DNA of 64,000 nucleotides, from positions 11,185,317 through 11,249,316 of the forward strand of contig JAJEKV010000006.1 of assembly GCA_021234155.1 (NCBI GenBank), given 5' to 3'. Source of the DNA: Isoetes taiwanensis. Taxonomy: Eukaryota > Streptophyta > Lycopodiopsida > Isoetales > Isoetaceae. Below the pieces are notes generated by a model, which searched no databases, had not been told where the DNA came from, and saw only the letters and a program-made list of their open reading frames with translations. Both the position numbers and the translations under genes were made by a program. This document shows positions 1 to 64,000 of the stretch, piece after piece. Position 1 is the first letter of the stretch, and every line of letters starts with the position of its first letter.

Positions 1-12
1 TTTTTCCAAAAA

Positions 13-841
13 GATCACACCAAGCGAATTTTGTATAAGCTAAAAGGTTGGAATATACTAAATTCGCATGGTGTGATCCACTTTCTTGTTTGTTGTCAAT
101 AGATAATAATACCAAGTCCCTCATCAATAGTCTCCCATTTGCGTATAAAATATGTAGCATTCCAAATTATATTATGTTTTATGAACTAAACTTTTTCAAA
201 GAGGGTCCCAAAGCAAAATAAAAACACTTAATCAATAAGCCAACACTTTACCAACAACCAAAGCTTTATTAAATAAGATTTTTATGTTATTTTATCAAAC
301 CTAACAATGTTTCCATATGTGACACTTTGAGTTAACTGATCCAAAGGCTCATGAAAGCGACATTTTATACAATATGTCTTTGGAGCTTTTGTGTCGTGGC
401 ATTAGTAAACACCTCTAATGGAGCAAATATTTTGTAACTCATTTTTTCAACAACCCTGGATGCACGTCTTATCAAACATTTCTTCATTGCAAGGACACCA
501 TTCTCATAAGGCTTGCACAATTAAACTAAAAAGGTCATGGGACGACTTTCAAGCTCGGCTCCCACAACTTTACAACGTAAAACTAGATGCCCATTGCCCT
601 GAATGTATATCTTGGAAAAGCATGTCTCTTATGTCCATATGTTGGACAACAACGATGCTAGTAATGCTTTTCCCTAGTCTCAAATCCCCGACATCTGATA
701 AATATAGCCCAAAGAAAAATATTTGATTCAGTGAGTGAATATAAATCAAGAAGAGGGAAGAAAAAAGAAGCAAGGATCACATGACGCGAAATCTCACTAC
801 ACATTTACAAAGTGCATATGCATTTTCGCATGGTGTGATCC
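13..841. repeat. Fold-back repeat with self-complementary ends
   Basis: Both ends are themselves short inverted repeats built on the same words. The left end pairs 13-31 with 60-78 (one mismatch over 19 bases). The right end pairs 774-792 with 823-841. The arm TTCGCATGGTGTGATCC is present at both ends. The 830-bp interval has no convincing gene. The structure suggests a non-autonomous DNA transposon or fold-back element, but no target-site duplication was identified and the superfamily is unknown. Confidence 0.4.
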
Positions 842-1650
842 ATGTATTATTGAGGGTGCAAATTTGCAAATATCCTCCTCTTCAAATCCCTTCCCCCCTC
901 CCTTCCCTTTTTTTTTGCAATATACTATCCATAGCATTTATTTTGAACCCTATAGTTCTACCTATTCATTGCGTATGAATGTCGCTCCGGCGATGTAACT
1001 CCATAGTCACCCTTCGTTAAGGATAGCATTCTCACCCACGAGCCTATGGATAGATATCCTTCCACCGTCAGATCAATCGGTCGTTGAATTGTAAGAATAA
1101 TTGACAGGGAGCAATACGATGAATGGGAAGAGCTGAAAAGTAGGAAAACTTCAGAATGAAAATTTGGGTAGTAAAAACATGGCATGTAACGTACGTTTGC
1201 TTGTCCGCACATCGCCTTGTTGTTGCTTAACTCTATGCTCGCCCATAAAAAACACGGACACTATTGGAGACTTGGATTCCAAATGAAGAGCTTAGGAGGA
1301 GAGGATGCACGTAAGCGGTGCTAATGTGAACAATGGAAATCTTGGTGCCAAAATTTGATAAGATGGTTGGTGCATGTGGGCATGTGCACAGTAGGCGGGA
1401 AAAGTAGCCATTATTTTGGTCCGCGATACGATTTTCGAAAAATGCGGGCCATTAATGTGGTTGCAATGAATGCACAAACATGTCCTATGAAATTTCGCCA
1501 TGTGGATGCCAAGTAAGCCTGCTCCTCTTTCTACTTGCCAACTAATACTGACTTTGGAAAAAAATGCGCAAACATCATTGGTCGCGAGAAACATGACGTG
1601 GAATTCTGGCATCCAAGATATGGGCCATTTTGAGACCCCAAATCTGCCCT
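842..1650. other. Gene-free stretch
   Basis: No supported gene. Short open frames here lack codon structure or recognisable motifs. The right boundary is where the tandem duplication begins. Confidence 0.4.
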
Positions 1651-3235
1651 AATGATATAAACAAAGACAATGCACTATAATATTTCTATAGTTTCAACAT
1701 CTGAGATCAAACTCGTATGACATCAAATCCATAATTTTCTACACTATAGTTTTTTTTTTTTTTATCTAATCCATTGTTGAAAGGCTTGCTTCATATTACC
1801 CTTGCCCCATCTAACAGACAACGTTATTCTAGCCAACAATGAAACAATCGCCCCTTTAAATTGTTACTAACGACCGAGAATATTGGGCACCATAACTAGT
1901 TTTGATTAAAAGCTAAACATAATTTTGCCATGTCATATAGTCGTCATTGCGAAAGTTAAATTTAAAATATCCATGTCCTTTTGCCAAAACCTTTTTTAAA
2001 GGACAACCAATATTTGGTGGCCTTAAAATGATAATGCTGTATGTTGCCACGTGGATCTCCATTTCATTTTTTTTTTGTTCTATTTTTCGTTCTTGATCCA
2101 TTAATTGTTCTACGTAGATTTTTTCATGTTCCATATGTGGAATGACTCCATAAAAACTATGACTTAAATTAAGAAACTATAATGCCCTATCCTCAAAGAT
2201 GTCCAAAGATGTCCACCCTACTCAAACCTCACCATAAAGTGGAGTAGTCTCACTCCATTTGAATTTTCGATTAGAGGACTATAAACTTTTGCTCCTTGAG
2301 TCCCATTTTACACCCGTAATACACACCAGGCCAAGATTACTGTATTTTTAGCTTAAAATTATATGACGCAATTCTTCCGCCGCTTCTATATCTGTCCGCC
2401 GCCACAGAAATCGTTTGCTCCGCCAAAGAAACTATTTTCCGCCGCCACAGAGTTAGACCACAGACCATCTTAAGCAGACCACAGACCACAGAGTTTTCCG
2501 ACCATCTTAAGCAGAGACCATCTAAAACAGTGGAAATAGAGGCCGGAATCGTAGCACCTGCAAGCATCTGCACCGGAATCCCTAAGCACCTGCAAGCAAT
2601 CTGTTCGTAATCTTGGCCTGGAGTGAATTACGTAGTCCTACATCCAACTTTAAAAGCCAACCAAGCCCTAAAGTGGAGTAGTCTCAGTCCATTTTGAATT
2701 TTTCAATTAGAGGACAAAACTTTTGCTCCACGAGTCCCCATTTTACACCGTATATGCAACTCTAAAAGTCCAAATAATGTGTGTCTCCTCTCCCGGACCA
2801 AAAGATGGTTTGTCCCCATTGGAATCAGATTTTGCATTAAGCATAAAACATCGTGCTCTTTATTTATATTTATTGAATTTTTAGAAAGAAACCACTAAGG
2901 GCGCTTTCCCACGGGCCTTCAACCTCAAGGTTTTCTCATGGGTGCCTCAGCTTGAAGGATACAGGTTTCTGACCTAAATTCAAAGTAATTATCAAGCATT
3001 TATAAACACGGAGGTTTTGGATCTTAGTGTGCGGGTTCTCATGGGTGCCTCAGCTTGAAGGATTCAGGTTTCTGATCTAAATTCAAAGTAATTATCAAGC
3101 ATTTATGAACACGGAGATTTTGGATCTGGCAATTTATGTTCAGGTCGGCAATGTCATGGGAAAGCAGACCAATTTGCATGGAAATTCGGGAGAGAGACGG
3201 CTTAATTTTGACACTTGTGTTGTCGTTTAATATAC
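1651..3235. repeat. Duplicated repeat block, unit 1 copy
   Basis: This block is colinear with 15411-16705. Positions 1651-2230 match 15411-15990 and 2640-3235 match 16085-16705, differing by scattered substitutions and small indels. Inside, a unit of about 95 bp (TCATGGGTGCCTCAGCTTGA and following bases) occurs twice, near 2935 and 3038. No gene is supported. It marks the left edge of the tandem segmental duplication that carries the P450 genes. Confidence 0.75.
2316..2631. mobile_element. 316-bp MITE present only in unit 1
   Basis: The ends are 25-bp imperfect inverted repeats, 2316-2340 (GTAATACACACCAGG...) and 2607-2631 (...CCTGGAGTGAATTAC). The duplicated copy at about 16078 lacks this segment and reads directly from TTTTACACCC into TACATTCAAC, so it acts as an empty site. 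The interior has short direct repeats of the form ACCACAGACCATCTTAAGCAG. There is no coding capacity. The insertion presumably postdates the segmental duplication. The exact target-site duplication is unclear. Confidence 0.65.
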
Positions 3236-3246
3236 AAGAAATTTAT

Positions 3247-3270
3247 CGCGGCGGCCTTGCGGCCGCCGCG
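3247..3270. repeat. GC-rich palindrome
   Basis: CGCGGCGGCC, two bases, then GCGGCCGCCGCG forms a near-perfect hairpin in AT-rich surroundings. A decayed counterpart lies at 16910-16930. It may be the end structure of a repeat. Confidence 0.5.
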
Positions 3271-6200
3271 AACATTTCTCTTCTCCAACCCGCTGCAAAA
3301 GAAGTTTTGTGCTAAGTTGAATAGATTTCAATTCTGGACATCCTTGAGATGTGAAAGAACATGCAGGAGTTGAATCTGCATGTTCCTCAAACTATATTAG
3401 TTTTGAGAATCTACTACTCATCCTCTTGTGGCATTCCCTTGATAAAAATTTGGCTGCTTATTCATGTTAAAAGTTTTAGTTTTATGAGCTTGGTGCCCGC
3501 CATACCCATCATTGTAGTTTTTATCTTATGAGAGTTTATACTATACCCTTGCTGTCCATGTCTCCTTCAGCTCAAAGAGCACTAAAAATTTTCTTGCTCA
3601 AAGAGCACTAAAGAATTTCTTATGAAGCACCAATTCATTCAGAGACTACCCAATAGAGTTAATACTTGATGAGAGAATCTGAGCCATAGCCCATTATTGA
3701 GTGAAGAACTTACCCGCCAAAATGCAATTAACTTATGACTACTCCATTTTTTGCTTTTTTTTTTTTTTTTTTTTCCGAGGAAGCTGCACCTAGCCTCAAT
3801 ACTGCCCATTATTGGGTTCTCATTTCCAGGCCTAGAATTTAGCAAAGCCTTAATTACTAGGTGCTACCCAAGTGGTCCTAGATATTGCATCTAAACATCG
3901 AACTTCTTTTAAGGGAGGGAGGTTTTGGATTGCCCCTCTTAAGGGGTGGTTTTGAGCATCTTAAGGAATGTTTTGGGTTGCCCCTGTTAAAGTGCAATTC
4001 GTTAGGTAGTTAGCATATCTAATGGTGCAATGGCTAAAATTTTGGTACCAATTTAATTCGGCGGGTTGTCTCAAGGGAGGCAATTTTGTGGATATCAAGT
4101 GACTCTATTGTTAATTTCACCCAATGGTCTGACAATCATAGGGTACAATTTTGTGGATATCAATTAATCTATCGTGGACTTTAACCCTATGGTTTGATAA
4201 TCATAGGGTGACCTGAAAAAAGCATCTTGTTTTTAAGGGAAAGTCATACTGCTATGACTTACGCCTACCACAAAGAGTTGTTGTAAAAGCGAGGGGGTAT
4301 TCCTTAGGAATGAAGCATCTAAGTCCTTTGCTCAACCCATGAATAGGAGTGACTTTTTGCACCACCCAAAGTTTCTTCAAGGTTAAAAAACGATAACCGG
4401 ATCGAGATGATGGCTTGTTGTTTGGCAAGTTTTTCATACCCCAAGGAATGCTTATGCCAATGCCTATGAACGACTTGTGTGCAATCACAATGCCTTGCAC
4501 AAGTTTTAATGACATTGAGATACATATTGACCATTTCAACGTCGAGATATTTCAATGCCATTATGGAAATCTACATACTTCGTTAGATGTCAAAACTTCG
4601 AAGTAAATTCCTATAGAACCTAACAATCATTTACATTAGATCCTTATAAATGTGCATTGCCACCAAAAAGTTGATGTCTAGTAAGGGATGAGATTAACAT
4701 TTGTATTGTTTTTTTGACAAGAGCATACAACTTGGGTATATAAGATGGTATAATAAACTCCAATCTGCAAGCATCAAAAGTTGAATGCACACACGTTTTT
4801 TTTTGCCTTCATTCTTGAACATTTTCTTGCATGTCTTCTTGTGTCATCTTGCATCTTCATTCCATGCTTCTCTAAAACAATATCTATCCATCTATCTTAC
4901 CGCTTTGCAAGGCACTAATTCAAAAAGACTGAAAGAAATTAGAAATGTCGAGAAAACTTCACAAGCAAGACTTTAAACAAAAGAACTAGGCAATAGCTAT
5001 AGCTCGTGTGGACACGAAGCTGTCATTGAAGGCGAGAAGCACGCCATTAGACAACATCGTATCTGAAAAATTCACCAAGGGATAACTAAGATCCACGATT
5101 CCAAAGGATAATAGAAGTCTTCATGCATGCCTTTGTTTTAGGGCTAGAGCTCTGAGGCCTTCCCAGGTATATAATTTGAAGTCCTCCAAAATCCAAAGCA
5201 ATTTTTTTTCTCAAATTGCTTCACTAGAATTGAAATGTCTCTTTGAAACAGATAAACATGGAAAATTCCAAGACCTAGATGTAACAGAGAATGTTTTGAA
5301 AACATGCAACACAGAATGTTGTTCTTGGTGCGCGTGAAAGACTTAATATCATGCGAGAACCCGCAATGATCCCTTTGCCATTTAACAAAGCTAATTATAT
5401 AATATCGATGATGATCGCATTACCAAGACATAAGCATAAACCCGCATTCAACACCCTTATATTTCGACAATTTTTGCTTGGTTTGAGAAAAATCGGGGAG
5501 TAAAAAATTTACGGAAAAATGCCGGGTGATATGCATGCTCATCATATAATAGATCATATAATAGGGAACATGCTTAGTGGGAAAAACCTCCTTTGGATTG
5601 GTAAAGATCGTCCAACGCCCGAGTGCCAAATGTTCAATGTTAAGCATCGAATGTGTGCATTTTTGCACTGATAACCACACAAAATTAGCAAAAAGGGAAG
5701 AGCATATTCACAAAGAAGAATTGCATGTAAAGCAAAAGAGGAAGCATACATGTCTTAGAGCCAAGCGATCCTGGACATCAGAATTCTTCCTTCTGCAGTC
5801 TGCAACTAAGAACCAACAAATGAAAATATCTTCACATAATGAAGAACTACCTTATCCACGAAAATGCAGTTACTCAGGACTGAAAGTGTTGAAGGGAGAC
5901 AATGGGGTCCCAGAACCCATTGTAAAGTGTCTGGCAGAAATGGCAGACGTATCAGCAGAACAACCTACTTAACTTAAATCTAGAAAGATGGGGACTGTCA
6001 TATAATTAAGCCTAGACACATATCAAACGCTTTTAAAGTGATGAGAAAGGGGATTCCAAATCTACCATAAATGAAATGCCTCCTACTACTTACAAACATA
6101 ATAAACATCGATCCGGGACTTGAGTCTCTAATATCTTATATTGTGTAAAAGGGACACACAATTAATTTCTTTCGAGAATCTTAAATCATATGCCCGGCTC

Positions 6201-8640
6201 CTTCAACTGTTGAGAGTCTAAGCTTTCATGCCTATGACAGATGCAATATGATTCTACATTTGGTCTGATTTGCGACCGTTATTTACCTTTTGGTCATATG
6301 CAAATTCAATACTTACATCTTCCCAAAAGCCTTTGTCTAAGAAGTCAAAGCGGATGCAACACAAAATATCGGGGAAAAATATGACCGGCATTTCCATCTT
6401 AAATGTCTTTCCGGGAGCCCTTGACTAAAGCGGATGCAACACGAAAATATTAGGATTTGTTACAATTCACATTTTTGAGGACTTCTTTGAGAGCATGAGA
6501 TTCATACACAATTACACGTAATATCATCTCAAAGATGATTTAACATCGTGTAGGAAATCACCATCACCTTTGGTGTTTCTAGACTGCCGACTCATTTTCT
6601 CCTCGAAATACATTGACAATCCGGCATTTAAATCCATATAGATGATGCAAAATGCGAGAACAAATAAGAGGACATGCTATTTAGAACTAGGCGGCCAGAT
6701 AAAACACAAGCATGGTGTAAACATTTGAGTCGTGCCAAATTACCTTGCACATTCACAAATACCAAACACTCAAAGAAGAACAACTCTTCTCCACTTCTAC
6801 GGATCCCCAACTCTTCGTTGCCTTAACATGCATAATTCACGCAAGTTTGCTGTTCCATGATCACATACATTTTGGAACATCTTATACGGCGTTTGCGTCT
6901 GCATAAAGCATCTAACTCAATATATCTTTTCAACCTTTAGTACTTCACAGAATATATCTTAAAGGCAGCATTATAGCGCATTATAAACTAAAAACTTTAT
7001 AGCTATGGGCCATGTGCTGTGGATGTGCCTTGGATGCACTAGATCTAATGGGGCAAAAAAAGCAGTAGTCCAAGGAGGGTAATATGCAAAGAGGGCGATC
7101 ACCTTCAAGATATTAAGTATAACTAAAACAACTTTTCAAAATCCAACGAAAGGCATCCTAGGAAGATTATCTGTTGGCTATCCTAGCTGCTTCAAGGGAT
7201 GCTCTGACATCAACATTTGAGCTTCTTTGCATCCTATCTTATCTTCTGAAAAGATTGCTCGTGCTTCTATTTTGCTGCCTGTTTGACTCTTAGTCAGCCA
7301 CATATATTACCATCTGTTGTTGAGTTTCCAAAAAGGGTATATTTTTGGTATGCCATGAAGACTATGACATAAAAACCTAAGTTCTTATAGTGGGACTTTA
7401 CCCATACTTATGTTGCATACACTGTCTTATGCACCTGGTTTTATAGTATATTCTTAAGGACAGTTATGTAGACAAACATATATCGATCACACGCATTACC
7501 TTTGCTAGGTCTCCTAGTAAAGCCGAGGGCACTCGACGTACATCGACGCTTCATCAACGCAAAGCACTATAATAGTAGTTCTCGCCAAATCACTCTAAAT
7601 AACCCGATAAAAGAAAGGAAATTTTATTACTTCGGCAACTTTTGCCCCGCAATCAATCTTCCGAGAGATATACATGCATAAAAATGTATTACCAAACGCG
7701 CTCCATGTTGGCCGAACTTTTCCCACAGATCACGCCATGCAAAATGAGGCCGTCTTCGGCCGGGCAAAGGAGCGGCTCCCAAAGTCTGCCGATGGTGCCA
7801 AAGGAGTGCAAACTAAGCTGCGTTAAATGGGGTAGCATGTTGGACCTTCAAAGGAAACCAGAAGAGAAGCCATGGCGGTATTGAGGGGCTCCCTAGCTTC
7901 GGGTTGCCGCAGATTCATCCGCCAAAAAACCGAACAATCGAGCATGGCAAATCGGGCCTATAGCGGTAGAAATTGATAAATTTGCAAGCACTATAATCAA
8001 TTGCCCATCGGATGATCCGATTTGCCCTTGAGAGCTGCCATAACCCGAGTCCTGTGCTCCCAAATCATTATCAAAGGGAAAAACAGAGTATTTTTGGGGA
8101 AAAACAGAGCATATCGCTTGTGAGAATCGGGATTTCGGTCTGTAAACAGGGATTTTGTGCCCAAACATGTTCAAGCAAGAGATAAGCGAGAACAGCCGAT
8201 CTTTGCACATGCGGAGGCACATATGTAGTGCGCTCAAAACTTGAAGCATCCCATCTTTTACTGCATTACTCAAAGATTGCCGCACACACAAGGCTTCGAA
8301 AATGCAAAAGAAGAAGGAATGGGAGGTAAACCATGCCCGCGATCTTCAGAAGCTAAGCAAGCGGCCTCTTGTTTGCTTTCTGTTCTCGTAAAAATGTAAA
8401 CGAGCTTTTTCTAATGGCGACACCCAAGCCTCTTTGGGGCTGTTTCTTTTTGCCCATTTTGCCTTTCCTAGACCTATTAAGGCCCGGTCCCGTCTGGGCT
8501 CTTGTCTTGGTTTATCTGCCGGAAGTGGAATACCCTGGCTTGAGAAGGGCTTCTGGCTATGGCTGAACATGCAAATAGCGATCAAGATTGGACGGAATCG
8601 TGTCGACCATCCAATATTTTGTCGTTTAAGGTTTTAGAAA
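3271..8640. other. Long gene-poor stretch
   Basis: No gene is supported over more than 5 kb. A roughly 65-bp segment is directly repeated at 4078-4205 (the shared word TTTTGTGGATATCAA). An open frame of 132 codons on the minus strand (7893-8291) has no recognisable motif. This interval has no clear counterpart in the second duplication unit, where the equivalent gap is about 2 kb. Confidence 0.4.
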
Positions 8641-8740
8641 AGGAGAGAAAAATGTACGTGTCAAGCGCTTAGGTTGCTCTCAGCCCAGAAAAAATACCTC
8701 CTATTTTTCTTAAGAAGGAAAATGATACTGCTTTATATAT

Positions 8741-8930
8741 GGTATGATAGAACCTCAAGGTTTGAGGTCCAGATCTAGGCATGTGGGTTCCCATGGGTAC
8801 CTCACCTCAACTGAATTCAAAGTAATAATGAAGTTTTTATGAACGCAGAGGTTTTAGACCTGGCAATCTAATTTGAGGTCAACAATGTCATGGGAAAGCA
8901 GGCCAACTTGCTGAGGTTACATGATTTATT
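8741..8930. mobile_element. ~190-bp repeat inserted upstream of the first P450
   Basis: The second P450 copy reads continuously from CTTTATATATG into AAATAGTCAAC (18880-18905). Here the same two words are separated by about 190 bp that match 16711-16890, beginning GAACCTCAAGGTTTGAGG. A diverged relative makes up the repeats at 2930-3170. The inserted piece separates a TATA-like TTTATATAT (8731-8739) from the rest of the P450 upstream region. Confidence 0.6.
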
Positions 8931-8994
8931 TATAAAATAGTCAACTTAATTGGGAGAGGGACCGAAGAAGACATGTTGTGGTTAATATACAGCC

Positions 8995-9084
8995 GAGAAT
9001 AGAATATGCGGTTGAAAGGTTTGTTTATATGAGGGGGACGAGAATAGAATATGCGGTTGAAAGGTTTGTTTATATGAGGGGGAC
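8995..9084. repeat. 45-bp tandem duplication in the first P450 promoter
   Basis: The units 8995-9039 and 9040-9084 are essentially identical (GAGAATAGAATATGCGG...). The second P450 has a single copy at the matching place. Confidence 0.8.
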
Positions 9085-9213
9085 AAGTGGCAAGGGGGTT
9101 GAAAGGTTGTAATATGTACACAGGGGGATTTCAAACACATGAAGGAAAGAAAGGAAGGAAGTATATTTTAACGTCTACGGAAAGAGATTGAGGAGGAGCT
9201 TGAGTGAGAAGCG

Positions 9214-10897
9214 ATGGGGTGGATTTCATGGGTAGCAGGGGCAGCGGTGGTATTATGGTGGATATGGAGCAAAATGGTGCAGAGAAGGAAGGGGCCAAGG
9301 CTACCGCCGGGGCCGGCCGGGCTGCCGATTGTGGGGAGCCTGCTCAGCATCAGGCCTCCGGTGTACAGGTGCTTTGCAGAATGGGGCAAAAAATACGGGC
9401 CGATCATGACTGTGAATCTGGGCGTGTACCCCAACGTCGTGTTCTCGACTGCTTCTCTGGCCGCCGAAGCTCTCAAGGCGCAGGACCACGTCCTCGGCTC
9501 CAGGCCTCCCAATATGATCGCCCAGATCATGAACGCCTCCGGTTACGACATGGTCTGGGCTCCCCTTGGCCCCGAATGGACCACTGCCCGAAAAATCTCC
9601 AACACAGAGCTCCTCTCCGCTGTAAGCCTCAAGAAATTCCGCGAGGCTCGCCTTCTCGAAGTCTCTAAACTCGTCCACGAGATCCAAAACAGAGTCTCCA
9701 ATTCCAATTCCAATTCCAGGGACCCAATTGTTATCCGCCATCTCCTCTGGAACGTTGTCATCAATAATATGTCTGAGATGGTCCTCGGCAAACGCTATGT
9801 TCCCAACGACCCCCAGGCGCAGGAAATCCGTAGCATCACCACTGACCTCATGCGCCTTGCAAGCCTCTTCAATATCGGCCAGTTCATCCCTTTTCTTCGT
9901 AAATTGGACCTCCAGGGATCCGAGAAGCTGGTTCGAAGCATCAAATCTCGCATGAATTCCGTTGTCGATGCTCTCGTTTCAAACCACAAACCAAATCAGA
10001 ACCAGGGGTTTCTCGACACTCTGCTTCGGCTTCAGGATACGTATCACATGAACCACCAAACTGTGGGAAATCTGCTTTGGGTAAGTAAATATTTTTCCTG
10101 CTAGTTTTCTTCGATTGCATGCTATTTAAAATTTTGTATTCCTTCACAGCGACTTTTTTACATAGAACAGTGTTTTGAAAACCAAATGCACAGTATCATC
10201 AAATTCAAAACGCTATTCTATTCTTCACGTTTGATTACTTTAATCGGGCAATACATAACGGATTGTGGTGTATTTATTTTTTCCGTGTCAGAACATGATG
10301 GCCGCTGGAACAGACACCATAGTTTCAAGCACAGAGTGGACTATGGCAGAGCTTCTCACCCACCCCGAGAAACTCGCCCGAGCAAAAAAAGAGATCGCCC
10401 AAATCGTGCCACGTGGCAAGCTCGTGGACGAGGATGACGTGGACAAGCTAACCTACCTTCAATGGTCTTACAAAGAATCCCTCCGCCTCCACCCCCCCAC
10501 CCCCATGTTGCTCCCACATTTCAGCACTCAGGATTGCAAGGTTGCTGGCTATGACATACCCGCCCGCACTGTTGTTCATGTCAATGCCTTCGCCGTCCAC
10601 AGGGATGCATCTGTTTGGGACAATCCTGAAGAATTTTTGCCTGAGAGGTATGAGACGGAGGACGTCGACATGCGCGGCTCTGACCTCCGCCTCATACCCT
10701 TTGGTAGCGGCCGTAGAGTCTGCCCTGGACTACGCTATGCCATCATTGCTGCTACTCTTATGCTCGCCAATTTGATCCATCACTTTGAGTGGTCTCTCCC
10801 TTCTGGAACATCACCTTCTGATGTAGATATGGTGGAGGATTTTGGTATTGTCCAGGGCATGCGTACTCCAATATCTGCAGTTGCTTCCACTAGCTAA
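9214..10897 (+). CDS. Cytochrome P450, CYP71-clan (A-type), copy 1
   Basis: Two exons, 9214-10080 and 10292-10897, joined in phase 0 by a 211-bp GT-AG intron, give 490 residues, the usual P450 length. Visible features are an N-terminal membrane anchor (residues 3-20), a proline hinge LPPGPAGLP (31-38), the I-helix AAGTDT (293-298), the K-helix KESLR (350-354), PERY (406-409) and the haem loop FGSGRRVCPG with the cysteine ligand at 433. The single intron just before the I-helix is typical of A-type plant P450s. Such enzymes are ER-bound monooxygenases, usually of specialised metabolism; the substrate cannot be told from the sequence. It is about 97% identical in protein to the copy at 19156. 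The start was chosen because it gives the complete anchor and is shared by both copies. No disabling change was seen. Confidence 0.95.
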
Positions 10898-12236
10898 TAT
10901 GCAAGACCACATGTGGTCATTCATTGAAATACTTTATCTGTACTTTTGCATCATGCCTAAAATTGTAATCTTAAGCTCAATGAATTACATTAATGAAAAC
11001 ATAAGGGTTGTTGCAAATCACAATGGTAAAGATAAAATAATTGAATTTAAAGAATCCAGTGGATTCCATCTTTTCATTGCATGTCATGAAAGTGCATTGG
11101 TATCTTACCTTTGTTGCATCCCAACTAACACTAGGAAATCAATACATGTATATTATGCCATAAGGGTTTGACCAAGAAGCAAGAGGAGGGCTTTTTAATA
11201 TTAGTGAGGACTAATTAATATTTTTTTAATTTTTTGTTTTTAAGGAACAGTGTTGACGGAAAGAGAAGGCTGCCACGATAAATTCTTGTAACCCAATATA
11301 TAAAAATTGTTATGTACTATTGGCACATATATAATCGTAATGTTTGGTGGAAAATCGAGTGTTGATCACATTTCTTGCCTTTGGAACACAAATGTTCATG
11401 GTTAGTCTATACACTTACTTCCATGTACATGAATGCTTTAGGTCTACCAAAAAACTTAGGCACAAGAATCATAAATGGAATTAAATTGAACGTTAAATTG
11501 AACAAGTTTAAAGTAACTTTAGCGAGCTCAATCTTTGATACAAGACTAGTCATAAATGTGCATTCCCCGACCTTTAGCAAGCTCGTCATAAATGCCCTGC
11601 ATTGCCCGACTTCCGTAGCCTCTATAATAGAAACTTAGCTTGCTCTAGAAACCAAAATGTTATAATCTGGAAATAAGTACAAAGGAAAGAGATACACAAG
11701 CAACAACTCCAACAAGACTAGGCAGATGCATTATAAATTAGGAAAAAAGTGTCAAGTAAGGGACAACAATTGAGAAGACAACATAGAAAAAGTGGCAAAA
11801 GATCCAACATGCTTTTTTTAATCATGGATAGACGACATCAAAGGAGTCAATGAAGCCAATGGACCACTACACATCAAAAAAAAAGGTAAGGCATGTCACA
11901 AGGATTAAAGGGAAGGAAAGGACACGTGGTGGCCAAACATGAAAAAGAGCACTACAATATGGAAACTGGGTGATTCATTCCGTCCCTAGAATGGAAGTCG
12001 GCCCTACTCATTCCACTCAACATGTAAAAAGTTTAGGTATCAGGTAAATTCCGGTTTCCATGGTGTAAGGGAACTAAAATTGGTCGCAACATTCTGCAAC
12101 TTCAGATGACCCCCTCCTGATTGCCGTCAATCGCAGGACCCCTTCTGAGACTGCAGAATGCTGCCCCCAATCTCTGTTCCCCCATACATACACCGCCAAA
12201 CAAGGTAGATGAATAAATCCGCAAAAATGTCATACC
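10898..12236. repeat. 3' flank of P450 copy 1, shared with copy 2
   Basis: About 1.34 kb downstream of the stop codon is colinear and highly similar to 20826-22225. It ends where copy 1 reads GGATAGTACAAATATG and copy 2 reads GGATAGACAAAGACG. Open frames inside are not supported as genes. Confidence 0.8.
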
Positions 12237-12390
12237 TTTTTGGGAATGGAGGATAGTACAAATATGTAGCATAATAACAGGGGGTTTTCTTTGTGTTTTT
12301 GTACGCTTTTCACTAAGGTTTTCCTATGATTTCGTGATGTATTCAAATGGATGTACTAATGCGTACATCTAGAGTGCACCATTTCTGAGC

Positions 12391-12585
12391 CATTGATATT
12401 AGCCCTTTTTTTTTCAATGGTCAACAACCAATGGCTCACAACAAAAGCCCCTTTTTTGTGCGTGTGGTGCATAATGGGCACAATGAAGCGGCCATTGATT
12501 TTAGCCTTTTTTTTCAATGGTCAACAACCAATGGCTCATAACAAAAGCCCTCTTTTTGTGTGTGTGGTGCATAATGGGCACATGA
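12391..12585. repeat. Two-copy tandem repeat of ~100 bp
   Basis: Two successive copies share the words TTTTCAATGGTCAACAACC and GTGTGGTGCATAATGGGCAC. There is no gene. The block lies in the part of unit 1 (12.26-13.75 kb) that has no counterpart in unit 2. Confidence 0.65.
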
Positions 12586-13239
12586 AAGGCTTGAAGGGCG
12601 CATGTAGTGCAGTTTCCCCGCCGGCAACACATTTCTTATCATAACTTTTGATCCAGAGCTCTGTTTGAGATGATTTTTATTGCGTTGGAAAGCTCTCTCT
12701 GAGATCTTTTTGATAGTGTATGATATGGATATGTTTGGTTAAGTTATCTATGCTAAAACAGCAATTTTTCGGCCGGGTTTGGTAGGCTATCCTACCAGCT
12801 GATTAATACAGGATTGCGCTATTGGATATTGTTTGATGGCTTATTCCGAATGAAGCTTGCAAAAAATTACCGTGCATTTTTAGATTTTGAGGCAGTTATT
12901 AAGCAAATTCCAAGGCTTCTAGATCCTTGTGCTAACAAGCAGAAAAGTTTCCCACTTTGGTTTCTCACCACAAGAATCCATGGAGGCCAGGTCAAAGGCT
13001 ACTGTTAAATTCCAGTTGAAAAATATTTGTGTATGGGTGTTGCAAACTTTATGACTTTCAGAATAATGGGATCAATCTGCTCTATCTTTATGGTAACTTT
13101 TACTTATGTTCTATTTGTTTTATTGTGATCAAATTCAAAAGCCTCAAATGAATTCTAGTTTTTTTCTGGGTTGAATTCTAAAATTTTTTTGTCGGGGGTG
13201 GCGTCCCTAAGGCCCCGAAGGGGCCAAATAATTTTTTTT

Positions 13240-13765
13240 GCAACACAAACCATTAACATTCAACATATAAAAATTAAATCCCCCAACACATAACAACCAA
13301 CACATAACAACCATTGACATTAACAACCAACACATAACTACCATTGACATTAATCAACACAACCATTGGGTCTAATACATTTAAATTAAAACCCCCCTTA
13401 AACCCCCTTTGGTTTGGGTGCATATTCACACGGTGGGTGACGTAGGGCAGCGAGAGCCCTCATAATTGTATTTTACACGTACGAAATTAACACCATATAG
13501 TATTTCGCTTGAAATCTTATAGTATTTTGCGAATCTTGTTATACAGTATAGCAAATTTTGTACTTGCATACCTCACAAACGAGGAACTTTACGTACGGTG
13601 TAGATTAAGGAATAAGGGGTGAATATGCCTATCCAACGACTCGATTTGCGGAGTCACCCAGGTGTGAATATGCACCCAAACCAAAGGGGGTTTAAGGGGG
13701 GTTTTAATTTAAATGTATTAGACCCAATGGTTGTGTTGATTAATGTCAATGGTAGTTATGTGTAA
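13240..13765. mobile_element. Long-TIR MITE, copy A
   Basis: Roughly 100-bp inverted repeats bracket a core of about 220 bp. The inner arms are the rule AAACCCCC...TTGGTTTGGGTGCATATTC on the left (13386-13430) and its complement at 13660-13720. The outer arms carry CAACCATTGGGTCTAATAC and complement. Two further family members are at 14577-14990 and 40925-41262. There is no coding capacity. The bases GGCCCCGAAGGGGCC just outside (13212-13230) resemble bases bordering copy C, so the true element may be slightly larger. Confidence 0.7.
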
Positions 13766-14577
13766 GGCAGATCATCCAATAGAAGGATTAAAGGAAAGAA
13801 AAGAATATGTGGTGACCAAACATGAAAAAATATGGAGCACCACATATAACATCCAACAACATAGAGGAAGGAAAAAAAAAGGATATGTGGTGACCAAACA
13901 TGACTACAGATATTCTCGATGGAGGTTTGCAACAAGGGGCATTTTTGATGGAACGTATATGATCAGGCATTATCTATGGTAAACCTGATCCAATCCAAGC
14001 CCCTGCCATTACCAAGAGGGTTAGGGCAATGCGTTAGATAAAGACGAGAATGGCACATATACCAGAAATGAGTCAACTATAACTTGAAAAGCTCTGTGGT
14101 CATCCATACATTTGGCTGCACTATTTGTACTGCCGTTCCTCACATCTAGTTATGTAATTTGGCTTCATCCTCTTGCCATTGAAAATGGACAAGTTTGGCA
14201 GCCGAAAACCCTCTGCATTCACACAAGCTAAGGTTGTCACCCATTTCCTACTGTTCATGACATTAATCTTCAAACCCCTAACTTTGCCTGCCTAGATATC
14301 GTTTTCATTAGCATTCCATACCCTGGATAAACGAATTTGGTGTCATATATTCCCTTATAATGGTAGAGTAGAACATGTATTTTGGTTCATGGCTAGTGCA
14401 TGCGCCCTTTTTTGGGGTTTGTGCACTCTTCAAAGATATATGGGGATGTCTTTTCTTGACAACTTCCACCATTTGTTACCTGGCAGATTCATGCTTGTGG
14501 ATATCACATTGTTATTGCAAATTCCTATGCCTGAGGCTGCCTTTTCCAAAGCCTAAGCCACCAGTTCTTCTTTCTCG
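13766..14577 (-). pseudogene. pogo/Tigger-like transposase remnant, unit 1
   Basis: The segment is colinear with the split copy in unit 2 (22262-22400, 23755-23944 and 27784-28290). On the minus strand 14105-14300 encodes relics of the DDE domain of pogo/CENP-B-type transposases, of the form TTLACVNAEGFRLPNL followed by IFNGKR. Further upstream a piece resembles the CENPB-type DNA-binding domain (WWRLFKQRHP in the better copy). Stop codons and frame changes prevent a full product. The left end carries a repeated GTGGTGACCAAACATGA sequence. The 5' part of the gene is cut off at 14577 by MITE copy B. Confidence 0.6.
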
Positions 14578-14990
14578 TCACGGGGGGTGACTCCGGGCAT
14601 CGAGAGCTGTTGGATAGGCATATTCGCCCCTTATTCCTTAATCTAGACCGTACGTAGAGTTCCTCGTTTGTGGGGTATGCAAGTACAAGATTTGCTATAC
14701 TGTATAACAAGATTCGCAAAATACTATAAGATTTCAACTGGAATACTTTATGGTGTTGATTTCGTACGTGCAAAATACAAATATGAGGGCTCTCCGCCCC
14801 TAACCGTCCCCCCCGTGTGAATATGCACCCAAACCAAAGGGGGTTTAAGGGGGATTTTAATTTAGATGTGTTGGATCCAATGGTTATGTTTATTAATGTC
14901 AATGGTAGTTATGTGTTGGATCCAATGGTTATGTTTATTAATGTCAATGGTAGTTATGTGTTATGGTAGTTATCCGACCATCCTATTTCT
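14577..14990. mobile_element. Long-TIR MITE, copy B, core inverted
   Basis: The right arm reads GTGTGAATATGCACCCAAAC and the following bases as in copies A and C. The core (TACTGTATAACAAGATTCGC) is the reverse complement of the core of copy A relative to that arm. The matching left arm is missing or replaced. The right end carries a direct duplication of about 50 bp (GGATCCAATGGTTATGTTTA twice). The insertion truncates the pogo-like remnant. Confidence 0.55.
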
Positions 14991-15410
14991 GGCAAGGTGC
15001 ATCTGTCCTCATGTTTTTTTGTCTATGGCATGCAAATCCGCACTGGCCATGCCCCTTCTGGGCATTCGTTTAGGCACCTCAGAAGCAGATCCGGCCAATT
15101 TATGTACAAAGATGAGGAAAGATGATGCTTCAACGCTTTCGTAGATTGCTTAGGAGAGCAAGAATAGGTTAGCCGGTTTCCAGAGTGGATCCCAAGAACA
15201 TCGGCTACCACTAGTTTACACCTGATAGCAGGTTTGTAGCAGTCATCGGTATATTCCTGGTATATACTGGCATATACCTAGAATATGCCATAAACCCATA
15301 TCAACGAGGGCTTGCCCCCCTAGGGGCAACCCAAAAAAAAAAAAAAAAATCTATAGGATGTTAAAACCTACAAATGCCTCACCATAAAATTATTTTGTAA
15401 AACTGTCATA
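14991..15410. other. Boundary between the two duplication units
   Basis: No gene. It contains short palindromic words around GGTATATTCCTGGTATATAC and a poly-A run near 15335-15349. Homology to the start of unit 1 resumes at 15411. Confidence 0.4.
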
Positions 15411-16930
15411 TAAACAAAGACAATGCACTATAATATTTCTATAGTGTCAACATCTGAGATCAAACTCGTATGACATCAAATCCATAATTTTCTACGCTAT
15501 GGTTTTTTTTTATCTAATCCATTGTTGAAAGGCTTGCTTCATGTTACCCTTGCCCCATCTAACAGACATCGTTATTCTAGCCAACAATGAAAGAATCGCC
15601 TCTTTGAATTGTTACTAACGACCGAGAATGTTGGGCACCATAACTAGTTTTGATTAAAAGCCAAACATAATTTTGCCATGTCATATAGTCGTCATTGCGA
15701 TCTACTCTAACTTGAACGGAAGTTAAATTTAAAATATCCATGTCCTTTTGCCAAGACCTTTTTTAAAGGACAACCAATATTTGGTGGCCTTAAAAAAATG
15801 ATAATGTTGTATGTTGCCATGGTGGATCTCCATTTCATTTTTTTTTGTTCTATTTTTCTTTCTTGATCCATTAATTGTTCTACGTGGATTTTTTTATGTT
15901 CCATATATATATATGTGGAATGACTCCATAAAAACTATAACTTAAATTAAGAAACTATAATGCCACATCCTCAAAGATGTCCACCCTACTCAAACCTCAC
16001 CATAAAGTCGAGTAGTCTCACTTCATTTGAATTTTGGTTAGAGGACTATAAACTTCTGCTCCTTGAGTCCCATTTTACACCCTACATTCAACTTTAAAAG
16101 CCAACCAAGCCCTAAAGTGGAGTAGTCTCAATCCATTTTGAATTTTTCAATTAGAGGACTAGAAACTTTTGCTCCACGAGTCCCCATTTTACACCGTATA
16201 TGCAACTTTAAAAGTCCAAATAATGTGTGTCTCCTCTCCGGGACCAAAAGATGGTTTGTCCCCATTGGAATTAGATTTTGCACTAAGCATAAAACATCGC
16301 GCTCTTTATTTATATTTATTGAAGTTTTAGAAAGAAACCACTAAGGGCGCTTTCCCACGGGCCTCCAACCTCAAGGTTTTCTTGAGGTCCAGATCTTAGT
16401 GTGCGGGTTCTCATGGGTGCCTCAGCTTGAAGGATACAGGTTTCTGACCTAAATTCAAAGTAATTATCAAGCATTTATAAACACGGAGGTTTTGGATCTT
16501 AGTGTGCGGGTTCTCATGGGTGCCTCAGCTTGAAGGATTCAGGTTTCTGATCTAAATTCAAAGTAATTAACAAGCATTTATGAACACGGAGATTTTGGAT
16601 CTGGCAATTTATTTTCAGGTCGGCAATGTCATGGGAAAGCAGACCAATCTGCATGGAAATTCAGGTGAGAGACGAGTTAAGTTTGACACTTGTGTTGTCG
16701 TTAATATATAGAACCTCAAGGTTTGAGGTCCAGATCTAGGCATGTGGGTTCCCATGGGTGCCTCACCTCAGCTGAATTCAAAGTAATAGTGAAGCATTTA
16801 TGAACGCAGAGGTTTTAGACCTGGCAATCTAATTTGAGGTCACCAATGTCATGGGAAAGCAGGCCAATTTGCCGAGGTTACATGATTTATGTATACAAGA
16901 AACTTATCGCGGCCTTTACGGCCGCCATAA
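15411..16930. repeat. Duplicated repeat block, unit 2 copy
   Basis: Colinear with 1651-3270 but lacking the 316-bp MITE. It carries an extra ~180-bp repeat at 16711-16890, the same sequence that is inserted in the promoter of P450 copy 1. Two ~105-bp units starting AGATCTTAGTGTGCGGG lie at about 16392 and 16496. No gene. Confidence 0.75.
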
Positions 16931-18890
16931 ACGCTTTTCTTCCCCAACTTCGTCTATGCATCTTTTGGAACATGAATTTGAACCTGCATTTTGTTGCTTT
17001 GTCTTTAATACCTGCACAATAGAAGAATATTGATCATAACGACTTGTTACGGAAGATGTTTTGCATTAAATCAAAAGAGCATTTCTCTTCACCGAGATAT
17101 CAGAAAAAAGGAGTGTCTCATCATCATCCCGTATCCATGTGCTAGAACCTGCTTACTGATCGACAATCACAAGTTCCCAATTTTGGTTTAAACATAAGAC
17201 AACATTCATACATTAAAAGCTTTATTAATTATTGCTATTTCTTATTGCATTCACAAAAATCGGTGTCTGTTTCTGCCAGTGATGAGTGATGACCTGTTCT
17301 TTTGTTTTTGAGGCCCTACATCAGGAACTTTAGAAGATCAGAGTCATGAAATTGTCGCTAGCTCATCTTCACGCATAATAATGAGAAACATAAAAATGGA
17401 ACAGATATAGAAAACACAACAATAAAACTACCAGAATCTCATGTATACATCAAAAGCAGTTAATAAATTAAACAGAGACTTCCACGTTGGTAATTTCATA
17501 TGAACACTAATTGTTTGCTGAAATCATCATTCTACCGGTGCTAAGATTGTGCGGCGGTGCATGTAACGACTAGCTTTTGGCATATATGCAATGGCGAGCA
17601 TTTACCATATGCATTATTTTGCTAGAACTTGTGCTCCCAATTCGAGTTCGTAGAGCGAGGCACTCAAATACCTCGTAGTTACTTGGTATAGGAAATGCCC
17701 CAAATGAAGAACAATATCTTGTGGGCCAAGACCACAATCAACAATCGACAAGAAACCGGCGTCCTTGAGAATCCCAAATCAAGTCCCGATCTATCTCGAG
17801 CAATTGGGCATTTCGCTATCCCGCCAAACTCATAGGGGTGATGAATCCTTGATCTTCTATGGCAATATACGGAAAGATTTGATGAGGGAACTTCCCCATG
17901 CCGCATGAACATCAACCATGTGTTCCTTGTAACCTTGTGTTAGCTTACGCACAACATCGCACTAGAATGGCGGATCGTGAATTCAATGTTTGGGCGCCCC
18001 CAATTGAGGAAGTTTTAGCTTCGGATGGGAGATCTTAGAATTTATTGCCACGTAAAAAAGCAAGAAGGGCGAGATTGTCTGCAAAAAGAAATGACGGAAA
18101 ATTTGAAAGGACAAACCCAGGCCCTGTGAACGCACCACAAAAGCTCCAGAAGAACAGGATATTCAGCCCAAATCATTCATGGCAGATTTGATGCATTAAC
18201 AGTTCCAAGCATTGCTCGGATGTGAAGCTGCAAGAAAAATACTCACCGATGAAGCATCCTCTAGCTTTAGTTTTAGTACATATGGTAAGCAGGCAGATCG
18301 AAAGTTAGCTTCTGGGATTTCTTTTGCCAGCCCATTGACACGAATAGGCTGTAAACCATAAGCCAATACCGGAACGAGGACCTGTTTCCCTCAAGCCTGA
18401 TGGCAAAACGGCCTTTAAGAAAACGGCCTTTGTTTATCAACCTTGAAGGGCTCTAGGCCAACTTGTCCTTCCCTCTGAAACACATGCTCCTATGATGAAA
18501 TGCTCTGTTATTTAAAAGAATGAAACTCGGCTATGCCAGATTGCCCACATGTAATACCTGATCGCTGCCACACAGAGAAAACTTGAGGTCTCTGCCATCG
18601 CCAACATCCAGGCATCTAGTTGCGATGGCATTGTTGCGTTAAAATTGCAGAGCTCGCTGCTCGCCGGAATGGGGCAGAGGAACTGGAAAAGCAGAGCGGA
18701 ATCTTCCCTTGAAGAGAAGCAATGTATATGACGTCACATGCGTACATCAGTTTTTTTCTCGAACTGGTTCGCTTGGTTGGGTTGGAGCTTAAAGGAATTG
18801 ACCACCACGTGTCAGCAGGAGCTTGTCTCAAATAAATAGCATCAAATAAATAGGAAAAGTTTGAAAAATTGTCACTGCTTTATATATGAA
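16931..18890. other. Gene-poor stretch upstream of P450 copy 2
   Basis: No gene is supported. Short frames have no motif. TTTATATATG at 18881-18890 is a TATA-like word conserved with the region upstream of P450 copy 1, but it lies about 270 bp from the start codon and its use is unproven. Confidence 0.4.
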
Positions 18891-19155
18891 TGAAAATAGT
18901 CAACTTAATTGGGAGAGGGAAGAAGAACGAGTTAATTTTGACATGTTGTGGTTAATATACAGCCTAGAATAGAATATGCGGTTGAAAGGTTTGTTCATAC
19001 GAGGGGGACAAGTGGCATGGGGGTTGAAAGGTTGTAATATGTACATTGAAAGGTTGTAATATGGACACAGGGGGCAAGGCAAGCGAGCTGATACAGTGTA
19101 TTTGAAACACAAGGTATAGAGGAAGAGCTTGGAGGAGGAGCTTGAGTGAGGAGCG

Positions 19156-20825
19156 ATGGGGTGGATTTCATGGGTAACAGGGGCAGCGGTGGTATTATGG
19201 TGGATATGGAGCAAGATGGTGCAGAGAAGGAAGGGGGCAAGGCTACCGCCGGGGCCGGCCGGGCTGCCGATTGTGGGGAGCCTGCTCAGCATCAGGCCTC
19301 CGGTGTACAGGTGCTTTGCAGAATGGGGCAAAAAATACGGGCCGATCATGACTGTGAATCTGGGCATCTACCCCAACGTCGTCTTCTCGAATGCTTCCCT
19401 GGCCGCCGAAGCCCTCAAGGTGCAGGACCACATCCTCGGCTCCAGGCCTCCCAACATGATCGCCCAGATCATGAACGCCTCCGGCTACGACATGGTCTGG
19501 GCTCCCCTCGGCCCCGAATGGACCTCTGCTCGAAAAATCTCCAACACCGAGCTCCTCTCCGCCTCAAGCCTCAAGAAATTCCGCGAGGCCCGCCTTCTCG
19601 AAGTCTCCAAACTCGTCCAAGAGATCCAAAACAGAGTCTCCAATTCCAATTCCAGTCCCCCAATTGTTCTCAGGCATCTCCTCTGGAACGTTGTCATCAA
19701 TAATATGTCTGAGATGGTCCTCGGCAAACGCTATGTTCCTAACGATCCCCAGGCGCAGGAAATTCGTAGCATCACCACTGATCTCATGCGCCTTGCAAGC
19801 CTCTTCAATATTGGCCAGTTCATCCCTTTTCTTCGTAAATTGGACCTCCAAGGCTCCGAGAAGCTGGTTCGAAGCATCAAATCTCGCATGAATTCCGTTG
19901 TCGATGCTCTCGTTTCAAACCACAAACCAAATCAGAGCCAGGGGTTTCTCGACACTCTGCTTCGGCTTCAGGATACGTATCACATGAACCACCAAACCGT
20001 GGGGAATCTGCTGTGGGTAAGTACATATTTTTCCTGCTAGTTTTCGTCGATTGCATGCTACTTGGAATTTTTTATTCCTTCACAGCTAGGAGTGTTTTGA
20101 AAACAAATGCACAGTATTATCAAAACGCTATTCTATTCTTCAGGTCTTCAGGTTTGATTAGTTTAATCAGGCAATAAATAACTTAACGGATTGTGGTGTA
20201 TTTATTTTGACCGTTTCAGAACATGATGGCCGCTGGAACAGACACCATAGTTTCAAGCACAGAGTGGACTATGGCAGAGCTTCTCACTCACCCCGAGAAA
20301 CTCGCCCGAGCAAAAAAAGAGATCGCCCAAATCGTGCCACGTGGCAGGCTCGTGGACGAGGATGACGTGGACAAGCTAACCTACCTTCAATGGTCTTACA
20401 AAGAATCCCTCCGCCTCCACCCCCCCACCCCCATGTTGCTCCCACATTTCAGCACTCAGGATTGCAAGGTTGCTGGCTATGACATACCCGCCCGCACTGT
20501 TGTTCATGTCAATGCCTTCGCCGTCCACAGAGATGCATCTGTCTGGGACAATCCTGAAGAATTTTTGCCTGAGAGGTATGAGACGGAGGACGTTGACATG
20601 CGCGGCTCCGACCTCCGCCTCATACCCTTTGGTAGCGGCCGTAGAGTCTGCCCTGGACTCCGCTATGCCATCATTGCTGCTACTCTTATGCTCGCCAATT
20701 TGATCCATAACTTTGAGTGGTCTCTCCCTCCTGGAACATCACCTTCTGATGTGGATATGGTAGAGGACTTTGGTATTGTCCAAGGCATGCGTACTCCAAT
20801 ATCTGCAGTTGCTTCCACTAGCTAA
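19156..20825 (+). CDS. Cytochrome P450, CYP71-clan (A-type), copy 2
   Basis: Exons 19156-20016 and 20220-20825 are joined in phase 0 by a 203-bp GT-AG intron and give 488 residues. All P450 landmarks of copy 1 are kept: anchor, LPPGPAGLP, AAGTDT, KESLR, PERY and FGSGRRVCPG. About 15 substitutions and a two-residue deletion in a serine/asparagine stretch near residue 165 separate the two proteins, so both are probably functional and the duplication is fairly recent. The promoter lacks the ~190-bp insertion and the 45-bp duplication of copy 1, which suggests possible divergence in regulation. A 30-bp tandem duplication spans the stop codon. The substrate is unknown. Confidence 0.95.
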
Positions 20826-20868
20826 TATGCAAGACCACATGCTTCCACTAGCTAATATGCAAGACCAC
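20812..20868. repeat. 30-bp tandem duplication over the P450 copy 2 stop codon
   Basis: GCTTCCACTAGCTAATATGC and the following ten bases occur twice in direct succession. The first copy holds the real stop codon. Copy 1 of the gene has a single unit. The coding sequence is unaffected. Confidence 0.85.
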
Positions 20869-22225
20869 AGGTGGTCATTCATTGAAATACTTTATCTGTA
20901 CTTTTGCATCATGCCTAAAATTGTAATCTTAAGCTCAATGAATGAGATTAATGAAAACATAAGGGTTGTTGCAAATCACAATGGTAAAGATAAAATAATT
21001 GAATTTAAAGAATACAATGGATTCCATTTTTTCATTGCATGTCATGAAAGTGCCTTGGTATCTTACCTTTGTTTCATCCCAACTAACACTAGGAAATCAA
21101 TACATGTATATTATGCCATAAGGGTTTGACCAAGAAGCAAGAGGAGGGCTTTTTAATATTAGTGAGGACTAATTAATTTTTTTTAATTTTTTTTTGTAAG
21201 GAACAATGTTGATGGAAAAAGAAGGCTGCCAGATAAATTCTTGTAACCCAATATATAAAAATTGTTACGTACTATTGGCACATATATAATCGTAATGTTT
21301 GGTGGAAAATCGAGTGTTGATCAGATTTCTTGCCTTTGTAACACAAATGTTCATGGTTAGTCTATACATTTACTTCCATGTACATGAATGCTTTAGGTCT
21401 ACCCAAAACTTAGGCACAAGAATCATAAATGGAATTAAATTGAACGTTAAATTGAACAAGTTTAAAGTAACTTTAGCGAGCTCAATCTTTGATACAAGAC
21501 TAGTCATAAATGTGCATTCCCCGACCTTTAGCAAGCTCGTCATAAATGCCCTGCATTGCCCGAATTCAGTAGCCTCTATAATAGAAACTTAGCTTGCTCT
21601 AGAAACCAAAATGTTATAATCTGAAAATAAGTACAAAGGAAAGAGATACACAAGCAACAACTCCAACAAGACTAGGCAGATGCATTATAAATTAGGTAAA
21701 AAGTGTCAAATAAGGGACAACAATTGAGAAGACAACATAGAAAAAGTGGCAAAAGATCCAACATGCTCTTTTTAATCATGAGTGGACGACGTCGAAGGAG
21801 TCAATGAAGCCAATGGACCACTACACATCAAAAAAAAAAGGCAAGGCATGTCACAAGGATTAAAGGGAAGGAAAGGACACGTGGTGGCCAAACATGAAAA
21901 AGAGCACCACAACATGGAAATTGGGTGATTCATTCCGTCCCTAGAATGGAAGTTGGCCCTACTCATTCCATTCAACAGGTAAAAAGTTTAGGTATCAGGT
22001 AAATTTCGGTTTCCATGGTGTAAGGGAACTAAAATTGGTCGCAACATTTTGCAACTTCAGATGATTCCCTCCTAGTTGCCGTCAATCGCAGGACCCCTTT
22101 TGAGATTGCAGAATGCTGCTCCCAATCTCTGTTCCCCCATACATACACCACCAAACAAGGTAGATGGATGAAAGAAAATCCGCAAAAATATCATACCTTT
22201 TTGGGAATGGAGGATAGACAAAGAC
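20869..22225. repeat. 3' flank of P450 copy 2
   Basis: Colinear with 10915-12236; see that entry. It contains no supported gene. Confidence 0.75.
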
Positions 22226-22261
22226 GTAGAAGCCAACAATAAACTACAAATAAGAAAAGGT

Positions 22262-22558
22262 TAAGGCAGATCATCCAATAGAAGGATTAAAGGAAAGAAA
22301 AGAATATGTGGTGACCAAGCATGAAAAAATATGGAGCACCATATATAACATCCAACAAGGTAGAGGAAGGAAAAAAAAGGATATGTGGTGACCAAACATG
22401 AAAAATATGGATCACCACATATAACACCCAACAAGGTAGAGGAAGGAAAAACTCGCGAAAAAATGTATGAGACAAGACCTAAACTAACAAGCCAAAAACA
22501 AATATTCCCTATATCTCTTGATGATGACAAGATGAAATCAAGTGAGGAAAAGACACAT
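22262..22558. repeat. Left end of the pogo-containing repeat, unit 2
   Basis: Positions 22262-22400 match 13760-13900, with the word GTGGTGACCAAACATGA repeated. Positions 22400-22550 have no counterpart in unit 1. The hAT element follows directly. Confidence 0.6.
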
Positions 22559-23467
22559 CAGTGTTGTTTACGTACCCGTATTTTACGTTTACATACGTCA
22601 CGTACCTTCCTCACAGTACTATACGTACTATACCAATAAGTTGACATGTCAAATTGAGCTCTTGTTTTATTAATACCGTACTTAACGTATTAATACATAC
22701 GGTACGTATGATACGTACTTAAAAAAAAAAAACCCGTCCAAATGACATTAGATCAATAGAATTGGTAAACTTATACGTTATGAAAGATACATTATTATAT
22801 ATTATAGATTAGGAGTAAAAAACACATTAGGAGACTTTAGTCATTAGGGAAATTATGGAATTGTAGTTTAAAAAAAAAAAAAATCTTCTTGCAAATAAAA
22901 ACTTAAAACCTCTGCATTTTCCCCCTCTTTCTTCTTATCCTAGCCGTCGAATCGGAATGGAGATGGAGATGCAAACCCACCTTTCTCCTTGTTTTGTCAT
23001 GGCAGGAGGAACATCTTCTCCTTAATACTTCAATAGTTTGCAATCATGCCAGGAAAGAAATACAGAGGTCAGCGACAGTTAATAACTCTGGATGCAACAA
23101 ATGAGCAATAATTACTTAAATTTATTTGTCTATGGGTGTAGATTGCAAACTAGAATATATCACTCTTAAATAGATATATTTTGGATTGAAATTTTCTAGA
23201 GTAATATATTCTGGTTCATTATTTAAAACTTGAAGTTCTCCATACTAGTTGTTATTGCACTCATTTCAACTACAATACAAGAAATAATAGTTCAAAAGAA
23301 TTACAGGAAGTACTTAACGTACTGTACGTAAAGTACGTATTTAATAAGTATTTTATAATTCCAAAAAATGTATTTAAAGTACCTTTTAAATGAGAGGTAT
23401 GCATACGGTATTAATATGTTAAGTACGTATAATACCCGTACCATACTAAACGTACCTGACAACACTG
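22559..23467. mobile_element. Non-autonomous hAT element, 909 bp
   Basis: The element starts CAGTGTTG and ends CAACACTG, the ends typical of hAT transposons. It is flanked by a perfect 8-bp target-site duplication AGACACAT (22551-22558 and 23468-23475), the length expected of hAT. Subterminal regions at both ends are rich in the palindromic words TACGTA and ACGTAC, plausible transposase-binding sites. No transposase is encoded. Unit 1 of the segmental duplication lacks it. Confidence 0.9.
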
Positions 23468-23475
23468 AGACACAT

Positions 23476-23944
23476 AGGGGAGGGTCGCCTGCCCTGGGCT
23501 CGCTGACAGCTGCGTTCTCAGGGTGCCCAACCCCATCTAGCAACCCCTCCTACCACCACGTGAGAAGTGACTTTTCGTTGTGACATATCGCATCGGGGCC
23601 AATCAGGTTACAACCCTCAATCGACTTGGATCACGCCTATTCAACTTAAAGGGATTCGATTTGGCTAGCAGATCAGTCGCGATTCTCATAAATAAAATCG
23701 ATTAATCAATTGAATTGGTTCGAACTATTGCAGAAACTTAATCCCACACACATAGATATTCTCGATGAAGGTTTGCAACAAGGGGCACTTTTGATGGAAC
23801 GTATATGATCAGGCATTATCTATGGTAACCCTGATCCAATCCAAGCCCCTGCAATTACCAAGAGGATTAGGGCAAAGCGTTAGATAAAGATGAGAATAGC
23901 ATATACACCAGAAATGAGTCAACTATAACTTGAAAAGCTTTGTG
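23476..23944. other. Spacer and pogo-repeat segment
   Basis: 23476-23750 holds no recognised feature. 23755-23944 matches 13910-14100 of unit 1 and is interrupted at 23944 by the 3.84-kb element. Confidence 0.55.
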
Positions 23945-24027
23945 AAGTCGTATTTAATTAAAGTGGGACAAATCTTGAATTTTGGGACTCGGACTGAAAA
24001 TGGGACTCATATTGACATCAAAATTTC

Positions 24028-24360
24028 AAGGGAGAAGAAGGGGCAAGGGAAAGGGGGCAAGGAAGAAGAAGGGGCAAGGGGGCAAGGGGCAAGGGGCAAA
24101 GAAGGAAGAAGGGGGGAAGGGGGGGGCAAGGGAGAAGAAGGGGCAAGCGGGCAAGGGGCAAGGGAGAAGAAGGGGGCAAGGGAGAAGAGGGCAAAGGGAA
24201 GGGAGGGGGCAAGGGAGAAGAAGGGGCAAGGGGGCAAGGGGCAAGGGGCAAGGGGGCAAGGGACAAGGGGGGAGAAGAAGGGGGGCAAGGGAGAAGAAGA
24301 AGGGGCAAGGGGGCAAGGGGCAAGGGGAAGAAGGGGCAAGGGGCAAGGGGCAAGGGAACG
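24028..24360 (+). repeat. Purine tract of GGGGCAAGGG / GAGAAGAAGGGG repeats
   Basis: About 330 bp of the plus strand are almost only A and G, broken by the C of GGGGCAAGGG. Runs of three to seven G recur throughout, which could form G-quadruplexes and triplex DNA. Long open frames on both strands here are side effects of the composition. Confidence 0.85.
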
Positions 24361-26587
24361 GAACTATTGAGATTAAAAATACATATTATCAAAATATAAT
24401 TAATAATTAATTTAATTAACAATAATTTAATTAATTTAATTAAATAAATAACTAATAAAGAAATATAAATCATTCTCCTCTTCTCGACTAGTGAGTCGAG
24501 AATTGGAATACACCATTATGATGGAAAACACGATTTTGATGGGTTTCCAATTTTGATGGAGCGTAGCCTAAAGTTGATGCATCGCAGGCGGGGAACTTGA
24601 AAAGCGGGCGTCATCTGCGTGCCCTCATCATCAATACGAGGAGCGAGACATCACAAAGGAGTAATCTCCCTTCCCCAAAATTACTGCGTCGGCGGCGTTG
24701 TATTACTCTTTGCCAAATAGCAAAGCATTTCTTTCTCTGTTGTGACATTTATTCCCAAATACGAGTAGTAGGCAGTGCAGGGGCCATGAGTTTCATCGAA
24801 GAAGCTCCGGGCCTTCACCATGCTCCGACCTCCATATCCTGGCGCACATGGTTAGAAGGCCCAAACAAATCCATATCCTACGCACATCGTTAGAAGAAGA
24901 AGAAACGTGAAGACATCCGGGAACGGCAAGATGAAGTTGGACCAAGGCTCCGGTCTACGCCCGCTACTCCGGCAAATCCGGCGAGGCGGATTCTCCATGC
25001 TTTGCCCAAAGCAGATCCGGATTCTCCATGCCAAGCGGGGACGGATCCTCTATCCGCCCTCTTCCCTATGGCCTAAACCAGTCTAAGCACTGGCGGCCGT
25101 CTCATCCCGCCCCTTCTCATCCTTCTCGCCAGCTTGCATTGGCAGCCATAAATGCATCGTTTCGGGCAGTTCAGCCACCATGGTTCTCAGGCCCAAGTTC
25201 TCGCGATTCGGCCACCATGGTTCGAGGAAGAGAGAGTCGACCAGCGGATGAAAGAAGCCAATTCAAAAGTCTGCTTCTACCGATTCAAAAAACTACGCTT
25301 CTCACGATTCTGTGGATTAATTTTTTAGCCCCTTTTCCTTCCTTGCATGGCGTTCACGGTGGCCGATTCAAAGCGCCTTCATTCAAGCGCCTTCATTCAA
25401 AAGCGCCTTCATTACGTTAGATTTTCTATTTCTTGAGCTTTCTAACAAGAAAGCCGATTCAAGCGGAATCAGCGAAAGTAGCGGCCGATTCAAGCGCCCG
25501 ATTCAAGCGGCGATTCAAAATCGGTAGAAATGGAGGAATGAAGAAGTTAAAAGCTTCGATGCGCCCCCTTCGTTTCTTACCCATTTTCTATTTCTTGAGC
25601 TTTCTAACAAAGCTCACCTTTGCTCCTGCGATTGGAGATTGAATATACAAACTTATTCAATTTGGCGAGAATCCAACAAAGCGAAATTTCCCCAAATGGG
25701 GGCTTACATTTGATAGCAGCTCTGCCATTCCCTTTCTTTCCTTTCAATATTCGTGGTTGCCAAGCCGAAATTGATTAGCAAGCCGGTGGGAGCTATGGCG
25801 TTGGGAGCTTATTCCAAGCGGTACAAATGAACTTCTGTCTCAAAGGTATGTACCAAAGTTTGAAATTCAAGCATGGGCGGGAAAAAAAGCGGAGGGTATT
25901 AGAAAAAAGGGGGTAAAATAATACGTTGAAAAAGAAAGTGTAAAATAAATGATTTTAAAATTCAAGCATGGGCGGAAAAAAGGCGATGTATTAGAAAAAA
26001 AAAAGGGTAAAATAATACATTGAAAAGAGCGTGTAAAATAAATGCTAATAATATAGGATTATATTTTGACGTGTCCCCAATTTCCTCTAGGTGCGTTTTC
26101 TAGGCATATATTCTTATTCTAAGGTAAAATTTTACTTTGCGAAGATCATGATATAATTTACCCCTTGTTTAACCCATTTTGAAGGTTCAAGACACAAAAT
26201 GGGGACAAGTACATATTAATATATAGGTCTAATGCTTATTAATAGATTTAATGCATAGGTCTAATAGGCTCTCATAGGTTATAATGTGCATTATAGGTGC
26301 ATATGTTGCTATTTACATGTGCATTAGGCATTACTCTTTACATAGCTAAATATGAGCCCAATGGTCCCCTCTTCATATAGCTATATGGTATGGTCCATTA
26401 GAAAGGGGGAGGGTCCATTGGATGTGTCCATACTGCATACATGGGAGGGTCTATTCTTTATGGAAAATACATAGGAAATTTATGGGGAGGGTTTTTTTTC
26501 ATAGAAAATACATAGGATGTTTGAAGGTTATTCATTTTCGACCTTCTCGGACTCTGAGCTTTGAAATTGCCCTTTTTTTACTTTGAG
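24361..26587. other. Interior of the 3.84-kb element without a recognised gene
   Basis: 24361-24470 is AT-rich with repeated TTAATT words. 25360-25520 repeats a short GCCGATTCAAGCGCC / TTCATTCAAGCGCC motif. 25860-26050 repeats a segment around TTCAAGCATGGGCGG. No coding sequence is supported. Confidence 0.5.
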
Positions 26588-27055
26588 TTGCCTTTTTAGA
26601 CTTGCGAGTCGAAAGGCCCTCAAACTTGCATTTTTAAACTTTGTTTTTGCCTTTCTCGACTTCGCTTGGTCGAAAAGGTCAAGCAACTGCCGGTTTTATG
26701 GGTCGGAAGGCCTTGAGTCGAGAAAGGCCTTCGACCCATAAAACCTGCGTTCGGCTTTTGAGCTGCCTTTCGATTTCGCCCAGAGAAAGGCTTCCGACCC
26801 ATAAAACCTGCGTTTACGGCTTTGGTACGCCTTTCTCATTTCGCGGTCGAGAAAGGCCTTTCCGACCATAAAACCCTGCGTTTTTCGCTTTTTGAAATTT
26901 TGCCTTTTCGACTCGCGAGTCGAGAAAGGCCTTCCACCACTAAAACTTGCATTTTTGCTTTGGTGCGCCTTTCTCGACTTCATGAAGTCGAGAAAGGCTT
27001 TCGACCCTAAAACCTGCGTTCTTCCCTCCGATTTGCCTTTCTCATGCCCTGTATT
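26588..27055. repeat. Tandem hairpin repeat, ~65-75 bp units (one longer)
   Basis: About six to seven units start near 26588, 26648, 26763, 26829, 26902, 26967 and 27035. Each carries CCTTTCTCGACTT facing GTCGAGAAAGGC, followed by CGACCCATAAAACCTGCG. The arms fold into a hairpin in each unit. No spacers of the CRISPR kind are present. Confidence 0.8.
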
Positions 27056-27758
27056 TTTCAAAATGGCCCTAAGAACTGTGTTTTATTTTATTTTTTGCAT
27101 GTAGCATCACTTGACTAATTTGATTTTGTCTCTTGCAGTTCTTATCTCGACCAAATAGTACATGCTTGGGAGCAATGAAAAGATCAGTTCATTAAAGAAA
27201 GGTACCGAGAAGAGGGTGGTGACTTCAGTTGGACATACAAGCACGTGGCCCATGAAGGAACTCCTCATACAAATTTCTATCGTCTGTAAGTTGCTCCGTG
27301 ACTAGGAGAGAGCTCCACGCGCCCTTTGCACTAGGTTGTTCATGTGTGAAGAGGGTGTAATGATTGTGCCCATACGACCACTATGGTCTCTTCACCCACT
27401 GTAATATATATTGTAATGAGCCCATTTATAAATATAAGGTATCTCAAAACTAGTATTTTTGGGTGATCAAATAAACGATTTGCATAATTTTTGTTGGAAT
27501 TTGTGATCTATTGTCTACCTACCTAAGAAAATAGAGCCAAAATGTTCAACTAAAAATCTCTTTCAATTAGAACTTGATAGGTCTAATGCATGTTTGTGTT
27601 GCATTGTTCTTGTTCTCGACACGCTATCCATGAAAACTGGAAGAAAAGCTTGGATGCACACTAATAGACAAAAATTCCAATTATGGCCAGTTTTTGGGTC
27701 GAGGTGCTTCTTTTTGTGTAAATTAACAGGGTTCCGAAAAAAAATGGGAATGGAATGA
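27056..27758. other. Right interior of the 3.84-kb element
   Basis: No gene was recognised. Ordinary AT-rich sequence leads up to the right inverted repeat. Confidence 0.4.
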
Positions 27759-27783
27759 GTCCCACTTTAATTAAATACGACTT

Positions 27784-28560
27784 TGTGGTCATCCATACAT
27801 TTTGTACTGTCGTTCCTCACATCTAGTTATGTAATTTGGTTTCATCCTCTTGCCATTGAAAATGGACAAGTTTGGCAGCCGAAAACCCTCTGCATTCACA
27901 CAAGCTAAGGTTGTCACCCATTCCCCACTATTCATGACATTAATCTTCAAACCCCTAACTTTGCCTGCTTGGATATCGTTTTCATTAGCATTCCACACCC
28001 TGGATAGACGAAATTGATGTCATATATTCCCTTATAATGGTAGAGTAGAACATGTATTTTGGTTCATGGCTAGTGCATGAGCCCTTTTTGGGGTTTGTGC
28101 ATTCTTCAAAGATATATGGGGATGTCTTTGCTTGAATAACCTCCACCATTTGTTACCTGGCAGATTCATGCTTGTGGATATCACATTGTAATTGCATATC
28201 TGGGTTGCCTTCCCCTTCACTATATTAAGTTATTAAGTAATTCCTATGCCTGAGGCTGCCTTTTCCAAAGCCCAAGCCACCAGTTCTTCTTTCTCGGTAT
28301 TGAGCACATGAGGATGCTTCTTTTGCTTATGAGTGATACAACCATAATGTCAGTCCCTTGTTGTAGACTCGGATATACTAGACCTCCTAGAAACCTCTCT
28401 AATAGAAATGCCATATTCGCCAACCTCCTCTTGGATATCCAGCATTTGTTGTTCCATCGGCCTCTCTTTGATGTAGAAGTCTTGGGGGTGCCATCTCTAT
28501 TCAACAAAAAGCGAACAAAATATAAAGCAACTCCAGCTAGAAGCACTTGTTAGATAGGTT
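27784..28560 (-). pseudogene. pogo/Tigger-like transposase remnant, unit 2
   Basis: On the minus strand, 28546 to 28244 gives the N-terminal part, 28220 to 28032 a CENPB-type helix-turn-helix piece (PGNKWWRLFKQRHPHIS), and 27998 to 27789 the start of the DDE domain (TTLACVNAEGF, then IFNGKRMKPNYI). The canonical DETG motif reads NENDIQ, so the first catalytic acid region is altered. The frames are broken and the domain stops abruptly at 27784, where the 3.84-kb element is inserted. These transposases normally move elements with TA target duplications. This copy is inactive. Confidence 0.65.
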
Positions 28561-30480
28561 TAGATTAGAAAAGTTAATGCCAGCTACAAAAATCTAGATA
28601 GCTAATAAAATACATGTTGCCATTTATTCGAATTATCAGCTTACTAATAAAAGTAAGCATGTTACATCTTAATAAACTAACAATGAAAGGAACAAAGGCA
28701 AATATTATGAGCATGGTGGTTGGTCTGTGTTTGTAGTTCAACTAGGCTCTAGAACTTTATTATCACGCAATATCTCGTATATATTCTTTTCAAACATAAC
28801 TTTATATCTCGTGCCCCTAATGGACTAACAAAATTTAAAATTTTATCAAGTTTTGGACACGCAACACATCTTTTAAGTTTATAGGCTTTATCCAAATCAA
28901 ATAATTTCAATATTCCCAAAATACACAGGACTATTATAGGGCATTGAGTCGGCAAAAATATCAGAAAAGAAAGGGTGAAAGCATGTTAGGGTGTACCACA
29001 TTTGGAACCTGCAAAAGTACCTATACCCTAGTACTTCAGAACTAGGTACTTTTTCGTTTCTCCTTTCATTAAAACTGATTCAATAAAAAATAAAAGCCAA
29101 GGAATATTCAGAATTAAGATAAAGATAATGCTATTGGAGGCCAAAATAAATACATCAATTCTAAAATGTACCTTTTATTGTGGTATTACAAAGGTACGCA
29201 GTACCCAAAAAGCATGTTGAATTTAGTGTCATTCGCATCTTTTAGCGGACAAGTGCTGGTTGAGGGGAAGTGCTAGAAATAGTCATCCAGGATTTGCTAG
29301 TTGTAAAATGAAATGTATGTTGTTAATTGAAATGTGTTAAAAAATCATAAAAAGGCAATGACGTGGCAAGAAGGTCGGTCGAAAGAAAAATAGTTTAAAA
29401 GCGAGCAAAGTACGGATGAACTATATCGTGAAACAGAAATCAACTTTGTTGCAACATGGAGTGTGGGATATGAAAGTGAGGATTTCTCCAAGATTTGCTA
29501 CAGAAGAATTCCGTGAGCTTTTTGGAACCACCAAGATCCTTTGATAAGGAGTCCAAATGTTTTAGCTGAGGATTCTTGTGTATTGCACAGGGCAAAGGCA
29601 ATAGATTGGCTGCAGTACAAAACGTAGTGATTGAAAAAATTAGAGTAGCACATCGGGGGGTGCATCTATCATCTAGGGGGTACCTCATGTCCATGCAAGG
29701 GATTGCCGAAAACCCCCTTGTATACGCCTTAGAAATCTTTCAAAAATTCCACATTTCAGCCATATATTGAACCAGAGTCACTTAAAAAAAGCCCCTTAGG
29801 TAAGAGTATATGTATGGTTCAAGCCCGAAATAAACCCTTTTGGATCGCTCACCTAAATTGTATGGCTACAACTATGTGAACCCCCCTTGGTAGCACAACT
29901 GATTTTTGTAGAGGAGCATCGTTGTGTACCATAATTGATTTGAAGAACAGATTAAGGAGTGTGTTGGAGCTGGAGTAGTGGTTTTTCCTTGGGTTCAAAT
30001 CCCAGGGTCTATACTTTCTAATATTCATCGGCTCAAATTTAAGCAGGAAACTAACTTGAAACCCATAGAAAATGGGCAGAAGAACTCCGCCATAGCCGTC
30101 TCCCTGTCATGGGCACCAATGTCTCCGCGCGCCCTGTTTTCCACTGCCAAAAGAAATACGATCCAAAACAGAAACACGTCCCACAAAATCCCTAGACCAT
30201 AAAACAACAGAACCCGATTAATGACGTTAGGAATATATAGTTTTAGCATACAAAATAGCCCCCAAGACCATACCAAATCAGAGACAGGAGCGTAGGCTGG
30301 TGTGCTAAATAGAAAATTATTAAAGGAGAAGCATATTCAAATCACATGCAATTATAATCTCTTTTTTTTTTATTGAAGGCTATAACATGCAATTATAATC
30401 TCAGCCGTGCAATTTCCTATCGTGCTGACAAAGCAGCTTCGCTGGCTATTTAAATCAAAAAGAAAGAAGTACGTGCTCGA
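28561..30480. other. Gene-free stretch upstream of the M1AP-like gene
   Basis: No gene is supported. Two short opposing frames near 29.4-29.8 kb and one near 30.1 kb have no motif. The part after about 30.0 kb is likely to include the promoter of the following gene, without a clear TATA box. Confidence 0.4.
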
Positions 30481-30483
30481 ATT

Positions 30484-33448
30484 ATGGTGCTGTTGTGCTT
30501 CGTTCTGGATTTGCCTTCTTTTGGACCATCTTTGCTTCGAGACATTCAGCAGGTCAGTATTAAACCATCTGGAATCAAGATGTGTTCAAATCCGATCCGG
30601 CATTTCCTTGCTGTTTTAAACTTTCTTACAATCTTTTTGGTTTCAACCTGACAATCTTCGTCACATGGCTCAAAGTGTTTGCTGCAGCTCTCCAACCTTT
30701 TAATCCTCAGAAAGAGAAGGCCGTTTAGAACATCAAAAAATGTTGGAAACATAGGACTGTGTGCTTTGGGCCTCGATGGCATGAGCAATGAATACAAGGT
30801 AATTAACTTATTTACTTTGGTTCAAGGACATCTTTGTGTATTACCTGCTTGCTTTTTATGTCGGCAGTTACAGGTGGTTTATGGGGGAAACGTGCCTTTC
30901 TGTCTCAGGGATTTTCATCACGCTGTCTTGAGTTTGACAACCATTTCACATGGACATGATGGGAATGCCTCAGAATGTACTGGCCAAGGTAAGATCTTTA
31001 TGATATCCACTGCATATATGCATGTTTTTGTTGCTGGGCATTTAGACTTTTATGCTGTCAGTATCAAGTCTCTCCCAGATACTTCAGTCGGACACCGGCC
31101 TTTCATCTTGGGCTGAACCCTGTGTGGATAAGAAGATCATCATGATTAGCTGCTGCTTTAACGAAAATTCTGCTTCTTTTCAAAAAACTATACTGGTAAC
31201 TATATAGGAAGTGTGGTGCTTATAGGGATAGAAGTTTTGCATTATAGGGATAGAAGTTTTGCATTGCTTAGGGATTTTTTCTTTGAATTTTCAGCAAGCT
31301 GAAGAGCAGTGCATCATGGTTGAGTTCATCCAGATCCATCAGGAAGGAATGATGCTGGAGGAAAGGGGAAATGGAATATCAAGAAATATGCAGTCTATGC
31401 CATTTCAAATGAGCATATCTGATTTTGAAAACTGTTCATATCAATGCATGGAACAATGTTAGTAGCACAAATTGTGTTCATGTAATGTTTCTCTGTTTCC
31501 AATTTTTGTAGCTTCTTTAATCTGGTTACTGATATAACCTCTGGTTTACTTGTAGGCTCATCCTTCCTTTCTAAATGTGTGAAGCAATGGCTGCAAGAGA
31601 TAATATCTAATAATGAGTCATCGATGGAAGTAGTCCTGGAATTTAAAGAGCCTCTTCTTGAGTCCACTTGTAAAGTGATTTGTTCATTCTATCCTGCAAT
31701 TATGCAGCTGGAGGATGTAATAAAATCATGCGAGGTACTATTGTACAAAAAAAAAAAAAAAAAAAAAAACTTCTGCTCTTTAGATGTTTAAATATGTGTG
31801 GTAACTAAAGATCACTCATAGCTCCTTTCACTCTCCTAATAGTCTGTCTGTTTCCTGTAGAGAAGAACCTGCTCCAAATGTTAATTTTTTTTTGACCCTG
31901 TGAATAACAAGAAACAATGTACAGACTTGCAGGTGTCACGGGGTGGCGACTGACTCTCCATTAAAGAAAGCAGAAGAGGAAAAGCCAGTATGTCCTGTTA
32001 CGCACGAGAACCTTGATATCAACGATTTAGCAAACAATTGTGTTAGAATTGGAAATGAAGAAGTATTGTGCATGCCCTCTTTTCGGGCACCTCCCAAGAC
32101 TCCAAGTTGTTACAGCAGTAGTGGGCCACCCATTGTATTACATGTGGATAGGTGCATAGTGCTTTCTGAACTTGATGAAGGTAATGGGTGGAACATCCAG
32201 TACGGAAAGAGCTGTAACTGTTAACTCATCAACTAGTTGTAAGTGTTTAACTTCTTGCATGAAGGTCTGTTATTTGGATTGCCCCACATTGGGGTGCCAT
32301 CCTCAGATATTGACATGGATTTTGGCACTGGAGATACTGATAAATTTACAACAAATGATCATGGTAAGCATGTTATAGTGTCTTGCAAATCTCCTGATTG
32401 ATGGGATTTCTGACTACATTAATTGGGCGTAGTATTTGCTGCCATGTGCCAGTATCTATATGAAAAGGATTTGGGTCTGCTTTGTACATCAAATACAGAT
32501 ATTGATGTGGGAATAGAAACCTCCTTTCTATGCTTCTATGTTCTTCTGGCATCACCAAATGGATCATTTTTAGCAAAGGTACATTTGCAGCTATAAGTTT
32601 GGTACTTCTGTTTCTTGTTTGATTTAGTGATGCCCGTTTTGAATTTTTTCTTGTTAACATGGTGTCATGCTCTGTGTAGAGGGCAGCTTCATCGGAAGAA
32701 TTGCTGCTCTCACCGCAGAGGACACTTGAAATGAATATTTCAGATGATACAAAATTTTCTGTGTTTAAATGCTTATCAAAGGTATTGTCCTGTTTCAACC
32801 GACAAGGACGGAATGCTTTGGCTTTTTTTTTCTTTGCATTACTAAATGAACAATGACTTTGATGAAACTTCACAGATGGAAGCTTCAGGTTACAATCCCC
32901 TTCTATATGAAAGGGGGTGTCATTCAAAATTATCATGGTTGGTGAAGGAGAGTTTGCACTTTCGGTAAGCAGAAATGAATTGTTAAGGAAACTTGTAGGA
33001 TTCACTTTTAACCATGTTTATTTATAGGCCAATGGCAGCTAAGAAGGCTGCTACAAGCTTTAGAAGTGCGAGAGAACTTCACGAATCAGATACCAGAAAG
33101 AACTTGTTTGATGCCAGATTGGGAAACAATAACAGTCCAGCTGTAATATTTCAGCCAGTTTTTTCATCTGAACCAGCTTCACAAGACGTTAGCAACAGAA
33201 TGGGGAATAATACTGGGACTAGCCAAATGGCAAGTCCAAGGACACTTGTTACAAATGGAAAATCTCCGCTTGTTGGTGGCACTCAGACTTTCTTTTCTAG
33301 AGGGACTCCAGCAATGGGATCCATTCAGAAACCTTCATTGCCAGTTCAGAATTTATCAACCTATGGACAATCTCAACCTCTAGCAGAACCTCAAAGGCAG
33401 AATTTCAAGACTAGATTTAGAAGGATTAAAAGGGGACAAGCAGAGTGA
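30484..33448 (+). CDS. M1AP-like protein (meiosis 1 associated protein homologue)
   Basis: Twelve exons fit with consistent phases: 30484-30552, 30676-30798, 30868-30988, 31062-31195, 31295-31457, 31556-31742, 31933-32180, 32265-32363, 32433-32578, 32680-32781, 32876-32964 and 33028-33448. They give 633 residues. The product begins MVLLCFVLDLPSF, a von Willebrand A-like first strand. Later come KKIIMISCCFN, LLFGLPHIGVPSSD, FAAMCQYLYEKDLGLL and FYVLLASPNGSFLAK. These line up in order with vertebrate M1AP, as far as I can recall that sequence. In animals M1AP works with the ZZS proteins (SHOC1, SPO16, TEX11) in meiotic crossover formation; a plant role would be inference. The start of exon 2 could also be 30688. 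The C-terminus is uncertain: a second reading frame stays open to about 33720, so an unseen splice may replace the last residues. The gene is convergent with DRP5A. Confidence 0.7.
31745..31771 (+). repeat. Poly-A tract directly after a splice donor
   Basis: About 22 A follow the intron-6 donor GTAC of the M1AP-like gene. It is simple sequence that may slip between individuals. Confidence 0.8.
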
Positions 33449-34059
33449 GCTTGGCATAAAACAGCCTTCAATTGCAGCAAATAAGCTGCTCTTATCTGTC
33501 CTTGATTCCATTGACAATTTGGATGTGCTGCAAAAGGAACATGCTGGATATTGTGCGGCAACAAATTCAGTCACCAGATGCATTGTAGCCAACCAATTCA
33601 GTCACCAGATGCATTGTAGCCTGCGTAACTGGTTTGCTTTACAACAGTTTTTACTTCATAATTTTTTTTTTATACTCACTACATTTCCGATGCAGCAGCA
33701 TCTCACAGTAATTCCACAATTTTAGAGATTGATCTCACAATAATTGTTTAATATTCTTGTCGTGTATACGAACTGAATGATATAAGATTTAAGCATCAAA
33801 TTGCATCAAGCGAAAGAAACAAACTTTTTGGAATTACAATTTATGTTGTTGCAAATAAATTAGATAACAATGTTTTCTCATCAACGTAATTTTCTTTTAA
33901 AAGAAATGTTTTTCAACCCTATTTTGGTTGCAACCCAAGAATGTTGGAATTCCAAAACATTCAAACAAAAAAAAATGTGTTAGGCTGCAGTTGACAATTA
34001 TATTACAACGGGTGCCATGTTACCAAGGTGTGTAACATGGGCTAAAAAGTCAAAGTCAG

Positions 34060-37000
34060 TCAGATGGAGCGGGCCAGCCTCCGGAACTCTTGAAGGCAAG
34101 ACCTGAGCATTTTGTTTCTCTTCTGCAACAATTCCTTTTCCTTTTCAAGCTCTTCGATCATGCCAGGTGCCACAAACATGTCCATGAATCTTTCGTCGTC
34201 TACTGCAAACAGCTCCAATCCAAGGGACAACGCTAGCCGATCTTGGCTGCAATTCATGAAAAATTAGAATATTTTTTATGAACATTGGATTGGACCCACA
34301 ATAGTAGTTGATTCAAAAACATTTTTATGAACATTGGATTACACAGAAAAATTTGATCTGGGCAACTTACCAAGGTGTTAAAAATCCAGCATTGAGCATG
34401 GCCGGCACAGTGCGCTCTACAAGAACTTCCCTGATCCTTGAAAATTGGTCCGCAACCAGAGAACGAACATCTGCATAAACTGATTTTGCAGTTGGAATCC
34501 TGCTCTCTTTCATCTTCCCAAACATAGGAACACATTGCTTTTTCCTAAGCGCAGCATCTGCTGCAGCAAGGCGGCCACTAGCCAGGGCGAATTCCTTCCT
34601 CTTTGCAGCACAGGCGTCACTAGGAGGCTGTTCGGGAGACGGGGTTTCGGGTATAGTAAGCTGACTCTCTTTTAACGGATCTCTATCTTTGGGCAACATT
34701 TTTTCACTTGTTTGAGGACGAACATACCCTTGAGGTGCCAAATTTTCCGGCTCCTCTGATTGGTTCTCCTGCTCGTCTGAAATCTCCATGACCGGATTTG
34801 TTCCTTCCCAAAAACTCTGCGTTTGATTCTCGTAAGAGTGATATGGAGAATAAGCACTTGTTGCAGCGGTTAGCTCATGCCGAACCAACTGCTTGCACTC
34901 CTTGGTCAGATCCTGAATAAACTGCTCATGGGCTCGTCTCAGGGCTGCATGAAAGGCAACATATCCAGATTTGGTTGATAGCCTTTCGCCATAGATGCCT
35001 GAAAGTTAATACTTGAGTATTAAATATCTTGCGTTGCTGGGTTGCTATTGTTTCTAACAAAGAACAAAAAGACAATGTTGTAAACTTTGTTTACCATCAG
35101 ATGCATTCTGCATCTCCATTCTCTCCATGGCCAATTCAAACAGGTTTCGCAGTACATGTGCAAGGCGGTCACACACGGTGTCAATCAAGGGACCAAGCCA
35201 TGATCTGGCAGCAGCACGAGCTATGCCTGCTGCAGCTGCAGCAGATCCTCCAGTCCTTCCAGCATGGGCAAGTAAGAAATTTGCAACCTGTGTAGCATTT
35301 GCAATCTCAAGCTTACAAAGACTAAAACAGACGCAAGAAAATGGATCCATAATGAAGCAGAGTAAATAGATAAAAAGCATCATAACATACCTTCTCTCTT
35401 GAAACAGGAGGGCACTCGAGAGACCAAGCAGCACAGCGAAATTCATGTAAAACACGCTCAAATGCAGCTCCTCCATATAACTTCAGTGTTGCATTAGGAG
35501 GTAATACATCATTAGCCAACCCGGGCCATTTTCCAGATCCACTGGCCAGTCTCTCCTCGTCTGTTGTCCATCCCCATTCTGCTGGATCAGGGTCTGCTTC
35601 CCCATTAAGAAGAGCACCCTTTTCAAACAAGACCAGCACAAATTAAAAGGCATCTCTAACAATCTATATTGCCTTTGTCTTTTTCAAAATATGTTTTGGA
35701 AAATATAGTTGATACTTGTAGTATTTTACCATGTGCCTTGCAAGAGCAGCTGTATGGATCATAGCTGTTCTTCGAAGGGAACTCACATCTGAGGAGGCTG
35801 CTAGCCTTTCATCTATGTTGGCCAATTCAGCTCCAACTTCGTTACATCTTTTATCCAACAAAGCCAATGTTGCAGGTGCAGCCTCCCTATATCTGCCCAA
35901 ATAAACTGAGCAAATGTTAATGTCATATCATGCATCTCTAGATGTTCGATGTTTTAGCTCTTACCTCCTCTGAAGCTCTGCCTCCAGATACTTTCTCAAG
36001 TTTGCAAATCCTACATTTGCACCAAATTTTTCTTCATCAAATCCCCCAGTTATTTTCTCGCGAAGATGCCTCAAAACCGAGTTGTCAGTATTCATTATCT
36101 GGCTGCGAAATTCTTCATTTGAACATAAGCCCCTATCTTTTGGCAATGCCACGAAAAAATGCCTAACATTTTCTCCTAGGTACCCTCCTGCTCCTAAATA
36201 CCTATCTACTTCCCACCTTTCTGCAAACTCCTGAACATGGCAAAAACAGTTTCAGATATTTTGTATGTTCCTTTCAGTTTGTGTTTAGGTTGCATTGGCA
36301 TACCGTCAAACGATTGTCAAACTTGGAGACTACAACAATTGTCCGATGAAGGGATGGATCAATGCTGCGAATTGTATCCAACCATAGAGAAGAGCACCAC
36401 TCTACACTGCTTTGTTGAAGAAAAAATAGCAGTCTGTTTTGTGGTGCAGCAAGAGATTTCACCATGGCCAGAATGTCCTCAGGAGTGCTAGTTGGTTCCC
36501 CTTTCTTAGCCTGCAAGCAGGGCTATCAGTGATGCAATTTATAGAAGGTACCAAAACAAGTTATCATTGTAATTCTAATTTATATACAGGTATTGATTAT
36601 CTACAATCTTGTTCCATCCATCTTTCCTTTTAACTCTGTTTCAAAGAGGTTTAAGTTCACAAGTTTATCAGCCTTTCGTCAATGTCTACTCTGAAGTTGG
36701 TGTACGCTTAACTTGCAAATTCAACGAGCTAAAATGGCTAAAGTATGGATTATTATATACAGCCTATCCTCATACTGAAACTAAATGTCAGCCAGTGGTC
36801 AGATGCCATGGAATTTGCAATAACCTCCATGGCAGTAAAAAGAAAATGTCAATTACAAGTTCTAGTGTTGTCTAGATTATAAGTTCTATTGTTGTGACCT
36901 TCCAGCCTTCTAGTGATATAAAGTGCACTGTACCTTGAGGACAAATCCGGGTGTGTCAATCACTGTAAGATTAGGGCTGAATGCATACTCTGCCCGCATC

Positions 37001-37517
37001 ACAATTGGTTTTGCGCTCACAACACGTTGTAATTTCTTCAAATGCTCTTCAGTCCGGCTTCTGATAGCCTCAGCAACGGAAGAAAGTGGTGTAATAACAG
37101 GGCCATATTCATCAGCATCCTCTTCCTTCAATATTAAACAACATTTCTCATGCTACATTCTTTTCAACCAAAAACTTCAAAAGATTAAAACCCTACCTGA
37201 AGACGGCATCTTGGTTCTGTAGCAGTGGGGTCGTGCACCATTTGCAGCATAAGAGGTCTTCGTGTCCCCATTTCGACCTCACGGATATTGAATCGGAACC
37301 CAAGAAGGGCTTCAAGGAGTGAACTCTTACCATCGGATTGGCCTCCTAGGACTACAATTTCTGGGATCGTTAAGCGCTCACCAAATGCCACAGCCGTAGC
37401 CTGAAGTCTGGAGTAAGCTTCGTATCTTGCTCTGGCCTCTGTAGTTCCATAGATCGAATCCGGCGATGGTAAGCCCATCTCTGGGTTCGGATCTTGGTGT
37501 TCGTCGAAATGGTGCAT
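34060..37517 (-). CDS. DRP5A: Dynamin-related protein 5A
   Basis: Nine exons with matching phases: 37197-37517, 36934-37125, 36304-36510, 35965-36230, 35730-35892, 35391-35618, 35095-35287, 34371-34998 and 34060-34246. They give 794 residues, close to Arabidopsis DRP5A. GTPase motifs are G1 GGQSDGKSS (58-66), G2 in EMGTRRP (around 85), G3 DTPG (164-167) and G4 SKFD (233-236). LQQSSVEWCSSLWLD, ECPPVSREKV, TIPETPSPEQ and FMDMFVAPG are close to Arabidopsis DRP5A and separate it from the chloroplast-division paralogue DRP5B/ARC5. The protein is a large GTPase placed at the cell plate and linked to cytokinesis in Arabidopsis. No disabling change was seen. About 170 bp of its upstream region (37541-37711) recur at 47309-47491. 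Confidence 0.95.
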
Positions 37518-37540
37518 TAGGGCAAGATTTTTAAATTTGA

Positions 37541-37711
37541 ATGTTCAGCTTCCCGTTGAAGACATTCGTTCTCTTGAATCTCAAGGCGGACGCTGTGGGA
37601 TAGGAATATTCCCTGAATATTCGATTTGGATTGGCTGATGGTGGCAACCCAAAATTATTATTTTCGGGTACTCATCGAATCAATCCATTTATAAAGTTCC
37701 ATTTCACCCAG
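37541..37711. repeat. DRP5A upstream segment, copy 1
   Basis: This stretch, starting 24 bp before the DRP5A start codon, recurs at 47309-47491 with a 9-12-bp indel and few substitutions. It probably includes the 5' UTR and proximal promoter. The plus strand is open through both copies (VEDIRSLESQG to a shared TGA), with an in-frame indel, so a coding origin is possible but weak. Confidence 0.75.
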
Positions 37712-38040
37712 ATGCAGTTTGAATTTTTGCTTGAGGGTTTTTTTTTTTTTTAGCACACCAGCCCTACCGGCCTACAGCCTTTTCTGCAATTCTAGGCTAT
37801 CCACGTGTCACTTCCACCTCAGCAAAATCTCACATGGCATTATAAAAAACCGTTAGATCTTCATTTTCCAAAATCTAAGGCCATGAAAATTAGATAAGCT
37901 TGAAAAATTGCACGGAGATGGCATCCGACGCCAGCATTTGACGAAGCAAAGCTGCTTCTTCACCAAACGTGCTTTGTCTAGTTTTTTTTTTACTTTTCCT
38001 CTCCTCTGTGAGCGCGGGCAGTCGTTACAGCCGATTCTTC
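37712..38040. other. Spacer between DRP5A and the next possible gene
   Basis: No gene. TAGCACACCAGCCCTAC (37752-37768) is nearly the reverse complement of GTAGGCTGGTGTGCTA at 30292-30307. Confidence 0.4.
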
Positions 38041-38051
38041 TATCGGACAAA

Positions 38052-38060
38052 TATAAATAG
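38052..38060 (+). promoter_or_regulatory. Possible TATA box
   Basis: TATAAATAG lies 26 bp before an ATG at 38086 and is the best TATA match in this interval. Confidence 0.4.
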
Positions 38061-38085
38061 CAGGCCAAGCGGCCAAGCCCTAGCT

Positions 38086-38238
38086 ATGGCGATGATCACC
38101 AAATCCGGTGGTGCAGTTCGAAGGTGGCTCTTGCTTCTACGATGGGGATGTACGCAAGGAAAAGGAGAGATCCAACAGCCAAATCCTGCTCCACAACCAG
38201 CCCGGCCGCTAAACATGGCCATAATCTTTCGCCCTTAG
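38086..38238 (+). CDS. Possible small or multi-exon gene, first exon
   Basis: An open frame of 50 codons starts MAMITKSGGAVRRWLL behind a good TATA box. Its basic, serine- and leucine-rich start would suit an organelle presequence. A segment at 38680-38840 (LPQPYSLLESPTDPKEP ... SKSKAVIIAA, followed by a GTACAA donor) looks like a later exon of the same strand, though the joining splice is not resolved. I do not recognise the product. It could equally be non-coding. Confidence 0.25.
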   Translation: MAMITKSGGAVRRWLLLLRWGCTQGKGEIQQPNPAPQPARPLNMAIIFRP

Positions 38239-38849
38239 CAAATGCTGAAATTAGCACACCCCTGTACGCACGCTTACTCCTTCAAACCTCTTAGCTCGAG
38301 CTTGTGCTATTGATTTCATTTTGTGCCCGCTGGAAAAAAGCAAAGAGATCGACCATTCTGGTAAATGCCTCTTCTTTCTTTTTTGTTGGGCATGTGCTCG
38401 TGCTTAAAGCAGTTTTTCTAGCTATGTTTTGATACTCGTCCTCAATCGATCCAATGCTTTTTCAGGTTCCTAACTACCATCTTCCATTTTTGAGCTATCG
38501 TTCCAATTCTTCAAGGGCTTCTATTTCTTTCACTGACACGATTTAGCACTGTTGTAACTTTGGGGCTTCTGCTAGCGAAGCCATCTTCTGCCATAAGTGA
38601 TCGGCAGTCAAGTTTTTTTCATTCTGTTGCTATGCACAAAACTCTATGATCCCTTGAACGGCGTTCCTCCTTTCGCCCGTCCCAAATTTGCCACAACCAT
38701 ATTCGCTGCTAGAAAGCCCCACTGACCCAAAAGAACCAATAGACATTGTTAAAGCAGAGCTTAGGATGCAAGGTCCGTCTTCCTTAATTACATCTAGACC
38801 ATCAAAGAGCAAATCTAAAGCAGTTATTATAGCAGCAGGTACAATATTT

Positions 38850-40920
38850 CGATCTTTATTTATAGTTCCATTTCTCCTTTGGTGAGGGCAATAGTTCCAG
38901 ATGCTGCCCTGTTGTCATTGCCCTCCATAAGTAGTTTAGTCCATCTGAGGTATAGAGCCTGAATCAGCATCCAATGTTACCCAGTAAGAGTTAGAGTTAG
39001 TTGTCTTGGATTTTCCTGCATGAAGAAAATATCCAGAGCTTGGATTTGTGGTACTTGATGCATATGTTTCAAAGAGAACTGCATATTGGATGGACAGAGT
39101 CACGAAAATAAGCACCTATATCAGGTAAGTAGCTTAATGCCCATGTTTTGTTACAATTATTTTTGGTTAGCTGTGGATTGACAAAGTACAACGCTATGAT
39201 TAGGCCCATACTGATAATTAACCTTTTTCAATCCTTCCTCTGCTATAGCAATTTTAGCATTGTGCATGGTGCAAACCATTTCTTACCCATATAATTTGAT
39301 GTTTCAAAGAGTTGATTCTGCTATAATCAAGACCAAATGCTTAGTCCCCATTGGACTAGCATTCTACAATGTTTTTGCTCTTATATCAGAAGGATCCTTC
39401 CAACACATGTGGCTTTGGCCAATCCAACATAGTCACATTACCTTTGTCACTCTTTACCACTTTTCAACACTGAGTTCTTGTAAGCCATTCCTACTTGTTG
39501 ATTTGTAATGCCATCATTATCTTTTGAAAAATGAAAGGCTAAGATAAGAGCTGCTTACCCAAGTTTAGAATGGATCATTGGACGTGACAATTAGTGTCCT
39601 TTTAGAACATAAGCTCCTATTTTGGATGGTTAAATTGGGATAGTAACTGTCTATGCACTCTACGCTTTTATGTGGCACAAATGGCGACAACTCGAACCTT
39701 TGTGTTTCTTAAATTTAACAAGCTGCAGATATACTTTATACCTATTTGTATGTCGTGTATTAAAGACCAGTTACTATTGCAGTACATATAAGAGTGCTGG
39801 ATGTGCCAACTACACAGTCCATATCCTAGTGAAGAAATTCGCGGAATGAGCCATGGAATTTCATGACTACAGTTAGAGATAAGTTTCTTTACATTTGTAA
39901 TGAGTTCTGTATTAGTGATGAAGTCAGTTGAGATATCTCTATTTGCAATAGTTCAACGATTCTAAAGAATTATGTGTCACATGTTGAGATGAGCCTTTTT
40001 CACCATCTACTGCACGGAGGAATCTGAATTGGATTAGAATAACGGTTGGGACCTATATGATGCCTACCCATGTAACTGTTGAAGCAAGAGCATGTTCTCA
40101 ATCTGGTGTTGTATACTCTAAGCTGTAGGAGAATCGACCCTCATTACAAAATCATCCATTCTAGAACAAAAAGGAACTTTTTGCTTTGTAATGTAACCAA
40201 CATTCTGAGCTGTTTTGCAACCTAATTGATGTAGATTTGGGTTATGCCTTAAGCTTTCTTGGTTCTTCGATTTTGCACAGGGGAATGCCTTTATGTAGCT
40301 TCTTGGGCAAATCTGCTTTTTTTGGTTGTTAAGCAAGGTTGTCTGAACTTGACATTGACTTTGAAGAGTTGCAAGCAATAATAGATGGAAGCAATAGTGC
40401 ATCCCTACTTTTCCTTTCCAATGCATTATCATGATGAAAATGGCACGCCATAATCAAGCAATATTTGGCAAACTGGTGCCCCTGCTTCTTTGAGTTCCCA
40501 ATTTTCCAGATGCTACCTACAGAAATAATAGATTCTTTATTCATGCTTATGAGATGAACATCTAAAGAGTATTCAACATCTTCATTACAATTGGAAAGCA
40601 CAAACCAACAAATGTCATACATCTAGGTACCTTTTCTGCTTGTATGCATAAATGTACCATGTAGTATGTTTCTTTTAAATGTCCTATAGTTTGGTGGAAA
40701 TAAAATTAATTTGACACTAACTTTGCTTGCGTGGAGAACTATATTATGTACTCATACATAGGAGTACCTTGAAAAAATAATCAAAGTTTATCTCTATGCT
40801 AACGAGGCGACTCGCCTATGTTTGCTTTTGGGATTTCTTTGTTTCTTTATTGAAATAGTACTTGGAAATGTGACTTCTTAATATGGATGTTGTTTTAAAT
40901 GTACAATGCTTAGAGTAGTA
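38850..40920. other. Gene-free stretch
   Basis: No supported gene over about 2 kb. Short frames have no motif and no clear splice context. Confidence 0.4.
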
Positions 40921-40924
40921 ATAA

Positions 40925-41262
40925 TACATGTACAAAATTAATACCATTAAGTACATTCTTTCAAACCTTATAGTATTTTGCAAACTTTAATATACAGTAT
41001 ACAAAAATTTGTACATGCATACCCCACAAACGAGGATCGCTATGTACGGTCCAGATCTTGGAATAAAGGGCAAATATGCCCATCAAGCGACTCTCGTTGC
41101 CCCTACGTAACTTGGGTGTGAATATGCACCCAAACCAAAGGGGGTTTAAGGGGGATTTTAATTTAAATGTGTCAAATGCAATGGTTTGTGTTAATAATGT
41201 TAGTTGTGTTTTAATGGTTTGTGTTAACTAAAAATTTTTTTGGCCCCTTCGGGACCTTAAGG
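40925..41262. mobile_element. Long-TIR MITE, copy C
   Basis: The core (CTTATAGTATTTTGCAAAC) and right arm (GTGTGAATATGCACCCAAAC, then AAGGGGGATTTTAATTTAAA) match copies A and B in the first 15 kb. The left arm is missing. It ends near GGCCCCTTCGGGACC, which resembles the border of copy A. Confidence 0.6.
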
Positions 41263-41735
41263 ATGGTGTAGGGGTGTAGATATAGACATTATTTAATACT
41301 CTAATGATGGATGGTATATCATTGCCTTATAAATCTAACAAACTAAAGGTGCTCAAATTATGGAAACGAAAACATTGCATAGAATTAGACATATAATGTT
41401 ATACCAATACCAATATTAATACATGAGGTAGCATGTAATAATAGAATTTATTAATAATGAACAAACAGTTAAATCCTCGTTGTTTTTTCTCGAAGTTGCA
41501 TACATACCCTAAAAGTCTATATGGTCTTTGGATTTCTCACGAGAATCATAATCGCCAAATTGGAAGTACCTTGATGGGAAAAATGTGTTGACCACTTTTG
41601 ATCCCGGTGCCTCCTTTGAGCCACTCTGGAACAAGCATGGTTCAGTTCTTCCCATTTCACAACAGACCATGATATGTATGCAGGCACCCACTTAAGCGCG
41701 GTACAAGGCACCCACTTAGCGCCTTCTCTTGCACG
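41263..41735. other. Spacer before the LINE
   Basis: No recognised gene. An open minus-strand frame at 41517-41768 is of unknown nature and may be transposon-derived. Confidence 0.35.
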
Positions 41736-41759
41736 ATGCTTTCGGAAGATGGAAAAAGC

Positions 41760-44253
41760 GGTTGTCAATTAACCATAAGAATTGGACAAGGCTGCCCCCT
41801 GGCTCCCTACCTCTTTATAATTGCTGCTGAAATTCTTACTAAAATGGTCCTCTCTTACCAAGATAAGGGTGTGCTCCATGGTCTTCAAATGCACGATTCA
41901 ATAAACGGCTTTCCATTCTTCAATATCTTGATGATACCTTTACCATGCTCGGAGTGATAATGACAATATGAAGAATTTTATGGTGCATCTCTAAATTTAG
42001 TCTTGCCTACGGGATCCACGAATTTTGCCAAATGCTCCATCCTAGGTGATGGCTCGTATCGGACCTTAATACACATGGCATCAAATTTGTTCCTAATGGC
42101 CAATACCGACTCTTTTAGGCCTCCCCCTTGCAGTTCACATGTCCCATAAGATTGCTTGGCGACCTCTCGATTAATAGGATCGGGGAAAAAGCTTATCCTC
42201 CTTAAAGGTTCTTTATCTCTGGTGGGAGGATTTTGATTGCCAACTCTGTCCTTGCTAGTAGCCATGTCTATTTCTCTTTCTCGCTTTGATTCTTGACAAG
42301 GCTTCCTATAACAAAATTGAGCAATGTATTAAAGAGTATATTTGGCAAGGTACACATCTTTCGCTTGGGATCGGTGACTCATAGTAAAAAGTCGGGGGTT
42401 TGGGATGTAAATCCTTATTTCTCCGAGCCCAAGTGCTTGGGGCCAAAAATGTGTGGAAAGCCATCTCGGTTTCCAATCTCCGCTATGGATTTTATTAGGT
42501 TACCGGATTAATAAAAAGTAAACCCTTAGGAAGTCCCTCCCTTAAGCACCAGCTCCCAGATTACACTTTCTATGAGTTCAAATGTGCGACTAATACTTCT
42601 CCTCTCCTTAGAAGTATCTTTAAAGCATGGGAGAAAGTGGCTGCTAACTTTACTCATGACAAATTGTCCAATTCGATGTGAGAGATACTTCCATATTACG
42701 GTCTCTGTGATGGCCCCTCCCTCCTACTCTGCTATGGCTGCTCTGTCACCCTACATGTTACAAAAAATGGCACTCTGCTAATATTTTGCATGTCGAGACC
42801 TCATTGATGATGAGGAAAATTGGATTCCTTGGGAAATGATTAAGAAGAAAGTTGGAGGGGGTGCTACTCACAGATCGATTTATAAGAAAGTGGTGCTCAC
42901 CTACTCCCCTTTCTTAGGCAAAGATGGCAAGGGGGAGAGTCACTCCCCCCTGAATTGGTTTTTCAAGGTTAAAAGGAGCTACAAAGTATCTAAGATTTAC
43001 CATGCATGCCTTCCCCAGAAAAGCAGAAAGCATGCCTCTCTCCAGGGCTTATCTTCCAAGAATTTCAAGAAAATTCTCCAGTCTAGCTGGAAATCCTATG
43101 CTTGCCCTAAGATAAAAGTGTTCTCTTGGCTCATCCTGCACAGTGCTATCCTGAGTAACACTAACATGATCAAGAGAAACTTTAAGACTGTCCATAGTGC
43201 CCTCTGCCAGCTCTGTAACAATCATGATGAATCTGTGCTACACATTTTCACTTGCCAAAGGATCCAGGACTTTTGGAGATGGTTGACTCGGTCGGGCCTG
43301 AAAATCCCTGATTTCGATTCCATAACCAGTATTTCTCAATTCTTTTCAGCTCGAATTCCGGTGTCAATTATGCGGTCCTACAACTAGCCCTCTGGATTGT
43401 TTGGAAACATAGGAATAATGTGGCTCGGCAAGCGGGGAAGTGTGACCTTAATTGGATGAAGCTCAATTTCCAATTTGAACTTATTAGATGTGCTATGGCT
43501 CATAAAGCCCTTAAATTGGAGAAGTTTGATACGGATTGGTTGAATTGGGGCTCCTTCAAGTCTACTTTCTTTACTATTCATTCTGACTCTCTGATTGACT
43601 TGAATGCCTTTGTGGATTGCAGCCTTTTTGAACAGTGTGGTTCAGGTATTCAGGGGATCAATCCTACCGGATGATGTTCCTACCCACCATTCAGGGACGC
43701 CTCGTCAAGCTGTCAGAGCTACGTTTCGGCTTAAATTCTTGCTGAAGGAAGCATACAATGCACACATTCTCCACAAGTTCATTGGAGCCAACAACCGGCT
43801 TCTTACTGAAAGGCAGTTCTCTTGCTTGCGGTCTATGTATTACTACCATAAAGGCAGATGTGAGGCTGCAGCTGGTGTGTTATTGGATATTATCCAGGTA
43901 CCCATTGAAGAGTTACTGCTGCTGACCCCCTCGAAATTTGAGATTAATTGGATGGCCCCCCCTTGCTTTTCAATGCCCCTTAATGCTACACACTCTTTCC
44001 CTGATCTTCCCACTATCCCGGATTCTCTACTGAACTTATCCCCTACCCCAGGTTCTGCTGCTCCCCTACCAGTTTCCCAAAACTCATCTCCCCCCATCCC
44101 CAGCATATGGTCGTGAAGATGATCTGTTTTGTGAGGACTTTTCTCGTTGCCAATGGACAATTGGTTACTTTGTTTATATTTAATTTTCTCTGATATGGGC
44201 TTTGAGCCTTATTTTGTATGTACTTAAGTTATGATTAATATAATCCTTCCTTT

Positions 44254-44294
<41 letters not shown>
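41760..44294 (+). pseudogene. LINE (L1-type) retrotransposon, 5'-truncated and decayed
   Basis: Reverse transcriptase remnants include GQGCPLAPYLFII (41785-41825) and, one frame over, QYLDDT (41921-41940), the catalytic YxDD motif. Further on are GGLGCKSL and AKNVWKAIS near 42400. A zinc-binding zf-RVT domain lies at 43080-43300, with PKIKVFSWLI, CQLCNN, HIFTC and FWRW. The copy ends in 36 A (44259-44294), the normal 3' end of an L1-type insertion. Several frame changes and a reverse-oriented insert at 41978-42265 show that it is dead. The 5' end and target duplication were not located. Confidence 0.8.
41978..42265 (-). CDS. Reverse-oriented open frame inside the LINE, unknown
   Basis: A 95-codon frame starting MATSKDRVGNQNPPTRDKEP interrupts the LINE between its YxDD motif and the following region. 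The composition (charged, with glutamine and arginine) recalls the start of a retroelement structural protein, but no domain is recognised. It may mark a nested insertion. Confidence 0.25.
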   Translation of the reverse strand: MATSKDRVGNQNPPTRDKEPLRRISFFPDPINREVAKQSYGTCELQGGGLKESVLAIRNKFDAMCIKVRYEPSPRMEHLAKFVDPVGKTKFRDAP

Positions 44295-44296
<2 letters not shown>

Positions 44297-44309
44297 ATTG
44301 GAAATCCTA

Positions 44310-44770
44310 AGGCATCTTCACCCCCTTCCTGTTCACCCCATTATTTGGCATGCAAGCCATTGCCCATGTTACAATTGCAAGGCTATCATCTTTTAAAAAA
44401 TCAGATGTCTCCATAGCAGTCCTCCTAAAGAAACGTTTGTAACCCCTGCACATTAAATAAAAACTCAATGTAAATGAGACAATTAGAGGCATCATCAACA
44501 CTTTACCTAAAGGGTTGTTAGAGGCTCACCACATACTGCCTCTATATTTCAGAGTGTTAAGGACCGCTTTCTAAAGAGCGATCAAAATGGCTATGAACCT
44601 CATGTTTTCCTTTCCCGCTTTGGTCTAAAAGAGTAAGCTCAAAAAGCGCCCTCACATCTGTGCCCTCACTGGCAACGGCTATAAAAACTGAAACATATAA
44701 AGAATTATCTTCAGCATTTTTGCCATCTGGATAAAAGTAGATCGCCCATTGAAAACCTGCAACTGTAAAG
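44310..44770 (-). pseudogene. BTB/POZ-MATH (BPM) gene fragment
   Basis: Minus-strand pieces match the MATH domain of plant BPM proteins: [52 protein letters not shown] and LKYRGSMW, then after an intron YKRFFRRTAMETSDFLKDD. BPM proteins are substrate adaptors of CUL3 ubiquitin ligases. The BTB domain and the first part of MATH are missing. After FLKDDSLAI the sequence leaves the family, and the fragment stops at the poly-A tail of the LINE. It is probably a transposon-truncated or captured piece. Confidence 0.75.
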
Positions 44771-45480
44771 GTTTAGAAAGAAGCGCATCAACTCTGCTTT
44801 GTCTACTGGAAATCTTGTTGAAATTGCATCTACCTGGTCATTTTTGCAGAGAAAAATAGGATTAGACATAGACCACGAACTACTGTGTTACAATTCATAT
44901 AAGATGCATACGTTAATATCAACGTCTCAGTAGGATTTCTCCACCTCATCTCCAGCATAATCCTGTCCAGTTTTTTCTTAATATTTTCACCCAAAACCTG
45001 CAGGCACAAAAGTTGTCACTTGACCATCCTGAACCAGGGGCATTTAAAAGCACAGACTCTTGCCGTTGTTGGCAGTTTCACATCAGGCTTTAGAAAAAAA
45101 TGCCTCTTTCAAATCTAGCTCTGGTATTTTTTTTCAACAAAGACATGGTTTGACGGTTTGAGTAAAGCTCCAATTGCAGAGCGAGAAAATAAGAAATGAT
45201 TCAAAGCCAGTGGTTTCTTGTAGAGCAAGAACCTTGTAGAGCAAGAACCTCAACATCAACATAGTGCTAGACAGATAATTTTACCTGTTGAGAAAACCGA
45301 ATCTTGCCATACCCCACCTTAAGACAATAGCCAAGGTTCCAATGCTCCATAGTTACGACCTCCTCTAAAAACTCCAGCCAGATGCACTGACGAATTTGCA
45401 AACTGAAGATAATCAGCAACAGGGCTTAGCTCCGGATCTACCTCGAACCCTGATTCCAGAGTTATATCTATGAAGCAAGG
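44771..45480 (-). pseudogene. Exon-like segments of unknown gene(s)
   Basis: Two minus-strand stretches look like exons. One at about 44880-45000 reads GENIKKKLDRIMLEMRWRNP after a good AG acceptor. The other at 45319-45475 reads DPELSPVADYLQFANSSVHL and VFRGGRNYGALEPWLLS, then a stop. I do not recognise the protein. Their closeness to the BPM fragment suggests gene pieces carried by a transposon or one decayed locus. Confidence 0.35.
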
Positions 45481-47308
45481 GGGGTTCGAGCAAGGGAATG
45501 TTTTAGGGATCTGTATAACTGCAAGAGTTCAATGCGAGAAGAAAATTTATGGCAAGGGAGCGTATCTGTCATTAAGTCTGCAGCACCAGAACCTGGAATC
45601 TGTAAGCAAAGATCCAATAGCTTAAGCACTCTGTATAAATCGGAAAGAATTAGGAAGGAAGAACATGCTTTCCATGGCTTTACCGTAAAAAGGAGCCGAC
45701 ATAATTTGGTGTTGGGCGGGATGGAGATCCCTGTGTTCGGGCACCTGTGCTGGTGTGGTTCTTCTGGAGACAGTCTGGATGCTCGAATGTTGATGCTGAG
45801 GCCTGACTAGCTGCCGGATGCCGAAGGAAGCCAATAAGTTCCCAACTCATAACCCTAAAATGGGTTATCTCGAGGCTTGCATGTCGAGCAGAATATGATA
45901 CTACAAGAAAATACAATAATATAATAAAGAAATATATGGCTTATGGGTCTAAGCCATTGGAATTAGGCATCAAAATTAGTATGCGCACTCTAGATATACT
46001 AATTAGTATACCTCATCAAATACATCCATGAAATCATATAAAAACCTTAGGAAAAAACGTACAAAAATACAAAAGAAACCCCCTGTTATTTTGCTACATA
46101 TAGGTGCCTTTGTTATTTTAAGTGAAAGGCCAAGACGTTGATCAAGAACAAATAGTACTATTGATGTCGTAGTTGGCCTTCTAATTTACAATCACGACCA
46201 CCAATAGTAATAAAAGTATTTGCGCTTCAATTAAAGCTCGAATATTTTGCAAAATCAAGGAATATCTTGTAACATGCTCATAATCATTAAATTGCGACGA
46301 AAAGCAATAGATTCAAGCTCCTACCAATCGCCTCCCAAGAATCAAACCTGAGCTATGCCATTGGCTGAAAGGGAAAGTCCATAAGGAATGACTTGTTTTT
46401 ACCTGCAATTATGCCCTAATGGAAAGGCATACCCAATTCCAACAACAACAACAACAATCACCCAGAAGAAGGAAAAAACAATAGCAATCATTTAGTCAAA
46501 CCCTATTTACAAACTACGGTCCTACATAAGCGCATCTAACTATGTTAATAAACAAATATGCTAAAAACTCAAAAAATAGGAATTTATTCCATGTATACAC
46601 CCACAACCATGGACTTCCAACTTCCTTGGGCCTGCTTCAAACTTTCTACATTATAGATTGGATTTTCAATTATATTAAAAGTGTTTTGTAAGTTTCTAAA
46701 CAAATTGCATCTTGCCAACTCCTACAGTAAATGGCTAAGTTCAACCCTGTCAAAGCCTTCTTGCATGCTTTTATACAATCTCCCCAGCAAAGGGTCCCTC
46801 CCTGCTATTGAGCCTCCTTTTCTGTGTCATTGCATCATATGCTCTGGTTGGCATCGGATTACAAGGGCATAGTCGATTTTTGAGTGAAGCCTCCCTCAAT
46901 GCATTGCTATGGCAGAATATGCTTGCCTACTCTACTATAGGGGTTGCCATTTATTGCTCTATTCTGAGTCGTCAGTGCAGGATTAAGGTTAGGGTAAACC
47001 ATTTATTGTCATTGCTGGAGCTCCCGAAAATCAGTTGTGCTTTGCCTTGCTTATGGGCTTAGAATTTTGGTGCAGACTTTGAACTTTGACGAAGAATTGG
47101 CTCTGGCAGATTCTCCTCTGCCATTTCGACATGGGCAAGGTAAACATGCAACAATAGTAGATTGGATGAGGAAAAAGAATGATCAACTAAACAAAAGGGC
47201 ATCTTCGTCCTAGTGAATTCATTTTTTGAGGAAAAAGAAGCAGAGAAAAATAGGACGAAAAAATGGCCCACTTTTACCTCTGTTGTTTCTTTGTTCTATA
47301 GGCCATGG
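45481..47308. other. Unassigned stretch left of the Helitron
   Basis: No firm gene. A plus-strand frame at 46808-47062 (LLFCVIASYALVGIGLQG...) and one at 45532-45810 have no recognised motif. Confidence 0.35.
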
Positions 47309-47491
47309 AATGTTCAGCTTCTCGTTGAAGACATTCGTTCTCTTGAATCTCAAGGCAGACAGTCCTTTTGCTGTGGGATAGAAATATTCCTTGAATATGC
47401 GATTTGGATTGGCTGATGGTAGCAAGCCAAAATTATTATTTTTGGGTACTCATCAAATAGCTCCCAACAAACAATCCATTTATAAAGTTCC
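47309..47491. repeat. DRP5A upstream segment, copy 2
   Basis: The segment closely matches 37541-37711. The match ends at AAAGTTCCA, and the Helitron begins in the next base. In the DRP5A copy the same place reads AAAGTTCCATTTC, that is A followed by T, the dinucleotide target of Helitrons. Confidence 0.8.
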
Positions 47492-47492
47492 A

Positions 47493-47530
47493 CTAGTAAA
47501 CGTGTGCCCCGCATTGCCGTGCATAGGTCC
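47493..47530 (-). mobile_element. Helitron 3' terminus
   Basis: Read on the minus strand the element ends in CTAG followed by host T, with an imperfect GC-rich hairpin (GCACGGC, AAT, GCGGGGC) 13 bases before the end. This fits the Helitron rule of a CTRR end, a subterminal hairpin, and insertion between A and T without target duplication. Confidence 0.75.
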
Positions 47531-47802
47531 TGGCATATGTTTTGACTCGAACTTTAACGTTTAACGTATCATCAATGTATTAACATTACGTTTATAGATT
47601 TCAGTAGAGAAAACTATACGTTATAAGAAATGTGGAAGGCAATTATATCTGGAAAGACGAAAATTTGGAAAGACAGACCCAAAACTTATGCTCAAAATCT
47701 CAGCCTTAGGAGTAGTTTTAGTACATCAATAAAACAATAGGTATAGAAATACAAAACACAAAATATTGTCCTGGTTCACGACGAAACTCTAAATATGCAT
47801 CT

Positions 47803-48380
47803 TCACATGGGGCACATCACCAAGGGCCTGATCTTGTACTTTTTTGGATGCTCTTGTGATATCTTCACTTCTCCTACAGATAACATCTTAGCTGGGGTAA
47901 AAGTGAAATGCACGTGCGAGTCATTGATTCGAACTGCCCACGATGTCTCACGATTATCTAGCACGTGAGACAACTCATCCGGAAGGTAGTCTCGTATAGT
48001 GGAATCAAATACCGCATTGGGACTCCAAGATCTATAGACCCTAAAACACTCTCCATTACATATTCCACACAGGTGAGTTCTTTTGCCACTAAAATGCCAA
48101 TTCGCAAATGCACAATATTGTTTGTCATCAAAAGAAACAAACAATTGGAGGTTAATCAAAGCATTATATTACCCAATTAGTAGAAACATGTACTCCATCC
48201 TCCACCAACCTCTCTCAAAGCACATCCACATAGACAACGTTCCCTTAGGTAGACTTCAGTAAAGAGAAAGTCATCAATTAGTTGGATGTAGTGCTCCAGC
48301 TTGACGACCTCGTCGGTGCAAAATATTTCTTTGATCTTTGCAATTAGCTCCTCAATTTCCACATTTGCTATGCCATGCAC
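47803..48380 (-). CDS. Helitron-borne extra coding segments, unknown
   Basis: Between the helicase and the 3' end lie open stretches of 67 codons (48380 to 48177, cysteine pair CLCGC) and 118 codons (48159 to 47803, with CGICNGECF and DSHVHFTFTPAK). They may be a C-terminal extension of the Helitron protein or a captured gene piece. No domain is recognised. Confidence 0.35.
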
Positions 48381-48637
48381 ATGAGCATGGTATTTTTGTT
48401 CCCAATGATACCATGATCCAAGAGCGCGTACGACAAAAGTAACACTGGAGACGTGATAATTTCAATCACCCTTTAGGCATTTAGCGATATGGTGACCAAA
48501 GACATACCATGGGACCAATATGTACACCATCTACATGGATGAAGTAAGTAAGCAAGACAAAATAAAAAGAAAGTCGAAGAAATCAATAAGAATAAAGAAA
48601 AATTAGAAGTAGAGATTTTTAAGTATTAGACTCACAC

Positions 48638-51600
48638 TTAGAGGAGTTCTTTGTATACAATATTTGTTGTATATCTTGATCTGTCGACAACTTTAGAAGC
48701 ATCTCCATCCTTCGATTGAATAAGTATCTTTCTGCCTTGGATTCCTTGAGCTCTTGAGAGTGCCACATAGAGTTGTCTGTGACTAAACACTGAATTTGGC
48801 AAATACAAACCAACCATTTGCATTGTTTGGCCCTGGAGCTTGTTGATTGTCATACCAAAAGCTGGAAGCAATGAGAATTGCATGCGCTCAAACTGGAATG
48901 GGGGTTCTGCATTATTAGGCAACAAAGGAATTCGAAATATGAACACTCTGCTTCCAATATTCTTTCCAGTGACAATCTCAGCATCTATAGCACGTCTTCC
49001 TAATGCACGTATAACGAGACGAGTGCTATTGTATAGTCTCATACGTGTAGAAACAGACCTCAATAACATCACAATCATGCCAACCTTCAATGTTAAATGA
49101 TGTGGAGGCATCCCACTCGGAGTTTGCTCATTCAAAAATTCAGTAGGATAGACCCCTGCATCATTCTCATCAACAGCTCGATCGGCATTGTAATAGTCGA
49201 TAGGTGCAGCAGGCAACCACTCTGTCATCCTCTTGTTTACTTCGTCTACATCTTCATTTAGTGGCATAAGGATTGCCCTTTGCACCCAGTAGGATACACT
49301 TCTATAATTTGTTAAAATGTCGAGAAATGACACGGCTAGCAAGTCATTTAAGTCCTGCGACTTGACACCAATCTCTTCCAGAAGACGTATTACATCTGAT
49401 CCAATATTGGGAAACGTGGTTTCAAGTCCATCTCCAACTTGTAGGAGATAATCAGCAAACGCCCTTTGCTCTTCTGCATTTCTTCCCATATTGTTCATTA
49501 CTCGCATATTTATGTTGAGCTTATGTTCCTCAACATGATCCCATATGTAAAAGTACTTCAAGAAAGCATGCACAATTTGGGGTCGATTTCCTTATGGAAC
49601 CACAGATGGAAGCTGACAAAAATCTCCTCCCAAAACAACAATCAGTCCCCCAAATAAGGTGTCACATGACATCACGTCACGAAGCATCACGAAGCGTTCA
49701 TAGACATGTTTACGCATCATTGGGGCCTCATCCCATATAATCATGCAAGTTGCTCTTATCAATTTTGCCAACTCGGACTGCTTTAGAATATTGCAAGTTG
49801 ATGTATGTTTGTTGGTATCTTGAATCTTGAATGTGCAGTGCGCCCGCCCTTCAATAGAGTAGACGCAATTTCTGAAGAAGCAAAAGCAAGTGCAATGATA
49901 CCTTTGGCACGAACATAGGACAACATGGTGTTAAAAAGGAAACTCTTTCTCCAGCCGCGTGCACCATGAACAAAAAACACTTTTCCTTTTTCCAACATCA
50001 CGTGTTCATTGATCACATGGTCAAAAATAATCCGTTGATCATTATATAGGCGGTCAACATCTTCTTGTACCTCTACCATGTCTTCCTGAAAGACCTCATT
50101 CCGAAATATCATATATGGATCTATTGCACACTCGGGAAGAATGAATTCAAACTCCCTCAAAGATCATCTGATAGAATTCATATGATCTTCAATGTCGAGA
50201 AGTGTCGTGCCAAGTATCCGATCACACACTTGCACACTTTGATCCTCTGCAATCCTTCGTGCCTCATGCAAGAAGTCATCGATCATAGAAAGTTTTACTT
50301 GTTCTCACAGTTGTAGTGGATTTGATGGCGCACAATTTAGAAGGATTATGGTGAACATGTGTCGCAATTGTGGCGGCATGCCCCATGTTGCTGCTTCCTG
50401 AAGAGACTGGAGCCATTATGTGTCATCTCGAAGCATCCCACAACGAATGCAAGCTTCTTTATATGTTCACACAACTCTCCATCAAAAGAGCGTAAATCTT
50501 CAAAACTAATTGCACATGTCACGTGGGTAATATCGCTCTCCTTCTGAAGGATTAATAAAGTCCATGCGTCCAATCATGAGAAACTTCTTGTTGTTGGATC
50601 TCTTCTTTCATATTCTATTGGGTTTATCATAGGTACACTTTTTAGGAAAATCATGATAGAGCAATTGAGTAGCTTATCTCCAGATGCATTCATCTCAAAA
50701 AAAGCTATCAATGTTGTCCCATTATTTTTATTTCTTATAGTGTCCATGCTCATACCTTCCCGATAGTATACATTTTGTTGCATTAGGAGATGCACAACCA
50801 ATCTAGTGACATGAGAAAATTGTTGTTGTATTTCATAAAAGAGAATTCTCCATGATGCCTCAGAAGCTGAGAAGTAGCGTGCATTCAAGAATTGCTCAAC
50901 CTCATCATGGTTTATAATGGGTCCTCTGCTAGTAGATGTACCATCACTCGCTGATTCTAAGTTCACATTGATCATATCTGGCCCTTTGTAGACATATTTG
51001 TATAGATATTTAACGGCCTTAACAGCAGCACATACCTCAACATTGTTATATGGCACAACCCATCCCTTTTTCTCACTTTTTGGCCATCATCCCTTCTTCG
51101 GTACAATGGATATCCGTCAACAACTATTGTCTCATCTGAAAATGCACGTGGATAACGTTTTGTATACTTACCATCCTGCATGCACGGAGCATTTGGATTT
51201 CTAGCACCACATGGCACATGCATCATATTACGGGTGACCATCTCATATTCCTTAGGATACGCGTCCTTATCTGGTGTTTCAGCACAAATAATTTGATCAA
51301 TCTTTTCAGCTGTGAAGGGCTTGTCGGCCTGATCCAACATAGTCAACAAATGTACATGTGGCAATCCTCTTTATTGGAACTCAATAACATAGACTTCTGC
51401 AATTATGCGTCTGAATATACCATAATTATTTATAAGATCTACCAGCTCCTTTACTTTCATGTAGAATACTCTAACCACTAACTCTGGTCGATCACTTGGC
51501 AATTGGCCATATAACAACTCCCGCCTAATCTCTTCCCAGTTTGCATTGGCAGTCATGGTTATAAAAAGGTCCAGCCTGCCAAGTTCGCAAACGATGGACA

Positions 51601-53298
51601 TGGCATCCCGATATCGTTGGGTCATGTATCTTGGATCTCCCACATGTGAGGATGGTAATACAACTTTTCGGCCAATAGCACCTGCATCATCTCCTTCAAA
51701 TAATACCCTACAATATGTCTTTTCGAATGGTGTGTTGATTTAACACAACGAATTGTAGCCTTTCTTGTTCCATCTTTGCAAATATATCACAAATATATTC
51801 TTGAAACAACCTGCCAGCCATGTGAAGGGGAGATGCATGTCCATGATGCATGAATAGATAATATCTATAATACTCCATAATAGTTACTTTGCATCACTCC
51901 GTTCATGGGGTATTTTAAGATGCCATTCATCTGTACCATAGGAAAGAAGTAACACAAAGTGCAATGGATCATATGCTGAGTGATATGCATCTATAAACTT
52001 CAAGCCACCATCCTTAGAATGTATAATAATGTCCCTCTGACCATCTTCAGGCTTATCATCAATAGACATTAAGACAACCACCTCATTTGTAGTTGGAGCA
52101 TTATGTTGCCTCCTCACAGGGTTTTGCACGTCACAAGAAGGTATATGCAAAAAATATCCATGGTCGGATGAATACGTATAATTTTGTGCCGCACTAAGAA
52201 ATATGCTAACAAATGGAGTGAGCTCTGTCATAAGGGCTTGCAACTGCACCACAATTTCTTGCCTCAATCCATCAAAAAGGACATTTTACGTTCAATTTGC
52301 ATGTCATCACCATCCATGATGTATATCTGTGCAAATTTTGCATGCTCTTGATGCCCTTGCGGTGGCAATAGCGTTCCCATCTTATGGCACATACGGCCAT
52401 TGACCCTGAAAGTATAAGCCATACCAATAGCATTTGCCTGTGTCTCATCAATTTTCACGCCAACCGCGGCAAATGAGAATATATTATGGTACTTTCTAAT
52501 GTTCGTTCGAAAGTGATCATCAGCTATCGTTCCTCATATATAGCTCAAACAATGTCTGTGGTGGTTCTGGAATCAATGACAGCTGAATGTTTCCATCAGC
52601 ACATGCTCGACAAGTCTTTTTAACTGGGAGCTCTGCTATCCATTGCATAGCCCCACAGTATAAACATCTATAATCCATATTGCCAAGGTCATGAGGAGGA
52701 GGTAAATTCCATATCCACGCAATCTTATTGAAACTACTTTTACCAGTAGGACGTTCTGCTGGACCTGCAACTCTGTCTTCTATTCTTAAAGCTCGAATCT
52801 TTGCTTTTGATCTACGCTGCACACGTCTCTTTCTCTCCGAGTTAGTTTCACTTGCAGGGGTATCATATGAACCAACATTTGCTGTCAATTGTTTAGACAT
52901 TGTCGTGAGCCCTGGAATCCTTCTGCCAAAACCTCTTGGTTTTCTCCATGAAATTCGTATTGCAAAGCCATCACATGAGCGTCAACATTCTGCTGATCAG
53001 CTACAGTTGTTGTTGGAATGGATGGTTGACCAACATCATTGTCATATACTAACCTCAAATCTGTATGCTTTGCCTTCCTTCTGCGCTGCAAGCGTTTTCT
53101 CTTTTGAGAATCATTCTCGATTTGAGATACCTGATAAGAGGGATTACATGCCACCATATCTGGCGTTTGTTGAGGGGACATTCTAATGAGCGGAGGTTGT
53201 GAAGTAATCCCTTCATCGTTCACACACACTGCTTGCAAAGATCTGACCTTATTAGCTGTTTGTTCATCAACATTCTGACATCCTATTGCGCTTGACAT
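48638..53298 (-). pseudogene. Helitron RepHel (Rep/helicase) gene, decayed
   Basis: From right to left on the minus strand: an N-terminal region with basic repeats KRKRLQRRRKAK; a zinc-like patch YCGAMQW...CRAC; the Helitron-like N domain (CHKMGTLLPPQGHQEHAKFAQ); the HUH nuclease motif RGLPHVHLL (about 51375); the tyrosine region VKYLYKYVYKG (about 51000); SASEASWRI; a PIF1-type helicase from 50160; and the C-terminal helicase motifs FGMTINKLQGQT and YVALSRAQG (48730-48830). Damage includes frame changes near 52518, 52266 and 51885, a nonsense codon just before RGLPHVHLL, and a P-loop reading GARGWRKS where GxGGTGKS is expected. Intact versions perform rolling-circle transposition. This copy is inactive. 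Confidence 0.9.
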
Positions 53299-54096
53299 AC
53301 CTCTTCCTAATTGCTCGCAATTTATCGAACCTGTTTCATCATTTTTTTATTTTTTATTTTTTTTTAATTCTTGCTCACTTAGGGCCTTGAGGCCATGGAG
53401 CACAAAAATACACACAGAATATTCACTGTAGTTTTAACAAAAAGGCTCGATGAGCATCTACTACCTTTAAGTATAATCCTAACTCATAGCTAGAAATGGA
53501 AAGCAATGAATAAAAATCAACTACTTGAATTTTTTATTGTTCCCCGATATCCCTATATGCTTCACACTAAACATGGTTTCATTAATTAGAGAAATTTCGT
53601 TTTCTCGTTTGACAACGAAATAGGTTGTGGTCACCCCTGGGATGGTAAGAAATGATTCCTCTCAACCAAAACAAAGCGTCAATAATACTAAGTTCAGCGC
53701 GAAAAAATAAGACGCGCCATAATTTGACACCAGGCATGTAGCCCAAAGCTGTCATGACAGTAACGGAGGGGTTTGAGCATCATCACGAGTGGTCGTAAGG
53801 ATCGCCATTGCGATTCTTGCGAGAACAAGTGAAGGCAGAATACAATAAGCACATTGTGTGCATCGTGGTCAAATTACCATCTGGGGGTTGTATAACTGGT
53901 GTACAGAATCGCGACCGCGATCTCTGAGACTACTTTGTTTATCCAATTCAAAGTTGAGATAGCTCAAAAGCATAGTGAACAAAAGTTTAACACATACTGA
54001 ACTCAAAAAGCATAACTCGTATTGAACATGAAAACAGGTGAAAATGTTATAACAAAAAACTGTTTACAAAATGCTCAGCACAAAGGCGAAGCTACA
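53299..54096. other. Spacer between Helitron and methylase-like gene
   Basis: No gene is recognised. It contains a T-rich run (53341-53367) and two of the 16-bp palindromes. The 5' end of the Helitron (TC on the minus strand) was not located here. Confidence 0.4.
53800..53922. repeat. Palindrome copies 1 and 2
   Basis: GATCGCCATTGCGATT at 53800-53815 is a diverged copy, preceded by TCGTAAG as in the copy at 57753. ATCGCGACCGCGATC at about 53908-53922 is a near-perfect copy. Confidence 0.75.
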
Positions 54097-55980
54097 TCAC
54101 TGAGTCTCAAATACAGTCTCTGGATCAATACCATGTTGAGCAGCTATTCTTGCAATATGCTCCTTTCCAATAGCAATGGTCTGTGACAGGTCCATTTCTG
54201 TATATCCAGTTTTGTCTGGGATGTCAACATCCATTGCCCGTGCTGCGTTCTGAACACGCTCTGACATATCTTGGCTATTAAACAATTCATCCTGCAATTG
54301 CTCAGAATATTCATTACAGGGTACCAGCTTCTGCCTTTTAGGTGAAGGGTCGGGGGAGGTTCTCCCACTTCCGGAGGCGGCTTCAGAAGTGCCCACATAC
54401 TCAAAGTTAGGAAGGGGCTTGTCCAGTTGCTTGGATAGCAGTGGCATTATAGTGTCGAAGTTCTTGTTCAGGGCTCCTTGATCCTTTCTTCGAAGCTTTT
54501 ATGATCCAGGCCTTCTAGTATCTGTTCCATGTTGCTGAGATCCGTTCCCTGTGTTATATTAATATCAGGCTTGTCGGAACCTTGTTCTTCACGTTGCTCA
54601 TCTTGCTCTTCACCTTCCTCTTCCATGTCAGGCCTTGCCATTTTCTCTAGAATCTCGAAGAAAGATCTAAGGAAACGGCATACCTTGTCGTCAAACTCAA
54701 AAGCAACACTCCGTTTTCCTTGCATCAACGCCACCCTTGAGGCACTTCCGCCTGAGAAGAAATCCAAAACGCAACCTTCTAATGGTACCAGCTCCTTCAC
54801 TATATAATAGACATAAGAGGTTTTTGCCGGCTCTTAAGCGAAGTCGCCTTCCATAGCTGCCCATTTGAATTTGGGTTTACCACGTAAAGAACTCAAATAC
54901 TTTCTTTTTTGTTTTGCATCTACTTCTTCGCCGCCCGGTTTTTGGATATTTTGGAAGAGGAGTGCTTTGTGGTGCTTTAGTGACTTGAGTGAGTCGCGGC
55001 TCAAGTTGGGTTTAACGGGCAAAGACCGAACGTCACTCCTGTTTTGTCACATGGTGACATAATCTTTGGAATTCTTTTATATTTTTTTTGCTCTCCCAAC
55101 CTTTCTCTTCATAAGCCCCTAGGGAAACATGGGAGCTACCTTGTATCTGGCTAAGACTGTACAAACAGTTTGGCAAATGTACCGATCTGAGAAACATGAC
55201 AATATGGTACACTTTTGCATGTGTCATGCACCGCAACTGCTAAAAAATCGTGTATTTTTCACATCCATTGTGGTGGAAAAACTACGCATGTCTACAAAAA
55301 TCAACCGGCATTTTTCGACACCGTCGCGGAACACACAAGGATGCCACTTTTTGTTACGTGCTGCACGATGTTTTGCTTCTCTTTCATTTTCCGGGCCTCA
55401 TCTGGCCTCATTATAGCAAAAATAGCTTCCAAAAAAACTGCAGGCAGATTACCTTGAACTGCCTCTTTATTATAGTTTGCTTTGACGTATTCGAAATCTG
55501 TGTCTGCAATATCCAGGAGACGTTGCTCAGACAGCTCTGGAAAACATGAAGCCAACTCTTCAAAATTATTGTACATCTTCTCTGAGATAGAATTGGCGTA
55601 TGATAACACTTCACGATGCATGAGTGAAAGTGTTCTGATGTCTAGAGCCCTCTGACTGCAATTAAAACGTCCTGTATACCCCTGCTGCACTTTCAAGAAA
55701 ACCTTGCCCTGTAAGATTTCGTCCATCAACTGGCTTACCTCAGCATTGTTCATTCCTCGTAGGTTTCTCAGGAATGTCTTGTTGAAGAATTCTTTTGAAG
55801 GTTTATCTGGTAATTCCCCCTGATCATCAGTGAGCTTTCGGCTTGCCCAATTGTTGACAACTTCTACGAGTTTAGACCAGGCAGATTCTTGCATAAATAG
55901 GGCGCTTCTCATCCTTCGGTTCCTTAACCTTGAGTTGTGGTAGCCACCTCCACAAAATCCGCACCTGAAAAATTTGGTTA

Positions 55981-56439
55981 GGATCGCGGACGGCGATTTT
56001 CACGAGCAAAGAAACGAATAACATACCTTCCAGGCGGATGTCACTGCAGTTCCTGTTGGCCCTTGTGGAGGACATCCGAATGCCTTATGCTGGTTTCTTA
56101 GTTGTTGGAGCTTCTCAATCAGTGGTTCTTTGTATACTGTATCTGCGATGACGTCGTTGCACTGTATGGAAATCTGAATGTATTCTTTGTTGGAGAGGTT
56201 ACCATTTAATACACGACTTCTTCTTTTTAAATATGCTTTCGCAAATTCCAACCTTTGCTCGACATTGCCCACGCATGTGCATAAAAACTGTGCAGCAAAA
56301 ATGCTGTGTTTACCAGAAATAATATAAATTTTTTTGTTTGCCAATTCTTCTGGGCTTGACCAAGTGACTAATTTCCTGCATGTGATCGAGATACACTAGT
56401 TAGTCCAAGAAATTGTTCACGAAGATCGCGACCGCGATC
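55981..56439. repeat. Palindrome copies 3 and 4
   Basis: GATCGCGGACGGCGATTTT at 55982-56000 (diverged) and GATCGCGACCGCGATC at 56424-56439 (15 of 16 positions palindromic). Both lie in introns of the methylase-like gene. Confidence 0.8.
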
Positions 56440-57752
56440 CGCTCGAGCATATTTATATATGTAACCAATATGAGAAGAAAGAAATAAATATGATGTAAAG
56501 ACCTTGTTAAAGGATCATATGGAACGAGATCGGCAGGTGTAAGAACTTCTGTCGGGTATTTCTTGAAGCTTTTTATCAGTGTCTGTACATGGTCATTTGA
56601 CCGGACTCTATGTGTCATATTAGCGGGAGCTGGTTCGCAATAAAAAATGCTGACTCTTTGGAACCAGTTTACACCCATTGGATAATATCTTTTGAACTCC
56701 TCGAGCTTGGATGTTGTCTCCTGTGCCAGTTTCTTTTCTTCATCTGGATTAAACTTCAAATCTTCTGGCATTTGGGGATCAGTTCTCGAGGCGATGATAA
56801 GTGGGTGGTAGGTCTTTGGTCTAGTGGACGAGGAAGGAGTAGAAGACGTCGAAGGTTGCGCACTGTCATCCGTGGGCGCCTTTGGAATCTTTATCCTGAA
56901 TGGCGGGATCCTCTTTGATGGCTGTCCTTCTAGTGCGGCAGATTCTCTAGGGGAGCATTCAAAAGCATGACGGGAGCTGAAGGGTCAACTACTGCAGAAC
57001 AACCAACATTTTCCGAGGGGGCTACAGCAGTTGCTGACGGAACAACATTTGCCTCTATGGGCAATACAGTATCCTTTGTAGTGGATGGTTCGCCAATAGC
57101 CTGCAAAGGGGCCACGGATCTCTTCTTTGAAACAGCCCTGAGCCAGTTGGTGTCCATCCTTGAAGGCAGTTTGTTGTCTTTAGTAGCCTTCAAAGCAGCA
57201 AAAGGAGGTTTCTTATCAGCTGAAAGGCCTTTTCTGCACATGCTAAATCCAACAAGTATATCCCTGTTGCACTTTATACCCGACAAACTTAAGGAATCAT
57301 AGGACGGCAATATCCAGCCAAATCCCTTAGCACTAGTAGCCATCCCCTTGCCGCTTGCCGCTTTGTTGACTTTACTGGCAATCATAATGGATGGATCATA
57401 ATTATGCCATCTCAAAACGTACTCGACAAACTGCAGCCCTAGAGTATCTTCTACGCTGCAAATTATTGCATCCTGTACATTATTTTTGGTGCCTTCCCAC
57501 ATAGCAATTACTATACCTAGCTGCTCGTAATCTTCTGGACCCTTCCCATTCCTAAAGAACAAACACAAGTCCTTTCGGCGGTCTCCAGTGACATGAGGTT
57601 TTGCCTGTGCGATTTCAACACACCACTTCCTGCTTCTATCGGGAGTGACAATTCTGATTGGTTCCACATTCGGCCCGCGGAATAGTTCGAGGGCTGCAGA
57701 AGCAATTGAACACAGGTTAGATGCACAAGTATTGGAAGAAGGTGTTCGTAAG

Positions 57753-57966
57753 GATCGCGGCCGCGATCTGGTTCAACAGTTGCAAACTAATAAAGGGTGT
57801 TACCTCAGGACCATTATGTCTTTGGCAAGAAAGCGGCCGCGTTCTTCTGACCATGAGTGTTACGTTTTATATAAATCGCTCGCCACTATCGCGGCCGCGA
57901 TTGTCTTGAGCACTACCTTTCAGAAAATAGCAAAGGTCATGGTCACAACTATCGCGACCGCGATCG
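57753..57966. repeat. Palindrome copies 5 to 7
   Basis: GATCGCGGCCGCGATC (57753-57768) is a perfect palindrome. ATCGCGGCCGCGATT (57888-57902) and ATCGCGACCGCGATCG (57951-57966) follow. A bare GCGGCCGC lies at 57834-57841, inside or next to a possible small exon. All sit in the first introns of the methylase-like gene. Confidence 0.9.
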
Positions 57967-58073
57967 TAGCGACCATCTACCTATCCTAAAAAGACATGGC
58001 CGAAGCTATAGAGATACCTATGCTATAAAAAATCGCGGAAATTACCTTCTCTGAGGGCGGAGGCGCGAGACAT

Positions 58074-59334
58074 GGTGGCGCTAGAAATTTTCTGAAGGCT
58101 TTTGAAATTTGCTGAAGGCGCTAGAAATTTTCGCGAGGCTAATGAGAAAAATGAATGCCACTCTTTTTATAGACATCGCCATTATGACGGGCGCCATTAT
58201 GACGGACGGCGCCATTATGACGGGCGGCATATTCCCCCATTACCCCTAAAAGCAACCCCCAGCTTAGCAACGTACGGGACGGTCACACGTGAGAATTTTT
58301 GTGAGAGTGACTGTGGGGCAGTCAGTTTAAATTGGATAGGGACAGGCGCATTAGGGCATAAGAAGGTCCCGCCCGTCTTACCGCATTTGAAATTCAAATC
58401 AATTTCAAATGCAGTAAGACCCTCACACAATTTCATTCTTGCAAAGTTTGGGAAGAAGTTGTTCGAGGCGCCTGAGTTAATTTGGAGGCGCTATGTTGGA
58501 TTACAATGGCGCTTCGATGAATTTCAAAGCATCCAAGCATATTTCACATTGTAGAATTCATTGAAGGCCAAAGACAGGCAAGTTCATTGATTAAACTGTG
58601 TTTTCAGTTAAATCTGCCACATGCACCCTTTTTTTTGTCTGGTAGATGCTTGGATGCTTTGAAAGCATGAAAGCATTTTGTGTCTGGTGGATGCTTGGCT
58701 GAATTTCAAAGCATCCAAGCATATTTGACGATGTAGAATTCATTGAAGGCCAAAGACAGGCAAGTTCATTCATTAGACTGTATTTTCAGTTAAATTTGCC
58801 GCATGCACCCTTTTTTTGTCTGGTAGATGAAATCCCATTCTAATTTGGTTATATAGATTGCCTGTATCAAAAATTCTTAAGATGTTCCTGTTTGTAGGCG
58901 TTGATGTCATTCATCTTCCAGCGATCTGGTGATTCTTGAGGCCTGACTAGCGATCATCGGGATCGATGAAGGCGATCTTTCCGAACATATTCTAGACCCA
59001 TCAAGGGTTATTGATTCATCTACTTCTCCCGTAGGTCGTCCCTACGACACAGCTAGTGCTCGTCCGGATCGCGAAGGCGATTTTGCGCAGCATAATCGAG
59101 ACAGGTACGTATAATCTAGACTATGGTATATGCTTGATGTAGGAGATTATGTTAGCTGCTTGCTCTAGGCACGTACAATCTAGACAAGTGTATCTGCTTG
59201 CTGAAGGAGATCGCGGTCGCGATCCTGCTAACCATGTCCTTGCTTAAGCTTGGTCTGTCTGGCTAACGTGAAAGTGCTCTTTGACATCGTGGTGGCGTTC
59301 TCTCTGAGCAATAACGTCCATTGTGCTTGCAGAC
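58074..59334. promoter_or_regulatory. Divergent intergenic region of the methylase/transposase pair
   Basis: About 1.26 kb separates the two start codons. It holds short tandem GCCATTATGACGG units (58190-58225), a direct repeat of about 110 bp (58540-58650 and 58705-58820, sharing GAATTCATTGAAGGCCAAAG), and three more palindrome-like copies. A shared bidirectional promoter is plausible but unproven. No TATA box stands out. Confidence 0.4.
58961..59224. repeat. Palindrome copies 8 to 10
   Basis: GATCGATGAAGGCGATC (58961-58977, diverged), GATCGCGAAGGCGATTTT (59068-59085, diverged) and GATCGCGGTCGCGATC (59209-59224). The sequences near the last copies (TAATCTAGAC and ATCTAGACAAGTG) also repeat. 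Confidence 0.8.
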
Positions 59335-59778
59335 ATGGCTGCCTCGAAGTCCATACTGTTCCATGGAGTCAAAGTGGGCGAGGGAAAAGTACATGCCTTC
59401 GACAAGCACCACAACTTGCCCTTGCCGAGAGATAGCATTGTAGTGTCTATGGAAGTTATTCTCAACGGAAGCATTGGTTTGCCATTTCCTGAACCGGAAT
59501 TGGCAACACTTGGGGATTCTCGAGGGAGTTTTATTTTGTGGCCAGCGCAGTGGATAGCTAACCTTACAAAAGAACCTGAAATATCCACACTGCCTGCACA
59601 GATTAAAAAAATTGATTGGCTTGGGTTGCAAGCACCGGAAAGCCCTTCCGTGAATAACCTTCGAGGCATTTCAAGGGACGAGCTAGTAGAGAAAAGTTGC
59701 ACACTACTCCATGATCGGCGCAACATCCCGTATGCCCTTGGGGTGATCATCTTCATTGACCCTAATCGGTATCGGTGA
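59335..59778 (+). pseudogene. Transposase-associated N-terminal domain (DUF8039-like)
   Basis: The frame begins MAASKSILFHGVKVGEGKV and continues with VSMEVILNGSIGLPFPEPEL, LATLGDSRGSFILWP and GVIIFIDPNRYR. This layout resembles the domain often found at the end or start of plant En/Spm-type and related transposon proteins (DUF8039-like; my assignment from memory). ATG 59335 follows a CAG that could be a splice acceptor. It probably belongs with the transposase that follows, 400 bp downstream, and is separated from it by frame changes. Confidence 0.45.
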
Positions 59779-60192
59779 CATGAGATTGGGAGAAGACTAC
59801 TTGGCAAGCAACCATAATGAAGACATTCCCTATGCGGATAGGCCGACCATGCGATGCCAAGCATGTCTTTGAAATGCCACAGTTGCACGACCTGGTGAGG
59901 TGGCCGATTGCTTTGGTGTTAGTAGACAATGTTGCGTTGTGTCAACACTCATAAAGACTGCGAAACATACAGTCGTTGAAGCAGAACCCTATGCCATGCA
60001 AATTGAGCCTGAAAAGGCAACAAAGAGGGGCGTACACAATGGTGAACCCGGACCCCACGTTCACCCTCCGCGGGCCACTAAAAGCTGAGAGAAAAATCAC
60101 GGCAACTTCCATTTCGGACTTCAAGTCTCGCCATTTCTGCTTGCATCGCGAAGATCTTTGCGCAAACTTCTCAACGGCCCGAGATTGCGTGT
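59779..60192 (+). pseudogene. Linker between the two transposase parts
   Basis: Open stretches in shifting frames (for example MVNPDPTFTLRGPLKAERK at about 60031) suggest decayed coding sequence continuing into the next segment. Confidence 0.3.
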
Positions 60193-62453
60193 ATGCGTAG
60201 GTTCTACTGGAACTTGCGAGCTTCAGACAGGACCACATTTGTTTTCAACATGTTAGACGTCTGTTCACAGAACGGCCTGGTGCAGAAGCTAATGCTAAAT
60301 AATAAGCAGGTTTGCTTGAAAGCATGGCATAGAGCCTATGGTATTCCAATGTCCACATTCTATAAGTGGCGAAGACTTTTCCTTGCTGGTCACAGAGTTG
60401 CTGAGCATGGTAACATGGGCACGAAAAAGCCGAGGCCTCACACTCTTGCCGGGAAGGCCATACTCTCTATGTACATAGATGAGAATGCAGAGACGATGCC
60501 CCACAGATCGAAAATCACTACTGAAGGGGTGAGAGAGAATGTCAAGAGGCTCCCCTCTGTCCTAACTAAAAAGGACATTCTTCAAGAGGTGGACGCCAAT
60601 GTGATGGAGATGACGGGCAAGCACATCTCACATTCTTCATTCTCACGTGGGTGGAAGCAAAATCACCCAGAGGTTGGAATAGCAAAGAGGACAGCTTTTT
60701 CCAAGTGCAATACTTGTATTGTAATAAAAGAGAAAATGGCTAAAACCAGAGATCCACGGGAGAGAAGAGAATTGCAGATGGAAAGGAAGGAACACATGAC
60801 AGCCCAGATCTCTTGTAGGAGCTTGTACTGGTCATGGAGAGCTTTGTCCCACCGATCACCGGACCAGGCGCTCACTATCATACATGATAAGATGGACCAA
60901 AACAAGACTATGATTCCAAGACTAGAGAAATTAGCGAAATCGGTATGGAGAGGTGAACGCTTGAAAGTTAAGCGTGGTGGTGCAGCGATGCATGGCCATG
61001 GCACGGGTGCCTTAGGACATTTCTCACTTTCGACCTTTGGAAGGATGATTCAAATTTTCATGTTGGTTCCTTGAATCATGCTATCAAAACACTGGAGGAC
61101 ACCAGAAGACAATTGGGGCCATTTGAGAGAAGAATCGGCACCGAGGGAATGTGGGGAACCGCACTACTAAACAGTCTTGGGGTTGAGGACAAAAAAACAA
61201 TACCTTTGGGGTAGACTTTGTAGCACCTCCTAAGCGGCCAGCCAAGTTAAGAGGTTACCTCGGTGGCTCTACTTATGACTAGACAATCATGCAAGTAACA
61301 AGAACAGATATCTCTTCTCTTATCTATCCTATCTTGTGTGGTTGGGTGTTTTTGATCAAATACAGGTTGGCTTCATGATGGTAGGCCACACTCATGATGA
61401 CATTGATGCGCTCTTCGGTAACTATTCAACGTTAATGCGCAGGTCGGATGCTCTAACTATTCCAGAACTAATGCAACTCTTCCGAGAGTGTAGCACGAAG
61501 GCACCGACACCATACCTTGTTACCGAGGTTCCCGATTGGAAGGGGTTCATAAAAGGTTACATTCCTGATAAGAAGGACCGTTTGGTTGGTCACTTGGAGC
61601 CCTTATTATTCAAGTTCTGCATGAATGAAGGGTGGCCATTAATGTATTACAAGATGAGACCTGGTCATAGAGAATGGTTGCCAGAAAAGGGTATTCGGAT
61701 GTGGAAAGCAGATGACAATGGTTTGCCAAAAATACCAATTGGCTCGCCCAAGACTGTCAGGCCATATGCATGCCTCAAAGACATAGGAGCATTGAGGTCG
61801 CCCATTGGAAGTACATGATGCATTGGGCTAACATCTCCGTGGCTGGTGTGAACTTCGTGGTCTAATACCTACATGAAGCGAGGTCATGGACTCTTGGTCT
61901 TGCGGTGATGCGTGTGCTAGGTGAAGTACCCCGGGCAATCCGAAATTCAGAACTTCCGCCTCAAACAAGGCAGGTTGTGCTTCAAGAGCCTGAATCTATT
62001 CAGGTCGATCCATTTGACGCTCCGGCTACCTATGTTGGACCTGCTAAGGATAAACCCAAGAATGCAGTGGAGATATTTGACCCATACCAAGATGTACAGA
62101 AAGGTATGTTTCTTCTTGTAAGACCAGCAGATGCATGTCCTACATGGGTAGCGTATGCGGAAGAGGATCCAATACAAGATCCCACTGCCCCTCATTATAA
62201 CGAGGTTTTTGTTTCTTGGTGGGAGCCTGTGGCTAGGAAAGGCACCCCGTACGCTCAACAGTATCGGGACTGCTGGCATAAAAAGTGGAGGCCGAATCCT
62301 AATGACAGACCACGTTATCAGCCTCTCAAAACGATAGACTATGCTTGGTTTGTGGAACCGAAGCCATTAATGGTTGTGATACCTCCTATTGTAGGAATCC
62401 AGCTGCAAGAATTGCTTGCTAAAGAGGCATCTGATGATGGAGATGAAACTTGA
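60193..62453 (+). pseudogene. RNase H-like transposase (GHTHDDIDALFG family, DUF7869-like)
   Basis: 60193-61074 carries a helix-turn-helix-like start (AYGIPMSTFYKWRRLF), a zinc pair KCNTC, LTIIHDKMDQNK and HGHGTGALGHFSL. One frame over, NHAIKTLEDTRRQLGPF continues the same protein. 61278-61818 continues in the first frame with LDNHASNKNRYLFSYL, VGFMMVGHTHDDIDALFG, and a C-terminal part. 61905-62453 holds the last third in another frame (GTPYAQQYRDCWHKKW). HDKMD, the LDN and the GHTHDDID aspartates are likely active-site acids of an RNase H fold. Stops at 61072 and 61265 and frame changes near 61.1 and 61.82 kb make the copy inactive. I know the family from plant genomes; the DUF name is from memory and uncertain. 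Confidence 0.6.
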
Positions 62454-62570
62454 GTGTTACAGGTACATTAAAGCATCTCACACTTTTTATTATCCATAAC
62501 ATCACTACAATAGACTATTTATTATTCATTACGTCTTGCATTTTTCATCTTAACACAAGAGCTCTTACAC
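62454..62570. other. Short spacer after the transposase
   Basis: AT-rich sequence separates the convergent transposase and the first small gene. Nothing was recognised. Confidence 0.4.
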
Positions 62571-62587
62571 TATAACATGTTGAACAG

Positions 62588-62833
62588 GTGATTCATTCAT
62601 CTTCGGGATCTGTAGTAGTGATCCCTGATATCTCATAGCTCATGCGCGGGAAGCCAAATCGGATGGATCATCACACTAATTGATTTGAGGCGCGAATCTC
62701 GGCCGCCCAAAGCTTTTCTTCGCAGGTAGGGATCAAGAAGAAGATGCCTGTCTAGGCAACCAACAAGATCAGAGTGGCTCATTGAGCACTTGATCGCCTC
62801 GATGTGGTTAACTGATGAAGGCGAAAAATCCAT
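62588..62833 (-). pseudogene. Small protein, tandem copy 1, frameshifted
   Basis: The frame starts at ATG 62833 (MDFSPSSVNHIEAIKC) and reaches WLPAHEL followed by a stop. One base over, the sequence continues YEISGITTTDPEDE and a stop, which matches YELNGITSFDVDDE of the second copy. Shared features with that copy are HI..(I/F)KC, a DL..C centre, LDP.L..KA and WLP..E. The protein is of unknown family, about 80 residues, with two conserved cysteines. A one-base shift breaks this copy. Confidence 0.55.
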
Positions 62834-62867
62834 GAGAGAAGAATGAACTTCAGCCCCGAAGTGAGAA

Positions 62868-62877
62868 GCTTTTATAG
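62868..62877 (-). promoter_or_regulatory. TATA box of small gene copy 1
   Basis: CTATAAAAGC lies about 35 bp before ATG 62833. The preceding TCACTATAAAA is the same in both tandem copies. Confidence 0.6.
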
Positions 62878-63160
62878 TGAAGTAGAATTATTGAGGTGAA
62901 TTATTGGGGTTGAATTCGGCGCCATTATTGCTCGTGTATAAGACCGTTGTATAAATACAAGTTTAATACATCTTTCGTATGGATATATATATGCTTTTAA
63001 AACGTGTGCTTGAAAACATGTTTGCTTGACGAATTTAGCTATGATTGAATTCAATGACAGCTTGCAGAATAAGTGGAGGTGGGATAGCACATCGTTACAA
63101 TATACTCAGTTAAGGTACTTGATATTACATCCTTAATCATAATGCTATTACATTCTTACT
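62878..63160. other. Spacer between the tandem small genes
   Basis: The first ~110 bp are similar to the upstream region of the second copy (GTGAAGTAGAATTATTGA). The rest is unremarkable. Confidence 0.5.
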
Positions 63161-63208
63161 TAGTTATTAGATACCCATGTCATTATTACATTATTAGCAG
63201 GTGCAGAT

Positions 63209-63451
63209 TTACTCGTCATCAACATCAAAGCTCGTGATGCCATTCAGCTCATAGATCTCCTGGTAAGGAAGCCAGTAAATATAGACTTTAACACGAGTGA
63301 GCTTCCTGCAAGCACTAGCAGGTCCGTCAGCTTTAGATAAGAGCCATGGATCAAGCTTAACGCCATTTCTAGCGCATTCGCCCAGATCGTTGTAGCTCAA
63401 GTAACACTTGAAAGAGCGGATGTGCTCTGGACGAGGCATCGAGGAAGCCAT
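63209..63451 (-). CDS. Small protein, tandem copy 2, intact
   Basis: 80 residues, starting MASSMPRPEHIRSFKC and ending with an acidic DVDDE. Cysteines lie at the KC and GEC positions, with a third near the middle (SACRK). The sequence WLPYQEIYELNGIT is the best-conserved part with copy 1. There is no signal peptide or membrane segment. The spacing of the two start codons (618 bp) and the matching upstream bases show a tandem duplication that includes the promoter. No family is recognised. It might be an accessory gene of the neighbouring transposon, which is inference from position only. Confidence 0.55.
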   Translation of the reverse strand: MASSMPRPEHIRSFKCYLSYNDLGECARNGVKLDPWLLSKADGPASACRKLTRVKVYIYWLPYQEIYELNGITSFDVDDE

Positions 63452-63485
63452 GGAAGATGAATGGCCTCTACCCCCTCGTCAAGCC

Positions 63486-63495
63486 GTTTTTATAG
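63486..63495 (-). promoter_or_regulatory. TATA box of small gene copy 2
   Basis: CTATAAAAAC lies about 35 bp before ATG 63451, at the same distance as in copy 1. Confidence 0.6.
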
Positions 63496-63730
63496 TGAAG
63501 TAAAATTATTGATGTCAATTATTGGTGTACAATGTAGGGCCATTATTGACCTTATACGAGTGTCATGTACACCTACAAGTATAACACAAAATTTGTATGT
63601 ATATGTGTATGTTAATTACCTCATGTTTGTTGGGCTCGAGAACTAGGTGAAAGTATTCGTGCTTGAGCAAATAAGGTGTGCTGAAAATTCTCAAAATTGT
63701 GTTATTTTATCCAATTAATGAAATCATGCT

Positions 63731-64000
63731 TCACTGTAAGAAAACATGTGTTTCATCCTCAACCCGGCCCGAATCACATGTTCTACAAATTCGATCTTCA
63801 AGTGGTGTCTTTGACCATCGACCTGTCTCGATTTCCAATCTGTGTGAGCTTGTCCTGTAACGGGCAATGATGTGCTTCAGGGATGTCGGCATGTCTTCTG
63901 ATAGGTATGCTTGACTCTTGTATTCATCCATATGATTGATCTGAGTTCTATAATGAAGCAACCTGCTACCTTGATGCTGCCATAACCGTTCTAGTGCCAA
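63731..64000 (-). CDS. C-terminal part of a LINE-type reverse transcriptase protein (runs off the window)
   Basis: The frame runs in from beyond the window. It holds RYRTSSHRLEIETGRW, EDRICRTCDSGRVEDETHVFL and continues toward the end of its domain. The pattern (R.....L.IETGRW, CxxC, VEDE.H) is that of the zinc-binding tail found after the reverse transcriptase in plant non-LTR elements. The reading frame is open within the window but incomplete, so its state is unknown. Confidence 0.55.
   Translation of the reverse strand: MALERLWQHQGSRLLHYRTQINHMDEYKSQAYLSEDMPTSLKHIIARYRTSSHRLEIETGRWSKTPLEDRICRTCDSGRVEDETHVFLQ

Follow-up and report, generated by a model that had tools for sequence, protein, structure and literature searches.

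Introduction

A 64,000-nucleotide stretch of the Isoetes taiwanensis genome, hereafter the window, contains two decayed genes that start back to back, and it raises the question of whether a ParB/methylase-like gene and a transposase gene together form one large mobile element that carries its own DNA modification activity, as the original prediction proposed. The genome was assembled from Nanopore reads (PMC8566536), which are also usable for the modification question.

Results

Element borders and gene content

Sequence comparison with two copies, C1032 and C996, delimited positions 53569-63731 of the window as a single DNA transposon of about 10.16 kb, bounded by terminal inverted repeats (TIRs; AARCATGRTTTCATTAATTRG) and target-site duplications (TSDs). 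The left TIR (AAACATGGTTTCATTAATTAGAGAAA) occupies 53569-53594 on the plus strand, where the similarity to C1032 and C996 stops, and the right TIR, which reads AAGCATGATTTCATTAATTGGATAA on the minus strand, was placed at 63707-63731 by comparison with the same copies; an identical CACT flanks the element at 53565-53568 and 63732-63735. Exact 4-bp TSDs were likewise seen in six of six additional copies of which both ends were retrieved, and the TSD is TATA in C1032 and GATT(A) in C996, which has a variant right end. In clade A, a sister of the window's own clade B, 4-bp TSDs were found in three of four copies (TTAA, ATAT and CTTA), while the right end of the fourth copy, L003, was looked for and not found. 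The two genes thus lie inside one TIR- and TSD-bounded unit, which bears out the proposal of a single large element.

The plus-strand gene (59335-62453; tblastn matches from 59308 to 62450) is a decayed DUF7869 transposase gene with an HTH-like part, GHTHDDIDALFG and a C-terminal region. Its predicted transposase identity was corroborated by a match of PF25273 (DUF7869) to 61279-61818 with E 1.5e-29 and 103.4 bits, compared to a curated cut-off of 26. As candidate residues for the acidic triad of the predicted RNase H-like fold, the D of DxMDQ, LQLDN and HTHDxID aligns in sequence between clade A and clade B transposases; a profile search found no related solved structure, its best match (E 0.3) being an unrelated protein, and DUF7869 was not mentioned in the literature searched. 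Pfam includes a profile for Kyakuja-Dileera-Zisupton elements, and membership in this group was rejected since no such profile was among the Pfam matches. Both predicted start codons, ATG 58073 (minus strand) and ATG 59335 (plus strand), are in the sequence, and both genes are indeed decayed, each being spread over two or three frames relative to less decayed copies. Inside the right end, two small minus-strand ORFs at 62633-62887 and 63209-63478 are paralogues (36% identity, E 1e-13); both are present in all three other copies examined (L005, where the second is in two frames, L007 and L009), in agreement with the assignment of the small genes to the element.

Recurrence of the divergent gene pair

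The divergent arrangement recurs genome-wide. Of the neighbour pairs within 15 kb, 22 of 24 in one clade and 27 of 28 in another were divergent (49 of 52 together), and cross-clade combinations, which served as a built-in control, yielded any neighbour for only 1 of 150 and 1 of 138 matches. The genomic copies are hence not found only separately. A chance proximity of two separate mobile or host genes in the window could be argued from the rough first-look candidates, as those of the transposase family (9,909-10,823) outnumber those of the partner (1,444-2,975), so that many transposase loci may be partnerless. Among six sampled transposase loci without a listed partner (match ranks 1-5 and 20), four do have one upstream and two have none; within 6.5 kb, L037 carries palindromes and no methylase gene, and L035 neither. 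However, chance proximity is contradicted because common TIR/TSD borders enclose both genes in the window and in C1032, and because divergent pairing is seen in two clades, which leaves this explanation with a negligible probability.

The ParB/methylase-like gene of the window

The minus-strand gene extends from ATG 58073, the predicted start, to the end of its last ORF at 54097, and tblastn with less decayed copies gave matched stretches running from 57772 down to 54196. It comprises a conserved N-terminal region without known domain or Pfam match (56951-57772; 97.8% identity to the C1032 copy), for which the genome held 2975 first-look candidates, 138 of them scored, a ParB-like exon with an SGKHS motif (56006-56377; 75.8% identity to the C996 exon in the alignment), and a methyltransferase-like region with linker (54498-55900), in which motif I reads LDFFSGGSAS and the motif IV position VDMRSF. 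No Pfam match to ParB or N6_N4_Mtase was obtained at E up to 0.1 for six minus-strand ORFs of the window, and the strongest direct hint was a PHROG methyltransferase (E 0.013). By Pfam, the window copy thus shows the lack of a significant match that the original prediction had named as refuting it, and this is overcome only through its relatives: with the sister clades and weak profile matches to them, the ParB and methylase calls are probably right as statements of origin, and they fail as direct Pfam assignments. Between clades B and A, hhalign aligned motif I with E 9.7e-5 (probability 58), while the ParB likeness amounts to one short GNHS/GKHS motif that was weakly matched (probability 4, E 0.01), and the motif IV region reached a probability of 0.3. 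AlphaFold modelled the clade B methylase region with a pLDDT of 31, too low to support more than a putative fold. When the clade B profile was compared with solved structures, the best 60 of 75 matches were a cytochrome c555 entry (E 7e-5) and cytochrome c peroxidases (E at least 0.0066); this cytochrome likeness of linker positions 83-146 was dismissed as chance.

Partner proteins of the sister clades

The clade A partner combines a ParB/sulfiredoxin-fold part with an N6_N4 methyltransferase that carries a D[L/I]PYG motif. The methyltransferase matched PF01555 with E 2.1e-17 and a CcrM model with E 1.4e-11, the latter at a score far below the model's own cut-off; clade A thus shows the family profile as well as motif IV ([DNS]-x-P-Y), with L031 broken at motif IV and L030 unmatched. 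For the ParB part, a Pfam search of clade A proteins gave no match to PF02195 (ParBc), and TIGR03764 was matched with E 0.0011, below the model cut-off. A structural model of the clade A protein (mean pLDDT 51.5, pTM 0.37) was fair in the ParB part only, where block means of residues 251-390 ranged between 57 and 87 pLDDT. In Foldseek, ranks 1-9 for this model were sulfiredoxin or Prx-Srx complexes and ranks 10-15 ParB-like proteins, with probabilities of 0.84-1.00 and a best E of 2.0e-3, none reaching E 0.001. The modelled clade A partner is therefore predicted to have a ParB/Srx fold.

The clade A ParB ORF matched no phage at E up to 10, or only at E 6-9; the exon with methylase motif I matched 729 phage records, none with 80% coverage; bacterial genomes scanned with two peptide patterns yielded no relative, and neither did viral contigs scanned with the clade A ParB part. 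The methylase alignment matched viral contigs at three loci, which were set aside; the two that were read, those other than L024, hold methylases of prokaryotic type that lack a ParB part.

Apparent loss of the catalytic motif in clade B

Sister clades retain D[L/I]PYG, whereas motif IV is replaced in all 10 readable clade B copies, namely the window (VDMRSF) and 9 of 9 others, with the versions DMRSF, DMRRF, DMCSF, DMHAF, DMRAF, and DIRGM or DIRGI. Motif I is variable as well (FSGGS, FSAGT, FSTGT and FSAGI). With neither a Pfam match nor the [DNS]-x-P-Y of motif IV, clade B falls outside the N6_N4 family as defined here. In three of three comparisons of the methylase region, dN was 0.20-0.25 and dS was past the Jukes-Cantor limit. 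Clade B changes amounted to 0.54-0.60 at third positions vs 0.14-0.25 at positions 1-2. This substitution pattern indicates that the clade B protein evolved under purifying selection. The catalytic motif thus appears to have been lost from the clade B methylase and the protein nevertheless kept. An active DNA methylase with a changed motif IV, which would modify the element as phage ParB-methylases might, would be consistent with the retained motif I-like LDFFSGGSAS, the purifying selection on the clade and the catalytic appearance of the sister clades. However, every readable copy lacks the motif IV P-Y and motif I varies between copies, and we consider this alternative unlikely. Because motif IV is replaced in every readable copy, the proposed DNA modification activity of the element is improbable for the window's clade, while it is plausible for the relatives.

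Clade-specific palindromes

The palindrome ATCGCGNNCGCGAT occurs six times in the window, always within the element: as ATCGCGACCGCGAT at 53908-53921, at 56425-56438 (beside the ParB-like exon and probably intronic) and at 57951-57964, as ATCGCGGCCGCGAT at 57754-57767 and 57888-57901, and as ATCGCGGTCGCGAT at 59210-59223. With one mismatch allowed, TCGCGNNCGCGA gave eight matches in the window, seven of them in the element, compared to 0.16 expected. The palindrome family that had been noted at both genes is thus spread across the element. The clade B palindrome is CpG-rich (ATCGCG-NN-CGCGAT), while motif-intact clades carry GTAT-N6-ATAC with the clade-specific cores TCNNGA, GAATTC and AAATTT. 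Perfect 10-mer palindromes were not in excess in clade B because the palindrome centre is often asymmetric; the appropriate measure there is a pair of 6-bp arms around a 2-bp centre.

The clade A pattern had 117 sites in 12 loci, none in coding stretches and none in other classes. For the clade B pattern, 91 sites were counted, spread over 19 stretches from 17 elements, with 8 in stretches matched by ORF queries and none in other classes. Genome-wide, 6,502 clade A sites vs 6 for the reversed control and 838 clade B sites vs 1 were counted. Among the matches listed, only 18 of 50 clade B sites had a clade B gene match, or one of the 20 of 80 element-end matches used, no more than 8 kb away; the remaining 32 are not accounted for in this way, which speaks against the self-recognition reading. 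In the loci read, most palindromes lie in introns and in the promoter stretch between the divergent genes, not near the TIRs, and they form element-specific motif sets in non-coding DNA of the VANC type. These clade-specific sets suggest co-evolving self-recognition sites. Helical phasing of the sites was rejected as a general rule: in 11 of 12 clade A loci, 9 of 19 clade B stretches, both C loci and 3 of 4 D loci, the observed phasing was reached by 0 (A), 3 (D), 577 (B) and 1322 (C) of 5000 random sets, or by 99 (A) and 459 (D) with each distance counted once, so that phasing is supported in clade A and, weakly, in D, but in neither B nor C.

Discussion

Judged from the sequence, the element's borders, two divergent genes and two small genes are established, as is the recurrence of the pair in a distant clade. 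The window element is probably the decayed remnant of an autonomous cut-and-paste DNA transposon of Sola1-like type, with a DUF7869 transposase, short TIRs and a 4-bp TSD, that carries a ParB/methylase-like self-recognition regulator, non-catalytic in clade B. Sola1 elements have short TIRs and 4-bp TSDs, features that are present in the window element and its copies. A 4-bp TSD has likewise been described for Sola2 (PMC3627910).

In the proposed mechanism, the ParB/methylase-like protein would be an element-encoded regulator that binds its own clade's palindromes, both in introns and in the promoter stretch that the two genes share, which would let the element recognise its own family. The partner of clades A, C and D is probably also able to methylate DNA (N6-adenine or N4-cytosine), while in clade B, with the catalytic motif lost, the protein may have persisted as a DNA-binding regulator or anti-silencing factor without catalytic activity. 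Its logic would be comparable to that of VANC of Arabidopsis VANDAL elements, VANC itself not being known as a ParB/methylase protein. A methylase kept without its catalytic motif, next to element-specific palindromes, is a hint that elements of this kind may recognise the DNA of their own family. We tentatively raise the possibility that the methylase-derived protein co-evolves with its own operators, GTAT-N6-ATAC in clades with an intact motif and a CpG-rich palindrome in the clade that lost it, and that a writer became a non-catalytic self-recognition factor, possibly one reading host CG methylation. It is also conceivable, though doubtful, that the palindromes are sites for the HTH-like part of the transposase or for a host factor and that the ParB/methylase-like gene has another role. 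L037, in which palindromes occur although no methylase gene lies within 6.5 kb, is consistent with such sites, but transposase end-binding sites usually lie close to TIRs, which is not where most palindromes were found in the loci read. Related clades of which some kept the catalytic motif and one lacks it, and which differ in their palindromes, represent a natural experiment in which DNA modification vs mere binding by such proteins becomes directly testable.

The arrangement of a ParB-methylase gene opposite a transposase is not new in kind, as it has been published for algal transposons (PMC12477816). Sola1-1_Ec32 of the brown alga Ectocarpus is a 21.5-kb DNA transposon in which a gene for a ParB-like part plus an N4/N6 DNA methyltransferase lies on the other strand than the transposase gene, and its authors suggested that proteins of this type might bind the transposon that encodes them and modify it (PMC12477816). 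By description, this large transposon resembles the window element, from which it differs in that the available parts of its description mention neither palindrome sets nor a loss of catalysis (PMC12477816). Phage and bacterial ParB-methylases, in which a ParB/Srx fold is fused to an N6_N4 or other adenine methyltransferase (PMC12704722, PMC5512222), show the same fusion as clade A but are prokaryotic and, as described there, without a transposase partner. VANDAL elements carry dense element-specific short motifs in their non-coding parts and introns that differ between related families, and the element-encoded VANC binds these motifs and lowers DNA methylation (PMC5735166); the likeness lies in the element-specific non-coding motif sets, those of Isoetes being palindromic and known from sequence alone. 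Transposons with TET/JBP or DNMT genes are likewise mobile elements carrying a DNA-modifying enzyme (PMC12730594, PMC5890265), but the enzyme families and transposon types described are different ones. Compared to these systems, three features are apparently new: the occurrence in a vascular-plant lineage, a loss of the catalytic motif that is shared by the readable clade B copies, and the clade-specific palindrome sets. ParB-methylase-carrying transposons are extended from algae to a vascular plant with many copies for comparison.

Structure and genes of the element

The decayed DNA transposon in the window is a single mobile element of 10,163 bases (53569-63731), since its limits are shared with other copies, its ends form an inverted repeat and 4-bp duplications flank it. 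Similarity to the copy on contig C1032 (loci L005 and L006) extends over 53568-63731 and ends abruptly on both sides, that to the copy on C996 (L007 and L008) ends at 53568 and 63729, and the C919 copy (L009), whose fetched piece spanned only the right end, has its right limit at 63732. The window element is flanked on both sides by CACT, the C1032 copy by TATA and the C996 copy by GATT(A), with one terminal base altered. The window (G000:C1067:11185317-11249316) belongs to an assembly of 1,658,258,908 bases in 1,110 contigs; the published Isoetes taiwanensis assembly has 1658.30 Mb in 204 scaffolds and 909 unplaced contigs (excerpt of PMC8566536). When the genome was searched with the two element ends, 568 and 919 first-look candidates emerged, the best 40 of which were scored per end, and exact 4-bp duplications (ATGT, CTAC, TTTT, ATAA, TTAT and TGGC) were present in all six fetched end pairs, chosen because both ends were among the matches listed. 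The grouping of both genes into one large element, proposed in the original prediction, was thus borne out by common terminal repeats, and so was the inclusion of the small tandem genes, two paralogs that lie within the right end and recur in each of the three further copies inspected (C1032, C996 and C919).

Three right-end matches in the same orientation, spaced by about 6.46-6.48 kb, were found at G000:C1041:10233855, 10240333 and 10246793 and may represent element ends arrayed in tandem. A further clade B right end with a methylase-gene N-terminus lies about 22-28 kb past the right edge of the window (G000:C1067:11271561-11277477). The window also holds two near-alike tandem genes on the plus strand, about 10 kb apart (9208-10897 and 19150-20825), which from their motifs we take to be cytochrome P450-like, and a minus-strand ORF (48638-49591) presumably resembling, again by motif, the helicase end of a Helitron.

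The plus-strand gene of the element matches DUF7869 in a profile search, a family with roughly 9,909 first-look candidates genome-wide, of which the best 150 were scored. The parts of the minus-strand gene, as read from less decayed copies, are a conserved N-terminal region, a ParB-like exon, a long linker, a region resembling methyltransferases and a C-terminal tail.

The divergent arrangement of these two genes is real and recurrent. Pairing was compared among the best 150 of 1,444, 138 of 2,975, 121 of 10,823 and 150 of 9,909 genome candidates (rough counts), so that partner numbers are lower bounds drawn from the best-scored matches. A DUF7869 partner lay within 15 kb of at least 24 of the 150 scored clade A methylase matches (22 of the 24 divergent) and of at least 28 of the 138 from clade B (27 of the 28 divergent). 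Cross-clade pairs, a built-in control, were neighbors for only 1/150 and 1/138 among the matches listed, and the majority of scored methylase matches had no partner among them. Six DUF7869 loci for which no partner was listed (ranks 1-5 and 20) were inspected: a ParB-plus-methylase gene lies upstream of four of them, as fragments only at L036, and at the other two (L035 and L037) none was detected within 6.5 kb. Clade D palindromes were nevertheless present at L037.

Methylase domain and altered catalytic motif

The ParB/methylase identity originally assigned to the minus-strand gene found no Pfam match in the window copy and was recovered in its clade A relative. The last exon of clade A matched PF01555 (E 2.1e-17), a PHROG DNA methyltransferase (5.5e-21) and a CcrM model (1.4e-11), as well as the solved enzymes CcrM (2.6e-9) and MboIIA (2e-8). 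Motif IV reads ADLPYG or ADIPYG across clades A, C and D, except that L031 is broken there, the L036 fragment reads CDIPYG and L030 gave no match. At the sequence level the ParB part of clade A is weak, with PF20188 (E 0.0023) and TIGR03764 (E 0.0011) both below the cut-off and PF02195 not matched. For this part the structure prediction is fair (block means of 57-87 across residues 251-390, within a whole model of mean pLDDT 51.5 and pTM 0.37), and the closest solved structures are nine sulfiredoxin or Prx-Srx entries followed by six ParB-like chains, the best at E 2.0e-3 and none at 0.001 or below; the ParB/sulfiredoxin label of the original prediction is therefore upheld for this sister clade. 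By these tests, clade A encodes a genuine ParB-methylase.

Clade B, to which the window belongs, appears to have lost the catalytic motif. The window reads LIFVDMRSFST at the position of clade A ADLPYGF, and nine other readable copies (L045, L007, L053, L054, L046, L047, L048, L049 and L052) carry VDMRSF, IDMRRF, IDMRSF, IDMCSF, IDMHAF, IDMRAF, IDIRGM, IDIRGI or MDIRGI; L051 is broken there, and L050 and L009 stop short. Motif I is retained in altered form, and profile alignment with clade A supports homology there (hhalign E 9.7e-5, probability 58) and hardly at motif IV (E 0.21, probability 0.3). The AlphaFold model of the clade B methylase-like region has a pLDDT of 31. Between subclades this region shows dN of 0.20-0.25 with dS past the Jukes-Cantor limit (three comparisons), and third codon positions changed two- to four-fold more, which indicates that the region has been maintained for some function. 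When the window is compared with C1032, the ratio lies at 0.56-0.75 (three segments), as expected of copies decaying after insertion.

Clade-specific palindromes

With 6-base arms and a 2-base center as the measure, each clade has one repeated palindrome set, namely TGTATTCNNGAATACA in A, GTATGANNTCATAC in C, GTATAANNTTATAC in D and ATCGCGNNCGCGAT in B, clades A and B being separated by their genes and C and D in part by these very palindromes. Allowing one mismatch, we counted 117 sites in 12 clade A loci (two in L004), 14 in two clade C loci, 47 in three of four clade D loci (none in L035) and, for clade B, 91 distributed over 19 stretches from 17 elements. In the loci read these palindromes are mostly non-coding: stretches matched by protein queries contained no sites in A, C or D and 8 in B, which, given approximate exon borders, may reflect run-over of ORF queries into introns. 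Only the clade D pattern matched in foreign clades (8 matches; 0 for A, B and C). Genome-wide, exact matches numbered 6,502 for the clade A pattern versus 6 for its reverse, and 838 versus 1 for the 16-base clade B form. With 20 of the 80 end matches entered, 18 of 50 listed clade B sites had a listed clade B gene or end match no more than 8 kb away (expected, about 0.0025 per site), and the remaining 32 had none within that distance. The outer frame GTAT-N6-ATAC is common to A, C and D (112, 18 and 43 sites, respectively) and absent from 98,166 bases of clade B. Clade A spacing is 41-43 bases, or four helical turns, in 65 of 79 intervals of 15-70 bases; such phasing is strong in A, weak in D and absent in B and C. 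One clade A array (L001, 4979-5330) forms a 352-base inverted repeat with 176-base arms, 95% complementary, and at G000:C85:126900-127119 five clade B palindromes are spaced by multiples of 34 bases, the nearest listed clade B match being 10.7-10.9 kb away.

Possible mechanism and known systems

We propose that the ParB-type protein binds the palindromes of its own clade, whereby it could regulate both genes from their common promoter stretch and distinguish its own from foreign DNA; catalysis would then be the step abandoned by clade B. A full-text literature search, with most subscription journals outside its coverage, showed no land-plant report of a ParB-methylase transposon among the matches listed, and the novelty of the palindromes and of the apparent loss of catalysis in this transposon family is only not contradicted. 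A published transposon, Sola1-1_Ec32, carries a ParB-methylase gene opposite its transposase, and the same source cites similar proteins from green and red algae (Iyer 2011; Petroll 2025; excerpt of PMC12477816). The closest precedent for the proposed logic is VANC of the Arabidopsis VANDAL transposons, an element-encoded, motif-binding protein that lowers DNA methylation (excerpt of PMC5735166).
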